Shown: positions 1 through 64,000 of the stretch, in pieces | Layout: every line of letters starts with the position of its first letter | Numbering within the stretch: the stretch's first letter is position 1 | From: Burkholderiales bacterium | GTDB taxonomy: Bacteria > Pseudomonadota > Gammaproteobacteria > Burkholderiales > JAHFRG01 | Assembly: GCA_035543335.1 (NCBI GenBank) | Contig: DASZZH010000025.1 | Span: 248,185 to 312,184, forward strand | Length of the DNA stretch: 64,000 nt | Direction: 5' to 3' | Position numbers and translations under genes: made by a program | The notes under the pieces: model-generated | Seen by the model: the letters and a program-made list of their open reading frames with translations, nothing else | Databases searched by the model: none | Told to the model about the DNA's origin: nothing

Positions 1-1086
1 GATCGCCTTGGTTTCCAGCGAGCTTTTCAGCCCGCGCGGATCGAAATAATCGTATTCGATGGCGTAACCCGGGCGCAGGATATGGGCGTTTTCCAGTCCC
101 TTGATCGAGCGCACCAGCGCCAGCTGCACATCGAACGGGAGGCTCGTCGAAATTCCGTTCGGATAAACCTCGTTGGTGTTCAAGCCTTCCGGCTCGAGGA
201 AAATCTGGTGCGATTGTTTGCTCGCAAAGCGGTGAATCTTGTCCTCAATCGAAGGGCAATAGCGCGGGCCGATGCCTTCGATGACGCCGGTAAACATCGG
301 CGAGCGGTCGAGCCCGCCGCGGATGATTTCGTGGGTGCGTGAATTGGTGTGGGTGATCCAGCACGGCAATTGCCGCGGGTGCATTTCCGGCCTGCCGAGA
401 AACGAAAATACCGGCACCGGGTTATCGCCCGCCTGAATTTCCATCATCGAGTAATCAATCGTGCGCCCGTCCAGGCGCGGCGGCGTGCCGGTTTTGAGCC
501 GGCCCACCGGCAGCTTCAATTCGCGCAGACGCGCCGCCAGGCTGAGAGCAGGCGGATCGCCCGCACGTCCCGCCTGGTAATTCGATAAGCCCACATGAAT
601 CAATCCGGACAAGAATGTGCCGGTAGTGAGCACCACGGCGCGGCCGGAAAAGCGCAGCCCAAGCTGGGTGACAACGCCGGTGACGCGATCGCCTTCCAGA
701 GTCAAATCATCAACCGCTTGTTGGAACAGCCAGAGATCAGGCTGGTTTTCCAAACGGCGGCGTATGGCCTGCCTGTAAAACACGCGGTCGGCCTGGGCGC
801 GGGTGGCACGCACCGCCGGTCCTTTGCTGGAGTTGAGAATTCTGAACTGGATCCCCGCCTCGTCAGTCGCAAGCGCCATCGCGCCGCCCAACGCATCGAT
901 TTCCTTAACCAGATGTCCCTTGCCGATGCCGCCAATCGAAGGATTGCACGACATCTGTCCCAGTGTTTCGATGTTATGGGTAAGCAAAAGGGTTTTTTGA
1001 CCCATGCGCGCGCTGGCCAGCGCGGCTTCGGTGCCGGCGTGGCCGCCGCCTACCACGATCACGTCAAATTGCATTGGAAATTGCAT
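1..1086 (-). CDS. mnmG: MnmG (GidA), tRNA uridine-34 carboxymethylaminomethyl modification enzyme, 3' part outside window
   Basis: FAD-dependent partner of MnmE that installs the cmnm5 group on the wobble uridine of certain tRNAs. About 362 codons of a roughly 630-residue family are present, and the frame is still open at base 1. The N-terminus carries the dinucleotide-binding signature [14 protein letters not shown], and the last visible stretch includes [20 protein letters not shown], a conserved MnmG block. There are two in-frame ATGs, at 1086 and 1074, in the tandem MQFPMQF. The upstream one is preferred because the family commonly begins M-x-(Y/F)[12 protein letters not shown]. MnmE, its functional partner, lies 4 kb away. 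The gene reads off the left edge, where rsmG-parA-parB would be expected in this class. Confidence 0.95.
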
Positions 1087-1186
1087 GCGAATAAGCAGTC
1101 TCTAAAGAGGCGTAATGATACGCCGGCCCAACTTGGCAGCCAAGCCCAAATTCTTTTCAGGGAGGGTTTTTCAGGCGAGCTGCGTG

Positions 1187-1945
1187 TTAATTCAGGAAAG
1201 TGTCGTAACCGAATTTCAGTATCAGCGCGCTTACCACCAGCAGAAATATCTGTCGCACAAAACCACTGCCATGGCGAATGGCAAGCCGCGTCCCCAGCAA
1301 CGAACCCGCCATATTGAAAGCAGCCATTAACAGTCCAAGCTGCCAGATCAAGTTGCCGCTGGGAATGAAGTAGAGCAGCGCAGCGAAGTTAGTGGCCACA
1401 TTCACCACTTTGGCCGCTGCTGAAGCCCGTAGAAAATCAAACCCGAAAAAGCGCACAAACAAAAACACCAGAAAACTGCCGGTGCCCGGGCCGAAGAAGC
1501 CATCGTAAAAACCGATGCCCGCGCCCAAAGCGATGGCGAGAAACTTCTCTCTGGCGCCTTCGTGCAACGGCGCGTGGGCCGAACCCATGTCCTTTTTGAA
1601 GAAGGTATAAACCGCAACCACGATAAGCAGCGGCACCACCAGCACACGCATGAGGTCAGCAGGAATTAAGCTCACCGTCAGCGCGCCAAGGTAAGAAAAT
1701 ATAAAGGCGGTGATTGCGGCAGGAAGGACAGCGTTCCAGCGTATGTGCACCGTATGGGAATAGCGCAGCGCAGCACTACCGGTGCCAAAAATTGAGGAGA
1801 GCTTGTTGGTACCGAACACCGCAGCGGGCGCTGCGTTCGGCATCGCGCTGAAGAGCGCCGGAATTTGCACCAGCCCGCCGCCTCCGACTACAGCATCAAG
1901 CAGGCCGGCGACAAGGGCTGCGGCGCAAAGAAAAACGAGATCCAA
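1187..1945 (-). CDS. TSUP-family (TauE/SafE, YfcA-like) membrane permease
   Basis: A 252-residue integral membrane protein of the sulfite exporter TauE/SafE superfamily. The family sign is the N-terminal glycine-rich half-repeat GLLDAVVGGGGLVQIPAL followed by GTNKLSSIFGTGSA, with further hydrophobic helices and a second glycine-rich motif (GFYDGFFGPGTGSF) near the middle. This is the usual two-repeat TSUP layout. The substrate cannot be read from sequence; members move sulfite, sulfoacetate or other small organosulfur anions. The start lies 5 bases past the pckG stop, so the two are probably cotranscribed. A second, distinct TSUP gene lies at 40724-41518. Confidence 0.9.
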   Translation of the reverse strand: MDLVFLCAAALVAGLLDAVVGGGGLVQIPALFSAMPNAAPAAVFGTNKLSSIFGTGSAALRYSHTVHIRWNAVLPAAITAFIFSYLGALTVSLIPADLMRVLVVPLLIVVAVYTFFKKDMGSAHAPLHEGAREKFLAIALGAGIGFYDGFFGPGTGSFLVFLFVRFFGFDFLRASAAAKVVNVATNFAALLYFIPSGNLIWQLGLLMAAFNMAGSLLGTRLAIRHGSGFVRQIFLLVVSALILKFGYDTFLN

Positions 1946-1950
1946 CTACT

Positions 1951-3783
1951 TTAAAATGACGATTGTAAACGCTCGCGCCGCGCCGCCAATTCCCTAGGCA
2001 GGCGCTCTTTGAGCTTATCGAAGAACTCGCTGTGTGAAGCGAGTTCCTGCTTCCACGCTTCTCCATCGAGCGACATGAGGGTGTGGAACTTGTCTGCAGA
2101 AATCTCTTCCAGGCCTTTCCATTCCAGGTCTTTGTAACCCGGCACCCAGCCCAGCGGGTTTTCCGCGGCATGGGCCCGCCCCAGGCAGCGCTCAACAATC
2201 CACTTCAGCACGCGCATGTTCTCGGCGAAACCGGGCCAGATGAATTTGCCGTCCGGCCCTTTGCGGAACCAGTTGACGCCGAAAATTTTTGGCGGGTGGG
2301 CGATAGCGCGGCCCATTTTCAGCCAGTGATTGAAGTAATCCGCCATGTTGTAACCGCAGAACGGCAGCATGGCAAAGGGATCGCGCCTGACTACACCCTG
2401 CTGCGCGGTCGCGGCTGCGGTGGTTTCCGAGCCCATGGTGGCGGCGAGGTACACACCTTCATCCCAGGTGCGCGCTTCATACACCAGCGGCACCGCGGTG
2501 CTTCTGCGCCCGCCGAAAATGAAAGCGCTGATCGGCACGCCATTGGGATCATCCCAAGCCAGATCGAGCGAAGGGCATTGGGTCGAAGACACGGTAAAAC
2601 GCGAGTTGGGGTGCGCGGCGGGGCGGCCGCAATCTGGTGTCCATTCCTTGCCCTGCCAGTCGGTAAGCTTTGCCGGCGGGATTTTCGTCATGCCTTCCCA
2701 CCACACATCGCCCTCGGGAGTGAGCGCGACATTGGTGAAAATGCAGTTTTGCTTGAGCATCGCCATGGCGTTGGGGTTAGTGTGCTCCGAAGTACCGGGT
2801 GCGACACCGAAATAGCCCGCTTCAGGATTGATGGCGTAAAAACGCCCGTCATTGTGTGGCTTGATCCAGGCGATGTCATCACCCACGGTGGTCACTTCCC
2901 AGCCCTTGAAATTCGCCGGCGGAATCAGCATGGCAAAATTGGTCTTGCCGCAAGCGCTGGGGAAAGCTGCGGCCACGTAAAGTTTTTGCCCTTGCGGCGG
3001 CTCCACGCCGAGAATCAGCATGTGCTCTGCCAGCCAGCCCTGGTCCCGGCCCATGATGGAGGCGATGCGCAGCGCGAAACATTTTTTGCCGAGCAGCGCG
3101 TTGCCGCCGTAGCCGCTGCCGTAAGACCAGATTTCGCGCGTTTCCGGGTAATGCACGATGTATTTGTGCTCCATGTTGCACGGCCAGCGCGCGTCTTTTT
3201 GTCCGGAACCAAGCGGCATGCCCACCGAATGCATGCACGGCACGAACTCTCCGTCCGCGCCCAGCACGTCGAGCACCTTGCGCCCCATGCGCGTCATGAT
3301 GCGCATGTTGACCGCCACATATGGCGAATCGCTGATTTCCACTCCGATATGCGCGATGCGCGAACCCAGGGGGCCCATGGAAAACGGAACCACGTACATG
3401 GTGCGGCCGCGCATGCAGCCGTCGAAAAGCTTATTCAGCGTAGCGCGCATTTCGTCCGGCGCAATCCAGTTGTTGTTGGGCCCGGCGTCGTCCTTTTTCG
3501 CGCTGCAGATGAAAGTGCGGTCTTCCACGCGCGCCACGTCGCTGGGGTCGGAAAGGGCAAGGTAGCTGTCGGGGCGAAGCTTGGGGTTGAGTTTGATGAA
3601 TGTGCCCGCGGCCACCATTTCATTGCACAGCCGGTTATATTCTTCTTGCGAGCCGTCGCACCAATAGATGCGCTCCGGCTTGCACAGCTGCGCCATCTTA
3701 GCGACCCATTCCTTAAGCCGCTTGTTCTTCACATAGGCCGGGGCATTGGCCGTTTCAACTGCCGTGGCATTGAACTGATTCAT
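1951..3783 (-). CDS. pckG: Phosphoenolpyruvate carboxykinase (GTP)
   Basis: Interconverts oxaloacetate + GTP and PEP + CO2 + GDP in the cytosol. At 610 residues it has the length of the GTP-dependent class, not the shorter ATP-dependent PckA. Visible signatures are the P-loop-like [13 protein letters not shown] around residue 275, the nearby VGDDIAWI metal/nucleotide segment, and [15 protein letters not shown]. It starts [18 protein letters not shown]. The 263 bases upstream, to the divergent aldo/keto reductase, contain an AT-rich TATAAT at 3929-3934 that could serve as a -10, but no convincing -35 was found. In an autotroph it would link C4 acids to the PEP/triose pool made by the genes at 27-34 kb. 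Confidence 0.96.
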
Positions 3784-4025
3784 GTTTTTACCTCATCCCT
3801 TCAGGTTATTTGGAATGTCAAAGAATCCCCATCCCCCGGCAGTCCGGAATCTCTTCAAAATGGAAACGGATGACGACCGCCCCGCAGGAACTCAAGGCAG
3901 CGCGAGGAATCCCTTACAGTTAAACCATTATAATTAAACCTACCGCTCCTTGCCAGCCGCGCTAATCGGCCCAAAGCAATGCAAAAGCCGCAAGGCGCGC
4001 GTAAGTGTTCATGCGCTGGAAATAA

Positions 4026-5039
<1,014 letters not shown>

Positions 5040-5139
5040 CCGAAGGCGAATGGTGGGAACACGAGTTCGCCCCACCCCGAAACAAGCCGGTTGGCCACTA
5101 AGCGAATTTGCTTCCCCAGCCCCACGAATTGAAGCGAGC

Positions 5140-6480
5140 TTATTTTCCTATGCAAAACCGGGAAAAAATTTCTCCGAGCAAGTCGTCAGAAGTAAACTCG
5201 CCGGTAATTCTGGACAGAGCATTCTGCGCGAGCTTCAGCTCTTCGGCAAAAAACTCGATTTGCGCGCGGTTTTCAAAAGCGGCGGCAAGGCGCTGGTTGG
5301 CTTCGTTCAGCGCGCTTAAGTGCCGCTCGCGCGCCATGAACACTCCCTCTCCGGTGGGATTCCAGCCGACCGCTTCCAGCAATTGGGTACGCAATAAATC
5401 GACGCCTTCTCCGGTTTTCGCCGAGAGATAAACCCGGGTTTCGCCCGCAACGCTTTCAATTTTCGGTTTGGCGGGCACCAGATCAATTTTGTTGTAGACG
5501 CAGATGCGCGAAAGTCTCTGCGGCAGGCGTGCAAAAATTTCCCGGTCATGTTCGGATTCACCCTGCGTGCTGTCTATCACCAACAGCACCGCATCGGCTT
5601 TTTCGATCGCCGCCCAGGTGCGGGCGATTCCGATTTTCTCCACCTCGTCCCGCGTATCGCGCAAACCCGCGGTGTCAATCACACGCAGCGGCACGCCTTC
5701 GATTTCGATGGCCTGGCGTATCGCATCGCGCGTAGTGCCGGGAACGGCGGTGACTATCGCCACCTCTTCGCCCGCCAGGCGGTTCAACAGGCTGGATTTG
5801 CCGACATTGGTGCGGCCGGCGAGCACCACGGTGATGCCTTCGCGCAGAATGCTGCCCTGGCGTGCCGCCTGCAGCACTTTTTCCAGTTGCTGCCGTATCG
5901 CCTGTAATTTTCCCGCGGCGTTCGACTCCTCGAGGAAATCCACGTCCTCTTCGGGAAAATCCAGCGTGGCTTCGACCAGAGTGCGCAATTCGATCAGCGC
6001 TTGAGTGAGCGTATTCACTTCGGCGGAAAACACGCCTTGCAGCGAGCGCATCGCGCTCTTTGCTGCTTCCGCAGTGGTGGCCTCGATTAAATCGGCGACG
6101 CTTTCCGCTTGCGCAAGGTCCAACTTGTCGTTGAGAAACGCGCGCCGGGTAAATTCCCCCGGCTCGGCCAGCCGCGCACCCAAAGCAAGACAGCGCCGCA
6201 ACAGGAGCTGCAACACTGCCGGGCCACCGTGGCCTTGCAGCTCCAGCACATCTTCGCCGGTGTAGGAATGCGGGGCTGGATAATACAGTGCGATGCCCTG
6301 GTCCAGGGTTAACGCGTTTGCGCCGTGAAAATTACAAAGCGTCGCCCGTCTTGCCTCCGGCGTTTTTCCGAGCACGGCCTGCGCGAGTGGTTTTAGATTC
6401 GGGCCGGAGACGCGCACCACACCGATGCCGGCGCGCCCGAGCGCAGTGGCGATGGCCGCTATGATGTCAGCGCTTGCCAT
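5140..6480 (-). CDS. mnmE: MnmE (TrmE), tRNA modification GTPase
   Basis: GTPase that works with MnmG to modify the wobble uridine of tRNAs. The 446-residue protein shows the N-terminal tetrahydrofolate-binding domain ([14 protein letters not shown]), a central helical domain, and an inserted G domain with [22 protein letters not shown] and NKID. It ends with the diagnostic CIGK, whose Cys is required for modification. The frame extends 17 codons upstream, but ATG at 6480 is preferred because [13 protein letters not shown] matches the family N-terminus. It overlaps the yidC stop by 14 bases, which suggests translational coupling. Confidence 0.97.
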
Positions 6481-8110
6481 GAGCGGGCTGGGCCTGCTCG
6501 ATGGTGCGATTGATCTGCCACTGCTGGGCAATGGAAAGGATGTTGTTTACCAGCCAGTACAAAACCAGCCCCGCCGGGAAGAAGAAGAAAAACACGCTCA
6601 TCGCCACCGGCATGATTTTCATCACCTTGGCCTGGATCGGATCAGGCGGCGTGGGGCTCATGTAGGTCTGAATAACCATGGTGATGCCCATGATGATCGG
6701 CAGTACAAAATAAGGATCGGGTATGGAGAGGTCTTGAATCCACAGCGCAAATGGCGCGTGGCGCAATTCCACGCTGGCAAGCAGCACCCAGTAGAGCGCG
6801 ATAAACACCGGGATTTGCACCACGATCGGCAGACAACCGCCGAGCGGGTTGATTTTTTCACTTTTGTAAAGCTCCATCATCGCCTGGTGCAGCCGCTGTC
6901 GGTCATCACCGTATTGCTCCTTGATCTTTTGCAACTTGGGCGCCAGCATGCGCATTTTCGCCATGGAACGGTAGCTTGTCGCCGAAAGCGGATAGAACAG
7001 AAGCTTGATAATCACGGTAAGCATAATGATCGCTACGCCCCAGTTTTGCGCCCATTTGTGCAGCCAGGAAAGCACCCAGAACAGCGGCAAAGCAATCACG
7101 GTAAGCCAGCCGTAGTCCACAGTGAGCCCCAGGCCGGGCGCAAGCTTGCTTAACGCATCCTGCTCCTGCGGCCCGGCGTAAAGCGGCACGGAAATGCTCG
7201 CGGTTTTGCCCGGCTCGATATTGCTCGCCGGCAAAATCACGCCCACCGAATAGAGCTTGTCATCCAGCTTCTTCATATAAAACTCGCGCGGGGTTTTATC
7301 CTTGGGCAGCCAAGCAGCCAGGAAATAGTGCTGCAGTATGGCAATCCAGCCGTTGTCGGCATTCTTGGGGTACTTTGCCTTGCCTTTGACGATGCTGGAG
7401 AACTCGATTTTTTCGAATTTTTCCTGTTCCGTGTAGATTGCCGGCCCGGTGTAGGTCGGCACCAGCTTAGTTTCGCCGGCCGGCGAGTTGTCGTCGCGCA
7501 AAAATTGAAAATACGAAAACGGCTGAATCGGCTGGGTGCCGCCGTTGCTGATTTCATACGCCACGTCGATCACGTAACTGCTTTTATGAAAGGTGTAGAT
7601 TTTGGCGACTTTGATTCCCGCGATTTCAGGAGCGCTAAGCCTCACCATCACGCGGTCGGCGCCGGGTTTAAGCTCGTAAATGGTGTTTTCAGCGGAGAAA
7701 CGGGTTTTGTGGTTCGGCAGGTCCGGCCCGATCAACCCGCTTTGCGCAACGTAGACATGTTCCGGCACGCTTTGCAGCAGCACAAAGTTTATGCTCTTGT
7801 CCAGTGTGTCGCGGTGTTTGAGCAATTCCAGCCGCCGCAAGTCGCCGCCCAGGGTATCGACTTCCGCAAGCAGATAATCCGTCTTCACCGAGATTTTATC
7901 GCCCGACTGCAAGCTACCGCCTTGGGGGGCGGCTACGACCTGGCTCTTCTCGATTAGCTTCTCCCCGGGTGTCGGCGCAGCCTGCTGCGTTTTGCCGGTC
8001 TGCTGCGTGGCGTCTACCGGTGCCGGATTCTTTTCGCGCTGCCAAGCGTCGACGAGCAAATAAACCGATAAGCTAAATACGATGAGCAGAAACAGTTTTT
8101 GTGTGTCCAT
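6467..8110 (-). CDS. yidC: YidC membrane protein insertase
   Basis: Inner-membrane insertase/chaperone acting alone or with SecYEG. At 547 residues it is the long Gram-negative form. It has an N-terminal anchor ([18 protein letters not shown]), a large periplasmic beta-sandwich domain (about residues 45-330), then the conserved five-helix core with [18 protein letters not shown] and [20 protein letters not shown]. Hydrophobic segments near the C-terminus include [19 protein letters not shown]. Gene order rpmH-rnpA-yidD-yidC-mnmE is the classic origin-proximal order. The stop lies inside the start region of mnmE. Confidence 0.97.
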
Positions 8111-8125
8111 GCTTGTTTTTAAATT

Positions 8126-8335
8126 CTACGGCACAGGATCGTATCCGCCCGGGTGCCAGGGATGACAACGCAGAATGCGCTTCATTCCCAGCCACGCCCC
8201 TTTAAGCACGCCGTACTTGGCGATGGCCTCGCCCGCATATTCGGAACAGGAAGGCGCAAAGCGGCAGTGGCGGCCCAGCAAGGGGCTCAACAAATACCGG
8301 TATAGGGTGATTGCCGCTAACGCGAAGCGGGCCAT
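8126..8335 (-). CDS. yidD: YidD, membrane protein insertion efficiency factor
   Basis: A small 69-residue protein of the YidD/haemolytic-like family that assists YidC-dependent insertion at the inner membrane. Conserved features are the N-terminal hydrophobic/amphipathic helix ([17 protein letters not shown]), the cysteine motif FAPSCSEYA, and the C-terminal [14 protein letters not shown] longer open frame reaches 8572, but that extension is only the antisense-free second frame of rnpA; ATG 8335 gives the family-sized protein. It overlaps the rnpA stop by 19 bases, as is common. Confidence 0.93.
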
Positions 8336-8670
8336 AGTCTGCTCTTGGAAAACAAGGCCAGAAGTTCTTCGCGCATCTCGCGCGCCCTGGCTTTGACGGG
8401 TTTTCCCTGCAATTTCACCACGACATCCAGGCCGCTTAAACGCCCCTGCTCTTTGCGAAACTCTTCGCGTATCAAGCGCTTCACGAAATTCCGGTCCACC
8501 GCACGCGGCGCGGCGCGCTTGCCGACCACCATCCCCAGCCGTGCGCCCCGTTGCAGGTTCGGCCTGAACCACACCCGGAATACTTCACCGCTTGCTACGG
8601 CACTGGCTTGGAATGCTGCAGCGTATTGCCTGGGCGTGGTTAGTCGCGCGGTTTTGGGCAGCGTGTGAAT
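8317..8670 (-). CDS. rnpA: RnpA, protein subunit of ribonuclease P; apparent ATT start
   Basis: Basic protein cofactor of RNase P, which trims tRNA 5' leaders. The RNR-type signature is present as [16 protein letters not shown]. The only canonical in-frame start (GTG 8574) would give 85 residues and delete the conserved N-terminus. Upstream of it the frame still encodes [18 protein letters not shown] and GEVFRVWF, which is recognisably RnpA. No ATG, GTG or TTG exists in frame between 8574 and the rpmH stop. ATT at 8670 lies six bases after GGTGG, a good Shine-Dalgarno position, and gives 117 residues, the usual length. CTG at 8661 is a less well spaced alternative. Gene identity is firm; the start is inference. 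Confidence 0.85.
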
Positions 8671-8687
8671 AAAACACCACCCTGACG

Positions 8688-8822
8688 TTAGACGCCGAGG
8701 CGTGTCCGCCCTTTGGCACGCCGTGCGCGGATCACTGCGGCGCCGCCCTTGGTCCTCATGCGCACTAGAAAACCGTGGGTGCGCTTACGCCGGGTGTTCG
8801 ACGGTTGATAGGTCCGTTTCAT
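8688..8822 (-). CDS. rpmH: 50S ribosomal protein L34
   Basis: A 44-residue, very basic ribosomal protein beginning [18 protein letters not shown] and ending GRTRLGV, which is near-invariant in L34. It is immediately followed by rnpA (17 bases to the proposed ATT) and is divergent from dnaA, the standard arrangement at bacterial chromosome origins. It was found by direct translation of the minus strand between rnpA and dnaA. Confidence 0.97.
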
Positions 8823-8856
8823 TTTCGCCTCGCAATCCAAATCGGGAAAACCGTCT

Positions 8857-8885
8857 ATTCAACCTTTACCCGCCACTTCTGTCAA
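8857..8885 (-). promoter_or_regulatory. Candidate sigma-70 promoter for rpmH-rnpA
   Basis: On the minus strand a perfect TTGACA (8880-8885) is followed after 17 bases by TTGAAT (8857-8862), 34 bases before the rpmH ATG. The spacing is ideal and the -35 is consensus; the -10 matches weakly. In the other direction, a TATAAT at 8924-8929 on the plus strand, about 57 bases before dnaA, is a candidate -10 for dnaA. Confidence 0.5.
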
Positions 8886-8985
8886 CCCCAAATGAATTTT
8901 TTCTCTGCATGGTAGAGTTTCGTTATAATGTCCGAAATTGGTTTCTCTACTCCGTCCTCACTCTTCGCGCTGGTCAGAATCACAA

Positions 8986-10308
8986 ATGGAACGCTTTTGG
9001 CTTTCTTGCCTGAACCACTTCGAAAAAGAACTGACCGCGCAGCAGTTTAATACCTGGATCAAGCCGCTCAAGTTTGTCCCCGAAACCGATGCGCTGCTCC
9101 TGGTCGCACCAAACCGCTTTGTGTTGGATTGGATACGAGAACGGTTTCTTGCGCGCATCCAGAAAATGGCGGAACTGCATTTCTCCAAGCCGGTGAACCT
9201 GGTGCTGGCATTGCCGGAAAAAAGCCCGGGCAAGCCGATCCACACCGAAAAAGCGAAACCCGCCACAATAAAATCTGTAAGTAAAAGCCAGACAAGACTC
9301 AATCCCTCTTTTTCCTTTGACAATTTCGTCACCGGCAAGGCCAATGAACTGGCGCGCGCGGCCGCGATTCAGGTGGCGGAGCATCCGGGTACCGCTTATA
9401 ACCCGCTGTTCATTTACGGCGGTGTCGGTTTGGGCAAGACCCACATGCTGCAGGCCATAGGCAATCTGGTGCATGAACAGAACGCGCAAGCTAAAGTCCG
9501 TTACATCCACGCCGAGCAGTACGTTTCAGATGTGGTGCGCGCTTACCAGCATAAGGCTTTCGACGATTTCAAGCGCTACTACCATTCGCTGGATCTGCTG
9601 CTCATCGATGACATACAGTTCTTCAGCAATAAGAACCGCACTCAGGAAGAATTTTTTTACGCCTTCAATGCCTTAATTGAGGCGCATAAGCAGGTGGTGA
9701 TTTCCTGCGATACCTACCCCAAGGAAATTTCCGGCATGGAGGATCGGCTGATCTCCCGCTTTGGCTGGGGGCTCACCGTTTCGATATACCCACCTGAACT
9801 GGAGATGCGGGTGGCCATCTTGCTGAAAAAAGCCTCTGTAGAGGGAATCTCGCTTGATGAGGACGTCGCTTTTTTCATCGCCAAGCATATCCAGTCCAAC
9901 GTGCGTGAGTTAGAGGGTGCGCTGAAGCGGGTTCTCGCTTACTCCCGCTTCTCCGCCCTGCCGCTCTCGGCTGCCTTGGCCAAGGAGGCGCTGCGCGACT
10001 TGCTAGCGGTACAGCTGCGGCAAGTTTCTATCGAGAATATTCAGAAGACTGTGGCAGATTATTATAAAATCAAGGTCACGGAAATGTATTCAAAAAAACG
10101 CACGCGCGCCCTCGCACGTCCCCGCCAGGTTGCTATGGCGCTTTCCAAAGAGCTTACCGTGCTTAGCCTTCCGGTTATCGGTGATGCCTTTGGCGGCCGC
10201 GACCATACCACGGTCATCCATGCTTGCCGCAAAATCGCAGAACTTAAGTCAACTGACGCAGACCTCACGCGAGATTACAATGCGCTTATACAGGTACTGA
10301 GGAGCTAA
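8986..10308 (+). CDS. dnaA: DnaA, chromosomal replication initiator
   Basis: ATP-dependent initiator that binds DnaA boxes and opens oriC. The 440-residue protein shows domain I ([17 protein letters not shown]), a short linker, the AAA+ domain with Walker [12 protein letters not shown] and Walker [10 protein letters not shown], and the C-terminal DNA-binding signature [15 protein letters not shown]. The open frame could begin at TTG 8938, but ATG 8986 gives the conserved [16 protein letters not shown] start. It is divergent from rpmH and followed by a candidate origin and dnaN. Confidence 0.97.
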
Positions 10309-10516
10309 TGCTAGATTGGGACAGTGACAGAATTACCTGTGGATTTCTTTCCTCGTCTCTTCTTTTCCCCGATTTTCCACAGTGTGTCCACATTACCGAA
10401 CCGGGGTTTTCCCCTGCTTTCGCTTCCCGGTTTCCTCAATGGTTTCTTGGGGAAAGACAAAGAGCTCACAGGTAGAGCTGCTGCCTAATAAATATCTTAT
10501 TACTAAAGGTATAAAG
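10309..10516. other. Candidate oriC region between dnaA and dnaN
   Basis: This 208-base gap has three near-matches to the DnaA box TTATNCACA: TGTGGATTT (10338-10346, reverse strand), TTTTCCACA (10373-10381) and GTGTCCACA (10384-10392). It also has pyrimidine-rich and AT-rich tracts leading to dnaN. No box was seen in the rpmH-dnaA gap. The boxes are imperfect and few, so the origin assignment rests largely on location. Confidence 0.4.
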
Positions 10517-11617
10517 ATGATTCTAATTGAAACAGACCGCGATGCATTGCTCAAACCGCTATCCGTAGTATCCGGTATAGTGGAACGGCGACATACCCTG
10601 CCGATACTTTCTAATGTTCTTATTGAGCGTAAGGGAGAGAGACTTCGTTTCGCCACAACGGATTTGGAGATTCAGATTACTACTGAAGCACAAAGCGATG
10701 GCGCGGGTACGGACACAGCCATAACAACATCTGCTAGGAAGCTACAGGAAATCCTGCGGGCGCTGCCGGAGAAAGTCAAGGTACAACTAGAGCAAAAAGA
10801 TAATCGTTTGCTTATTAAAGCGGGGAAAAGCCGATTCAGCCTACAAACTTTGCCGGCAGAGGATTTTCCCATACAGACACGAGGAGCCGTGCAATACCAA
10901 GAAAAAATGCGGCAGAAAGATCTCAAGCAGCTTTTGTGCTTGGTGCAGTACGCAATGGCACAGCAAGACATCCGCTACTACCTGAATGGTTTGCTAGTAG
11001 TTGTGGAAGAAGAGAAGCTAAAAGTTGTAGCTACAGACGGACATAGGCTAGGCTACGCGAGCCTAAAACAAAAGCAGAAGACACGCCTGGAAGTTATCTT
11101 ACCAAGGAAAGCGGTAACGGAAGCCGGTCGCTTACTTGCAGATACAGAAGACGAAGTAAGTATAGAACTTGCTCCCAACCAGGCAAGAATATCTTTTTCA
11201 AACATTGAGTTAGTCACTAAAGTAGTCGATGGTAAATTTCCAGACTACACACGGGTTATCCCGACCGGCAACCAAAAACACTTTCAGATTCCAAGAGTGG
11301 TCCTGCAGCAAGCGCTACAGCGCATGGCGATCTTGGCAAATGAGAAATTTCGTGGCGTGCGCTGGGTGCTGACAGATAAAAGCCTACGCATCATTTGCAC
11401 CAATAACGAGCAGGAGGAAGCGCAAGAGGAGCTAGAGGTCAATTATAAGGGCGACGCGCTAGATATAGGGTTTAATATCAGCTACTTACTAGATGTTCTG
11501 AACAACCTGGACTGCGAAGAAATAAGCTGCTCGTTTGGCGACGCGAACAGCAGCGCCTTGATCACTATCCCGGGCAATGAGGATTTCAAGTACGTAGTCA
11601 TGCCGATGCGTATCTAG
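10517..11617 (+). CDS. dnaN: DNA polymerase III beta subunit (sliding clamp)
   Basis: Dimeric ring clamp that tethers polymerases to DNA. It has 366 residues with the expected three repeated clamp domains, beginning MILIETDRDALLKPLSVVSGIVERRHTLPILSN and ending YVVMPMRI. The frame is open upstream, but ATG 10517 matches the family start, with AAAGG a few bases before. Codon use is strikingly different from dnaA and gyrB: CTA, ATA, AGA and AGG codons are frequent and G+C is visibly lower. The protein itself looks intact. parS lies directly downstream. Confidence 0.96.
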   Translation: MILIETDRDALLKPLSVVSGIVERRHTLPILSNVLIERKGERLRFATTDLEIQITTEAQSDGAGTDTAITTSARKLQEILRALPEKVKVQLEQKDNRLLIKAGKSRFSLQTLPAEDFPIQTRGAVQYQEKMRQKDLKQLLCLVQYAMAQQDIRYYLNGLLVVVEEEKLKVVATDGHRLGYASLKQKQKTRLEVILPRKAVTEAGRLLADTEDEVSIELAPNQARISFSNIELVTKVVDGKFPDYTRVIPTGNQKHFQIPRVVLQQALQRMAILANEKFRGVRWVLTDKSLRIICTNNEQEEAQEELEVNYKGDALDIGFNISYLLDVLNNLDCEEISCSFGDANSSALITIPGNEDFKYVVMPMRI

Positions 11618-11623
11618 GCACAA

Positions 11624-11637
11624 GTTTCACGTGAAAC
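11624..11637. promoter_or_regulatory. parS centromere site (ParB-binding palindrome)
   Basis: A perfect 14-base palindrome GTTTCACGTGAAAC sits in the 33-base gap between dnaN and gyrB. It matches the core of the widely conserved parS consensus TGTTTCACGTGAAACA, losing only the outermost base pair. ParB would load here to organise and segregate the origin. The parAB genes are not in the window but are usually just downstream of mnmG, which runs off the left edge. Confidence 0.88.
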
Positions 11638-11650
11638 CATAGAAGGTTAA

Positions 11651-14068
<2,418 letters not shown>

Positions 14069-14074
14069 GGGGCC

Positions 14075-16354
14075 TTACGCAGCCGCCGCAGGAGCAGGTG
14101 TGCTATAGCCGCACCCCTTCACCGGGCAAACCAGTTCTGTTCCGTGGCGCTGGGTGGTTTTCAAAGAGAGGATCGGCCATTTGCACTTGGGGCAGGGCTG
14201 GGCCACCGGAGGATTCCACACCGCGTAATTGCACTTGGGGTAGGTGCTGCATGAGTAGAACACTTTGCCGTAGCGGCTCCTGCGCTCGATAAGGCTCCCG
14301 CTTGCGCATTGCGGACACGGCACCCCGGAATCGCGTGGCTTGTTGAGCGGCTCGATGAATCTGCATTTGGGATAAGACGAGCAGCCGATGAATTTCCCAT
14401 ACGGTCCGTTCTTGATGGCCAGAGCGCTTCCACATTTCGGACAGGTGCGTCCTTCCACCATAGCGGTTTCTTCAGGTTTTTCCGTTTCGCCGTTGAGGTT
14501 GCGGGTGTAGTCGCAATCCGGAAAGCCGGTGCAGCCCACGAACTTGCCGCGTTTGCCCAAGCGCGCGGCGAGCGGCTTGCCGCACTTAGGACAGGCCTCA
14601 TCCATTTTTTCCTGCGTGACTTCGCGGCGCGAGATGTTTTTCTTGTCCTCGATCAGGCGATGAAAGCCTTTCCAGAATTCCTCCAATACCGGCACCCACT
14701 CGCGCTTGCCGTTGGAGATTTGGTCGAGCTGGTCTTCGAGCTTGGCGGTGAAATCGTAATCCACGTAGCGGGTGAAGTGCTCGGTGAGGAATTTGTTGAC
14801 CACGCAGCCCACATCGGTGGGAACAAAGCGCTTCTTGTCGAGCACCGCGTAATCCCGATCCAATAGCGTGGATATGATGCTGGCATAAGTCGAAGGCCGG
14901 CCGATGCCGTGATCTTCCAGCGTTTTCACCAGGCTCGCCTCGGTGTAGCGCGGCGGCGGCTGAGTGAAGTGTTGCTCGCCATAGAGTTTGTCGACCGGCA
15001 CGACGTCGCCGACGTTGAGGATCGGTAGCTTGTCTTCACCCTCTTCTTCGGGTTCGTCAAGGCCTTCCTGATAGACGGCAATGAAGCCGGGGAAAACCAG
15101 GGTTTGTCCGCTGGCGCGGAACAGGTTGTCGGGATTGTTCATGCTGATGTCGAGGCTGGTGACGTCGAACTGCGCCGGGCTCATCTGGCAGGCGAGCGCG
15201 CGCTTCCAGATCATTTCGTAAAGCCTGGCTTGCTCCGCGCTGAGGTATGGCTTGACACTCTCCGGCATACGGAAAATCGAAGTCGGGCGAATCGCCTCGT
15301 GCGCTTCCTGCACGTTCTTGGATTTGCTCTTGTAATGCACTGCGGTTTTTGGCAGGTACTCGTGGTCGAAGTGCTTGCTCACATAATTGCGAATTTCGGT
15401 GACGGCTTCGTTGGCTAGCGACAGTGAATCGGTACGCATGTAGGTAATCAGACCGACGCTGGTGCCGCCAATGTCCACGCCCTCGTACAACTGTTGCGCC
15501 ACGCGCATGGCGCGCTGCGTACTGAGGTTGAGCTTGCGCACGGCTTCCTGCTGTAGCGTGGACGTGGTGAACGGCGCGGCAGGCAGGCGCTGCTTGCGCT
15601 TCTTGTCGGCCTTGACGACCTGCGCGTTCCTGGCCGTGCGCAAATCCGCGATGATTTCTTGCTGGGCCGCATTATCCGGTATGCTGAACTGCTCCAACTT
15701 CTCGCCGCGGTACTGGAACAAACGCGCGGAGAATTTCTGTTTCTCCTTGTGGCTGTCGAAGTGAATGGTCCAGTGTTCCTGCGGTTTGAATGCCTCGATT
15801 TCCTGCTCGCGCTCCACGATCAGGCGCAATGCCGGGCTTTGCACGCGCCCCGCAGAAAGGCCCGGGCGGATCTTGCGCCACAGCAGCGGCGACAGATTAA
15901 AACCGACCAGGTAATCGAGCGCACGGCGCGCCTGTTGCGCGTTGACCAGCGGCATGGAAATATCGCGTGGTTCCTTAATCGCGTTCTTTACCGCTGATTC
16001 GGTGATTTCGTAGAACACCACCCGCAGCGGTTTCTTGTTCTTGAGCAGCTTCTTGGAATTGAGGATTTCGGAGATGTGCCATGCAATCGCCTCGCCTTCG
16101 CGGTCCGGGTCGGTGGCGAGAAATATCTTACTTGCTTTGGCGACGGCTTTGGCAATCGCGTCGACATGCTTGCTGTTGCGCGCGATAAGCTGGTATTTCA
16201 TGGCAAAGGCGTGCTCGGGATCGACCGCGCCCTGCTTGGGCACCAGATCCCGAACGTGGCCAAAGCAGGCCAGGATTTCGAAATCGCTCCCGAGATATTT
16301 TTTGAGCGTTTTCGCTTTAGAGGGCGATTCGACGATCAGCAAGTTGTCGGACAT
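14075..16354 (-). CDS. topA: DNA topoisomerase I (omega protein)
   Basis: Type IA topoisomerase relaxing negative supercoils, opposing gyrase encoded just across a six-base convergent gap. It has 759 residues from ATG 16354 (MSDNLLIVESPSKAKTLKKYL); a longer frame to 16375 adds only seven non-conserved residues. Visible features are the N-terminal TOPRIM domain with ATDPDREGEAIAWHI, the active-site tyrosine segment GLITYMRTDSLSLA, and four C-terminal zinc-ribbon modules of the CxxC...C..C type in the last ~180 residues. It probably heads away from dprA as a separate unit (100-base gap). Confidence 0.97.
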   Translation of the reverse strand: MSDNLLIVESPSKAKTLKKYLGSDFEILACFGHVRDLVPKQGAVDPEHAFAMKYQLIARNSKHVDAIAKAVAKASKIFLATDPDREGEAIAWHISEILNSKKLLKNKKPLRVVFYEITESAVKNAIKEPRDISMPLVNAQQARRALDYLVGFNLSPLLWRKIRPGLSAGRVQSPALRLIVEREQEIEAFKPQEHWTIHFDSHKEKQKFSARLFQYRGEKLEQFSIPDNAAQQEIIADLRTARNAQVVKADKKRKQRLPAAPFTTSTLQQEAVRKLNLSTQRAMRVAQQLYEGVDIGGTSVGLITYMRTDSLSLANEAVTEIRNYVSKHFDHEYLPKTAVHYKSKSKNVQEAHEAIRPTSIFRMPESVKPYLSAEQARLYEMIWKRALACQMSPAQFDVTSLDISMNNPDNLFRASGQTLVFPGFIAVYQEGLDEPEEEGEDKLPILNVGDVVPVDKLYGEQHFTQPPPRYTEASLVKTLEDHGIGRPSTYASIISTLLDRDYAVLDKKRFVPTDVGCVVNKFLTEHFTRYVDYDFTAKLEDQLDQISNGKREWVPVLEEFWKGFHRLIEDKKNISRREVTQEKMDEACPKCGKPLAARLGKRGKFVGCTGFPDCDYTRNLNGETEKPEETAMVEGRTCPKCGSALAIKNGPYGKFIGCSSYPKCRFIEPLNKPRDSGVPCPQCASGSLIERRSRYGKVFYSCSTYPKCNYAVWNPPVAQPCPKCKWPILSLKTTQRHGTELVCPVKGCGYSTPAPAAAA

Positions 16355-16454
16355 GCGTGTGTTTGGCGAAACCAAAGCGCAAGATGATAAGAACTATTTG
16401 CGGCCTTAGCAAGAAGTTTGCGGAAGGCGCAGAGCGCTTTGTTTACGGCAACAA

Positions 16455-17534
16455 TCAGTTAAGTCGTTGATAAAGGCCGCCGGGAAGCGCGGCAACACGA
16501 CCCGCAAGCTCGAGCTGGAGCAGCATGGCGGTTACCGCATCGGGAGGCAATTGGCAGCGGGTGCACAAGGTGTCGATGTCGCAGGGATCGAAACCCAAAT
16601 GCTGCAGAAGCGGCGGGGTATCCGAATCCGATTGGTGCGTGCTGGTGGTATGCCCCGTTGTTTTCCAGCCGATTTCTTCGAGGACGTCCTGCGCGCTTTC
16701 CGCGAGCTTTGCGCCCTGCTTGATGAGCGCGTGGCAGCCTTTGGTAAGTGGAGAATGAATCGAGCCGGGAATCGCGAACACTTCACGCCCCTGTTCCAGC
16801 GCCTGCCGCGCTGTAATCAGCGAGCCGCTGGAGAGCGCGGCTTCAACCACCAGGCAGCCGCGACAGAGCCCGCTGATGACGCGGTTGCGCCGCGGAAAAT
16901 TGCTGCCGACGGCCGGCGTGCCTATGGGAAACTCGGAAATCAGCGTGCCCGCGTCTGCTAGCGCGTGCGCGAGCTCGCGATTGCGCGCAGGGTAAACGAT
17001 GTCCAGCCCGGTGCCAACCACGGCGACGCTCGAAGAAGCACCTTTTAAACCACCACGATGGGCCGCAGCATCTATTCCCAGCGCCAGCCCGCTCACGATG
17101 GAAAGCCCCGCGTCACTCAAGGCCTGCGCGAAACTTTCGGCATTGGCTATTCCCTGCGGAGTGGCGTTGCGGCTGCCGACGATGGCCAGCGCCGGCCGGT
17201 TAAGCAGCTCGAGCCGGCCTTTGACATAAAGCAAAGGCGGCGGGTCGGGAATCTGCAGCAGGAGTTGCGGATAGTCCCGGTCGGCGAGCGTGACCAGGTG
17301 ATTGTTGTCATCCTCGAGCCACTTGAGCGCGTCGCGGACCGAGTCGCGATCTAAGTTTTCGCTAATGCAGCGTGCGATTTTGGCGGGGACGATGCGGGTG
17401 AGTTCAGCGTAACTTGCCGCGAGAATTTTTTGTGGTTCGCCGAAAGCAACGAGCAGTTTGCGGAAGGATTCATCGCCGAGGCCCGGCATGAGGCTTAACG
17501 CCAGCCAGCTTTCGGTCTCCTGGTCAGGCTGCAT
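16455..17534 (-). CDS. dprA: DprA (Smf), DNA-processing protein for natural transformation
   Basis: Binds incoming single-stranded DNA and loads RecA during transformation. It has 359 residues: an N-terminal helical region, the Rossmann-like core with AIVGSRNATPQGIANAESFA, SGLALGIDAAAHRGGL and FPRRNRVISGLCRGCLVVEA, and a C-terminal winged-helix-like segment (DTLCTRCQLPPDAVTAMLLQLEL). It follows the LysM gene by 23 bases, a neighbourhood seen in many betaproteobacteria (lysM-dprA-topA). Confidence 0.95.
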   Translation of the reverse strand: MQPDQETESWLALSLMPGLGDESFRKLLVAFGEPQKILAASYAELTRIVPAKIARCISENLDRDSVRDALKWLEDDNNHLVTLADRDYPQLLLQIPDPPPLLYVKGRLELLNRPALAIVGSRNATPQGIANAESFAQALSDAGLSIVSGLALGIDAAAHRGGLKGASSSVAVVGTGLDIVYPARNRELAHALADAGTLISEFPIGTPAVGSNFPRRNRVISGLCRGCLVVEAALSSGSLITARQALEQGREVFAIPGSIHSPLTKGCHALIKQGAKLAESAQDVLEEIGWKTTGHTTSTHQSDSDTPPLLQHLGFDPCDIDTLCTRCQLPPDAVTAMLLQLELAGRVAALPGGLYQRLN

Positions 17535-17557
17535 TGCAGGAAGAGCGGGGTATCAGA

Positions 17558-18619
17558 TCAGGGCGTCTGCGCCACGTCGAGCACATGTACCGGACGCGTG
17601 GTCTGCATGACCAGCGCGTAGGAAACCTTTTGAAAGGTGCGGAAAACCATGAGCAGACCGTAGCGTTCATCGGGTATCCTCAGGGTCACTTTGCCACTGG
17701 AGTTTTTTACCGGCGGCGCACGGCGGTAGAGCGCGAGCACATGCCCTCTTTCCAGGCCGTCGCGCACACCCTTGTTGAGGGTAACGATGGTGTTTTGTGC
17801 GCCTTCGGTTATCCCGCCGTAAGCGGAAATGACGCGTACCTTGATCGCTTTTTCCGGTGCGTGCGGCACATAATTGGCGGCCGCCAGAGACGAGGCAACC
17901 ACCAGGCGGTCGCCGGTGTTGATTTCCTGCGTGGATTTGGTGATTTCAATCGGGCTGGCTTCGGCAAATTTGATGACCCTGGCTTGTCCCAGGTAAATCG
18001 CTTCGTAGCCTAGAATTTCCTGGGTTTCCGGATCAAACAGCGTTTTGCCAACACGGTAAATTTGCCAATCCTCGCCTTTCTCTTTTGGCAGGTCCTGCAC
18101 ATAGGCGTGATCTCCCGCGCCCAGCACCACGCGTTCGTCCTGGCCAGCGACGATGCGGGGCGCGTTTTCCAAACCGTTAGCCTCGATAACCAGCGGCTGG
18201 CTCAAGAAAGGTTCGATGGCAGAAGCCGGTATGGCGGGAATCGGTGCGCGCTCTAAGGCTTCGGCGCGAACACGCGGACCAAGCTTGACGGTTTCCCGCC
18301 CCCCGACCGCTGTTCCAGCAGTCTCACCCCTTACCAGGCGCAGCGCCGGGGTCTTGCCGGAACGGTCGAGCACAACCACATCGCCCGGGTAAATGAGGTG
18401 GGGATTTTGGATTTGCTCGCGATTCATGCCCCAGACCTGCGGCCATTGCCAGGGATCTTTGAGGAAGCGCTTGGAAATGCCCCATAGCGTGTCGCCTTTT
18501 ACCACGACATAGCGGTCAGGCGGATTGTCCTGCAACTGGACAGGCTCATCTTCGGCGATTGCTCGCGCCGCAGTCAAACCCGAAAGCAGAATCAGCGATA
18601 TAATAAAAAACTTACGCAT
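17558..18619 (-). CDS. Exported LysM peptidoglycan-binding protein
   Basis: A 353-residue predicted envelope protein. It begins with a typical signal peptide (MRKFFIISLILLSGLTAARA), followed by one LysM domain at about residues 35-85 (YVVVKGDTLWGISKRFLKDP, then NPHLIYPGDVVVL). The remainder is a conserved uncharacterised domain rich in beta-strand segments. It lies upstream of dprA on the same strand and divergent from def. A structural or peptidoglycan-anchoring role is inferred; no enzymatic domain is visible. Confidence 0.88.
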   Translation of the reverse strand: MRKFFIISLILLSGLTAARAIAEDEPVQLQDNPPDRYVVVKGDTLWGISKRFLKDPWQWPQVWGMNREQIQNPHLIYPGDVVVLDRSGKTPALRLVRGETAGTAVGGRETVKLGPRVRAEALERAPIPAIPASAIEPFLSQPLVIEANGLENAPRIVAGQDERVVLGAGDHAYVQDLPKEKGEDWQIYRVGKTLFDPETQEILGYEAIYLGQARVIKFAEASPIEITKSTQEINTGDRLVVASSLAAANYVPHAPEKAIKVRVISAYGGITEGAQNTIVTLNKGVRDGLERGHVLALYRRAPPVKNSSGKVTLRIPDERYGLLMVFRTFQKVSYALVMQTTRPVHVLDVAQTP

Positions 18620-18740
18620 CGGAATCCCCGTTTGTAGAAGTTCGACCCGAAATCCCGGAATACTCCAAGTGTAGCATACCTATAAGAAATCAAGGGTTAG
18701 TATAAATTCTGCATGTGCTTTGTTAAATTAGCAAGCATAA

Positions 18741-19244
18741 ATGACGATTTTAAAAATCCTCCTATACCCAGATTCCCGGCTCCACACCATAGCCAAGCCG
18801 GTTACCAAGGTCAATGATGAGATCCGTACCCTGGTTGCGAACATGGCGGAGACCATGTATGCCGCGCCCGGTGTGGGCCTGTCGGCCACCCAGGTCGATA
18901 TGCACAAGCAGGTGATTATCATCGACACCTCGGAAACGCGTGACCAGCTCAAGGTTTTCATCAATCCTGAAATCGTGGAAAGCGAGGGAATTTCCGACTG
19001 CGAAGAGGGGTGCCTCTCGGTGCCGGGGGTTTTTGAGAAAGTACCGCGCGCCGCGCGCATCAAGGTGCAAGCCCTGGACCGCGGGGGCAAGTCTTTTGCG
19101 CTGGACGCGGACGGGCTGCTGTCGGTGTGCATCCAGCATGAAATGGACCACCTCAAGGGCAGGGTGTTCGTCGAGTATCTCTCACGCCTCAAGCAAACGC
19201 GCATACTCAGCAGGCTCAGGAAAATGCAGCGCAAGGTTATATAG
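18741..19244 (+). CDS. def: Peptide deformylase
   Basis: Fe/Zn hydrolase that removes the N-formyl group from nascent proteins. It has 167 residues with all three family motifs: [10 protein letters not shown] (usually GxGLAAxQ), EEGCLSVPG, and the metal-binding HEMDHLKG (HExxH). The stop TAG straddles the left edge of the inverted-repeat element at 19243: the T is chromosomal and the AG belongs to the element. That element separates def from its usual operon partner fmt. Confidence 0.97.
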
Positions 19245-19634
19245 AACCTATCTCATCAATGGTCACGTGTGCGACGGCGGCGATTTTGGGTGCAGTTCTA
19301 GGCGCGAGCGACGCCGTTTGGTCATTCCAAACTAGGAGCGAGCAACGGCGAAATGCGCCAAAGTGCGTCCCGAACTCGGACTCGCGCAGCGTGGCGCGGA
19401 AAGGGGCGCGAAGGCCGTCGATGGACAGCGCTTCTTGGGCGCACAGCTCGTCGCTCCCGCACCCAGCTTCGCCACCGGGTCGCGACGGCCCCCGTCCCTT
19501 CGGGTTGTGGTCAGAAAGACCGGCTGCGTCGTTGCTCGGCTTGCCTATGTTCAACATATGTCTGCGCCTTCGCGCCTTGCATCCGGCCTTTCTGGCCTAC
19601 AACGCATCGCGCGACCATTGGTGAGATAGGTTCT
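19243..19634. repeat. Non-coding inverted-repeat element, copy 1 (392 bp), between def and fmt
   Basis: This copy fills the whole def-fmt gap. Its ends are 20-base inverted repeats (19243-19262 and 19615-19634, one mismatch) beginning AGAACCTATCTCA. No credible coding frame lies inside. Read on the minus strand it shares ordered modules with the copy at 26818-27089: GGATGCAAGGCGCGA, CCGAGCAACGACGCAG, CAACCCGAAGGGACGGGG, GCATTTCGCCGTTGCTCGC and CGCCGCCGTCGCACACGTG. It is longer by roughly 100 bases of extra sequence in its middle. It ends one base before the fmt ATG. Confidence 0.85.
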
Positions 19635-19635
19635 T

Positions 19636-20565
19636 ATGAAACTCGCCTTCGCCGGCACTCCTGAATTTGCGGCGCTAGCGCTGGAACAGATGCTGCGCGC
19701 CGGTTTTAACCCCGTCTTGGTACTGACGCAACCCGACCGCCCTGCCGGACGCGGGATGAGGGCCGCGGCGAGCGCAGTAAAGGAACTCGCATTAAGACGC
19801 GGGCTTAAGCTGCAGCAGCCGCAAACCCTGAAAGACGCTGCAACATTGGAAGAATTGAAGCGGGTGGCGCTCGACGTGATGGTCGCCGCAGCGTATGGGC
19901 TGATTCTGCCCAAAGCCGTTTTGGATTTGCCACGCTTTGGCTGCATCAATATTCATGCCTCGCTTCTGCCCAGGTGGCGCGGCGCGGCGCCGATACAGCG
20001 CGCGCTGCTTGCCGGCGACGCCGAAACCGGCATCAGCATCATACAGATGGACGAAGGTTTGGATACGGGACCGCTGTTGCTGCAACAGCGTTTGCAGATT
20101 GCTGTCGACGAGACCGCGCAAACCCTGCATGATAAATTAGCGCAGCTCGGGGGGGGGTGCATCGTGCGTGTGCTTCAAGCGCTCCAGCGCGGCGAATTGC
20201 AGCCGCAACTTCAGCCGCAAACAGGCGCAAGCTACGCCGCCAAGGTGGAGAAAGCCGAAGCGGAAATCGACTGGGAAAAAGAAGCGCGCTTAATCGAGCG
20301 CATGGTACGCGCGTTTAATCCCCATCCCGGGGCCTCCACACTGTTAAATAGCGAGCCGCTCAAAATCTGGAAAGCCGGGGTTGAAAATCATGTGATAGGC
20401 AACCCGGGCGAGGTGATTGCTGCGAATGGCTTAGGCATCGTTGTGGCTTGTGGCGCAGGGGGGTTGCGCATCGAAGAGCTGCAAAAAGCGGGTAGCAAGC
20501 GCCTGCGGGCGCAAGCCTTCCTGGCAGGTTCTGCCTTGAGGCCGGGCACGCGGCTTGGCGCTTGA
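19636..20565 (+). CDS. fmt: Methionyl-tRNA formyltransferase
   Basis: Formylates initiator Met-tRNA using 10-formyl-THF, the reaction whose product Def later reverses on proteins. The 309-residue protein shows the N-terminal formyltransferase fold (MKLAFAGTPEFAALALEQM), the catalytic block INIHASLLPRWRGAAPIQRA, DEGLDTGPLL, and a C-terminal OB-like tRNA-binding domain. The start codon lies one base beyond the repeat element, so the untranslated leader, including a weak ATAGG ribosome site, is made of the element's terminal repeat. Confidence 0.96.
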   Translation: MKLAFAGTPEFAALALEQMLRAGFNPVLVLTQPDRPAGRGMRAAASAVKELALRRGLKLQQPQTLKDAATLEELKRVALDVMVAAAYGLILPKAVLDLPRFGCINIHASLLPRWRGAAPIQRALLAGDAETGISIIQMDEGLDTGPLLLQQRLQIAVDETAQTLHDKLAQLGGGCIVRVLQALQRGELQPQLQPQTGASYAAKVEKAEAEIDWEKEARLIERMVRAFNPHPGASTLLNSEPLKIWKAGVENHVIGNPGEVIAANGLGIVVACGAGGLRIEELQKAGSKRLRAQAFLAGSALRPGTRLGA

Positions 20566-20637
20566 ATTTTTTTGGTTTCAGTCTTATCTAAGGAATCGCC
20601 GCCGAACCAAGCGGCAGACTAAGTGAAAGGAACCGCA

Positions 20638-21486
20638 ATGTTGGGAAACTGGCTCAAAACTTCTTTGTTGATGGCCGCCATCATGGCGCTTTTCGGCACG
20701 GTCGGCGCGCTGCTCGGCGGCGGCTCGGGAATGGCAATTGCTTTGGTTCTTGGCGGCGCAATGAATCTCTGGGCCTACTGGTTCTCCGACAAGATGGTGC
20801 TGCGCCTGTACCACGCCCAGGAAGTGGATGAAACCCGCGCCACCGAGCTTTATGGCATCGTGCGCGAACTGGCGCAACGCGCGAATCTTCCCATGCCCAG
20901 GGTGTATTTGATCGATCAGGCCCAGCCCAATGCATTTGCCACCGGCCGCAACCCCGAGCATGCCGCGGTGGCCGCGACCACCGGCATTTTGCAGTTGCTC
21001 ACCCCGCGCGAGTTGCGCGGGGTGCTGGGGCATGAACTCGCCCACGTCCGGCATCGCGATATTTTGATCTCCACCCTCTCCGCCACTATCGCCGGCGCTG
21101 TTTCGTCCGTCGCGCAATTCGGTATGTTGTTTGGCGACGGCAACCAGAATGGGCACGGCGTGCATCCGCTGGCGGCGTTGCTCATCATGATTGTTGCTCC
21201 GATTGCGGCAATGCTGATTCAGCTCGCCATCTCGCGGGCGCGCGAATTCGAAGCCGACCGCGGCGGCGCGGAAATCTCGGGCAATCCAGAGGCACTGGCT
21301 TCCGCCCTGGAAAAAATCGAGCGTTACGCCCGCGGCGAGACTATGCCCGTCGCCGAAATGCATCCGGAAACCGCGCAGATGATGATCATCAACCCCCTCT
21401 CCGGCGGCGGCGTGCAGGGATTGTTCAGCACCCATCCTTCGACGCAGGAGCGCATTGCCCGTCTCTGGGCCACGGCGAGAGCCTGA
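20638..21486 (+). CDS. htpX: HtpX, membrane-bound zinc metalloprotease
   Basis: Inner-membrane protease involved in quality control of membrane proteins. It has 282 residues: two N-terminal hydrophobic helices, the zinc motif [10 protein letters not shown], another hydrophobic pair in the middle, and the [12 protein letters not shown] segment carrying the third ligand. A GTG at 20623 is in frame, but AAAGGAA just upstream of ATG 20638 supports the latter ([11 protein letters not shown]). It sits between fmt and rsmB in the conserved betaproteobacterial order. Confidence 0.95.
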
Positions 21487-21505
21487 TTCTCGCCAGCCGC
21501 GCGCG

Positions 21506-22765
21506 ATGATTGACGCTCAGCGCCTGGCCAGTCTTGCGGTAAGCCAGGTGCTGGAGGGGCGCAATCTCACTTCCACACTCTCCGCGCTTTGGCGGCGCCA
21601 CCCTTCTTTGGGCGCGCAACAGCGCGCGCAAGCCCAGGAGCTCGCTTACGGCACCTTGCGCTATTGCGGGGAAGCGCAGGCGCTGCTCGGTTTGTTGCTG
21701 GAGAAAACTTTGCGCGATGACAAACTGCGGGCGCTGCTTCTGGTAAGTCTCTACCAGTTGCAGTACGGCAAGACGCCGCCCTACGCGGTGGTTTACCAAG
21801 CGGTCAACGCCGCGGCAACGCTCAATCAGCGCGCAGCAAAAGGCTTGGTCAATGCGGTATTGCGCAACTTTCTTCGTCACCGCGAAAGCTTGACCCGGCA
21901 AGCCCGCGACAATGAAGTCGGCCTCTACTCACATCCGCAGTGGTGGATAGACAAACTGAAAGCGCAATACCCACACCAGCACCAAGCCATTTTGTTGGCT
22001 GCCAACCAGCATCCGCCGATGACTTTGCGGGTGAACCGGCGCGCCAGTACCAAGCGCGATTACCTTTTGCGGCTGCAAAGCGCGCAAATCGAGGCCATCG
22101 ATCTGGGCGGGGATGCGTTGATGCTGAAGCGGCCGCTCATGGTGGAAAAACTGCCCGGTTTTGCCGAAGGCCAGGTTTCGGTGCAGGACGCGGCAGCCCA
22201 GCGCGCCGCGCCGCTGCTCGACGTGCGGCCAGGAATGCGTGTGCTCGATGCCTGTGCCGCGCCGGGCGGCAAGACCGCGCATATTCTGGAGCAGGCTGAC
22301 GCCGAGGTTACCGCGCTGGATAACGACGGCGAACGATTGGGCCGAGTCGAAGAAAACCTGCGGCGCTTAAAACTTAAAGCGCGCATTGTGTGCGGCGATG
22401 CAGGTCAACCCGCGACGTGGTGGGATGGCGTGCCTTACCAGCGCATCCTTGCCGACGTGCCCTGCTCCGCTTCCGGAGTGGTGCGCCGTCATCCCGACAT
22501 CAAGTGGTTGCGGCGCGAAACCGACATCGGAAAGTTTGCCGGGCAGCAGTCGCGCATCCTCGATGCCTTGTGGCAATGCCTGGACGGAGGTGGTAAATTG
22601 CTATATGTCACTTGCTCGGTCTTTGCAGAGGAAAACCGTCAGCAAGTTGACGCGTTTCTTGGGCGGCACAAAAATGCCGAGCTTCAGCCGCTCAACACCG
22701 ACGGCCAATTGCTACCCGACAGCCAGCATGATGGTTTTTTCTACGCCTTGCTCCGTAAGATTTAA
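21506..22765 (+). CDS. rsmB: 16S rRNA (cytosine(967)-C5)-methyltransferase RsmB
   Basis: SAM-dependent m5C methyltransferase (Sun/Fmu family). The 419-residue protein has an N-terminal NusB-like RNA-binding domain, the SAM site DACAAPGGKTAHIL, and the catalytic motif IV ADVPCSASGVVRRHPDIKWL. A second cysteine (VTCSVFAEEN) serves as nucleophile in this class. ATG 21506 (MIDAQRLASLAV) is chosen over an upstream frame extension that overlaps htpX. It overlaps the next gene by about 35 bases. Confidence 0.95.
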   Translation: MIDAQRLASLAVSQVLEGRNLTSTLSALWRRHPSLGAQQRAQAQELAYGTLRYCGEAQALLGLLLEKTLRDDKLRALLLVSLYQLQYGKTPPYAVVYQAVNAAATLNQRAAKGLVNAVLRNFLRHRESLTRQARDNEVGLYSHPQWWIDKLKAQYPHQHQAILLAANQHPPMTLRVNRRASTKRDYLLRLQSAQIEAIDLGGDALMLKRPLMVEKLPGFAEGQVSVQDAAAQRAAPLLDVRPGMRVLDACAAPGGKTAHILEQADAEVTALDNDGERLGRVEENLRRLKLKARIVCGDAGQPATWWDGVPYQRILADVPCSASGVVRRHPDIKWLRRETDIGKFAGQQSRILDALWQCLDGGGKLLYVTCSVFAEENRQQVDAFLGRHKNAELQPLNTDGQLLPDSQHDGFFYALLRKI

Positions 22766-23339
22766 TCTGCCTTGGAAAAGGTTTTGGCCGCTGTTCAATT
22801 TACGCGGATTCGCCTGCGTGATGTTGTTGAGTCTGGCGCCGGCGCCGGTATTTGCGGAGGGTATACAGGTGAAAGCAGCCGCGTTCGAGGCGGACGGCAA
22901 CGATTATCTCCTGCAAGCGGACTTGGATATCGCGCTTACCCATACGCTGGAAGAAGCACTCAACAAGGGCGTGGCGCTGTATTTTGTCACCGAGTTTGAA
23001 TTGTCGCGCTCGCGCTGGTACTGGTTCGACCAGAAGCTGGTGCAACTCAAACATCAGTACAAATTGAGTTACAACGCGCTGACCCGGCAATACCGCTTGA
23101 GTGTAGGCAACTTGTTTCAGAATTTCGCCACTCTGCAGGAGGCGATGGGACTGATGAGCCAGTTGCGCGACCGGATGGCGGTGGAAAAAGCTGCGCTGGA
23201 AAAAGGCAAGACCTATGTCGCGGCGCTGCGCATGAGGCTCGATGTGTCGCAACTACCCAAGCCATTCCAGTTGAATGCAGTTGCTTCCAAGGACTGGAAC
23301 TTAAGCTCAGGCTGGCATCGTTGGGAGGTCACCCCGTGA
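22731..23339 (+). CDS. DUF4390 exported protein
   Basis: A 202-residue protein of unknown function found immediately upstream of the NtrY-type kinase in many betaproteobacteria. The N-terminus has a basic stretch, a hydrophobic core (FACVMLLSLAPAPVFA) and a likely signal-peptidase site before EGIQVKA, so it is probably periplasmic. The mature part is mixed alpha/beta with the family-like segment ALYFVTEFELSRSRWYWFD. The start is uncertain: ATGs at 22728 and 22731 both overlap rsmB, and ATG 22821 would cut into the signal peptide. Its placement suggests a sensing or accessory role for NtrY, but this is inference. Confidence 0.82.
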   Translation: MVFSTPCSVRFNLPWKRFWPLFNLRGFACVMLLSLAPAPVFAEGIQVKAAAFEADGNDYLLQADLDIALTHTLEEALNKGVALYFVTEFELSRSRWYWFDQKLVQLKHQYKLSYNALTRQYRLSVGNLFQNFATLQEAMGLMSQLRDRMAVEKAALEKGKTYVAALRMRLDVSQLPKPFQLNAVASKDWNLSSGWHRWEVTP

Positions 23340-23352
23340 GCGGAGAAGCGGC

Positions 23353-25476
23353 ATGAGATATTTCGTGATCCTGTGCCTCGGTCTGGGCGCGGTTCTACTA
23401 TTTTTGCTTTCCACCGCCAGCGCCAACACGGCGCTGTTTGCCCAGCACTACCCGCTGATTCTGGCGCTCAACGGTGCCATCACGCTCTGCCTTATCGGCG
23501 TGGTGACGGTCCAGTTGCTGGCGTTGCGCAAGAAGCTTTCCGCGAAAGTGTTCGGCGCGAAGCTCACCCTGCGCCTGGTACTGCTTTTCTCCCTGATGGC
23601 GGTGCTTCCCGGCGCGCTAGTGTACGCCGTCTCGGTGCAATTCCTCGCCAAGAGCATCGAGTCGTGGTTCGATGTGCGCGTCGAAAAAGCGCTGGAAGGC
23701 GGCCTGAACCTTGGGCGCACCACGTTGGATAACCTGCTCAAGGATCTCAACAAGAAAGCCGACACGATGGCGCTCTCGCTCTCTGAGCTGCCGGTCGCCG
23801 AACACCTGACCGCGCTCAACACCTTGCGCGAGCAGTTGGGCGTGCAGGAAGCCACGCTGTTCAGCCAGCGCGGCACCCTGATTGCTTTTTCCATCAGCGA
23901 GAAAAGCGGACTCATGCCGGATTTGCCGAGCTCGGCCTTGCTTAAGCAAATCCGCCGGCAGCAGGCGTATAGCGGCGCCGAGACTATTCCGGGCAAGGGT
24001 CTGTACCTGCGGGTGATGGTGCCGGTCAATGTGTTGAACGTGAACGAAGGCATCCGCGTGCTGCAACTCCTCCAGCCGGTGCCCGAGCGGCTGGCGCAAG
24101 ACGCGGAAACGGTGCAAACGGTTTACCGCGATTATCAGGAGCTTTCGCTTTCGCGCGCCGGTTTGAAGCGCCTGTATGCCATAACATTGACGCTCACCCT
24201 GCTGCTCGCGTGGCTGTCCGCCATCGCGCTGGGATTTCTCATCAGCGAACGCATGAGCGCGCCGCTCGAAATGCTTGCCGAGGGCACGCGCGCGGTGGCG
24301 CAAGGCGATTTCAGCCAGAGGCAGCCGGTGAAAAGCCGCGACGAGCTCGGCGTTCTCACGCAGTCGTTCAACCTCATGACCCACCAACTGGCGGAGGCAC
24401 GGATGGCGGCGGAGCGCCATCAAGAGCAACTGCAAACCGCCAAGGCTTATCTGGAGAGCGTGCTGGCCAACCTGTCAGCGGGGGTGCTGGCATTCGACGA
24501 AGGATTTCGTTTGCGTTCGGCCAACCCCAGCGCGGGGTATATTCTGGAAACCGAGTTTGCGCAATTGCGCGGAACCCGTCTCGAGGAATGGCGCGCCGGC
24601 CGGGCGGCTTTGGGCGTGTTGAGCCTGGAAATATTGCAATCATTCCAGCGAGCGCCCCAGGATGAGTGGGAAAAACAGGTGGAATATGGAGGGGAATCGG
24701 GGATCCGGGTGCTGTTATTGCGCGGCACCCGCCTTGCCGGCGCCGCACAGGCCGGCTATGTGGTGGTGTTCGACGACATCACTCATTTGCTGCAAGCGCA
24801 GCGTGACGCGGCCTGGGGCGAGGTGGCGCGGCGCTTGGCGCATGAAATCAAAAACCCGCTCACGCCGATCCAGCTTTCCGCCGAACGGTTGCAGCACAAG
24901 CTCGCCAACAAGCTCGATCAACGTGATTTGGAAATCCTCAAGCGCGCCACGCAAACCATCATCAGCCAGGTAGCGGCGATGCAGAACATGGTCGACGCGT
25001 TCAGCGACTATGCCCGCTCGCCGGAGCTGGCGCTGCACCCGCTCGACCTCAACCGGCTGCTGCGCGAAGTGCTGGCGCTTTATGAATCGCCGGCGCTCGC
25101 CATCAAGCTGGAGCTCGCGCCTGATCTGCCCCAGGTTCTGGGAGACAAGACCCAGTTGCGGCAGGTTATTCATAATCTGCTGCAGAATGCGCAAGACGCG
25201 CTGACCGAGGTGCCGGCGCCCGGCATCGTGGTGCGTACTGAAGCGGTGGGCGGCCGTATTCAATTGAGCATTCAGGACAACGGCAGCGGCTTCCCCGAAC
25301 AATTGATGACGCGCTTGTTTGAGCCGTATGTGACGAGCAAACCCAGGGGCACGGGCCTGGGACTCGCCATCGTCAAGAAAATCGTAGATGAGCACAGCGG
25401 CATGATTCATATTGCAAACGTTAAACCGCACGGCGCCTGCGTCAGCATCTCGCTGCCGCTGGCGCACGCGGCCTGA
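23353..25476 (+). CDS. ntrY: NtrY-type sensor histidine kinase
   Basis: A 707-residue membrane sensor. Three N-terminal hydrophobic segments lie within the first ~100 residues and another near residue 280; between them is a periplasmic sensor region of about 170 residues. Then come a HAMP segment (SERMSAPLEMLAEGTRAVAQGDF), a PAS-like region, the dimerisation/phosphoacceptor motif LAHEIKNPLTPIQLSAERL with His about residue 497, and an HATPase domain (N-box HNLLQNAQDAL, DNGSGFP, GTGLGLAIVKKIV). It is 12 bases upstream of its cognate regulator. Family members respond to nitrogen or redox cues; the signal here is unknown. Confidence 0.93.
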   Translation: MRYFVILCLGLGAVLLFLLSTASANTALFAQHYPLILALNGAITLCLIGVVTVQLLALRKKLSAKVFGAKLTLRLVLLFSLMAVLPGALVYAVSVQFLAKSIESWFDVRVEKALEGGLNLGRTTLDNLLKDLNKKADTMALSLSELPVAEHLTALNTLREQLGVQEATLFSQRGTLIAFSISEKSGLMPDLPSSALLKQIRRQQAYSGAETIPGKGLYLRVMVPVNVLNVNEGIRVLQLLQPVPERLAQDAETVQTVYRDYQELSLSRAGLKRLYAITLTLTLLLAWLSAIALGFLISERMSAPLEMLAEGTRAVAQGDFSQRQPVKSRDELGVLTQSFNLMTHQLAEARMAAERHQEQLQTAKAYLESVLANLSAGVLAFDEGFRLRSANPSAGYILETEFAQLRGTRLEEWRAGRAALGVLSLEILQSFQRAPQDEWEKQVEYGGESGIRVLLLRGTRLAGAAQAGYVVVFDDITHLLQAQRDAAWGEVARRLAHEIKNPLTPIQLSAERLQHKLANKLDQRDLEILKRATQTIISQVAAMQNMVDAFSDYARSPELALHPLDLNRLLREVLALYESPALAIKLELAPDLPQVLGDKTQLRQVIHNLLQNAQDALTEVPAPGIVVRTEAVGGRIQLSIQDNGSGFPEQLMTRLFEPYVTSKPRGTGLGLAIVKKIVDEHSGMIHIANVKPHGACVSISLPLAHAA

Positions 25477-25488
25477 TGAGATGGACGA

Positions 25489-26757
25489 ATGGCAACGAAC
25501 CAGATTTTGATTGTGGACGACGAAGTCGGCATCCGCGAACTGCTTTCGGAGATTCTCGAAGACGAAGGCTACCGGGTACGGCTGGCGGAAAATGCCAGCC
25601 AGGCGCGCGCCCAGCGTCTGGAAGCGCGGCCTGACCTGGTCTTGCTCGACATCTGGATGCCGGATACCGACGGCATCTCTCTGCTCAAGGAGTGGGCGAG
25701 CAGCGGGCTGCTTACCATGCCGGTGGTGATGATGTCCGGCCACGGCACCATCGAGACTGCGGTGGAGGCCACCCGCATAGGCGCCTTCGATTTTCTGGAA
25801 AAACCGATCGCCATGCAAAAGCTGTTGAGCACCGTGGGACGGGCGTTGAAGCACGGCACGGCTCAGGTGTTGCCGCCGCTTACGCTTAACAGTTTGGGCA
25901 AATCGCCAGCCGTCGCCGATTTGAAAAAGCGCCTGGAGCAGATAGCCAATTTGAATCAGCCGCTGCTGTTGGTAGGGGAGGTGGGAGCCGGCATGGAACT
26001 GTGCGCCCGTTTCCTGCATCAGCCCAACACCCCTTGGGTGGCGCCGCAGGACAATGCGCAACTGGCGCAAGCGCCCCAGGATCTGTTAAGCCGGGCGCGC
26101 GACGGCCTGCTGTTCTTAAGCGAAATCGGCGAGCTCACCAAGCAGGAGCAAAAAAGCTTATTGCTGGCGACCGACAAACTGGCGAAATACAACGTGCGCC
26201 TGGTTTGCGCCACCTCCAGGATGCTGCCCGCACTCGTCAGCCAGGGCGCTTTTGACGCCGAGCTCTACCAAATCATCGGGGCGCTTTCTCTGCGCGTCCC
26301 GAGCCTGCGCGAACACCGTGAAGACATACCCGATCTGGCGCGGCTCATGCTCTCGCATTGTATGGAGGCGGGCGAAACGCCGCTGCGCGAATTCAGCACC
26401 TCGGCCTTGAACGCGCTGCGCAATTACGACTGGCCCGGGAATCTGCTGCAGCTGGAAAATGCGGTAAAGACGCTCGCGCTTACCGCGCTGGAACAGGAAA
26501 TCAGCGCCGAGGAAGCGAACCGCGTGCTGGCGCAGTTCGACCTTGAACCGCAAATCGCCGACCACGGGCTGCCGCTGGATGTCTCCTTGCGCGAAGCGCG
26601 CGATGCGTTTGAGCGCGTTTACTTCAAGCATCACATCATGAAAGAGCGCGGCAATATGAGCCGGGTGGCGGAGAAAGTGGGCCTTGAGCGCACGCACCTG
26701 TACCGCAAGCTCAAGCAGCTCGGCATCAAGCTTGACCGACGCAATCATGAACAATAA
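25489..26757 (+). CDS. ntrX: NtrX-type response regulator with degenerate sigma-54 AAA+ domain
   Basis: A 422-residue regulator. The receiver (residues 1-120) has the acidic pair DDE, the phosphoacceptor Asp54 in VLLDIWMPDTDG and Lys105, so it should be phosphorylated by the kinase upstream. The central domain is clearly derived from a sigma-54 activator but broken: Walker A reads GEVGAGME instead of GExGTGKE, Walker B reads LLFLSEIGEL, and the segment that should hold GAFTGA is missing. A Fis-type helix-turn-helix closes the protein (ERGNMSRVAEKVGLERTHLYRKLKQLGI). It probably binds DNA as a phosphorylation switch but cannot drive sigma-54 open-complex formation. Confidence 0.92.
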   Translation: MATNQILIVDDEVGIRELLSEILEDEGYRVRLAENASQARAQRLEARPDLVLLDIWMPDTDGISLLKEWASSGLLTMPVVMMSGHGTIETAVEATRIGAFDFLEKPIAMQKLLSTVGRALKHGTAQVLPPLTLNSLGKSPAVADLKKRLEQIANLNQPLLLVGEVGAGMELCARFLHQPNTPWVAPQDNAQLAQAPQDLLSRARDGLLFLSEIGELTKQEQKSLLLATDKLAKYNVRLVCATSRMLPALVSQGAFDAELYQIIGALSLRVPSLREHREDIPDLARLMLSHCMEAGETPLREFSTSALNALRNYDWPGNLLQLENAVKTLALTALEQEISAEEANRVLAQFDLEPQIADHGLPLDVSLREARDAFERVYFKHHIMKERGNMSRVAEKVGLERTHLYRKLKQLGIKLDRRNHEQ

Positions 26758-26817
26758 GTTTTTTTGCAAGCTTCGCGCCTCACGATAGGTTCCAGTTATA
26801 ATTGCGATAAAATGTTT

Positions 26818-27089
26818 AGAACCTATCTCAACAATATCCGCGCGATGCGTTGCGGGTCAAAACGGGATGGATGCAAGGCGCGAGGGCGTAGTGCTACTCA
26901 GTAGTAACGCAAGCCCGAGCAACGACGCAGACGCCCGTTTTGGGCGCAACCCGCAGGGACGGGGCGATGGGAGCGCATTTCGTCGTTGCTCGCCGCTTGC
27001 AGTGGACGGGCACTGCGGCGCGGCTCGCGCCTAAAACTGCAACCCCCATCGCCGCCGTCGCACACGTGGCTATTATTGAGATAGGTTCT
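26818..27089. repeat. Non-coding inverted-repeat element, copy 2 (272 bp), between ntrX and tkt
   Basis: The 453-base ntrX-tkt gap consists mainly of this element. Its ends are inverted repeats of about 19 bases (26818-26836 and 27071-27089) with the same AGAACCTATCTCA outer sequence as copy 1. Inside are GGATGCAAGGCGCGA, a small hairpin around CTACTCAGTAG, CCGAGCAACGACGCAGAC, GCAACCCGCAGGGACGGGGC, and CGTCGTTGCTCG, which is the inverted partner of CGAGCAACGACG and could form a long stem. A half copy of the end (GATAGGTTCC) lies at 26784-26793. The remaining 121 bases before tkt hold its presumed leader and nothing else recognisable. Confidence 0.85.
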
Positions 27090-27210
27090 CTTGCCGGAAC
27101 CCCCGGGCGGGGTAATAATTCGCCAGTCTTTGCTGTTCTTAAATAACCTTTGCTACCGAATCCCCGCCCCTTACTACTGCAGCGGGTGAGATCAATACAG
27201 GGACCCGTTA

Positions 27211-29202
27211 ATGGCAACACGCAAGGATTTGACCAACGCGATTCGCGCGCTGGCGATGGACGCCGTGCAGAAAGCGAATTCCGGCCACCCCGGCATGCCG
27301 ATGGGAATGGCGGAAATCGCCGAAGTGCTGTGGAATCACCATCTGCGGCACAACCCGGCCAATCCCAAATGGCCGGACCGCGACCGTTTTATCCTCAGTA
27401 ACGGCCACGGCGCAATGCTGCAGTATGCGTTGTTGCATCTCACCGGCTACGACTTGCCGATGGAGGAGCTGAAGCGCTTCCGCCAACTGCATTCCAAAAC
27501 CCCCGGCCATCCGGAATACGGCTGCACGCCGGGAATTGAAACCACCTCCGGCCCGCTCGGCCAGGGGCTGGCCAATGCAGTGGGCATGGCGATTGCCGAG
27601 AAGGTACTCGCCTCCACTTTCAACCGCCCCGGTTTCGACATCGTCAATCATTACACCTACGTCTTCCTCGGCGACGGCTGCCTGATGGAAGGGATTTCGC
27701 ATGAAGCCTGCTCGCTCGCCGGAACACTGGGCCTGGGCAAGCTCATTGCCATTTACGATGACAACGGCATTTCAATAGACGGCCATGTCGAGGGCTGGTT
27801 CACCGATGACACGCCCAAGCGCTTCGAGGCTTACGGTTGGCATGTAATTCCCAAGGTGGACGGCCACAACTTTGATGCGGTGGATGCCGCGATCGAGAAG
27901 GCGAAGCAGGTTAGCGACAGGTCCACGCTGATCTGCTGCAAGACAGTAATCGGTATGGGCGCGCCCAACAAGGCAGGCAGCCACGATGCGCACGGCGCGG
28001 CTTTGGGCGAAGCGGAAGTCGCGGCCACCCGCGCCAACATCGGCTGGAATCATCCGCCGTTTGAAATCCCGAAAGATGTTTATGCGGGCTGGGATGCGCG
28101 CGGCCGCGGCGCCAAGCTGGAGAGCGAGTGGAGGCTCAGGTTTTCCGAATACGCGAAACAATATCCCGGGGAAGCCGCGGAATTCACCCGCCGCATGAAT
28201 GGCGAATTGCCTGCGGATTTCCGCGAGCATGTGGCGCAATTGATTTCCAAAGCAAACGAAAAAGCCGAGAGCATCGCCACCCGCAAGGCGTCGCAAAACG
28301 CTATCGGAGGCTTGGCGCCGATTCTCCCCGAGCTTATTGGCGGCTCGGCCGATCTCACCGGCTCGAATCTCACCTTGTGGTCGGGTTCGCGCGCTGTCGA
28401 TAAGAAGGATGGCGGCAACTATATTTATTACGGCGTGCGCGAATTCGGCATGGCGGCGATCATGAGCGGGCTCGCCCTGCACGGCGGAGTCATACCTTAT
28501 AGCGGAACCTTCCTGATGTTCTCCGAGTATGCGCGCAACGCGCTGCGGCTGGCGGCATTGATGAAGATCCGCACGATTTTTGTTTTCACCCACGATTCCA
28601 TCGGGCTTGGCGAAGACGGCCCGACCCATCAGGCGGTGGAGCAGGCGGCGACGCTACGGCTTATTCCCAACATGGACGTGTGGCGCCCCTGCGATACGGT
28701 GGAATCGGTGGTGGCGTGGGCGCAGGCGATCGAGCGCAGAAACGGGCCCTCCTCCTTGTTGTTTACCCGCCAGAACCTGCCTTTCCAAAAGCGCGACGCC
28801 GTCAGCCTTGCCCATATCGCGAAGGGGGGTTATGTTCTTGCGGAAACGCCGGGAGGAAAACCGCGCGCGGTAATCATCGCCACCGGTTCGGAAGTCGAAC
28901 TCGCCATGGGCGCGCAAAAAGCCCTCGCCGAAGAAGGTGTCGCGGTGCGCGTGGTGTCGATGCCCAGCACCTCGGTGTTCGACCGCCAGGAGGAAGCTTA
29001 CAAATCTTCAGTGCTGCCCAAGGGCGTGATCCGGGTGGCGGTGGAAGCGGGTGTCACCGACGGCTGGCGCAAGTATGTCGGGCTGGAAGGCGCCGTGGTG
29101 GGAATAGACCGCTTCGGTGAGTCGGCGCCCGCCGCGGATTTGTTCAAGTACTTTGGGTTTACTGTCGAGAATGTGGTTAAAGCCGTGAAAAGCGTGGTTT
29201 GA
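27211..29202 (+). CDS. tkt: Transketolase
   Basis: TPP-dependent transfer of two-carbon units; in this context it serves the Calvin cycle regeneration phase as well as the pentose phosphate pathway. The 663-residue protein has the N-terminal [20 protein letters not shown] motif, the TPP-binding [18 protein letters not shown] stretch, and the pyrimidine-domain and C-terminal segments ([14 protein letters not shown]). It heads a same-strand run tkt-gap-pgk-pyk-fba with gaps of 30-155 bases. Confidence 0.97.
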
Positions 29203-29271
29203 AACCTCATCCCCCGCGTTCCAGGTGCCCGCTGCAGTAAAATAAGGCTTTTTCCCTGAAGGAGCGAAACA

Positions 29272-30285
29272 ATGGCCATTCGTGTCGCTATCAACGGTTA
29301 CGGGCGCATCGGCCGCAACATTCTGCGCGCGCTCTATGAATCCGGGCGCCACCAAGAGATCCAGATCGTCGCCATCAATGATCTGGGCAATGCCGAGACC
29401 AACGCCCATCTCACCCGTTACGACACAACACATGGCCGTTTTCACGGCACCGTGCAAGTGGACGGCGACAGCATGGTCGTCAACGGCGACCGCATAAAAG
29501 TGCTGGCAATGCGCAATCCGGCGGAGCTGCCGTGGAAAGAACTCGCCATTGACGTTGTGCACGAGTGCACCGGGCTTTTCACCAGCAAGGAGAAAGCCTC
29601 CGCCCATCTCAGGGCCGGCGCAAAAAAAGTCATCATCTCCGCGCCCGGCGGCAAAGATGTGGACGCCACCGTAGTGTACGGCGTGAACCACAAGATGCTC
29701 AAGCCTTCGCACACCGTGATTTCCAACGCCTCCTGCACCACCAACTGCCTGGCGCCGCTGGCCAAGGTGCTGCATGAGAAAATCGGCATTGTCAGCGGTC
29801 TGATGACCACGGTGCATGCTTATACCAACGATCAGGTGCTTACCGACGTCTACCACGAAGACCTGCGCCGCGCCCGCTCCGCCACCATGTCGATGATCCC
29901 CACCAAGACCGGAGCGGCGGCGGCGGTGGGCCTGGTGCTGCCGGAGCTTAACGGCAAGCTCGACGGTTTTGCGGTGCGCGTTCCGACGATCAACGTTTCG
30001 CTTGTCGATTTGAGCTTCATCGCCAAGCGCCCGACCAGTACCGAGGAAATCAACAAGGTGATGAAGGAAGCCGCACAGGGCGAATTGAAAGGCCTCCTCA
30101 ACTACAACGACAAGCCGCTGGTGTCAGTGGACTTCAACCACGACCCGGCCTCTTCGATTTTCGACGCCACGCTCACCAAGGTGAGCAACGGCACGATGGT
30201 CAAAGTGTTGTCTTGGTATGATAACGAATGGGGTTTCAGCAACCGCATGCTGGATGTGACGGTTGCCTGGATGAATGCCAAATGA
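29272..30285 (+). CDS. gap: Glyceraldehyde-3-phosphate dehydrogenase
   Basis: Phosphorylating GAPDH, used in both glycolysis and the Calvin cycle. It has 337 residues with the Rossmann start [19 protein letters not shown] and the catalytic Cys motif [18 protein letters not shown] good ribosome site (GAAGGAG) precedes ATG 29272. After the Rossmann beta2 strand the sequence has [12 protein letters not shown]; cofactor preference (NAD versus NADP) was not resolved by eye. It is followed by pgk after 29 bases. Confidence 0.97.
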
Positions 30286-30314
30286 AACAACGGGTGAATG
30301 CCAGGTAAGCCGCG

Positions 30315-31496
30315 ATGCGTATTTTGAAAATGACCGATCTCGATCTCGCGGGGAAACGCGTGCTGATCCGCGAAGATCTCAACGTGCCGCTCAAGAACGG
30401 CGAGGTTTTAGACGATACGCGCATCCGCGCGTCAATCCCGACGATTGAGCATGCTCTGAAAAACCGCGCCAGAGTAATGCTCATGTCGCACCTCGGACGA
30501 CCCGAGGAAGGCAAGTACGATGAAGCCAATTCCTTGAAACCGGTGGCGCGCCGCCTTTCGAAATTGCTGAAGCGTGAAGTGAAATTTCTGAACAACTGGC
30601 TGAACGGCGTCGAAGTTGCTCCCGGCGAAGTCGTGCTGTTCGAGAACGTTCGCTTCAACAAGGGCGAGAAGAAAAACGGCGACGAGCTGGCAAGGCAAAT
30701 GGCCGGGCTTTGCGATGTCTACGTGATGGACGCCTTTGGCACCGCACACCGCGCTGAAGCCTCGACTCATGGGGTTGCTAAATTCGCCAAGGTCGCCTGC
30801 GCCGGGTTGTTGCTCGCGGCAGAACTAGAGGCGCTGGGCCGAGCGCTTGAGAACCCGAAGCGGCCGCAGATTGCCATCGTCGGCGGCTCCAAGGTTTCGA
30901 CCAAGCTCACGGCGCTTAAATCCTTGAGCCAAGTGGTGGATCAGTTGATAGTCGGCGGCGGGATTGCCAATACCTTCATGCTTGCGGTAGGCCTGCCGAT
31001 AGGCAAATCACTCGTTGAGGCGAGAATGGTTGATGAGGCGCGCGGCATTATCGACTTGGCGCGCGCCAAGGGCGGTGATGTACCCATTCCCATGGACGTG
31101 GTGTGCGCGAAAGAATTTTCCGAGACGGCCAAGGCGACTTTGAAAGATGCCAGAGAGGTGGCGGACGATGATTTAATCATGGATATCGGTCCCAAAACCA
31201 GCGCGAAATTCGCAAGCGTTTTGGAAAAAGCCGGCACCATTTTGTGGAACGGGCCGCTGGGCGTGTTCGAATTCGACCAGTTCGGCGGAGGCACCCGGGC
31301 CCTGGCTCTGGCAATAGCAAAATCCAAAGCTTTTTCCATTGCGGCTGGCGGAGACACGCTCGCGGCAATAGCGAAATACGGGGTAGCCGGGCAGATTTCG
31401 TATATTTCCACCGGCGGCGGCGCGTTTCTCGAATTTATTGAAGGCAAGAAACTTCCTGCGGTGGAAATTCTGGAACAGCGGGCGGAGAAACAGTGA
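30315..31496 (+). CDS. pgk: Phosphoglycerate kinase
   Basis: Interconverts 1,3-bisphosphoglycerate and 3-phosphoglycerate with ATP. The 393-residue monomer shows the N-terminal substrate block [43 protein letters not shown], and the nucleotide-domain motif [13 protein letters not shown] with AGGDTLAAI. It lies between gap and pyk on the same strand, as expected for a betaproteobacterial cbb/glycolytic cluster. Confidence 0.97.
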
Positions 31497-31577
31497 GGTG
31501 TGATGAGCAAGGTGCCGGGAATTTGCTAAAGTAACCCATCTTTATACCCTTTACTCTCCTTACTCCTCACAACATTT

Positions 31578-33011
31578 ATGTTGCGCAGAACCAAAATCGT
31601 TGCCACCCTCGGCCCCGCCTCCAGCGATCCGAAAATCGTGGAACGAATGATTGCCGCAGGCGTGGATGTGGTGCGCATGAACTTCTCCCATGGCACGGCG
31701 CAGGATCACCTTTCCCGCGCTGAAACGGTGCGCGAGGCGGCACGCAAGGTTGGCCGCACGGTCGGCATCATCGCTGACCTGCAGGGCCCGAAAATCCGTA
31801 TCGGCCAATTCGAGCAGGGCAAAATTACGCTTAATTCCGGCGATACCTTCATTCTTGACGCAGATTGCGCGCGCGGCAACCAGGAACGCGTCGGGCTGGA
31901 TTACAAGGAATTGCCGCGCGATGTTGCGGAGGGTTCGGTGCTGCTGCTTAACGACGGGCGGATCGTGCTCGACGTGCAGGGGGTACGCGGCAACGAAATC
32001 ATTTGCAAAGTGCGCCACGGCGGCGTGCTGTCAAACAACAAAGGCATCAACCGCCAAGGCGGGGGCCTGACCGCACCGGCGTTGACCGCCAAGGACACGG
32101 AAGACATCAAGACCGCGGTCATGCTCAAGGCGGATTATCTCGCGGTGTCGTTTCCGAAAAGCGGAGCCGACATGCGTATTGCGCGCGAGTTGTTGCGCAA
32201 TGTCAACAGCCAAGCGCTGCTGATTGCCAAGATCGAACGGGCCGAGGCGGTACCCATGCTCCAGGACATCATGGAAGCCTGCGATGGCATCATGGTGGCG
32301 CGCGGTGATCTGGCGGTCGAAGTGGGTGATGCCGCGGTGCCGGCGCTGCAGAAGCGCATGATCCGGGTGGCGCGCGAGATGAACAAGCTTGCCATCACCG
32401 CGACGCAGATGATGGAATCCATGATCGAGAGCCCGATCCCCACCCGCGCCGAGGTTTCGGATGTGGCGAATGCCGTGCTCGACGGCACCGACGCAGTCAT
32501 GTTGTCGGCGGAAACCGCGTCCGGCAAATACCCGGTGCAAACAGTGGAAGCAATGAGCCGCATCTGCCTCGAGGCGGAGAAATCAACCGAGGTCACGCTT
32601 GATCGGGAGTTTCTCGATCGCGTTTTCACCCGTGTCGACCAGTCGATAGCCATGGCGGCGCTGTTTACCGCCTACCATTTGAAAGTGAAGGCGATCGCCG
32701 CGTTCACTCAATCCGGCTCGACCGCATTGTGGATGTCGCGGCTGAATTGCGGCGTGCCGATTTATGCGCTGACTACGGAAGCCTCAACACGATACCGCGT
32801 AAGCCTGTTTCGCGACACCTATCCGCTGATGGTGCAATACTTCGGCCAGGATCGCGAGGAGCTGTTGCGTGAAGCGGAAAAAGTGCTTTTGGCGAACGGT
32901 GTGGTGCGCGAAGGAGATTTGATTGTGCTCACTATCGGCGAGCCTATCGGCAAGTCAGGCGGGACCAACACGATGAAAATTGTTAAAGTTGGCGCGCACC
33001 GCCAAATGTGA
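31578..33011 (+). CDS. pyk: Pyruvate kinase
   Basis: Transfers phosphate from PEP to ADP. The 477-residue protein starts RRTKIVATLGPASSDPKIVE and carries MNFSHGTAQDHLSRA, the active-site lysine region LLIAKIERAEAVPML, MVARGDLAVEVG, and the C-terminal domain ending in TIGEPIGKSGGTNTMKI. The C-terminal regulatory domain is of ordinary size. It follows pgk and precedes a class I aldolase. Confidence 0.96.
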   Translation: MLRRTKIVATLGPASSDPKIVERMIAAGVDVVRMNFSHGTAQDHLSRAETVREAARKVGRTVGIIADLQGPKIRIGQFEQGKITLNSGDTFILDADCARGNQERVGLDYKELPRDVAEGSVLLLNDGRIVLDVQGVRGNEIICKVRHGGVLSNNKGINRQGGGLTAPALTAKDTEDIKTAVMLKADYLAVSFPKSGADMRIARELLRNVNSQALLIAKIERAEAVPMLQDIMEACDGIMVARGDLAVEVGDAAVPALQKRMIRVAREMNKLAITATQMMESMIESPIPTRAEVSDVANAVLDGTDAVMLSAETASGKYPVQTVEAMSRICLEAEKSTEVTLDREFLDRVFTRVDQSIAMAALFTAYHLKVKAIAAFTQSGSTALWMSRLNCGVPIYALTTEASTRYRVSLFRDTYPLMVQYFGQDREELLREAEKVLLANGVVREGDLIVLTIGEPIGKSGGTNTMKIVKVGAHRQM

Positions 33012-33165
33012 CAATTTCGGCGGAGGCTAACTTGGCTAATCAAGTTAAGCGCAGCGGCCGCAGCCAAAATCGTCACAGGCGAAAGCGTAATTTATTGACG
33101 GCATGCGGCGAGCGCTTTTTCACGGCAGACGTTCGCCGCCAGTATATTAATCAGGAGGTAAGGCT

Positions 33166-34194
33166 ATGTACGCACAGCAACTTGAAACCGCCGCGGCCGC
33201 CATGGTCGCCAAAGGCAAGGGCATCCTTGCGATTGATGAAAGCAGCTCCACCTGCAAGAAGCGCTTCGACAGCATCGGCGTCGAATCCACGACGGAAAAC
33301 CGCCGTGCCTACCGCGAGTTGTTGATTACCGTTCCCGGCGGCGGGCAATACGTGAGCGGCATGATTCTCTTCGACGAGACTATCCGCCAGGCCACGGCCG
33401 ACGGCACGCCGTTTCCCGCAGCGCTGAAGCGCCAGGGAATTTTGATCGGCATTAAAGTCGACACCGGCGCCAAGAAACTGGCGGGTGCGCCGGGGGAACA
33501 AGTGACCGAAGGCCTGGACGGCCTGCGCGAGCGGCTCACAGAATACCGCGGCCTGGGGGCAAGCTTCGCCAAATGGCGCGCGGTCATCAACATCGGTGAA
33601 AGCATACCCAGCCAATACTGTCTCGATGCCAACGCGCATGCGCTGGCGCGCTATTCCGCGCTGTGCCAGGAAGCGGGGCTGGTGCCCATCGTCGAGCCGG
33701 AAGTGATTATGGAAGGCAATCACACCATCGAGCGCTGCTTCGACGTCACCGAAGCCACGCTGCGCACGGTATTCAATGTGCTTTATCAACAGCGCGTGAC
33801 CCTGGAGCACATGGTGCTGAAAGCCAGCATGGTGATTTCCGGGGACCAATGCCTGAAACAGGCGAGCGTGGAAGAAGTGGCAAAGCAAACGGTGCGCTGC
33901 TTGAAGCGCACGGTGCCCGCCGCGGTGCCTGGCGTAGTGTTCCTCTCCGGCGGCCAAAGCGCCGAGGTCGCGACCGCCCACCTCAATATCATGAATCAGA
34001 TGGGCCCGCATCCCTGGCCGCTCTCCTTCTCCTACGGGCGCGCGCTGCAGGACCCGGCGCTCAAGACCTGGCGCGGCCAGGCGGGCAATGTAGCAGCGGC
34101 GCAGAAGGCGCTTTACCACCGCGAGAAGATGAACAGCGCCGCCTGCTATGGACGCTATACCGCGCAAATGGAACAGGAAAAAGCGGCGGCCTAA
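33166..34194 (+). CDS. Fructose-bisphosphate aldolase, class I (eukaryotic-like)
   Basis: Schiff-base aldolase cleaving or forming fructose-1,6-bisphosphate. The 342-residue protein begins with AKGKGILAIDESSSTCKKRF and contains IVEPEVIMEGNH, the Schiff-base lysine segment TLEHMVLKASMV and FLSGGQSAEVAT, all class I signatures. There are no class II zinc motifs. A strong AGGAGGT ribosome site is 8-10 bases upstream. In betaproteobacteria the gene at this position after pyk is more often class II (fbaA/cbbA), so this may be a replacement. The 155-base gap upstream suggests an independent promoter. Confidence 0.95.
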   Translation: MYAQQLETAAAAMVAKGKGILAIDESSSTCKKRFDSIGVESTTENRRAYRELLITVPGGGQYVSGMILFDETIRQATADGTPFPAALKRQGILIGIKVDTGAKKLAGAPGEQVTEGLDGLRERLTEYRGLGASFAKWRAVINIGESIPSQYCLDANAHALARYSALCQEAGLVPIVEPEVIMEGNHTIERCFDVTEATLRTVFNVLYQQRVTLEHMVLKASMVISGDQCLKQASVEEVAKQTVRCLKRTVPAAVPGVVFLSGGQSAEVATAHLNIMNQMGPHPWPLSFSYGRALQDPALKTWRGQAGNVAAAQKALYHREKMNSAACYGRYTAQMEQEKAAA

Positions 34195-34214
34195 TCAACT
34201 GAAGCGCGAAAGCA

Positions 34215-34234
34215 AAGACGGCTTCGGCCGCCTT
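34215..34234. terminator. Stem-loop with TTCG tetraloop between convergent genes
   Basis: AAGACGGC-TTCG-GCCGCCTT folds into a seven-pair stem with one mismatch and a stable TTCG tetraloop, in the 43-base gap between the ends of the aldolase gene and cbbR. There is no downstream T tract on either strand, so it may be a weak bidirectional terminator or simply an mRNA-end stabiliser. Confidence 0.35.
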
Positions 34235-34237
34235 ACC

Positions 34238-35152
34238 TCATGCGCGCGCTTTACGCATCAGTTTCGGCGCTTCCTTGAGCAGAAATTCCTTGAACGCCTG
34301 TGCCGCTTTGGTGAGCCGCTTCTGGCTGCGGTGTACCACGTACCAGTGGCGCTTGAGGGGGAAGCTCTCTACATCGAGCACTTTAAGCCGCTTCGTTTCC
34401 AGCTCCAGTTCGATGGTGTGAAGTGAAATTATCCCCAAACCCATTCCCGCCTGCACCGCCTGCTTGATCGCCTCGTTGGTGCCCATTTCCATGCCGGTGT
34501 TGAGCTTGATGCGGTGTTCGGCGAAGAACCTCTCCATCGCGCTGCGAGTGCCCGAGCCGATTTCCCGCAATAGAAAGGTTTCCTGCTGCAGCCGGGCGCG
34601 CGGAATTTTGCGCTGCCGGGCCAAGCGGTGATTGGGCGGCGCAATTACCACCAGCGGATTTTCCATGAAGGACTCGGCAACGAGGTCCAGGCCTTCCGGC
34701 GGCTGGCCCATGATGGCGAGATCGGTTTTATTGTCGGCGAGTTGATTAAGCACCACTTCGCGGTTGGAGACGCTGAGACTGACCGCGACCTTGTTGTACT
34801 GCTGGCAGAATTTGGCGAGCAACTGCGGAGCGAAATAATTGGCGGTGCTGACCACAGAGATATTGAGCTTGCCGCGCTCCAGTCCCTTCATCTGATCCAG
34901 CACCGCTTCCAGTTCCTGCAGCTGCTGCGCAATCGAGCGGCTGTACTGGAACAATTCCCGTCCGGCTTCGGTGAGATAAATGCGCTTGCCCATCTGCTCG
35001 AACAGCGGCAGTCCCGCGTTCTCCTCAAGCTGTTTGATCTGCATGGAAACCGCCGGCTGCGACAGATGCAGTTCCTCGGCGGCGCGTGAGAAATTCAGGT
35101 GCCGCGCCGTCGCTTCGAATACCCGCAGTTGTCTCAAGGTCAGATGCAGCAT
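34238..35152 (-). CDS. cbbR: CbbR, LysR-type regulator of the RuBisCO operon
   Basis: A 304-residue LysR-type transcription factor. The N-terminal winged helix reads LTLRQLRVFEATARHLNFSRAAEELHLSQPAVSMQIKQLE, given here in two blocks: LTLRQLRVFEATARHLNFSR and AAEELHLSQPAVSMQIKQLE. The C-terminal effector domain is of the periplasmic-binding-protein type. It is divergent from cbbL with 139 bases between start codons, the canonical CbbR arrangement. Family members sense Calvin-cycle metabolites such as RuBP, PEP or NADPH. Confidence 0.95.
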   Translation of the reverse strand: MLHLTLRQLRVFEATARHLNFSRAAEELHLSQPAVSMQIKQLEENAGLPLFEQMGKRIYLTEAGRELFQYSRSIAQQLQELEAVLDQMKGLERGKLNISVVSTANYFAPQLLAKFCQQYNKVAVSLSVSNREVVLNQLADNKTDLAIMGQPPEGLDLVAESFMENPLVVIAPPNHRLARQRKIPRARLQQETFLLREIGSGTRSAMERFFAEHRIKLNTGMEMGTNEAIKQAVQAGMGLGIISLHTIELELETKRLKVLDVESFPLKRHWYVVHRSQKRLTKAAQAFKEFLLKEAPKLMRKARA

Positions 35153-35187
35153 GGGAGCTTTTAAATAGATTCGGCAAGCCTAATACT

Positions 35188-35238
35188 ATAATTAAAATCT
35201 TATTATAACAATCAAAACATGTGAATATCATTTATGAT
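35188..35238. promoter_or_regulatory. Candidate CbbR operators in the cbbR-cbbL gap
   Basis: The very AT-rich 139-base divergent region contains two dyads: ATAAT-N9-ATTAT at 35188-35206 and ATCAT-TT-ATGAT at 35227-35238. LysR proteins bind imperfect T-N11-A dyads at such positions, so these are the best operator candidates. No sharp sigma-70 promoter was identified. The assignment is by location and symmetry only. Confidence 0.4.
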
Positions 35239-35273
35239 TAATTGGAGTACCATTACAGCGTGTTTGAATCTAG

Positions 35274-36752
<1,479 letters not shown>

Positions 36753-36763
36753 GGAGACCGAAC

Positions 36764-37186
36764 ATGAGAATCACTCAAGGCACTTTTTCCTTCCTGCCGG
36801 ATTTTTCCGACGAGGAAATCCGCGCGCAAGTCGAATACTGCCTGAAAAACAACTGGGCGGTGAGCGTGGAATTCACCGATGATCCTCACCCGCGCAACAC
36901 CTATTGGGAAATGTGGGGCTTGCCGATGTTCGACCTGAAGGACGCGGCGGGCATCATGTACGAGATCAACCAGGGCCGCAAAGCTTATCCCAATCATTAC
37001 ATCCGCGTGAATGCATTTGACTCGACGCGCGGCTGGGAGACGGTGCGGCTCTCTTTCATCGTCAACCGGCCCAAGAACGAGCCGGGATTCCAACTGGAGC
37101 GGCAGGAAGGGCCGGGGCGCCGCATTAACTATACTATTCGCAGCTACGCGACTAACCAACCCAAGGGCGAGCGCTACAAAGACTGA
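36764..37186 (+). CDS. cbbS: RuBisCO small subunit (red-type)
   Basis: A 140-residue small subunit capping the L8 core. It begins [19 protein letters not shown] and contains the [10 protein letters not shown] segment. The C-terminal extension ([19 protein letters not shown]) is typical of red-type enzymes and forms a beta-barrel in the holoenzyme channel. ATG 36764 is preceded by AAGGAG, 11 bases after the cbbL stop. It overlaps cbbX by one base. Confidence 0.97.
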
Positions 37187-38136
37187 TGAGTGCGGACCCC
37201 GGCATCCCGCAGAATCTGCCGGATGACAAGACGGTAGACCTCGAAGCAGCGTTTCGCGATTCGCAGGTCAAGGAAGTGCTCGACCAGCTCGACCGCGAGC
37301 TGATTGGCTTAAAGCCCGTCAAGACCCGCATCCGCGAAATCGCGGCGCTGTTGCTGGTGGACCGGCTGCGCAAGGAGCTGGGTTTAACTTCCGGCGCGCC
37401 AAGCTTACACATGAGCTTCACCGGCAATCCGGGCACGGGGAAGACCACCGTGGCACTGCGCATGGCAGAAATCCTGCACCGCTTGGGTTACGTGCGCAAA
37501 GGCCATCTGGTGGCGGTAACGCGCGACGATTTGGTCGGCCAGTACATCGGCCATACCGCGCCCAAGACCAAGGAAGTCCTGAAAAAAGCGATGGGCGGGG
37601 TACTGTTCATCGACGAGGCGTATTACCTCTACCGCGTGGATAACGAGCGCGATTACGGACAGGAGACGATAGAAATCCTGCTGCAGGTGATGGAAAACCA
37701 GCGTGACGACCTGGTGGTGATCCTCGCCGGCTACAAGGACCGCATGGATAAATTTTTCCAGAGCAACCCCGGCTTGTCCTCGCGCATCGCCCACCATCTC
37801 GATTTTCCCGATTACACGGCGGAAGAACTGCTGGCGATTGCCAAGTTGATGCTGGAAGCGAGTCAATACCGCTTCAGCGCGGACGCCGATAAGGCATTCC
37901 AGGATTACATCGTCAAACGCAGGCAGATGCCGCATTTCGCCAACGCGCGCAGCGTGCGCAATGCGCTGGATCGCGCGCGGCTGCGTCAGGCGAACCGCCT
38001 GTTCGCGCGCAATCAGGGCAAGCTCACGAAGAAAGACCTGGTGACGATTGAAGCCGGAGATATTCTCGCGAGCCGGGTGTTCAAGGAAGGCGTGTCCGAC
38101 GAAAAAGCCGGCGCGAAGCCGGGTGCGGCAAAATGA
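37186..38136 (+). CDS. cbbX: CbbX, red-type RuBisCO activase
   Basis: An AAA+ hexamer that pulls on the RuBisCO large-subunit C-terminus to release inhibitory sugar phosphates; it is activated by RuBP. The 316-residue protein has Walker [21 protein letters not shown], Walker [15 protein letters not shown], the pore-loop region [11 protein letters not shown] and sensor-2 residues in [16 protein letters not shown]. Its start overlaps the cbbS stop (TGATG), implying coupled translation and supporting the red-type call for cbbLS. No cbbQ/cbbO genes are nearby. Confidence 0.96.
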
Positions 38137-38200
38137 GTTGGGGCCCGGCCCGATAGCGTAAAATTCACAGTTTGCAGAGCAGCCACGACACGGGGAAATA

Positions 38201-38689
38201 ATGACCAAAAAAACGCTGGTGAGCGTGCTGATGGGAAGCCGCAGCGACTGGGAGGTGATGCAGCACGCGGCAAAACAGCTCGAAGATTTCGGTGTTTCCT
38301 ACGAAGCGCGCGTGATTTCCGCGCACCGCTCCCCCGGTCTGCTGGATGAATACGTCAAAAGCGCGGATAAAGCGGGCGTCAAGTGCTTCATCGCCGGCGC
38401 AGGCGGCGCGGCGCATCTTGCGGGCGTAATTGCCGCCAAGACTACACTCCCGGTGCTGGGTGTGCCGATGCCGTCCAAACATCTGCAAGGCCTCGATTCG
38501 CTGCTCTCCATCGTGCAGATGCCCAAGGGCGTACCGGTTGCGACTTTCTCCATAGGTGAAGCGGGCGCGGCAAACGCCGGGTTGTTTGCGGTGGCGATGC
38601 TCGCCGTCGAAGATGCGAAGCTCGCCAAACAGCTCCGGGATTTCCGCAAGAAACAGGCTAAGGCCATCAAGACTGCCCGCTTACCCTAG
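38201..38689 (+). CDS. purE: N5-carboxyaminoimidazole ribonucleotide mutase (PurE)
   Basis: Step 6 of de novo purine synthesis, converting N5-CAIR to CAIR. The 162-residue protein has the class I signature MGSRSDWEVM, SAHRSPGLLDEY, and IAGAGGAAHLAGVIAAKTTLPVLGVP, given here as IAGAGGAAHLAGVI and TTLPVLGVPMPS. Class I PurE normally needs PurK to make N5-CAIR, but purK is not adjacent. purC follows 28 bases downstream. Confidence 0.95.
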   Translation: MTKKTLVSVLMGSRSDWEVMQHAAKQLEDFGVSYEARVISAHRSPGLLDEYVKSADKAGVKCFIAGAGGAAHLAGVIAAKTTLPVLGVPMPSKHLQGLDSLLSIVQMPKGVPVATFSIGEAGAANAGLFAVAMLAVEDAKLAKQLRDFRKKQAKAIKTARLP

Positions 38690-38717
38690 TTTGATTGAAG
38701 CAACCCCTAAAGAATAA

Positions 38718-39614
38718 ATGAACCGTACGGATAATCTTCTATTCCAGTCCGATCTTGGCAGCATCCCTTTTCTCCACCGCGGTAAGGTGCGCGATATTTA
38801 CGCCGTGGATGAGGACAAACTGCTGATCGTGCAGACCGATCGCCTCTCTGCCTTCGATGTGGTTTTGCCCACGCCGGTGCCCGGCAAAGGCAAGGTGTTG
38901 ACCGCGCTTTCCAATTTCTGGTTTCAAAAACTTGGTCATGTCATACCCAACCATCTCACCGGCGTTGCGCCTGAAGCAGTGGTGAAAGAAGCACGCGAGC
39001 GTGAACAGGTGGCGGGTCGCGCATTGGTGGTGCGGCGCTTGAAGCCCTTGCCGATCGAAGCCATAGTGCGCGGCTATATCGTCGGCTCCGGCTGGAAGGA
39101 ATATCAGAAGAGCAGGACCGTCTGCGGCATTGCTTTGCCTGTTGGCCTCAAGGAAGCGCAAAAACTGGCGCAGCCGATTTTTACGCCTTCCACCAAGGCG
39201 CCTGCCGGCAGCCATGACGAAAACATCTCTTTTGCTGAAGCAGAGAAGCTTTTGGGAAAGGACATGGCGGCGAGAGTACGCGATGCTTCAATTGAGCTTT
39301 ATTCGGAAGCCGCCGAATATGCGGCGAAAAAAGGCATCATCATCGCCGATACCAAGTTCGAGTTCGGCACCGACAAGCAAGGGAAGTTGTATCTGATAGA
39401 CGAAGTGCTCACGCCCGACTCCTCGCGCTTCTGGCCGGCAAGCCACTACCGGACAGGAATGAGCCCGCCAAGCTTTGACAAGCAATATGTGCGCGACTGG
39501 CTGGAGGCGCAGCGCTGGAACAAAAAGCCCCCCGCCCCGGCTTTGCCTGCCGACGTGCTTGCCAAGACCGCGGAAAAATACCACGAAGCGCTGCGCTTGC
39601 TGGCCGGCAATTAA
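38718..39614 (+). CDS. purC: SAICAR synthase
   Basis: Phosphoribosylaminoimidazole-succinocarboxamide synthase, joining CAIR and aspartate with ATP. At 298 residues it is the longer beta/gamma and eukaryote-like variant. Motifs include [58 protein letters not shown] and TPDSSRFWP. It follows purE on the same strand. Between it and the Sua5 gene is a short palindromic repeat region. Confidence 0.96.
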
Positions 39615-39667
39615 ATCTATTCGACCGCAGAGGTGCCGAGGCGCAGAGAAAAGCGAAACCAAATGGA

Positions 39668-39740
39668 CAGGATTTACAGGATTTCGCGGGATTAACAAGA
39701 TTGAATCCTGTAAATCTTGAAAAATCCTGTTAATCCTGTG
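39668..39740. repeat. Palindromic ACAGGATT/AATCCTGT repeat cluster
   Basis: In the 156-base purC-tsaC gap, AGGATTTACAGGATT (39669-39683) is nearly perfectly inverted as AATCCTGTAAATCTT (39704-39718). It is followed by further AATCCTGTTAATCCTGTG units. Outer arms CCGCAGAGG...CAGAGAAA (about 39624-39650) and TTTCTCTCCGCGGTT (39749-39763) are also complementary. It could form a long hairpin. No transposase or coding frame is present. Confidence 0.7.
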
Positions 39741-39770
39741 AATTAAAGTTTCTCTCCGCGGTTAAATCAA

Positions 39771-40727
39771 ATGCCCAACAATGAGATTGAAAAAGCCGTA
39801 GCCATTCTACGCGCGGGCGGCCTCGTCGCCTTCCCCACCGAAACGGTTTATGGTCTTGGAGCGGACGCTTCCAATCCCGAGGCGGTAAAAAAAATCTTCA
39901 TCGCCAAGGGCCGGCCGCAGGATCATCCGGTCATCGTGCATCTTGCCGATAGTTCTCACCTCGAGCGCTGGGCCAGAGAAATTCCTGGTGCGGCTCGCGA
40001 GCTCGCCCGGCGTTTTTGGCCCGGGCCGCTTACCTTGATTTTGCGCCGCGCGCCGCGCGTCCCTGATGCCGTGACGGGGGGGCAGGACACGGTGGGTTTG
40101 CGCGTTCCCGCTCATCCGGTGGCGCAAGCTTTGCTGCAAACATTCGGCGGCGGCATTGCCGCGCCCTCGGCCAACCGCTTCGGCCGCTTGAGCCCCACTA
40201 CGGCGGAGCATGTGCGTGCCGAGCTGGGCGATCGGATAGACAGGATTCTGGACGGCGGGTCCTGCGCCGTGGGCATTGAATCCACCATCCTCGATGTCTC
40301 GAGCGAGCATCCGGTGTTGCTGCGGCCGGGGAAAATTACCACGGCGGAAATTGAAGCGATTCTGGGGACAACGCTGTGCAAGCCCGAGGCCGGCGGCACG
40401 CGCGCGCCGGGAATGCTGGCTTTGCATTACGCGCCGCAAACACCGCTGATCGTTACGCGCAATTTACCGGAATGCATACGCAGCCTGTCCCACCAGAACC
40501 AGCGCGTGGCGGTGCTCGCATATCAATCGACGCCTGACGGCGGTTTACAGACGGTTTGGAATGCGGCGCCCATGGAAGCCGCGGACTACGCGCGGGAACT
40601 TTACGCCAATTTGCGTCTGCTTGACCAATCGGGCTGTGATGTGATCGTGGTTGAAGAACCGCCGCTAGGCGAAGAATGGGCGGCAGTACGTGATCGCCTG
40701 TCGAAAGCGGCGGCCAAGAAAACCTAA
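39771..40727 (+). CDS. L-threonylcarbamoyladenylate synthase, Sua5 type
   Basis: Makes threonylcarbamoyl-AMP for the t6A37 modification of ANN-decoding tRNAs. The 318-residue protein has the YrdC-like catalytic domain (AFPTETVYGLGADASNPEAV, KGRPQDHPVIVHLAD, PGPLTLILRRAP) plus a C-terminal Sua5 domain joined by a linker. That makes it the long Sua5 form rather than the short TsaC/YrdC form. It overlaps the 3' end of the convergent TSUP gene by four bases. Confidence 0.94.
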   Translation: MPNNEIEKAVAILRAGGLVAFPTETVYGLGADASNPEAVKKIFIAKGRPQDHPVIVHLADSSHLERWAREIPGAARELARRFWPGPLTLILRRAPRVPDAVTGGQDTVGLRVPAHPVAQALLQTFGGGIAAPSANRFGRLSPTTAEHVRAELGDRIDRILDGGSCAVGIESTILDVSSEHPVLLRPGKITTAEIEAILGTTLCKPEAGGTRAPGMLALHYAPQTPLIVTRNLPECIRSLSHQNQRVAVLAYQSTPDGGLQTVWNAAPMEAADYARELYANLRLLDQSGCDVIVVEEPPLGEEWAAVRDRLSKAAAKKT

Positions 40728-41518
40728 AGCAGCCCCACCAGCATTTTGGTTGCGATGAGGTAAAGCAAAACGGCCATGATTTTTTTAAGCTTGTCCACCG
40801 GTAAACGATGCGCGAGCTTGGCCCCCAGCGGCGCAGTGAAAACGCTCGCCACCGCAAGCCACAGCAGCGCGGGCAGGTAAACAAAGCCCAGACTCAGCGG
40901 GGGCAGGTTCTCCTGGGTCAATCCAGTGAAAATGTAGCCCGCAGTGCCGAAGACGGCAATGGGGAAACCGATTGCCGCCGAGGTGCCGATGGCATCATGA
41001 GTTTTTATATTGCAGTAAAGCATGAATGGCACAGTCATTATCGCGCCGCCGCCTGCCACCAAGCTGAAAATAATGCCGATGATGCTTCCCACAATGAACG
41101 TGCCGACTTTCCCAGGCAACTGCCGCGAGGGCTTGGGTTTAATGTCGAGCAGAATCTGAGTGGCAGCGTAATAGACGAACATCGCAAAAAACAACGCCAG
41201 GGTCGAACTGGAAAGCTGCGCAGCGAGCCCCGCGCCAAGGAGCGTGCCAACGGCGATACCCGGTGTAATGTGGCGCACGAAACGCCAGTTCACCGCGCCG
41301 TGCGCGTGGTGTGCGCGCAGGCTGGAAACCGAGGTGAACATGATGCTCGCCAGCGACGTGCCAAGCGCAAGATGCAGCAGATGAGTTTGCGGAAATTGCT
41401 GCGAGCTAAAGAGAACGGTAAGTGAGGGAACAATGATAAGCCCACCGCCAACGCCCAGCAGCCCGGCGAGAAAACCCGCAAGAGCACCCACCGCAAGATA
41501 AGCCGCCACCCATTCCAT
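40724..41518 (-). CDS. TSUP-family (TauE/SafE) membrane permease
   Basis: A 264-residue polytopic membrane protein. The first repeat has GALAGFLAGLLGVGGGLIIVP and the second GIIFSLVAGGGAIMTVPFML, the paired glycine-rich motifs of the TSUP family. It is different in sequence from the TSUP gene at 1187-1945, so it is probably not a recent duplicate. The substrate is unknown; sulfite or thiosulfate-related export would fit a lithotrophic sulfur oxidiser but is not shown here. Confidence 0.9.
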   Translation of the reverse strand: MEWVAAYLAVGALAGFLAGLLGVGGGLIIVPSLTVLFSSQQFPQTHLLHLALGTSLASIMFTSVSSLRAHHAHGAVNWRFVRHITPGIAVGTLLGAGLAAQLSSSTLALFFAMFVYYAATQILLDIKPKPSRQLPGKVGTFIVGSIIGIIFSLVAGGGAIMTVPFMLYCNIKTHDAIGTSAAIGFPIAVFGTAGYIFTGLTQENLPPLSLGFVYLPALLWLAVASVFTAPLGAKLAHRLPVDKLKKIMAVLLYLIATKMLVGLL

Positions 41519-41558
41519 CGTCAGCGCCTCCAGCTGCGCAAAATGTTGGTCGCCGTGC

Positions 41559-42020
41559 TCACTTCAGCAGACCCCGGGTGATGAATTTCCACTCGCGGGG
41601 GTCCACCGGCGTAATCGAGAGGCGGTTGCCTTTTTGCAATATGCGCATGGCCTTGAGCCCCGGGTGGCTGCGGAGCTCCTTGATGCTGATGAACCGGGTT
41701 TTGTTGACGAGCTTTACGTTCACATTGAACCAGCGCGGGTTCTGCGGCGTGGCCTTGGGGTCGTGATAGCAGCTCTTGCGGTCGTATTGGGTGGCGTCCG
41801 GATACGCAAGCTTGCAAACTTCGACGATGCCGGCAATCCCCGGCTCTTCGCAGCTCGAATGGTAGAAAAAGGCTAGGTCGCCCAACCGCATTTGATCGCG
41901 CATGAAATTGCGCGACTGGTAGTTGCGCACCCCGAACCAGGGCGTGGTTTTGCCGGGAGCAGCCGCGAGATTGTCAATGCTGAATTCGGAAGGCTCGGAT
42001 TTCATCAGCCAGTAGCGCAT
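41559..42020 (-). CDS. EVE domain-containing protein
   Basis: A 153-residue single-domain EVE (PUA-like) protein related to human THYN1. Typical segments are YWLMKSEPSEFSIDNL, WFGVRNYQSRNFMRD and GDLAFFYHSSCEEPGIAGIV. EVE domains are proposed to read modified bases in DNA or RNA; in bacteria the stand-alone form is common and its role unsettled. Its start codon lies only five bases from the end of the third inverted-repeat element, so its leader is element-derived. Confidence 0.92.
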   Translation of the reverse strand: MRYWLMKSEPSEFSIDNLAAAPGKTTPWFGVRNYQSRNFMRDQMRLGDLAFFYHSSCEEPGIAGIVEVCKLAYPDATQYDRKSCYHDPKATPQNPRWFNVNVKLVNKTRFISIKELRSHPGLKAMRILQKGNRLSITPVDPREWKFITRGLLK

Positions 42021-42025
42021 GGTGG

Positions 42026-42392
42026 GGAATCTCTGATTAAGTCCTACACGATTGCGACGGCGTTTAATCCGGGTGCAGGGCGAGGCGTGAGGAGCGCCGT
42101 TTGGTAGAGGCCAAACCAGCGACGAACAACAAAGCCATGCGGCCGGATTGCCCCGTCCCTCCGGGTTGCGGCAAAATACGGTGTCTGCGTCGTGCTCGCC
42201 GGAGCGTGGAGCCTCGGGTACGTGCGACCGCGAAGGCGAGCGCTGGCCCGCTTCACTGCACAGCTTTGCAGGTGCGACGCTGCGCGGGCCCTCCTCGGTG
42301 TCGTAGTCTCAGCTACGACCTTCGTCGCGCGCCTTGCATCCCTCCGCATTTTGCTAGCAACGCAATCCGCGTAGGACTTAATCAGAGGTTCC
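42026..42392. repeat. Non-coding inverted-repeat element, copy 3 (about 367 bp), variant ends
   Basis: Ends are inverted repeats of about 22 bases (42026-42047 and 42371-42392) reading GGAACCTCTGATTAAGTCCTAC with one mismatch. These differ from copies 1 and 2 beyond GAACCT. On the minus strand the interior carries the same ordered modules: GGATGCAAGGCGCG, a hairpin (GTCGTAGCTGAGACTACGAC), GAGCACGACGCAGAC, GCAACCCGGAGGGACGGGGC, CCAAACGGCG and CGCCGTCGCA. No plausible protein is encoded. It fills the space between the EVE gene start and the 6S RNA terminator. Confidence 0.8.
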
Positions 42393-42400
42393 TTAGCACA

Positions 42401-42437
42401 TAAAAAATGCGGCAGAGCCGCTGGCTGATTGCCGCAT
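42401..42437 (-). terminator. Rho-independent terminator of 6S RNA
   Basis: On the minus strand ATGCGGCA (42430-42437) pairs with TGCCGCAT (42407-42414) around a 15-base loop, followed by a T6 tract. It lies directly downstream of the 6S RNA. Confidence 0.8.
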
Positions 42438-42440
42438 GAA

Positions 42441-42625
42441 TTAAAGTCCCCCGCAAATGCCGTCAAGGCATCAATCTTGAACCTTAGGTTCAAGGGTGGT
42501 CGCTTACCGAGCACATCAGGCGCTTCCGCGTCGGACGCGCACAACAGCGCTCATCAGGCCAGCAACCAAATAGAATAATTGGTTCAAAAAATATAGCCCG
42601 GACAAACACTGCAGGGGACAACCGG
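42441..42625 (-). ncRNA. ssrS: 6S RNA
   Basis: Binds sigma-70 RNA polymerase and mimics an open promoter, tuning transcription in stationary phase. The 3' half has the 6S landmark CCTTGAACCTAAGGTTCAAG, then GATGCCTTGACGGCATTTGC. The closing stem is visible as GTCCCCTGCA (5' side, 42614-42619 region) with GCGGGGGAC (42446-42452 region). Location directly downstream of zapA and the terminator at its end fit other proteobacteria. A TTGACC inside the end of zapA (42665-42670) may be its -35. Ends are approximate. Confidence 0.85.
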
Positions 42626-42643
42626 GCGCAGGCTGCGTATGCG

Positions 42644-42955
42644 CTAAAACAATTTTTCTTGCTCGGTCAACGCTTGATCCAGCGCGGCCTGCATGTGGGT
42701 CATTCTACGCTTAAACTCTGCGATGTCAAAACCGTCGGCGAGGCGCAGCGTAAGGAGTTCGTAGGTGACGTTGAGCGCGGCCATGATGGCGATGCGCTCC
42801 AGTCCCACGACCTTGCCTTGGTCGCGGATTTCACGCATTTTCCGGTCGAGATAGGCGACTGCTTCGAGCAGTTCTTTCTGTTCATTCTCGGCACAGGCCA
42901 CACGGAACTTGCGGCCCATTATGCTGATGTCCACGCCTTTGCTGTCGGCGCTCAT
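42644..42955 (-). CDS. zapA: ZapA, FtsZ-ring-associated protein
   Basis: Cytoplasmic protein that bundles FtsZ protofilaments at midcell. The 103-residue protein contains the ZapA pattern VDISIMGRKFRVACAENEQ, LLEAVAYLDRKMREIRDQG and LERIAIMAALNVTYELL, followed by a C-terminal coiled coil. It overlaps the upstream coiled-coil gene by the tetranucleotide ATGA and is followed by 6S RNA. Confidence 0.94.
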   Translation of the reverse strand: MSADSKGVDISIMGRKFRVACAENEQKELLEAVAYLDRKMREIRDQGKVVGLERIAIMAALNVTYELLTLRLADGFDIAEFKRRMTHMQAALDQALTEQEKLF

Positions 42956-43152
42956 TTCTCGTTCTCGGGGATCTGCCGCAGCAGGGCTTCCAGGCGTTTT
43001 TTTGCGCTATCGATTTTTTCGGATAGCTGCTTGTTTTCATTTACGGAAGTGTCAAGCTGCTGACGCAGGTGTAGGTTGTCGGCGCGCAAATGCTGACACA
43101 CCTGCGCGACCTGCTGGATTTTTTCTTCCAAGGCTTTCAATTCCACTTCCAT
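42952..43152 (-). CDS. Short coiled-coil protein, ZapB-like
   Basis: A 66-residue protein that is almost entirely heptad-patterned (VELKALEEKIQQVAQVCQHL, LRQQLDTSVNENKQLSEKI), matching the small coiled-coil proteins encoded just upstream of zapA in many betaproteobacteria. A cell-division role with ZapA is inferred from this linkage and from similarity in size and form to ZapB. A TTG start at 43188 is possible; ATG 43152 is preferred. Confidence 0.8.
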   Translation of the reverse strand: MEVELKALEEKIQQVAQVCQHLRADNLHLRQQLDTSVNENKQLSEKIDSAKKRLEALLRQIPENEK

Positions 43153-43392
43153 AAATACACTATAGGTTGAAAAATCCTGAAGAGTCAACTGCTAACAGTA
43201 TTTTTTGAATGTACTTTAATATCTACCATCCAGCTCTAAGGAATCACCGCTTACGACAGATTTAGTAAACCAATAGGGGCATAGAGGTTTGCGTATGTAA
43301 GTATTTACTCTTACCCTGTCTGGGTTTGGCAATGTAAAATATAAAAAGCTATGTGAGCAGTTGATGTTTGCATGGCTTGATTGCACTTCGTT

Positions 43393-43571
43393 TGCAGGTG
43401 CCCGGGCTGAATTCTTCAGCTTGGGTTAAACGGGAAACAGGTGCGCGCATCTCGCGCAAAGCCTGTGCTGCCCCCGCAACGGTAAGTAAGCGCAGGCGTA
43501 TCACAAAGCCACTGTGAGGCGACTCATGGGAAGGCGATACGCCTAGTCTTGCGAGCCCGGATACCGGCCTG
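43393..43571 (+). promoter_or_regulatory. Cobalamin (adenosylcobalamin-type) riboswitch
   Basis: All the conserved boxes are present in order: GCAGGTGCC, TTAAACGGGAAACAGGTG, GCTGCCCCCGCAACGGTAAG (the B12 box), AGCCACTGTGAGG, ATGGGAAGGCG, and GCGAGCCCGGATACCGGCCT. It precedes the BtuB-type receptor by about 130 bases. A CGGGA...TCCCG hairpin and a T7 run follow (about 43592-43634) and may be the expression platform. The remaining AT-rich part of this 548-base gap (43153-43392) shows no gene. Confidence 0.95.
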
Positions 43572-43700
43572 AAAACGCCGTTTGGAAATGCCGCGGGAGG
43601 CGGTGTCCGGTCCCGTCCTGATACCTTTTTTTGCTCCCCTGTATTTCCTTGTTGTTGAATGCGCATGCGGCGGGCATGCATCATTTTTCGGGGAGTACAC

Positions 43701-45566
43701 GTGAGAAATCTTAACAAACTCGGTTTGTTGGTTCTGATTTTGGTGAGTACCGCTCATGCGGATGATAATCTTTCGATTGCTACTGAAGACGTCGTGGTGA
43801 CTGGTACGCGCGTTTCACAGAAAGCCTCACAGTCGCTGCAGCCGGTGACCGTGATCACCGCTGATGAGATCGCTGAAAGCGGACAGCAGACATTGGTTGA
43901 AGTGCTGCAATCGCGTGCGGGCGTGGAAATCGCCAGCAACGGCGGATTCGGACAGCCCAGCAGCGTGTTCATCCGTGGTGCCAACAGCGATCACACTCTG
44001 GTGTTGATCGACGGATTGCGGGTGGACTCGGCCACAACCGGCACCACCGCATTCGAGAACATCCCACTCAACCAGATTGAGCGCATCGAAATCGTACCCG
44101 GCCCTTTGAGCAGCCTCTATGGATCGGAGGCCATAGGCGGCGTGGTGCAGATCTTCACCAAAAGCGGCCGATACGCTCCGGGCGTCAGCGCCTCCATCGG
44201 CTACGGGACTTTTGATACCCGAACGGCGAGCGCCGGGGTCAACGAACGGTTTCATGACACCGATTTCAGCTTTAATGCGGGCTATTTGATCAGCGGGGGT
44301 TTTGACGCGACCAAGCCATCCATTGACGCGCCCGGCACCCCACCGGCCTTTCTGGTCCATAACCCCGACCGGGATGACTACCACAACACCAATTATTCGC
44401 TGAAGCTCGCACAGCATTTCGGCGCCGCCGCCGAAGCCGGCATTACGGCGTTTCAAAGTTACGGCAACACGCGCTTTGATTCGGGCCCGCTTACCGACGA
44501 CATCAATCGCCAGACGTTGAGCACGTTTTCCTTGTACAGCCGCAACCAGTTGTCCTCGGCATGGCAAAGTCTGCTGCGTTTTGGCTTGGGGCGCGACAAT
44601 CAGGTTATCAGCGGCGCGTTTCCAGGGTTTTTCCGCACCAGTCAGCCGCAATTTACCTGGCAGAACGATTTCAAGCTTGCCAGCGGATCGGTGATCGCCG
44701 GTTTCGAATATCTGGATCAGGAAGTCGCGAGCACCACTACCTATACACGTACAAGCCGCGACGTGCGCTCGTTTTTTGCCGGCTATGTCGGCGAGCTTGG
44801 ACAGCAGGGCGTGCAACTTAACGTCCGTAATGACGATAACAGCCAGTTTGGCAACAAGACCACCGGTTCGCTGGGCTACGGCTACCGCGTCAACTCCAAT
44901 TTGAGACTAAGAGCCGGGGTCGGCACTGCCTTCAAGGCGCCGACGCTTAACGATCTTTATTTTCCGGGGTTCAGCAACCCGAACCTGCAGCCCGAACGCT
45001 CTCGCAGCTATGAAACGGGGGTCAATTTGCAGGTGGGCAATCATCGCCTCAGCCTTACTTACTTCGACAACCGCATCACCGATCTCATCGTCTTCGTGTT
45101 TGATCCGGTCACGTTCACGGGCATGCCGCAAAACATCAACCAGGCGCATATTAAGGGTGCCGAGCTTTCATATCAAGGAAGTTTCGCCGGATTCCGGACG
45201 AATGCGCAGTTCACTGTGCAGAACCCGGTTAACTCGTTAACCGGCCAGCTTTTGCAGCGTCGGGCGAGGCAACACGGAAGTTTTGCTGTTAACAGAACAC
45301 TGGGCCCGTGGAAATTTGGCGCGGAGCTTGTGACGAGCGGCGCGCGCTTCGATTCAGTTAACGAAGACCCCACCACACGCTTGCACGGATACGCCCTTTA
45401 CAATCTTACCGCGAGTTATGCTTTTGCCCGCGATTGGTCAGTCAACGCACGCTGGAACAACGTGTTCAACCGGAATTACGAACTCGTACAGAATTTCAAT
45501 ACGCCGGGCAGTAACGTATTTTTTGCTCTGAAATACGAGCCGTCCGTGAAGAGTAATCAACCATGA
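43701..45566 (+). CDS. btuB: TonB-dependent cobalamin receptor, BtuB-like
   Basis: Outer-membrane importer of vitamin B12 or another corrinoid. The 621-residue protein has a signal peptide (MRNLNKLGLLVLILVSTAHA), a TonB box (TEDVVVTGTRV), the plug domain (SLQPVTVITADEIAESG, VFIRGANSDHTLVLIDGLRV) and a 22-strand-type barrel ending in an aromatic-containing terminal strand. The open frame extends to 43659, but GTG 43701 follows GGGGAG at a good distance and gives a clean signal peptide. Control by the upstream riboswitch fixes the substrate class. Confidence 0.93.
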   Translation: MRNLNKLGLLVLILVSTAHADDNLSIATEDVVVTGTRVSQKASQSLQPVTVITADEIAESGQQTLVEVLQSRAGVEIASNGGFGQPSSVFIRGANSDHTLVLIDGLRVDSATTGTTAFENIPLNQIERIEIVPGPLSSLYGSEAIGGVVQIFTKSGRYAPGVSASIGYGTFDTRTASAGVNERFHDTDFSFNAGYLISGGFDATKPSIDAPGTPPAFLVHNPDRDDYHNTNYSLKLAQHFGAAAEAGITAFQSYGNTRFDSGPLTDDINRQTLSTFSLYSRNQLSSAWQSLLRFGLGRDNQVISGAFPGFFRTSQPQFTWQNDFKLASGSVIAGFEYLDQEVASTTTYTRTSRDVRSFFAGYVGELGQQGVQLNVRNDDNSQFGNKTTGSLGYGYRVNSNLRLRAGVGTAFKAPTLNDLYFPGFSNPNLQPERSRSYETGVNLQVGNHRLSLTYFDNRITDLIVFVFDPVTFTGMPQNINQAHIKGAELSYQGSFAGFRTNAQFTVQNPVNSLTGQLLQRRARQHGSFAVNRTLGPWKFGAELVTSGARFDSVNEDPTTRLHGYALYNLTASYAFARDWSVNARWNNVFNRNYELVQNFNTPGSNVFFALKYEPSVKSNQP

Positions 45567-45605
45567 AGTCCGTATAAGCTTGTTCGGTGTTTCGGAAGGG
45601 GCGGA

Positions 45606-45643
45606 GCGGCGCGCCCCAAGAGGGGCACGTCGCTTTTTATTTT
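45606..45643 (+). terminator. Rho-independent terminator after btuB
   Basis: A 12-pair stem (45606-45617 with 45622-45633, one G-T pair and one mismatch) closes an AAGA loop and is followed by TTTTTATTTT. It separates btuB from msbA, which begins 28 bases later. Confidence 0.85.
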
Positions 45644-45670
45644 GCGCGAAACTCTGTTATTGTTCGCGCC

Positions 45671-47425
45671 ATGACCAACTTGACGAGTAGCCAGCTCTAT
45701 CTGCGCTTGTTGCATTATGTCGCGCCGTACTGGCAGGCATTCGCGGTCTCCGTCCTCACGCTGATTGTGGTGGCGGTGACCGAGGCGGCGCTGCCGGCGC
45801 TGATGAAACCTCTGCTCGACGGCACTTTTGTGGAACGCGACCCGGTTCTCATCAGGCTCGTTCCGGCGCTGATTATTCTGCTGTTCCTGGTGCGCGGCGT
45901 CGCCACTTTTGCGGGTAGTTATACTAGCAATTGGGTGGGCAATAAAGTAGTGATGGATTTGCGAAATGAAATGTTCAGGAAGCTCCTGCACCTGCCAAAC
46001 CCTTATTATGCCGATCATCCTACCGGAACCCTGATTTCCAAGCTGACTTTTGATGTGATTCAGGTGACCACCGCCGCGACCAGTGTGGTCACGGTGGCGG
46101 TCAAAGACAGCCTCACCATCATCGGCCTGCTCGGCTGGATGTTTTATCTGAACTGGAAACTCACGCTGATCGGGCTGGTCATCGCACCGCCCATCGTCTA
46201 CATCGTGCAGGTGGTGAGTCTGCGGCTCAGGAAAATGAGCCGCGAGACGCAGCGCGCCATGGGTGAGCTCAACCAAGTGGTCGAGGAGGCAATCGAGGGT
46301 CAGAAAGTCGTGAAGATTTTCGGCGGACAGGACTACGAAGCGAAGCGCTTCCACGAGACCAACAACTGGGTGCGCCGCTACACCATGAAACAGGTTTCCG
46401 CCGCCGCCGCCAATGTGCCCATCGTGCAATTGCTCGCCGCGGTAGCGATAGCGAGCATCATTTATCTGGTGACCGCGCAATCTGCAACCGACAAAACGAC
46501 GGTGGGCAGTTTCGTGTCCTTCATTGCCGCCCTGTTGATGCTCACCGCGCCGCTGAAGCGTTTGACCGGCGTGAATGAGTATCTGCAGCGCGGTCTTGCC
46601 GCTGCCGAGTCGGTTTTCGAGTTGCTGGATCAGCAAGCGGAAAAAGACCAGGGCCAGGTCGAGCTGCAACGCGCTAAAGGTGAGATCCGCTTTGAAGGCT
46701 TGAGTTTTTCTTACGGCGACCCGTCACGTCTTGCGCTCAGGGACATCAATCTGACGATTCATCCGGGCGAAACCGTCGCCCTGGTGGGCGCCTCTGGCAG
46801 CGGCAAGACCACGCTGGCCAATCTGGTGCCGCGCTTTTATCACCCTACCCGCGGCAGGATTCTGCTCGATGGCCATGATTTGGAAGAGCTCAAACTTGCC
46901 AGCCTGCGCGCCAACATCGCGCTGGTGAGCCAGGATGTGGTGCTGTTCAACGACACGGTTGCGGCAAATATCGCCTACGGTGCAATGAGCAAAGTCTCTG
47001 AAGCAAAAATCATCGCGGCGGGGGAAGCGGCACATGCCATGGAATTCATCCGTGAGCTGCCCCAGGGGCTCAACACGCTGGTGGGCGAAAACGGCGTCAA
47101 GCTCTCTGGCGGCCAGCGCCAGCGTTTGGCGATAGCCCGCGCCATGCTGAAAAACGCGCCGGTTTTGATACTCGATGAAGCGACCTCCGCCTTGGATACG
47201 GAATCTGAGCGGCATGTGCAGGCGGCGCTGGAAGCGCTGATGCAGGGCCGCACCACTGTCGTGATTGCCCACCGTCTTTCCACCATCGAGCATGCCGACC
47301 GCATCGTGGTGCTCGCCAACGGCGGCATCGCCGAAATCGGCACGCATCAGGGGCTTTTGGCAAGAAGCGGTGTTTATGCCAGGCTCTATCAAATACAGTT
47401 TGCGCCGGCGCGGAACGCGCAATAG
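45671..47425 (+). CDS. msbA: MsbA-type lipid A export ABC transporter (fused permease-ATPase)
   Basis: Flips lipid A-core across the inner membrane. The 584-residue half-transporter has six predicted helices in residues 1-310, then an ATPase domain with Walker A LVGASGSGKTTLANLVPRFY, signature VKLSGGQRQRLAIARAML, Walker B VLILDEATSALD and the H-loop VIAHRLSTIEHADRI. ATG 45671 (MTNLTSSQLYLRLL) is chosen over a frame extension into the btuB terminator. Its position next to a large LPS locus supports MsbA over other type-I exporters. Confidence 0.92.
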   Translation: MTNLTSSQLYLRLLHYVAPYWQAFAVSVLTLIVVAVTEAALPALMKPLLDGTFVERDPVLIRLVPALIILLFLVRGVATFAGSYTSNWVGNKVVMDLRNEMFRKLLHLPNPYYADHPTGTLISKLTFDVIQVTTAATSVVTVAVKDSLTIIGLLGWMFYLNWKLTLIGLVIAPPIVYIVQVVSLRLRKMSRETQRAMGELNQVVEEAIEGQKVVKIFGGQDYEAKRFHETNNWVRRYTMKQVSAAAANVPIVQLLAAVAIASIIYLVTAQSATDKTTVGSFVSFIAALLMLTAPLKRLTGVNEYLQRGLAAAESVFELLDQQAEKDQGQVELQRAKGEIRFEGLSFSYGDPSRLALRDINLTIHPGETVALVGASGSGKTTLANLVPRFYHPTRGRILLDGHDLEELKLASLRANIALVSQDVVLFNDTVAANIAYGAMSKVSEAKIIAAGEAAHAMEFIRELPQGLNTLVGENGVKLSGGQRQRLAIARAMLKNAPVLILDEATSALDTESERHVQAALEALMQGRTTVVIAHRLSTIEHADRIVVLANGGIAEIGTHQGLLARSGVYARLYQIQFAPARNAQ

Positions 47426-47429
47426 TCTT

Positions 47430-48284
47430 TCAGCGCGGACGCAGGAGGGCGAGCAAGTCGTGTCCGGTGCCGAGCAACCGGGCGGGGATATTCAGCATTT
47501 CCGCCGCGATTTTCGCCAAGCGGTAAGGGAGTGCCGGCACGTCGCCCTTCTCGTAAAAACGCACGTTGCGTGTCTCAAGACGGCACAGCGTGAAGCCGCA
47601 GCGCTCGGCGAGCAGGCGCAGCGAGAGCGGATTGAAAAAGCTCACATGCCCGCCGTGGTGATCTATCTGAAAATACTGCCAGCGCGATTTCATGAACGCC
47701 GCAGTCCAGCTCGCGTTGTTGCCGGTGCCTATCATGAGAACGCCGTTCGGCCGGATAATGCGGCGGCATTCTTTGAGCAGGGGTAGCGGCTCCTTGATAT
47801 GTTCAATGACTTCAAATAATGTAATGGCATCGAAATGGTCCGCGGGAAAACCCGCTTCCTCCAATGTGCCGGTGTGAACCTTGAGGCCGGATTGGAGCGC
47901 GCTTTGCGCCGCCTTGGGCGCAGGCTCGACGCCTTCGGCGCGAAAATCGAGCTGCCTTGCTATTGATAGAAAAGCGCCGCTCGAGCAGCCCACATCAAGC
48001 AGGTGGATTTCCGCCGCCGGTTTTTGCAGCCGCCGCGAAATTTTTGTCAGCCATTTGGCGTTTTGTTGTGAACGCCTCTTATCCGAATCGACGCTGGGCA
48101 AAGTGCCGCGCGGGTCATCGAATTCCTGCATCGATTGCCAGTATCTTACCTCGCTGCACTGGCTTATCAATTGCCCGCATTCAGGGCAACGCAGCAGAGG
48201 CCCTTCGGCCAGCACAATGCCGCTTACTTCGAGCGATGTTGCACAGCCGACGGGACAGGTTTGGATATAACGCGCGGCGGGCAT
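47430..48284 (-). CDS. Class I SAM-dependent methyltransferase
   Basis: A 284-residue methyltransferase. Residues 8-37 contain four cysteines (CPVGCATS and CPECGQ) that look like a small zinc ribbon. The SAM fold follows: motif I HLLDVGCSSGAFL at about residue 95, and ITLFEVIEHIKEPLPLLKEC. It ends the long minus-strand LPS locus, four bases after the GT9 gene. The substrate is unknown; modification of a sugar or glycolipid is inferred from context. Confidence 0.85.
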   Translation of the reverse strand: MPAARYIQTCPVGCATSLEVSGIVLAEGPLLRCPECGQLISQCSEVRYWQSMQEFDDPRGTLPSVDSDKRRSQQNAKWLTKISRRLQKPAAEIHLLDVGCSSGAFLSIARQLDFRAEGVEPAPKAAQSALQSGLKVHTGTLEEAGFPADHFDAITLFEVIEHIKEPLPLLKECRRIIRPNGVLMIGTGNNASWTAAFMKSRWQYFQIDHHGGHVSFFNPLSLRLLAERCGFTLCRLETRNVRFYEKGDVPALPYRLAKIAAEMLNIPARLLGTGHDLLALLRPR

Positions 48285-48288
48285 GGAG

Positions 48289-49389
48289 TCAGGCGACAGC
48301 CGCAGCGTATTGCTTGAGCAGCGATTCCGCAGCGGCGATGACTTTGTCCGTTTTCAATTCCTGCAGACAATCGCTGAAGCTGGCGATGTGTCTGTCGCAG
48401 CCTTCCAGCAGGCAGGGCACGCAAGGCTCTGTTCCCTGCACCAGCATCACGTTGCCCACACGCTGACTACCCAGTCGTTTCCAGGGGTTGCTATCCTTAT
48501 TGTGGCCTTTGGGCCAGGGCCCCCATTTCACCGGATTGGTAGGACCGTAGAGCGCGACCGTAGGCACGCTCAGCGCGGCGGCGATGTGGGTGACAACAGT
48601 ATCGGGACCGACATAAATCGCCGCGCGACTCAGCAAACAGGACGACTGTTCCAGGTTTAATCGGCCTGCCAGATTAAGCGTGTCTTGAGGCAACAGCGGC
48701 AGAATCTTTTCTATATAATCCAGCTCTTCGGGAGCAGCGCTTCCGGTGAGCACTATGCGCAGGCCCTGCTTCGCCAGCCAGCGCGAGAGCTCGCTCCAGC
48801 CCTGTGCGTGCCACATCTTGTAGTTGAATTTCGGGTACAGATGTAAAACGGCTAAACGTTGATTGGGCGCCTGGCTGGATAAAAAAAGCGCGTCGATGTA
48901 TGCCGCAGTAGTATCGCTCCACGACACGAGCACTTCGTAATGTTTGGAAATATTAAGGAGCTCGGCGAGCTTGAGGTGCATCAAGACCGTATGCGTGTTG
49001 AGATTGTCGAATGACGTCCATTGATTGAGCAGCCGCTGCTTCCAGCGGTTTTTTGCATCGGCCTCGAGCAGGCCCACGCGTTTTTTCCCGGCTAGCCAAG
49101 CATAGAGCGTAGGCCGATCTCCCGGAAGGCAAGAGAAGGCGAGATCATAGCGGCGCAACAAATGGGCTACGAGTTTGAGATGAGTCCACAAATCTGGTCG
49201 CTCGGCAATCGTGATGACGCTTTGAATGTCGGGGTTAGCAGATATCACCTCTTCCGTGCCCGCAAAAACCAACACATCGATTTGCGCCTGCGGCCAGGCT
49301 CGTTTGAGCGAGCGGATCAGCGGGGTGGCAAGCAGCACGTCGCCGATGCGGCGGGTGATGACGACCAGCACGCGGCGTGGTGCAGTCAT
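48289..49389 (-). CDS. Glycosyltransferase family 9 (LPS heptosyltransferase-like)
   Basis: A 366-residue GT9 enzyme of the ADP-heptose:LPS heptosyltransferase type. Visible are the N-terminal VLVVITRRIGDVLLATPLIR, the second domain VLTGSAAPEELDYI, and the nucleotide-binding block YVGPDTVVTHIAAALSVPTVALYGPTNP, shown here as YVGPDTVVTHIAAALSVPTV. Cysteines near the C-terminus (PCVPCLLEGCDRH) are typical of the family. It likely adds a sugar to the LPS core. It overlaps the upstream GT2 gene by ATGA. Confidence 0.9.
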   Translation of the reverse strand: MTAPRRVLVVITRRIGDVLLATPLIRSLKRAWPQAQIDVLVFAGTEEVISANPDIQSVITIAERPDLWTHLKLVAHLLRRYDLAFSCLPGDRPTLYAWLAGKKRVGLLEADAKNRWKQRLLNQWTSFDNLNTHTVLMHLKLAELLNISKHYEVLVSWSDTTAAYIDALFLSSQAPNQRLAVLHLYPKFNYKMWHAQGWSELSRWLAKQGLRIVLTGSAAPEELDYIEKILPLLPQDTLNLAGRLNLEQSSCLLSRAAIYVGPDTVVTHIAAALSVPTVALYGPTNPVKWGPWPKGHNKDSNPWKRLGSQRVGNVMLVQGTEPCVPCLLEGCDRHIASFSDCLQELKTDKVIAAAESLLKQYAAAVA

Positions 49390-50198
49390 AAATACTGCTC
49401 TACTCCAAGAACGGCGCGCACGCGCTTGGAACGCAACACTTCATCGAGGCGTTTCTGGTTTTCGGGGAGTTTGCCGCGGTCATTCTCGCTATGCCACAAA
49501 TGCAGCACCGGCGCGGCAAAGCGTGCGCTTTTATGTTTGATGCCGGCGTGCAGCAGGCGAATCACCAGGTCTGAATCTTCCAGGCCCCAGCCCGAATAAG
49601 TTTCATCCAGGCCGTTTACCATCAGCAGGTCTTTGCGCCAAGCGGCAAGGTTGCAGGTTTTTACGCCTTGCCAGCGGTTGGCGGTGAGCTCGCGCAGCGG
49701 GGCAAAGTGCGGCAGGGAAAGCAAAGGCAGAAAGCGGTTGATTTCGCCTTGCTGCCATGCGCGCAGCCATTCACGCATGCTCCAACCCTGCACCGGCAGT
49801 TTATTTTGCAAAACAGCGCGGGTGAGTTCCTCACTTAGCAAAACGCGGTTGCCCGCGACAAACCATCCCGGCTCGGCCAGTTCACGGTGTCGCGCCACAA
49901 AGCGTGGCACAGGAATGCAATCGCCGTCGGTGAAAATGATGTATTCGGCTGCAGTGCCGGCAAGGGCCCGATTGCGGATGGCGGCGGCGCGAAAGCCCTG
50001 GTCTTCCTGCCATACGCGGTGAATCGGCATGCTCGCCCTGGATTGAAAGGCGCGGACCGTTTGCGCAGTGTCTTCAGTCGAACCGTCGTCGGCAACAATC
50101 AATTCGAAATCACGGTCGTGTTGGCCCAGATAACCTTCCAGCATTGCCGCTAGCGCGTCCGGGCGATTGTAGGTGGTGGCGATGACGGCAATATGCAT
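49386..50198 (-). CDS. Glycosyltransferase family 2
   Basis: A 270-residue GT-A enzyme: nucleotide-sugar motif IAVIATTYNRPDALAAML, DDGSTEDT, the DxD-type FTDGDCIPVP, and a galactosyltransferase-C-like segment ETYSGWGLEDSDLVIRLL in which the ED pair is probably catalytic. Similar proteins act in capsule or LPS outer-core assembly. It is separated from the next LPS gene upstream by the GxxExxY cassette. Confidence 0.9.
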   Translation of the reverse strand: MHIAVIATTYNRPDALAAMLEGYLGQHDRDFELIVADDGSTEDTAQTVRAFQSRASMPIHRVWQEDQGFRAAAIRNRALAGTAAEYIIFTDGDCIPVPRFVARHRELAEPGWFVAGNRVLLSEELTRAVLQNKLPVQGWSMREWLRAWQQGEINRFLPLLSLPHFAPLRELTANRWQGVKTCNLAAWRKDLLMVNGLDETYSGWGLEDSDLVIRLLHAGIKHKSARFAAPVLHLWHSENDRGKLPENQKRLDEVLRSKRVRAVLGVEQYL

Positions 50199-50205
50199 TT
50201 TAATT

Positions 50206-50634
50206 AACCGCAGATGAACGCCGATACACGCAGATTAGAAATCAAGAACAATACGTTTGATATCTGCCCTTGGTTTTCCGAAGTTGACCAACAAACAAAC
50301 TGTTAAGCCAGTCGCTTTGAGGTAATTCAGACACTGCGCAGAGTGGATTTCATCCAGTGCTTTAACTGCCTTGAGTTCCACGATGACACCTTCCTCAACC
50401 AATAGATCAGCAACAAAGTCCCCAACCACAACCTGATCATACCGGACTTTGATCCCGTACTGCTGCTCAACGCTAAGCTCAGCCCGGCGGAGCTCGATGG
50501 CCAAAGCGTTTTCATACACTTTCTCAACGAAACCGCAACCAAGTTTATTGCTGACCGCATAGACGCACCGTATGATTACCCCAGTTACTTCATCTAATCT
50601 TGCATCTGCGTGTATCTGCGTCCATCGGCGGTTT
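50206..50634. repeat. Inverted-repeat-bounded cassette around a GxxExxY gene
   Basis: Left arm 50206-50238 reads AACCGCAGATGAACGC followed by CGATACACGCAGATTAG. The right arm (50595-50634), reverse complemented, gives AACCGCCGATGGACGC, then AGATACACGCAGAT, a five-base insertion, and ATTAG. The arms therefore match over about 30 bases in inverted orientation and enclose only the GxxExxY gene. The right arm abuts the stop codon of the upstream glycosyltransferase. Confidence 0.75.
50235..50519 (-). CDS. GxxExxY family protein, start unresolved
   Basis: A small PD-(D/E)XK-like protein of unknown function. The GTG at 50519 gives 94 residues (YENALAIELRRAELSVEQQY, then GVIVELKAVKAL with the nuclease-like Glu-x-Lys). 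The family hallmark G-x-x-E-x-x-Y, plus YAVSNKLGCGFVEKVY, lies in frame upstream of that GTG, so the true N-terminus should be near 50597. No ATG, GTG or TTG exists there: the frame runs open back to the TGA of the preceding glycosyltransferase, in the same reading frame. It could use a rare start, be translated by stop readthrough, or be decaying. Confidence 0.7.
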   Translation of the reverse strand: MYENALAIELRRAELSVEQQYGIKVRYDQVVVGDFVADLLVEEGVIVELKAVKALDEIHSAQCLNYLKATGLTVCLLVNFGKPRADIKRIVLDF

Positions 50635-51395
50635 CATTTTTTTGTTCCAGCGTTTTTTTCTTGAAGTAGCATCGCCTTGAGATAGCGGTAATACGCGCCT
50701 TCGGCATTGGAAACGGCGAGCAAGAAGCCTTCCCTGCCGTCGAGAAAGCCGGCGCGCAGCAAATAGGTGCGCACGAAAGTCCACAAGCCGTGAAGAACGG
50801 CTATCCCCAGCGAGGCTTTGCGTTGCTGCCTGAGAAGCATCATGGCGCCGGTCGTGGAATAGTCGTTGAGTTTTTGCAACACCTGTTCCAGATCGCGGAA
50901 CGCCTCGTGCAGCAAAGGTTGCTTGAGTGTGCCGGTTTTGCCGTTGACGATGAGCCGTTCATGCACCAGATCATCGCTGAAGCGGGCATGGCCGCGCTTG
51001 AACAGGCGGGTGATGTAATCCGGCCACCAGCCGGAGTGGCGCATGACTCGGCCGCAGTAACTGGAGGAACGCGCCATGCGGAATGCCACGTGTTCGCCCG
51101 GGGTAGTGATGGCCGATTGGATTTCTTGCCGCAATTCTGCCGATACACGCTCATCGGCATCAAACGACAGCACCCAGTCGCCGGTTGCCAGAGCCAGCGC
51201 GCGGTTTTTCTGCAGTCCAAAACCCGGCCAGTCCATGACCAGGACTTTTGCCCCCAGTTCTTTGCAAATAGCAACCGTGTTGTCGGTGCTGCCGGAGTCC
51301 ACCACGATGATTTCATCCGCCCACGACACCGCTTCCAGGCAGCCACGCATATTTTGCTCTTCGTTTTTGGTGATGATGATGACTGAAAGGCTCAT
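50634..51395 (-). CDS. Glycosyltransferase family 2 (LPS core WaaE/KdtX-like)
   Basis: A 253-residue GT2 protein: LSVIIITKNEEQNMRGCLEA, VDSGSTDNTVAICKELGAKV, the FDADERVS acidic motif, and SGWWPDYITRLFKRGHARF, which is characteristic of the WaaE/KdtX glucosyltransferase group. ATG 51395 overlaps the O-antigen ligase stop (ATGA); an open extension to 51587 is only shadow of that gene. It probably adds a sugar to the inner core. Confidence 0.9.
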   Translation of the reverse strand: MSLSVIIITKNEEQNMRGCLEAVSWADEIIVVDSGSTDNTVAICKELGAKVLVMDWPGFGLQKNRALALATGDWVLSFDADERVSAELRQEIQSAITTPGEHVAFRMARSSSYCGRVMRHSGWWPDYITRLFKRGHARFSDDLVHERLIVNGKTGTLKQPLLHEAFRDLEQVLQKLNDYSTTGAMMLLRQQRKASLGIAVLHGLWTFVRTYLLRAGFLDGREGFLLAVSNAEGAYYRYLKAMLLQEKNAGTKK

Positions 51396-52645
51396 GTTGG
51401 GGTGCCGCTCTTTTGCGAATTCGATTTCAATCCAGCGTAGAGCAGCCCGCTTATCCACCCATAAAGCAGGCCTTCGGTGTGGTCTAGGAGCAAAGAGTTG
51501 AAAAGGCAGCCGAACATTATTGCAAGAAGCAAAGCATGCGCGAGACTGCGCTCCAATGAGGTGGGCAGCGCGGCAGCCAAACGCCACTGGCGGTAGAATA
51601 AATAGAGTAAAAACCCCAAACCAAGCAGACCCAAATCGGTGGCGATGAGAAGATACTGATTGTGGGGATTGGTAGTCGGAAGCATGCCAGTGCCTTTTAT
51701 TTTTTCAGCATACGCCTTGGAAAATCCGCCGGTGCCAACACCGAAGACAGGGTGATCGCCGATGATCTCGAGGCTGTTTCTGTACCATTCCATGCGCAAA
51801 CCGACCGAGTTACCAACACTCGCTAATTGATCGGGGTGCCATTGGGATAACTCGCTCGCCGCTTTTGTGATTCGCGAGTGGAAAGTATCCGAACCCAAAT
51901 AGGCTCCGGTAAAAAGCAGGGTACCCAGCATTGCAGCCAGAGCCAGTCCTTTCCATTTCCACATGTCGAAGAAGAAATACACCACCAATAGCGCTAGAAT
52001 TAGATAGCCGGTGCGTCCCTGGACCATGAACAGAACGTTAAATACCGCCAGCATGGAGAAAATACTCCAGAGAATACGGATGCCGGTTCCGGATGCATGA
52101 CGGGCCATTTGTGCGAATAGAAACGCGGCGATCGCCATCAGGATATTATGAGTGATGGAGAGCTTAAAAGTGACCGGATTTAAAGGGTGGGGTAGGCCGG
52201 ACGTTTTGACTGACATAAAAAAATATTCGGGCAGCAGACCCATGCCAATCGCGTAAGAAAACAGCAGAGTCAGGATCAATGCCAGGGCAAATGCCCGCAA
52301 TCCACGGCGCCGTATCCGTTCGTCCTGAAAGCAGGGTATCAGCAGTGCGATGAGCAGCAGTTCTTTATACTTGCTGAGGTAACGCAGGTCATCCCACGGA
52401 TCACTCTCGCCGTAAAACAGCCCTAAGGCCAGCAGCCCAAACAGACCAAGTGACAGTAGCGCCAGCGGATTGTTTTTAATTTGCCGCCATTTCTCTTTAT
52501 AGTCGGCAGCCAATATCCAAAGGGCGACCAGCAGGCCTACCAGAATGCTGTCCAGCGCGGTGGAAACGGGAATGGTGAAGCCAAGCGCAACAGCGACCCA
52601 TTTGGTCAATGTGTCGGCCTTGCCGCTGATGATCCGGTATTCCAT
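51392..52645 (-). CDS. O-antigen ligase (WaaL-like, Wzy_C superfamily)
   Basis: A 417-residue polytopic protein with about ten hydrophobic segments. It has a large periplasmic loop (about residues 270-345) containing the conserved NPHNQYLLIATDLGLLGLGF motif of O-antigen ligases/polymerases. The ligase role is preferred over polymerase because a separate polymerase-like domain occurs in the gene at 61601-63997 and the neighbours here are core glycosyltransferases. Confidence 0.85.
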   Translation of the reverse strand: MEYRIISGKADTLTKWVAVALGFTIPVSTALDSILVGLLVALWILAADYKEKWRQIKNNPLALLSLGLFGLLALGLFYGESDPWDDLRYLSKYKELLLIALLIPCFQDERIRRRGLRAFALALILTLLFSYAIGMGLLPEYFFMSVKTSGLPHPLNPVTFKLSITHNILMAIAAFLFAQMARHASGTGIRILWSIFSMLAVFNVLFMVQGRTGYLILALLVVYFFFDMWKWKGLALAAMLGTLLFTGAYLGSDTFHSRITKAASELSQWHPDQLASVGNSVGLRMEWYRNSLEIIGDHPVFGVGTGGFSKAYAEKIKGTGMLPTTNPHNQYLLIATDLGLLGLGFLLYLFYRQWRLAAALPTSLERSLAHALLLAIMFGCLFNSLLLDHTEGLLYGWISGLLYAGLKSNSQKSGTPT

Positions 52646-52651
52646 TTGGTT

Positions 52652-53443
52652 TTATTTTTCAGCGAATGCGATGAGCGACTTTCTCAGTGACGGAATGGCG
52701 TCTTTGAGCATAGTCCCGACAGTGCGGATTTTTTCCAGCCCCTCTCTATGCCTTCTGGATTTAAGAAATACGATTTCGATATTATTGAAGTTGCCGGCTT
52801 CCAGCAGAATGCGCAATTCGCTTTTGGTGAATTCGCGGTTGTGGCGGTCGGGGTAAAACGACATGCCTTTGTAGGAAACCGGTAGAGCGTAGAGATAATG
52901 CTTTTCGTAATCGTAGGTGATGTTCTTGCCCCGCAGCATACGGCTGCGGTTGCGAAAGCTCACCGCGTTGGGCACATCCACTTCGACAATGCCGCCATGC
53001 CTTAAGACCCTGTGCATCTCCTTCATCGCTTTAAGATGCGAATGAGTGAAATGTTCCAGAACCTGGCAGCATACCACTGCATCAAAATAGCCATCGGCAA
53101 ATGGAATCGGATCCACCTCGACGTTGCATACTTGGAAATGAATTGGTTTTTCCCGATAAACCTCGGGATACCGGGCCGTGTTATCGGCAATATCCAGAGC
53201 GCAGCACTCGTGCCCCAGTTCGTGGAGAAGCGAGAGCAACATGCCATGCCCCGCGCCGACATCGAGGATTTTTTTCGACGCGCGCAGGCGGAAAGCGATG
53301 TCGCAAAACCGGTCTATGCTCCCCTTGAATACATCGTCCAGCGCCGCGTTCCGGGTGTTATACAACCTGCCTTGACTGCGCAATTGAAGCGCGTGCCGGT
53401 AAATTTGCCTTTTCGTCAGATGATGCGGTACCGCGGCAGGCAT
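52652..53443 (-). CDS. Class I SAM-dependent methyltransferase
   Basis: A 263-residue methyltransferase with motif I KILDVGAGHGMLLSLLHELG, the acidic motif CCALDIADNT and DAVVCCQVLEHFTHSHLKAM. The C-terminal region (KSELRILLEAGNFNNIEIVF) is typical of the Methyltransf_11 group. It lies between wbpM-like and ligase genes with 5-6 base gaps. The target, presumably an O-antigen or lipid-linked sugar, is not deducible. Confidence 0.87.
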   Translation of the reverse strand: MPAAVPHHLTKRQIYRHALQLRSQGRLYNTRNAALDDVFKGSIDRFCDIAFRLRASKKILDVGAGHGMLLSLLHELGHECCALDIADNTARYPEVYREKPIHFQVCNVEVDPIPFADGYFDAVVCCQVLEHFTHSHLKAMKEMHRVLRHGGIVEVDVPNAVSFRNRSRMLRGKNITYDYEKHYLYALPVSYKGMSFYPDRHNREFTKSELRILLEAGNFNNIEIVFLKSRRHREGLEKIRTVGTMLKDAIPSLRKSLIAFAEK

Positions 53444-53448
53444 GGTGG

Positions 53449-55314
53449 CTACGCGAGTTTTTGCTGATAATTCCGGGCATCACTTTGTGCGGCGGCATAC
53501 TCCGGCACCCATTTGAGCAAATCCGCTTTTACCTGTTCGTCTCTTAAAGGCTGAGCCTGGTCGAGCCAAATCAGCGCGTCCGCGAGCCATTGCACATCCA
53601 TCTGTCTCGCGCGGGCAATGCGCAGCTTGGGATGCGGGGTCGGCAAGGTATTTTCATCGTTGGCCAGCAGCTCTTCATAGAGTTTTTCTCCCGGGCGCAA
53701 GCCGGTAAACACGATTTTGATTTCGTCTTCGCTGAAACCGGAAAGACGGATCAAATCTTTGGCGAGCTCGGCGATTTTCACCGGTTCGCCCATGTCCATG
53801 ACAAAAATTTCGCCGCCCTTTCCCATCAGGCCCGCCTGCAGCACCAGCTGCGCGGCTTCGGGAATGGACATGAAGTAACGAATGATTTCCGGATGCGTGA
53901 CGGTCACCGGCCCGCCTTTCTCGATCTGCTCGCGGAATTTGGGAATCACGCTGCCGGCGCTGCCCAGCACATTGCCGAAGCGCACCATCACAAAGCGCGT
54001 CGCCGAATCGGGCTGCAGCGCCTGGCAGATCATTTCCGCGAGCCGCTTGCTTGCGCCCATGACATTGGTGGGATTGACCGCCTTGTCGGTAGAAACCAGC
54101 ACAAATTTTTCCGCGTGGTGATTGGCTGCCGCATGCGACAAGACATAAGTTCCCAGGGCATTGTTAAGCACCGCCTCCCAGGCGTTTTGCGCTTCCATCA
54201 GCGGCACGTGTTTATAGGCGGCGGCGTGGAACACGATGGAAGGAAGGTATTGCGCCAGCACCTGGTCTACCCGCGAGCGGCTCTTCACATCGCCGATGAC
54301 GCAGACAACCGCGGTATCCGGAAAATCGCTTAGAAACTCCTGCTCAATGCGGTACAGCGCGAATTCGTTGAGTTCGAACAGCACCAACCGTTGCGGCTTG
54401 AACCGGGCGATCTGACGGCACAGTTCCGACCCGATCGAGCCGCCCGCGCCGCTGACCATGATGGTTTTGCCGGCAAACAGCTCCTTAAGTCCCGCGTTGT
54501 CCAGCACCACCGGATCGCGGCCCAGCAAATCGTCAAGCTCCACCTGGCGGATTTGCGAAACGGTGACTTTACCGCTCAGTAAATCGTCGAACGAAGGCAC
54601 GGTCAGGGCTTTCACTCCGGCATTCACACAGACACTCATCGCTCGGTGTCGCATCTCGTGTGCAACGGAAGGCATGGCGATGATGGCGTGCTGGATTTGC
54701 ATTTTTTGCGCGTGATCCGCGAGCTCGTCTATCCGCCCCAGCACTTTCACGCCGTGCAAAAGTCTGCCGTGCTTTTTGGGATTGTCATCCAGAAAGCCCA
54801 CCACCCGCCATTCGCGGCTGCGGGCGAGATCCTTGACCAGGCTCGCGGCGGCGTCGCCAGCACCGAGGACGATTACCGGCTTGGCTTGCAAGTTGGCAAG
54901 GCTATACAGCCGACGCTCTTTCCATAGCCGGTAGGCAATGCGGCTGCCGCACATGATGAGGAAAAGCAGTATCGGATCCAGCACCACCACCGAGCGCGGA
55001 ACCAAAGCCGGAATGCGCAACATCAAGAGCACAAGCGGAGCGGCCATTGCCGCCGACGCAACCGCAAGGAAGATGCGTTTCAGATCGGGTAGGCTGGCGT
55101 AGCGCCAGATGCCCCGGTAAAGGCCAAACCACAAAAAAATGAGCGCCTGCGACAGCATAACCCATGGCAGTGTCTGCCACATGCTTCGCAGTTGAGGATG
55201 CTCGAAATCCATGTTGAAGCGCAGCCAATAGGCGAGACACCACGCGAGAGCTACCGCGACCAGGTCGTGGCCAAAGGCAAGCGAAGCACGGAGATTAAAC
55301 CTAAGCGGAAACAT
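53449..55314 (-). CDS. wbpM: WbpM/PglF/CapD-like membrane NDP-sugar 4,6-dehydratase
   Basis: Converts UDP-GlcNAc to UDP-4-keto-6-deoxy-GlcNAc. The 621-residue protein has four N-terminal transmembrane helices (residues 1-130), a CoA-binding-like Rossmann domain (VIVLGAGDAAASLVKDLARS), and a C-terminal SDR domain with MVSGAGGSIGSELCRQIARF and STDKAVNPTNVMGASKRLAE. The catalytic tyrosine is replaced by methionine, as in WbpM. The start overlaps the wbpL-like stop by 14 bases. Confidence 0.93.
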   Translation of the reverse strand: MFPLRFNLRASLAFGHDLVAVALAWCLAYWLRFNMDFEHPQLRSMWQTLPWVMLSQALIFLWFGLYRGIWRYASLPDLKRIFLAVASAAMAAPLVLLMLRIPALVPRSVVVLDPILLFLIMCGSRIAYRLWKERRLYSLANLQAKPVIVLGAGDAAASLVKDLARSREWRVVGFLDDNPKKHGRLLHGVKVLGRIDELADHAQKMQIQHAIIAMPSVAHEMRHRAMSVCVNAGVKALTVPSFDDLLSGKVTVSQIRQVELDDLLGRDPVVLDNAGLKELFAGKTIMVSGAGGSIGSELCRQIARFKPQRLVLFELNEFALYRIEQEFLSDFPDTAVVCVIGDVKSRSRVDQVLAQYLPSIVFHAAAYKHVPLMEAQNAWEAVLNNALGTYVLSHAAANHHAEKFVLVSTDKAVNPTNVMGASKRLAEMICQALQPDSATRFVMVRFGNVLGSAGSVIPKFREQIEKGGPVTVTHPEIIRYFMSIPEAAQLVLQAGLMGKGGEIFVMDMGEPVKIAELAKDLIRLSGFSEDEIKIVFTGLRPGEKLYEELLANDENTLPTPHPKLRIARARQMDVQWLADALIWLDQAQPLRDEQVKADLLKWVPEYAAAQSDARNYQQKLA

Positions 55315-56287
55315 AGTTGCCGGAATGTCTTTTCCAGTACCGGTCGAAAATAATCATGCCGAGTGTGTAAGCCGCACTCCAGCCGGCAACCAAAATAATT
55401 TGAGTGAACTCATCTTTGCCGATAGCCCACAGGGCGGACAAACCGGTAGCGAGCATCAGAGCATATTCAAACCAGGCGGTTTTGCGATGTCCCCAGCCGA
55501 TTTGCACCAGCCGCTGGTAATAATGCTCGCGATGCGCCTGCCAGATTTTTTCCCGCTTCAGCGCGCGCTTTAGCAACGTGACGCTGGCATCAACAATAAA
55601 AGGCGAAAAAATCAGCAGCGGGAACCATATTGGCCAATTGTTTTGCAGATATCCGGTGATGCCCAGTGCCGCCGCCAGAAAGCCGAGCGGAATCGAACCT
55701 GCATCGCCCATGAAAATCCGCGCAGGATGAAAGTTGAACAACAAAAAAGCCAGCGCGGCGGCGGCAATCGAAAAATTAATCAAGGCAAAAGCTTCGTTGC
55801 CGGCAAGCCAGGAAGCCAGCCCGTAAAAGCCGAAGCCGAACACCGCCATCCCTCCCGCAAGCCCATCCGAGCCATCCATGAAATTATACAGGTTGGTCAT
55901 CCAGGCCGTGGCAAGAATGAACAGCGGCAGTAACAGAACGCCGCCTGCGTCTGACCACAATACTGCGGCGATGGCCGCAGCCAGGAAATGCGTCGGCAGC
56001 CGCCAGACCGGGGAGATGCCGTGGATATCGTCGAGCAGCGATATGGCGATTAACAGGGCCGGCGCGAGCCAGAGCGGCCATGGCGGCAATAACAAAATCC
56101 ACGCAATGAAGACGCCAGTCATCAATCCCAAGCCCCCGCTGCGCGGCACCGGCGTATTGTGCAAGGAACGCGGGTTCGGACGATCAAGCACAATTCGCGA
56201 CAGGCCGCCCTTGACCAGCCACCGCAGCACCACAAACGCCGCAACGAACGAGATGAGCGGCGTCAAATAAAGATGATCCATAGTCAT
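55301..56287 (-). CDS. WbpL/WecA-like polyisoprenyl-phosphate sugar-1-phosphate transferase
   Basis: Initiates O-antigen assembly by moving a sugar-1-phosphate from UDP to undecaprenyl phosphate. The 328-residue, roughly ten-helix protein has LDRPNPRSLHNTPVPRSGGL, the Asp pair SLLDDIHG, and NLYNFMDGSDGLAGGMAVFG with the cytoplasmic HIH-type region WQAHREHYYQRLVQ. ATG 56287 overlaps the epimerase stop by ATGA; ATG 56281 is also possible. Linkage to wbpM-like and epimerase genes suggests UDP-D-FucNAc or UDP-QuiNAc as donor. Confidence 0.92.
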   Translation of the reverse strand: MTMDHLYLTPLISFVAAFVVLRWLVKGGLSRIVLDRPNPRSLHNTPVPRSGGLGLMTGVFIAWILLLPPWPLWLAPALLIAISLLDDIHGISPVWRLPTHFLAAAIAAVLWSDAGGVLLLPLFILATAWMTNLYNFMDGSDGLAGGMAVFGFGFYGLASWLAGNEAFALINFSIAAAALAFLLFNFHPARIFMGDAGSIPLGFLAAALGITGYLQNNWPIWFPLLIFSPFIVDASVTLLKRALKREKIWQAHREHYYQRLVQIGWGHRKTAWFEYALMLATGLSALWAIGKDEFTQIILVAGWSAAYTLGMIIFDRYWKRHSGNYVSA

Positions 56288-57261
56288 GAGGCGGCCACCT
56301 CGGGATCGGAAAGAAACCATCGTGCGGTTTCCTCCAACCCCCGGGTTACCGGATAACGAGGCTTCCAGCCGAGCTCCTGGCAGATTTTCGAGGTATCCAC
56401 TTGCAGCGAGTCCAGCAAACTGACGGCCTCGTTGGATTTGCCGATGAGCCCCGCTCCTATGCGCAGCAGCGCCGGCGGCAAAGGCCACAACCGGGCCGGG
56501 CGGCCTAATGCGCGCGCGATCCGCACAATCAAATCAGGGCTGGAAACATCTTCGCTTTTGCTTAAGAGATAAGTTCCTCCCGCCGCTTGCGGATGAGTCA
56601 TGCAGGTTAATATGGCATCGACGAGGTTCCCAAGAAAAATGAGGCTCTTGCGGTTGTTTACCGAGGCGAGAGGAAGAGGGATACCCTTTGCGACGGCTTG
56701 CAGCAGACGCAGAAAATTTCCCTTTACGCCAGCCCCATAAACCAAGGGCGGCCGCAGAATCACCACTTCCAATCCTGTTTCGGCGGCAACGCGTTTGAGC
56801 GCCTGCTCCGCTTCCCATTTGGACACGGCATAAGCATCCTGAGGCGCCGGGGTATCCGCTTCGGTGAAAGGATGATCCACGCTTTCTTCACCGTTGATCT
56901 TCATTGTACTCAAGAAAACCCGGCGCTTCACTCCCGTTTGCGCTGCCATGCGCCCAAGCCGCTCGGTGGCGTGGGTGTTCACCTGGCGAAATTCCAAGAA
57001 GGAATCCTCGGCGGTTTCCTTCATGATGTGTACGCGTGCCGCCAAGTGCACGATGACGTCTATTCCATGTAACGCTGCTTGCCAATCGGTGCCGGGTCCG
57101 AGTGAGTCAACACTGCAGGGAGTGACGCCGAAAGGCAGGTTGGATACGTTTTGTGAGACGGAGCGAATCGTGCCCTTCACTTGCCAGCCGCCAACGAGCA
57201 ATTGCTTGCACGCGGCTTGGCCGATAAAGCCCGTCGCGCCGGTGATCAGGGCGGTAGGCAT
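56284..57261 (-). CDS. NAD-dependent epimerase/4-keto reductase (WbpV/WbpK/WbjF-like)
   Basis: A 325-residue extended SDR. It has the nucleotide motif ITGATGFIGQAACKQLLVGG, the catalytic YAVSKWEAEQAL (Tyr-x3-Lys), and RPPLVYGAGVKGNFLRLLQA. In Pseudomonas O-antigen loci, the enzyme encoded immediately before WbpL reduces UDP-4-keto-6-deoxy-GlcNAc, made by WbpM, to the initiating sugar. The same gene order here supports that role rather than a plain GalE. Confidence 0.88.
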   Translation of the reverse strand: MPTALITGATGFIGQAACKQLLVGGWQVKGTIRSVSQNVSNLPFGVTPCSVDSLGPGTDWQAALHGIDVIVHLAARVHIMKETAEDSFLEFRQVNTHATERLGRMAAQTGVKRRVFLSTMKINGEESVDHPFTEADTPAPQDAYAVSKWEAEQALKRVAAETGLEVVILRPPLVYGAGVKGNFLRLLQAVAKGIPLPLASVNNRKSLIFLGNLVDAILTCMTHPQAAGGTYLLSKSEDVSSPDLIVRIARALGRPARLWPLPPALLRIGAGLIGKSNEAVSLLDSLQVDTSKICQELGWKPRYPVTRGLEETARWFLSDPEVAAS

Positions 57262-57273
57262 CTCCCGGCTGGA

Positions 57274-58437
57274 TCATTTCCGCCACACGGTGCGGTTGAC
57301 GTAGCCCGTGTAGCTTAGGATGATGCGCAATACCTTTTTGGAAACGTTGTCTGCCTCGTAATCCTGAACCAGGCGGAACTGCCTGCCGGTCGCGGAATGA
57401 TGACGGGTCGCCACTTCGATGGCTTCAATAACATCGGCCGGTTTCAGCCCGCACATGATGAGAGTGCCTTCATCCATGCCCTCCGGCCGTTCATGGGCTT
57501 GGCGAATGATGACGGCGGGGAAATTCAGGATCGACGATTCTTCGGTGATGGTGCCGCTGTCTGAGAGGACGCAAAAGGCATTCATCTGCAATTTGATGTA
57601 GTCGAGGAATCCCAGTGGCTTGAGAAACCTCACGTCTTTGGGCTTTTTTGCTGAAGGCAGACTTTCGAGTTTTTTCATGGTGCGCGGGTGGGTGGAGACG
57701 ATAACGGGCAGGTTGTATGTACCGGAAACGGCGTTGAGCGTTTCCAGCAAATCCTTGAAGTTGGTCGCGCTGTCGATATTTTCCTCGCGGTGCGCGCTGA
57801 CCACGAAATATTTGCGTGGCTTTACTTTCAGCCGGGAAAGAACGGCGGATTTTTGAATTCGCGGCATATAGTGCTGCAGAATTTCTTTCATCGGCGAACC
57901 GGTTTTGATCACCATTTCAGGCTTTATTCCCTCTGCCAGGAGGTAGCGGCGCGCATGCTCGGTGTAAGGCAAGTTGATATCGCTGACATGATCGACAATT
58001 TTGCGGTTGATTTCCTCCGGCACGCGCTGATCGAAGCAGCGGTTTCCCGCCTCCATGTGGAAAATCGGAATCTTCAGCCGTTTCGCCGATATGGCCGCTA
58101 GGCAACTGTTGGTATCGCCGAGCAACAGCAAGGCATCAGGCTTTTCTTTGGCCATTACCTCGTGGGATTTGGCGATAACGTTGCCTATGGTATGAGCCGG
58201 GGATTTGCCGGCGCAGTCGAGGAAATAATCAGGTTTCCGGATTTGCAGTTGTTCGAAGAAAATAATGTTCAGCTCGTAATCGTAATTCTGGCCGGTGTGC
58301 ACCAGCACGTGCCGGGTATGACGGTCGAGTTCGGGGATCACCCGAGAAAGCTTGATGAGTTCGGGCCGAGTGCCAACGATGGTCATGACTTTAGTCGGCA
58401 TAGCCACTTTTGTCCTCATTGATCCTTGCGGCGTCAT
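57274..58437 (-). CDS. fnlC: FnlC/WbjD-like UDP-N-acetyl sugar 2-epimerase
   Basis: A non-hydrolysing 2-epimerase of the WecB superfamily, 387 residues from ATG 58437. Motifs are MTIVGTRPELIKLSRVIPEL, LVHTGQNYDYELN, GDTNSCLAA, HMEAGNRCFDQRVPEEINRK and SDSGTITEESSILNFPAVII. Sitting directly after fnlA and the fnlB-like gene, it likely performs the last step to UDP-L-FucNAc rather than making ManNAc. In-frame ATGs at 58419 and 58401 are alternative starts; the last would give the family-typical MPTKVMTIVGTRPE. Confidence 0.9.
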   Translation of the reverse strand: MTPQGSMRTKVAMPTKVMTIVGTRPELIKLSRVIPELDRHTRHVLVHTGQNYDYELNIIFFEQLQIRKPDYFLDCAGKSPAHTIGNVIAKSHEVMAKEKPDALLLLGDTNSCLAAISAKRLKIPIFHMEAGNRCFDQRVPEEINRKIVDHVSDINLPYTEHARRYLLAEGIKPEMVIKTGSPMKEILQHYMPRIQKSAVLSRLKVKPRKYFVVSAHREENIDSATNFKDLLETLNAVSGTYNLPVIVSTHPRTMKKLESLPSAKKPKDVRFLKPLGFLDYIKLQMNAFCVLSDSGTITEESSILNFPAVIIRQAHERPEGMDEGTLIMCGLKPADVIEAIEVATRHHSATGRQFRLVQDYEADNVSKKVLRIILSYTGYVNRTVWRK

Positions 58438-58447
58438 GATGCCGGCC

Positions 58448-59515
58448 TCAGCGCAGCAGTTCTACGCCGGTGGACAAATCGACATCTTCTATCATCAGGC
58501 GGTTTTTCTTCAGCAGCGCCATCGTGCTTGGCAAGTCCAGCACCGCATCAGCGGAACTGTACTCCTTGACGAGCGCATTGGGTTCCTTCGCGGCCTTATC
58601 GGAAAGCTCCGGTAGCATAGGGCGGATGGCGTAATAATCACCGCGCTTTACACAATGGTTCGCTTCTTCTTCGGAAACCATGATTTCGTGCATTTTCTCG
58701 CCGGGGCGGATGCCAATAACTTTTATTTCAATCTTGCGGTCGCCAATCAACGTCTTGGCGATGTTCATGACGGTGGCCGAAGGTGCGTCCGGAACATAGG
58801 TCTCCCCTCTCTTCGCCTCTTTCAATGCGGTAAATACGGTATTCACCGCCTGGTCGAGGCTTAACAGAAAGCGCGTCATGCCCGGCACCGTGATCGTCAC
58901 CGGCCCGCCGTTTCTAATCTGGCTGTGAAAAAGAGGAATGACTGAGCCGCGTGAGGCGAGCACGTTGCCATAGCGGACACAAATGAAACGGGTTCCGGGG
59001 TTGAGGATATTGGCGGAGGTGAAAATCCGCTCCTGCAGCGATTTGGTCATGCCCATGACGTTGACCGGCTTGCATGCCTTATCGGTGCTGATACCGATGA
59101 CAGTTTGCACGGGATAGCTGTTTTCCCCGATGGCGCGGACGATGTTGTAGGCGCCGATGCAATTGGTCATGATGGCCTGGGTTGGAAAATATTCGCATGT
59201 CGGCACTTGCTTGAGTGCCGCCGCGTTGACCACGATGTCGGCGCTTTTTACCGCCGAGCATACTTCATCATAGTTGCGCACATCCCCGATCCTGAACTCG
59301 AGGACATTTATAAAGTTGTTGTAAATGACCTCGTCGGTGGTGGCGGTTTTGTGCAGATACGACAGCCGCATCTCATGCTGCTTGGCCTCGTCCCTGGAAA
59401 AAACGATGACTTTTTTCGGCGTGCCCAGCTCGCCCGAGAGCGCGCGGTGCACGAAGGTTTTGCCCATCGAACCAGTGCCGCCGGTCACCAGAATGATTTT
59501 ATTTGCAAACATCAT
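58448..59515 (-). CDS. fnlA: FnlA/WbjB/CapE-like UDP-GlcNAc 4,6-dehydratase/5-epimerase
   Basis: First enzyme of the UDP-L-FucNAc pathway. The 355-residue soluble SDR has ILVTGGTGSMGKTFVHRALS, NAAALKQVPTCEYFP and GISTDKACKPVNVMGMTKSL, with the Met-x3-Lys variant of the active site. The C-terminal extension with KVIGIRPGEKMHEIMVSEEE is typical of CapE/WbjB. The start overlaps the preceding gene by ATGA. Confidence 0.93.
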   Translation of the reverse strand: MMFANKIILVTGGTGSMGKTFVHRALSGELGTPKKVIVFSRDEAKQHEMRLSYLHKTATTDEVIYNNFINVLEFRIGDVRNYDEVCSAVKSADIVVNAAALKQVPTCEYFPTQAIMTNCIGAYNIVRAIGENSYPVQTVIGISTDKACKPVNVMGMTKSLQERIFTSANILNPGTRFICVRYGNVLASRGSVIPLFHSQIRNGGPVTITVPGMTRFLLSLDQAVNTVFTALKEAKRGETYVPDAPSATVMNIAKTLIGDRKIEIKVIGIRPGEKMHEIMVSEEEANHCVKRGDYYAIRPMLPELSDKAAKEPNALVKEYSSADAVLDLPSTMALLKKNRLMIEDVDLSTGVELLR

Positions 59516-60378
59516 TTAGCTCTTCCCAAATAATCTTGTGCCAGCTCGTCTGTCATGACTTCCCAGCTTGGTGGATTATACTTAAATTCCGAGCGGAATT
59601 TCGTGGAATCAAGGCTGCGGTCGCACTTGAATTCCCCGTCGGGGATGATTTCAGTCTCCAGACGCATTTTCCTTTTAATCATCAGCAGCAAATCGTATTT
59701 GCTAATGGGCTCGCTGGAAACGTGGTAAAGCCCCGAGGCGCGGGGATAATCGGTTATGATTTTTTCCATGATGCGTGCCAGCTCCAGGGTTGTAAACCCC
59801 GAGAAAACGGCGTGGGTAAAACCGCGCACGGTGCCGCGCTGCGCCAGAAACCACTCGAGCAGGCCGGTTTTGTAAATGAGTTCTCTGCCGATAATCGAGG
59901 TGCGCAAGGTAAGGCAGTGTGGCTCATGTACTTCCCCCAGAAATTTGCTCCTGCCGTACAAATCCTCGGCGTCAGAAGCGTCGGATTCACGGTAACCGCC
60001 CTTTCTTCCCGAAAACACGCAATCGGTGCTCATGTGAATAAGCCTGGCCCCGACTTGCTCGCACAGCATGGCCAGCCGGTGCGGCAGCAGGGAATTGATT
60101 TCCAGGCTGGGGATGACTTCCTTTGCCTCCGTTCTTTGCTTGATAATGCCAGCGGCATTAACGATAACTTGAGGTTGGAAATCCTTTACCGCCTCGGCAA
60201 GCGGCTTGATTGAGCTGAGTTCGATTCCCGGATAGGCATTTTTTGCATTAAACAGCCCGAACGCCGAGTATTCGGTCCGCTTACCGCGCAAGGTCACGCA
60301 CGCATCGTGAGCATGCGACAGTTGTTTAAGCAACCGGTGGCCCAGCATGCCGGTCCCGCCCAAAATCAGGATACGCAT
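59512..60378 (-). CDS. RmlD-like SDR sugar reductase (FnlB/WbjC position)
   Basis: A 288-residue RmlD-superfamily reductase: MRILILGGTGMLGHRLLKQL, VIVNAAGIIKQRTEA, HMSTDCVFSGRKGGYRESDA and the catalytic LYGRSKFLGE. It is shorter than CapF/WbjC, which carry a C-terminal cupin that is absent here, so it resembles the single-domain reductase seen in other FucNAc loci. ATG 60378 overlaps the preceding glycosyltransferase by 13 bases. The role, reducing the 4-keto intermediate toward UDP-L-FucNAc, is inferred from neighbours. Confidence 0.85.
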   Translation of the reverse strand: MRILILGGTGMLGHRLLKQLSHAHDACVTLRGKRTEYSAFGLFNAKNAYPGIELSSIKPLAEAVKDFQPQVIVNAAGIIKQRTEAKEVIPSLEINSLLPHRLAMLCEQVGARLIHMSTDCVFSGRKGGYRESDASDAEDLYGRSKFLGEVHEPHCLTLRTSIIGRELIYKTGLLEWFLAQRGTVRGFTHAVFSGFTTLELARIMEKIITDYPRASGLYHVSSEPISKYDLLLMIKRKMRLETEIIPDGEFKCDRSLDSTKFRSEFKYNPPSWEVMTDELAQDYLGRAK

Positions 60379-61604
60379 TGTTTTGTCCCAGCCAGTTCCC
60401 GCATCCACTGTTCCAGACGATCCAGCAGGCGCTCGCGCTGGAAATTCATTTCAAAATACGTCCTGCCTTTTTCTCCCATTTCTTGTCTTTCCCTAGGGCT
60501 CATCCGGTAAAGCTTGAGAACCGCATCAGCTAGCCTTGTTGCATCTTCCGCTGGGCAGGAAAACCCCGCTCCGGAGTTCTCCACTACTCGCGCTGTTTCA
60601 CCGTCCGCTGCAGATATGATCGGTTTGGCACAAGCGAGGTAAGACTGCACTTTGCTCGGTACGGTTAGTGCGAATACAGGGTCGCGACGCAAGGTTACCA
60701 GCATGGCATCTGCAAGCGCAAAATAACGTGGCATGGTTTCTACAGGGCGGTGACCCAGTAAATGAACCTTATCTTCGAGTCTCAGTACATTAATTTGCTG
60801 CGCGACCCAATCTTTCTTGTGACCGTCTCCTAAAATCACCCAGTGAATGTCTTGATGATGTTTCAGTTTTTCCGCGGCCGCTAGGATGGTCTCGAACGAC
60901 TGAGCCGCGCCGATATTCCCCGCAAACATCACGCGGAATCCGTTGGGCATTTGTGTGCGCTCGGGCGCATCCTGTCCGGGAAGGAGCGGCTGGTAGAGCG
61001 TCTCCGCCCAATTGGGAAAATAGCGGACGCGTCTCGGTTCAACCTCCATTTTCAACACACGCGAAATAAAACCTTCCGACTGTACGAGAATCAACGCGCA
61101 GTGGCGATAGATAAACCGCACCAGTCTCGTCACCCAATTCAGAATGAACCTGGACTGCACCGCGCCCGTAGCTGACAGGCTTTCCGGCCACAAATCCTGC
61201 ACCCACAGGATAAGTGGCGCTCGTTTCAGCCATTTCAAAACGATTGCCGGCAGGCATACGGTGATCGGGGACGGTTCATACACGAAAATCAGCTCAAACC
61301 TGCCACGGCATAGAAACGGCCCGAACACGCTGGCGAAAAAAAAGAAGGAGAAATAATTCAATGCCAGACGCCAGCCTTGCCCTTTTCCTCTCGGAATCAG
61401 CGGCACCCTGTAAACTGGAACATCCTGAAATAATTCCTTGCTGCGCGAGAAAAAGCCGTAGCCCGGAAAAAAACGCCCCGAAGGATAATTGGGCATGCCG
61501 GTTAGCACCGCGACGTCATGCCCGCGATCTTTCATCCCCAGCACGAGATCATTAATTCGAAAGGTCTCGGGCCAGAAATACTGGGAGACAATAAGGATTT
61601 TCAC
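60366..61604 (-). CDS. wbuB: Glycosyltransferase family 4, WbuB-like (probable L-FucNAc transferase)
   Basis: A 412-residue GT-B enzyme. The N-domain begins MKILIVSQYFWPETFRINDL, with GHDVAVLTGMPNYPSGRF, as in WbuB. The C-domain has VMFAGNIGAAQSFETILAAA, VILGDGHKK and VPSKVQSYLACAKPIISA with the donor-binding glutamate region. Direct linkage to fnlA-B-C, as in E. coli O26, makes UDP-L-FucNAc the probable donor. It overlaps the wzx-wzy fusion stop by ATGA. Confidence 0.9.
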   Translation of the reverse strand: MKILIVSQYFWPETFRINDLVLGMKDRGHDVAVLTGMPNYPSGRFFPGYGFFSRSKELFQDVPVYRVPLIPRGKGQGWRLALNYFSFFFFASVFGPFLCRGRFELIFVYEPSPITVCLPAIVLKWLKRAPLILWVQDLWPESLSATGAVQSRFILNWVTRLVRFIYRHCALILVQSEGFISRVLKMEVEPRRVRYFPNWAETLYQPLLPGQDAPERTQMPNGFRVMFAGNIGAAQSFETILAAAEKLKHHQDIHWVILGDGHKKDWVAQQINVLRLEDKVHLLGHRPVETMPRYFALADAMLVTLRRDPVFALTVPSKVQSYLACAKPIISAADGETARVVENSGAGFSCPAEDATRLADAVLKLYRMSPRERQEMGEKGRTYFEMNFQRERLLDRLEQWMRELAGTKQCVS

Positions 61605-63997
61605 TTCGGCTGATAACTTTGATTGAAATCGGAGCGGCTATTTTGTGGCGGCGGCAGACGCAAAAGGCGGGAGAGCAGCACGCCCCACAGGAAAAAGGTA
61701 ACGATTCCGGAATAAGGTTGCCGCAGGCCGACTTTGAAAGAATTATCCACTATCAGCAAAAAAATGGTAACTGCAGTGAGCCCGAGCAAACTGGAAGAAC
61801 CAAGTATCTGGCGTCGGTTTCGGTATATCAAAACCAGTGTATAGCCAAGCGCGGCAAGTAAAGGAAGTAAAGCGATTGCCCCAAAGTTATAAGCCAAATC
61901 GAGATAGTAATTATGTGCACTGGGGAATTGGGCGCGCTCTAGTCTTTGGGCGTGACCAAAAAGAAAAACTTCAGGGCTGCTCACAATTTCTTTTCCGTAA
62001 TACCGCCAATAGTAAAGACGTTCAGTTAAATTGGGCACGATCTGCGATTCAACTTGTGAGGTAAGGCCAGATGTAAACCCCCATTTATAAGCAAGCATAT
62101 CTTTGCCATAGCTCAGGTACGTGCCGTATCCGGCCAAAACCATTATGCAGACGGCCAGGGATTTTTTATCGAAAGACCGCTTGCATTGCCATAGCACGAA
62201 ACCTGCAGTCCCGGCAGCGAGCGCGAACAATGTCAACATTGATAGAGAAGCGGCGGCGGCGTATATCCCCATCAAGGGCGCCAATACCAGCAGAAGCCTG
62301 CGATATGGTTTTGCATGCCAGAGGGAGTAGAGAGCCAGAAGGTAACAGCACGCGATAATGGCGGGCACGTATTGCAAATGCTGGTAGACGCTGAATGCGT
62401 AAAGATACGGGGTCAGGGAAACTTGCGATTGCAACCAACTCGCAAGGAGTTGCGCGGGAACGATGGCAGCAACGACATAAATAAAGGCTTTTTCCAGAGA
62501 GGCTTCGTGATTTTTACCAGGTTCAAAAAGCTGGCCCAAAACAAATGCGAACATGGGGAGGATGAATTGCACCAGGAGTATGAACTTCGGCTGCTCCTGC
62601 CCAGTCAGGCTTCCTGTGGAAATGATGGAGGACAGGACCATGAGGACGAACGTGAAAAATAGGAAGCTCAGGGATAATGAAGCCTGCCGATACCGGCCCA
62701 GAAGAACTATTCCACCAAAACATGCCAGTACAGAAACCGGGATTGGGAGCTTGCTTAATATGCCGCCCGAGTCGTAATACATGAAAGGGTCGCGGAACAC
62801 GCCGCCGCTTGCCAGGAAAAAAAGCGGAAATGCCAGCATGAAGGCAGTGGAAATCTTGACGGCTTTGTCCGATAGCGGCCATGTGCCACGGGAACTCAGC
62901 AACCCTTCGGCCTTGAAACTCAGGTAGAACCCGAGGGTCAGAATCGAGCTGACCAGATAAAGCGACATGAAGGACGAAAGGCCAAACGACCAGTACAAAA
63001 ACGGCACCGAGGCGATGATGAGAATATTGATCAGTACATCGGGTCCGAAAACGTTGTTGTCTTCGTCGTGTTGCAGCAACTTGAAACGAATGCGCTGTGC
63101 GTATGTCATCGCCGCGCTTCCCACCATGGACAGCCCCATTGCCCCCCAGAAGAAAGGTGTTTTAAACCAACTGAAGGGGGCTAGGTTTAAAAAGGAGCCG
63201 AACGACAATAACAACCCGACGATCAAGGCCGCCCATGAGGCATTTTTAAAAAGGACGGGAAGCCGGGAGACGCCGGTGCGGGCTTCGTGAAGTATGATGC
63301 TGGGGCCCAATGCATACACGAAAACTGTGCTCAGAAAGCCGCCAATGGCGAACGCCGTAAATAAATCTCCCGCGACAGCCTTGCCCACGATCAGGACGAT
63401 GAACAGCCGAAAAACATATACCGTGATCCCAATAATCGCGCTGGATCCGAAGTGCGGCAACATTTGTCGCCAGCCTTTCTGAAATGCCAACGGCGACTCT
63501 CCCGGTTTGGACACGAGCCGCCAGAAGGACAGCAGCGGCAGTAGCGCCCAGGCCAGAATCCCCAATAATGGCATGGGCGCTTCCGAAAGAGTCCAGCCCA
63601 ACGCCAGCACCAGCAACGCGGACTGGAGCAAGATAAACTTGACAGCGTAATTCCTGTCGTCGTCGCGCTCTCTTTCGGCCAGATGCAATTCGTTCAGCCA
63701 TTCGACGCAACGCCGCAGAATCAGGGCGGCGGCCAAGTTGGGTTCCACTTGACCCAATTGGCTCAAATAAAAGGAAGCACCGGCAAGAGGCAGAATTAAA
63801 AGCAGACGCATGGCAAGGATGGCTCTGACGCGGAAGCGCGAGGGCAGACTCAAAATCAGGCTTCTGGCGTTGCCGGAGAAGGCCAGAAACAAAGCGAGAG
63901 CGGCAGCCTGAGTAATCCCCACGTCCGCCGCCATTTGAGGTTTGCCCCCCAGCGTGAGTCCGATCATCAGCGCAGTCATTGCAAATGTCTGCAACAT
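61601..63997 (-). CDS. Wzx-like flippase fused to Wzy-like O-antigen polymerase
   Basis: A single uninterrupted frame of at least 798 residues. Residues 1-370 form a polytopic domain resembling oligosaccharide flippases (DVGITQAAALALFLAFSGNA, later GPSIILHEARTG and MVGSAAMTYAQRIRFKLL). Residues about 385-798 are another multi-helix domain with the O-antigen polymerase/ligase loop motif SAHNYYLDLAYNFGAIALLP followed by paired helices. Flippase and polymerase are normally separate genes. The ATG at 63997 is three bases from the window edge, and the flippase part seems to lack a first helix, so the gene may begin outside. Confidence 0.78.
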   Translation of the reverse strand: MLQTFAMTALMIGLTLGGKPQMAADVGITQAAALALFLAFSGNARSLILSLPSRFRVRAILAMRLLLILPLAGASFYLSQLGQVEPNLAAALILRRCVEWLNELHLAERERDDDRNYAVKFILLQSALLVLALGWTLSEAPMPLLGILAWALLPLLSFWRLVSKPGESPLAFQKGWRQMLPHFGSSAIIGITVYVFRLFIVLIVGKAVAGDLFTAFAIGGFLSTVFVYALGPSIILHEARTGVSRLPVLFKNASWAALIVGLLLSFGSFLNLAPFSWFKTPFFWGAMGLSMVGSAAMTYAQRIRFKLLQHDEDNNVFGPDVLINILIIASVPFLYWSFGLSSFMSLYLVSSILTLGFYLSFKAEGLLSSRGTWPLSDKAVKISTAFMLAFPLFFLASGGVFRDPFMYYDSGGILSKLPIPVSVLACFGGIVLLGRYRQASLSLSFLFFTFVLMVLSSIISTGSLTGQEQPKFILLVQFILPMFAFVLGQLFEPGKNHEASLEKAFIYVVAAIVPAQLLASWLQSQVSLTPYLYAFSVYQHLQYVPAIIACCYLLALYSLWHAKPYRRLLLVLAPLMGIYAAAASLSMLTLFALAAGTAGFVLWQCKRSFDKKSLAVCIMVLAGYGTYLSYGKDMLAYKWGFTSGLTSQVESQIVPNLTERLYYWRYYGKEIVSSPEVFLFGHAQRLERAQFPSAHNYYLDLAYNFGAIALLPLLAALGYTLVLIYRNRRQILGSSSLLGLTAVTIFLLIVDNSFKVGLRQPYSGIVTFFLWGVLLSRLLRLPPPQNSRSDFNQSYQPK

Positions 63998-64000
63998 GAA

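Follow-up and report, generated by a model that had tools for sequence, protein, structure and literature searches.

The window, a 64,000-nucleotide stretch of contig C25 from a Burkholderiales genome, carries at its edge a gene whose product joins a flippase-like half to a polymerase-like half in one polypeptide. Downstream of this fused gene follow genes for a GT4 enzyme, for FnlB-, FnlA- and FnlC-like proteins, for an epimerase, and for a WecA/WbpL-type enzyme and WbpM. The features are given below, with the folds of the two halves as predicted by a structure model.

61601–64000, minus strand: fused gene, 807 aa, with its ATG at window position 64024, outside the window
62882–63997, minus strand: N-half, predicted MOP-superfamily (Wzx/MurJ/MATE) fold with 12 transmembrane helices, model residues 1–372
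61604–62869, minus strand: C-half, predicted WaaL/Wzy/FtsW-type GT-C fold, model residues 377–798
61880–61921, minus strand: periplasmic-loop motif SAHNYYLDLAYNFG, residues 693–706
60366–61604, minus strand: GT4 glycosyltransferase, WbuB-like; a similar gene in 30 of 42 related loci
59512–60408, minus strand: RmlD-like reductase, FnlB-like; an FnlB-like gene in 34 of 42 related loci
58448–59515, minus strand: FnlA-like dehydratase/epimerase, assigned by homology and gene order
57274–58437, minus strand: UDP-GlcNAc 2-epimerase family, FnlC-like (PF02350, 2.9e-94); an FnlC-like gene in 29 of 42 loci
55301–56488, minus strand: WecA/WbpL-type initiating phosphoglycosyltransferase (PF00953)
53449–55314, minus strand: WbpM/CapD-like dehydratase (PF02719)
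51392–52645, minus strand: separate Wzy_C protein, 417 aa, candidate WaaL (O-antigen ligase; PF04932, 2.3e-22)

Sets of FnlA/B/C-like genes specify the pathway to a 2-acetamido-2,6-dideoxy-L-hexose of the L-FucNAc or L-QuiNAc type, and the Fnl-like neighbours of the fused gene thus point to an O-unit containing such a sugar.

The fused gene and the contig ends

Within the window, the frame of the fused gene (61601–63997, minus strand) comprises 798 codons, is open throughout and holds both halves. Nine further codons lie beyond the window edge, where the upstream sequence adds MNYLFPSAF in front and completes the protein, and the contig ends 506 bases beyond that edge. An initial annotation of this DNA had described a single polypeptide uninterrupted by a stop or frameshift, which is borne out, and had pointed to the sequence left of the putative start as the place to find the full flippase. 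Since the start codon is recovered there and 12 helices are modelled over residues 1–370, the flippase half of the window protein is not truncated. The proposed domain boundaries likewise hold in the model, in which residues 1–372 align to MOP flippases and residues 372–783 to WaaL, and the loop motif is found where it had been described.

Contigs C22 and C25 of the window genome both end in an IS3-like element (L005:1-200 and L004:12500-12691, respectively); the terminal inverted repeats of the two ends agree at 22 of 27 positions, and both have the 3-base flank GCC. The two contigs probably adjoin, although the join is unproven. Contig C22 carries a stand-alone paralogue of the C-half, P0003 (L005:2100-3539), which is 47% identical to the C-half in the window; it begins with residues similar to those that close the flippase half and may, as far as the sequence goes, be a truncated fused gene. 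A search for N-half remnants upstream of P0003 gave chance matches only. Across C22 and C25, these data suggest the order P0003, P2 (a membrane protein described below), IS3, fused gene, GT4, and FnlB-A-C. Two minor features were also seen. A 98-aa frame (L004:12206-12502) directly upstream of the fused gene overlaps its start codon; in one stretch it is similar to part of the adjacent GT4, and it has the look of degenerate gene remains. On the other contig, the segment L005:350-430, between the IS3 end and P2, looks like the 3' portion of a tRNA gene, by eye tRNA-Asn, and is perhaps an integration scar.

Relatives and distribution

The family was searched with a profile built from four fused proteins, including that of the window, and the stand-alone C-half copy of the window genome, all from one order. 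This search found 46 loci in named genomes, 41 of which hold both halves in one frame; the others are contig-edge pieces (L050, L057, L059), a stand-alone C-half (L055) and a broken frame (L040). The fused relatives, at least 41 loci in at least 40 genomes other than that of the window, are 30–50% identical and occur in beta- and gammaproteobacteria, Deltaproteobacteria, Elusimicrobia, Planctomycetes and Verrucomicrobia, with hosts including Methylophilaceae, Herbaspirillum, Hydrogenophaga, Denitromonas, many Pseudomonas and a Verrucomicrobiales bin. The fusion of both halves is, thus, real. It is true that the gene lies near a contig end with IS remnants, but an error of assembly or a frameshift joining two genes has a negligible probability, because 41 independent loci in other genomes carry the same architecture in an unbroken frame.

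A search of 369 genomes from the class with the N-half profile yielded matches in four, the window genome included, always within frames of 808–842 aa, and a stand-alone N-half homologue was not found. The C-half profile, run against the same genomes, returned these four again, together with P0003 and weak matches to other polymerase-like proteins. Relatives with the halves as separate genes, which the initial annotation would have taken as a sign of an assembly artefact, therefore exist for one half only: the N-half never stands alone in the 369 genomes, whereas stand-alone C-halves occur in the window genome and in Pseudomonas sp. PD9R. In the latter strain, the stand-alone C-half (L055:7950-9332) is remote from the cluster, and part of the N-half is present a second time (L052:7947-8408) directly ahead of the fused gene; in Pseudomonas mosselii SC006, the copy (L040:6701-9174) is spread over two frames, i.e., a frameshift or a pseudogene.

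Within the order, the fused gene is sporadic, being present in at most five of 300 genomes. Between the distance matrices of the two halves, the correlation is 0.84 (Mantel p 0.001). Both halves share 17 well-supported splits; four conflicting split pairs, all involving Pseudomonas and Planctomycetes members, may stem from local recombination. Given congruent halves and a shared frame, the simplest reading is a single ancient fusion, after which both halves spread together. Searches of phage, plasmid and viral-contig collections with the fused protein gave no matches and, thus, no sign of carriage by phages or plasmids. Across phyla, the N-halves have a mean pairwise identity of 43%, as against 17% for 14 stand-alone Wzx proteins from the same genomes, a contrast that is only indicative, as the N-halves were selected by homology.

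In some lineages, further domains are attached. An N-terminal extension together with a loop insert is present in P0006 (L045:7110-10823) and at L047 and L048, the extension of P0006 being a GT2 domain according to Pfam. Behind the C-half, the same GT4 domain is found in L041:7803-11549 and L057:2-2419, both from Elusimicrobia.

The two halves: flippase, polymerase or ligase

Sequence comparison places the window protein in no known class: it matched no Pfam or NCBIfam profile and gave a single, spurious match in the PDB, and neither it nor any of the 41 members matched the flippase profiles PF01943 and PF13440. An hhalign comparison of the N-half with the 14 stand-alone Wzx proteins was not significant (P = 0.068), although the stretch that aligned sits at the beginning of the second lobe on either side. 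An AlphaFold2 model of the fused protein built from 42 sequences (pLDDT 88.8, pTM 0.91), whose high pTM is read as a confident predicted placement of the two halves relative to each other, has 12 helices over residues 1–370 forming a complete two-lobe MOP fold. VIA-align of residues 1–372 returned the MATE structure 6fhz (Z 23.1), WzxE 9g9n (Z 20.7, rmsd 4.1, 358 residues aligned) and MurJ 6nc6 (Z 20.5); Foldseek named the same structures at weak E-values (0.02–0.4), and it is therefore the structural aligner that carries the fold assignment. On this model, the N-half can with great confidence be predicted to adopt the MOP fold; it is filed as MOP by fold only, not as a PF01943 or PF13440 member. 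The missing match to flippase profiles, regarded in the initial annotation as speaking against a flippase, is hence a fact at the sequence level, but is outweighed by the MOP fold match in structure alignment.

Flippase activity of the N-half is, in our judgement, quite likely. Eight charged residues of the N-half, namely R54, R73, R104, E108, E112, E119, R206 and D329, do not vary among 41 sequences. WzxE has conserved charged residues in its lumen, among them arginine pairs and D262 (PMC11706664), for which R54, R73, R104, R206 and D329 would be candidate counterparts. With mean top-residue frequencies of 0.55 and 0.53, the N-half is conserved like the C-half, and such conservation with invariant charged residues argues that it is no decaying remnant. 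These features, together with the full 12-helix fold, also make it very improbable that the N-half is a flippase fold which no longer flips and merely anchors or regulates the polymerase, a reading for which one may adduce the missing profile match, the separate Wzx kept in some genomes, and the stand-alone C-half copy P0003 in the window genome. The even number of helices would leave the C-half oriented like a separate Wzy.

For the C-half (residues 372–783), the closest solved fold is WaaL 7tpg (Z 21.7, rmsd 4.6, 335 residues aligned), followed by FtsW (Z 11.6), and the model combines a GT-C fold with a long C-terminal periplasmic loop, as in Wzy. Pfam Wzy_C is matched by eight of the 41 family members, at best with 4.9e-9, though not by the window protein itself. 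Residues Q486, Y552, D709 and R768 are invariant in the 41 sequences; His704 of the loop is kept in 35, and the other six have L, R, Q or Y in its place. The histidine of O-ligases has been described as acceptor-activating (PMC10920833), and the loop histidine of the window protein would be its counterpart.

The nearest structure being a ligase, the fused protein might be a flippase-ligase, whose WaaL- or oligosaccharyltransferase-like C-half transfers the polymer or the O-unit, with another protein making the polymer. A candidate for the latter is P2, a 485-aa polytopic membrane protein encoded beside the fused gene in some 25 loci, about half of the clusters, and in 19 of 30 whole genomes. 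Examples, which contain the motif DRWVGxEGVMAVSS, are the following:

L005:610-2097: P2 of the window genome (contig C22)
L014:10370-11791: P2
L016:10796-12268: P2
L038:10549-12003: P2

P2 is 43–59% identical between loci, and its only close homologue among 300 genomes of the order is that of the window genome, which has the fused gene. No Pfam or NCBIfam profile matched P2; its model (pLDDT 84.9) has a long loop near the C-terminus, with FtsW as the nearest PDB fold (weak, Z 9.3), giving no clear family, and a search of a viral structure library returned nothing. By its model, P2 may be another polymerase. Moreover, a Wzz gene (PF02706) was not found near the fused genes of 30 genomes, nor anywhere in 11 of these, the window genome among them.

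Several points, however, render a flippase-ligase unlikely. Solved Wzy structures are scarce, so that WaaL would be expected as the best match even for a Wzy; the loop histidine, if equivalent to that of WaaL, is not invariant; and clusters without P2 would be left without a polymerase. Furthermore, the WaaL role in the window genome appears to be filled by the 417-aa Wzy_C protein, which adjoins genes of the LPS core (GT2 enzymes, a GT9 heptosyltransferase and an MsbA-like ABC transporter), is represented by relatives in 106 of the 300 genomes from the order, and is 72% identical within the genus; it is, thus, the better WaaL candidate. A core-linked, widely conserved gene is the pattern expected of WaaL, and it applies to the 417-aa protein and not to the fused gene, which has the sugar-specific cluster and the sporadic, serotype-like occurrence expected of Wzy. 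On these grounds, together with the variable histidine, polymerase activity is favoured for the C-half and considered probable. Of the initial claim of a Wzx-like and a Wzy-like domain in one chain, the flippase fold and the Wzy/WaaL-type GT-C fold stand by structure and conservation; that the C-half is a polymerase, and not a ligase or a side-chain transferase, is probable but falls short of proof, given P2 in many clusters and another Wzx in some.

The presence of other flippases bears on a further reading, according to which the main polymer is the product of a separate Wzx together with P2, the fused protein being a second flip-and-transfer module that flips another lipid-linked sugar unit and adds a branch or cap. 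About ten of 30 genomes have a separate PF01943 flippase on the contig of the fused gene, 4–16 kb away, and Wzx, P2 and the fused gene occur together in several clusters (Methylophilaceae bacterium 11, several Pseudomonas). Yet, eight of the 30 genomes, including that of the window, are without any PF01943 flippase, and many loci lack P2, so that this reading cannot hold family-wide; overall, we regard it as quite unlikely. In the window genome, neither a PF01943 nor a PF13440 flippase was found elsewhere; in most of the genomes without PF01943, the PF13440 matches look like MurJ by length and profile range, with the exception of a 445-aa frame in genome G323. In minimal clusters consisting of the fused gene, WecA and WbpM, for instance L034 and L046, no other Wzx-like gene is seen within flanks of about 8 kb.

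Proposed mechanism and significance

The reading we prefer, and hold to be somewhat better than evenly supported, is that of a Wzx-like flippase (MOP fold) for lipid-linked oligosaccharides, naturally fused to a polymerase with the Wzy/WaaL GT-C fold. At the cytoplasmic leaflet, the N-half would pick up the undecaprenyl-PP-linked O-unit, including its 2-acetamido-2,6-dideoxy-L-hexose, and present it at the periplasmic leaflet, where the C-half would transfer the growing chain onto the newly flipped unit; the separate WaaL (51392–52645) would then move the chain to lipid A-core. Flipping and chain extension would proceed side by side within one molecule and may, thus, be coupled. What the analysis demonstrates is the single frame, its broad conservation, the two modelled folds and the surrounding genes; the activities of both halves, the hand-off between them, and polymerase over ligase are what we infer. 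More tentatively, the protein could be a self-contained flip-and-polymerise enzyme, in which the O-unit passes from the MOP half to the GT-C half without Wzz and to which, in some lineages, the last cytoplasmic GT2 or GT4 is also attached, making a three-step assembly line in one polypeptide.

Each half is of a known kind; it is their permanent combination that is new, and no report of a Wzx-Wzy fusion was found among open-licence papers. With Wzx flippases (WzxE, PDB 9g9n; in the MOP superfamily with MurJ and MATE), the fused protein has in common the 12-helix two-lobe fold and the location in a polysaccharide gene cluster; in contrast to these, its N-half is shorter (about 379 versus roughly 416 aa), has no detectable profile similarity and invariably continues in frame into a GT-C half. 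Polymerases of the Wzy type, i.e., bacterial polysaccharide polymerases with Wzy_C, belong to CAZy clan GT-C1 (PMC10920833); common to them and the fused protein are the GT-C fold, the long C-terminal periplasmic loop, the HNxxL...G motif and, in the eight members mentioned, Wzy_C, while the N-terminal flippase half, the absence of a Pfam or NCBIfam class and of a nearby Wzz gene set the fused protein apart. From WaaL (PDB 7tpg), it differs in its sporadic occurrence, its tie to sugar-specific genes, its variable loop histidine, and the presence of another WaaL candidate in the same genome. A Wzx-Wzy-Wzz multiprotein complex has been proposed, argued from genetics as cited in PMC10030265; as in that proposal, flippase and polymerase would act together, but here they are covalently joined, with no Wzz nearby.

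The family appears to be unnamed in Pfam and NCBIfam, and annotation pipelines, thus, probably miss such polymerases and flippases. Cooperation between Wzx and Wzy is hard to study, as the partners are separate membrane proteins. The natural fusion would fix flippase and polymerase at 1:1 in a predicted arrangement and offer one purifiable target for structure determination and for flipping and polymerisation assays, and the three-domain proteins, with their added GT2 or GT4, indicate in which order neighbouring assembly steps may follow one another.
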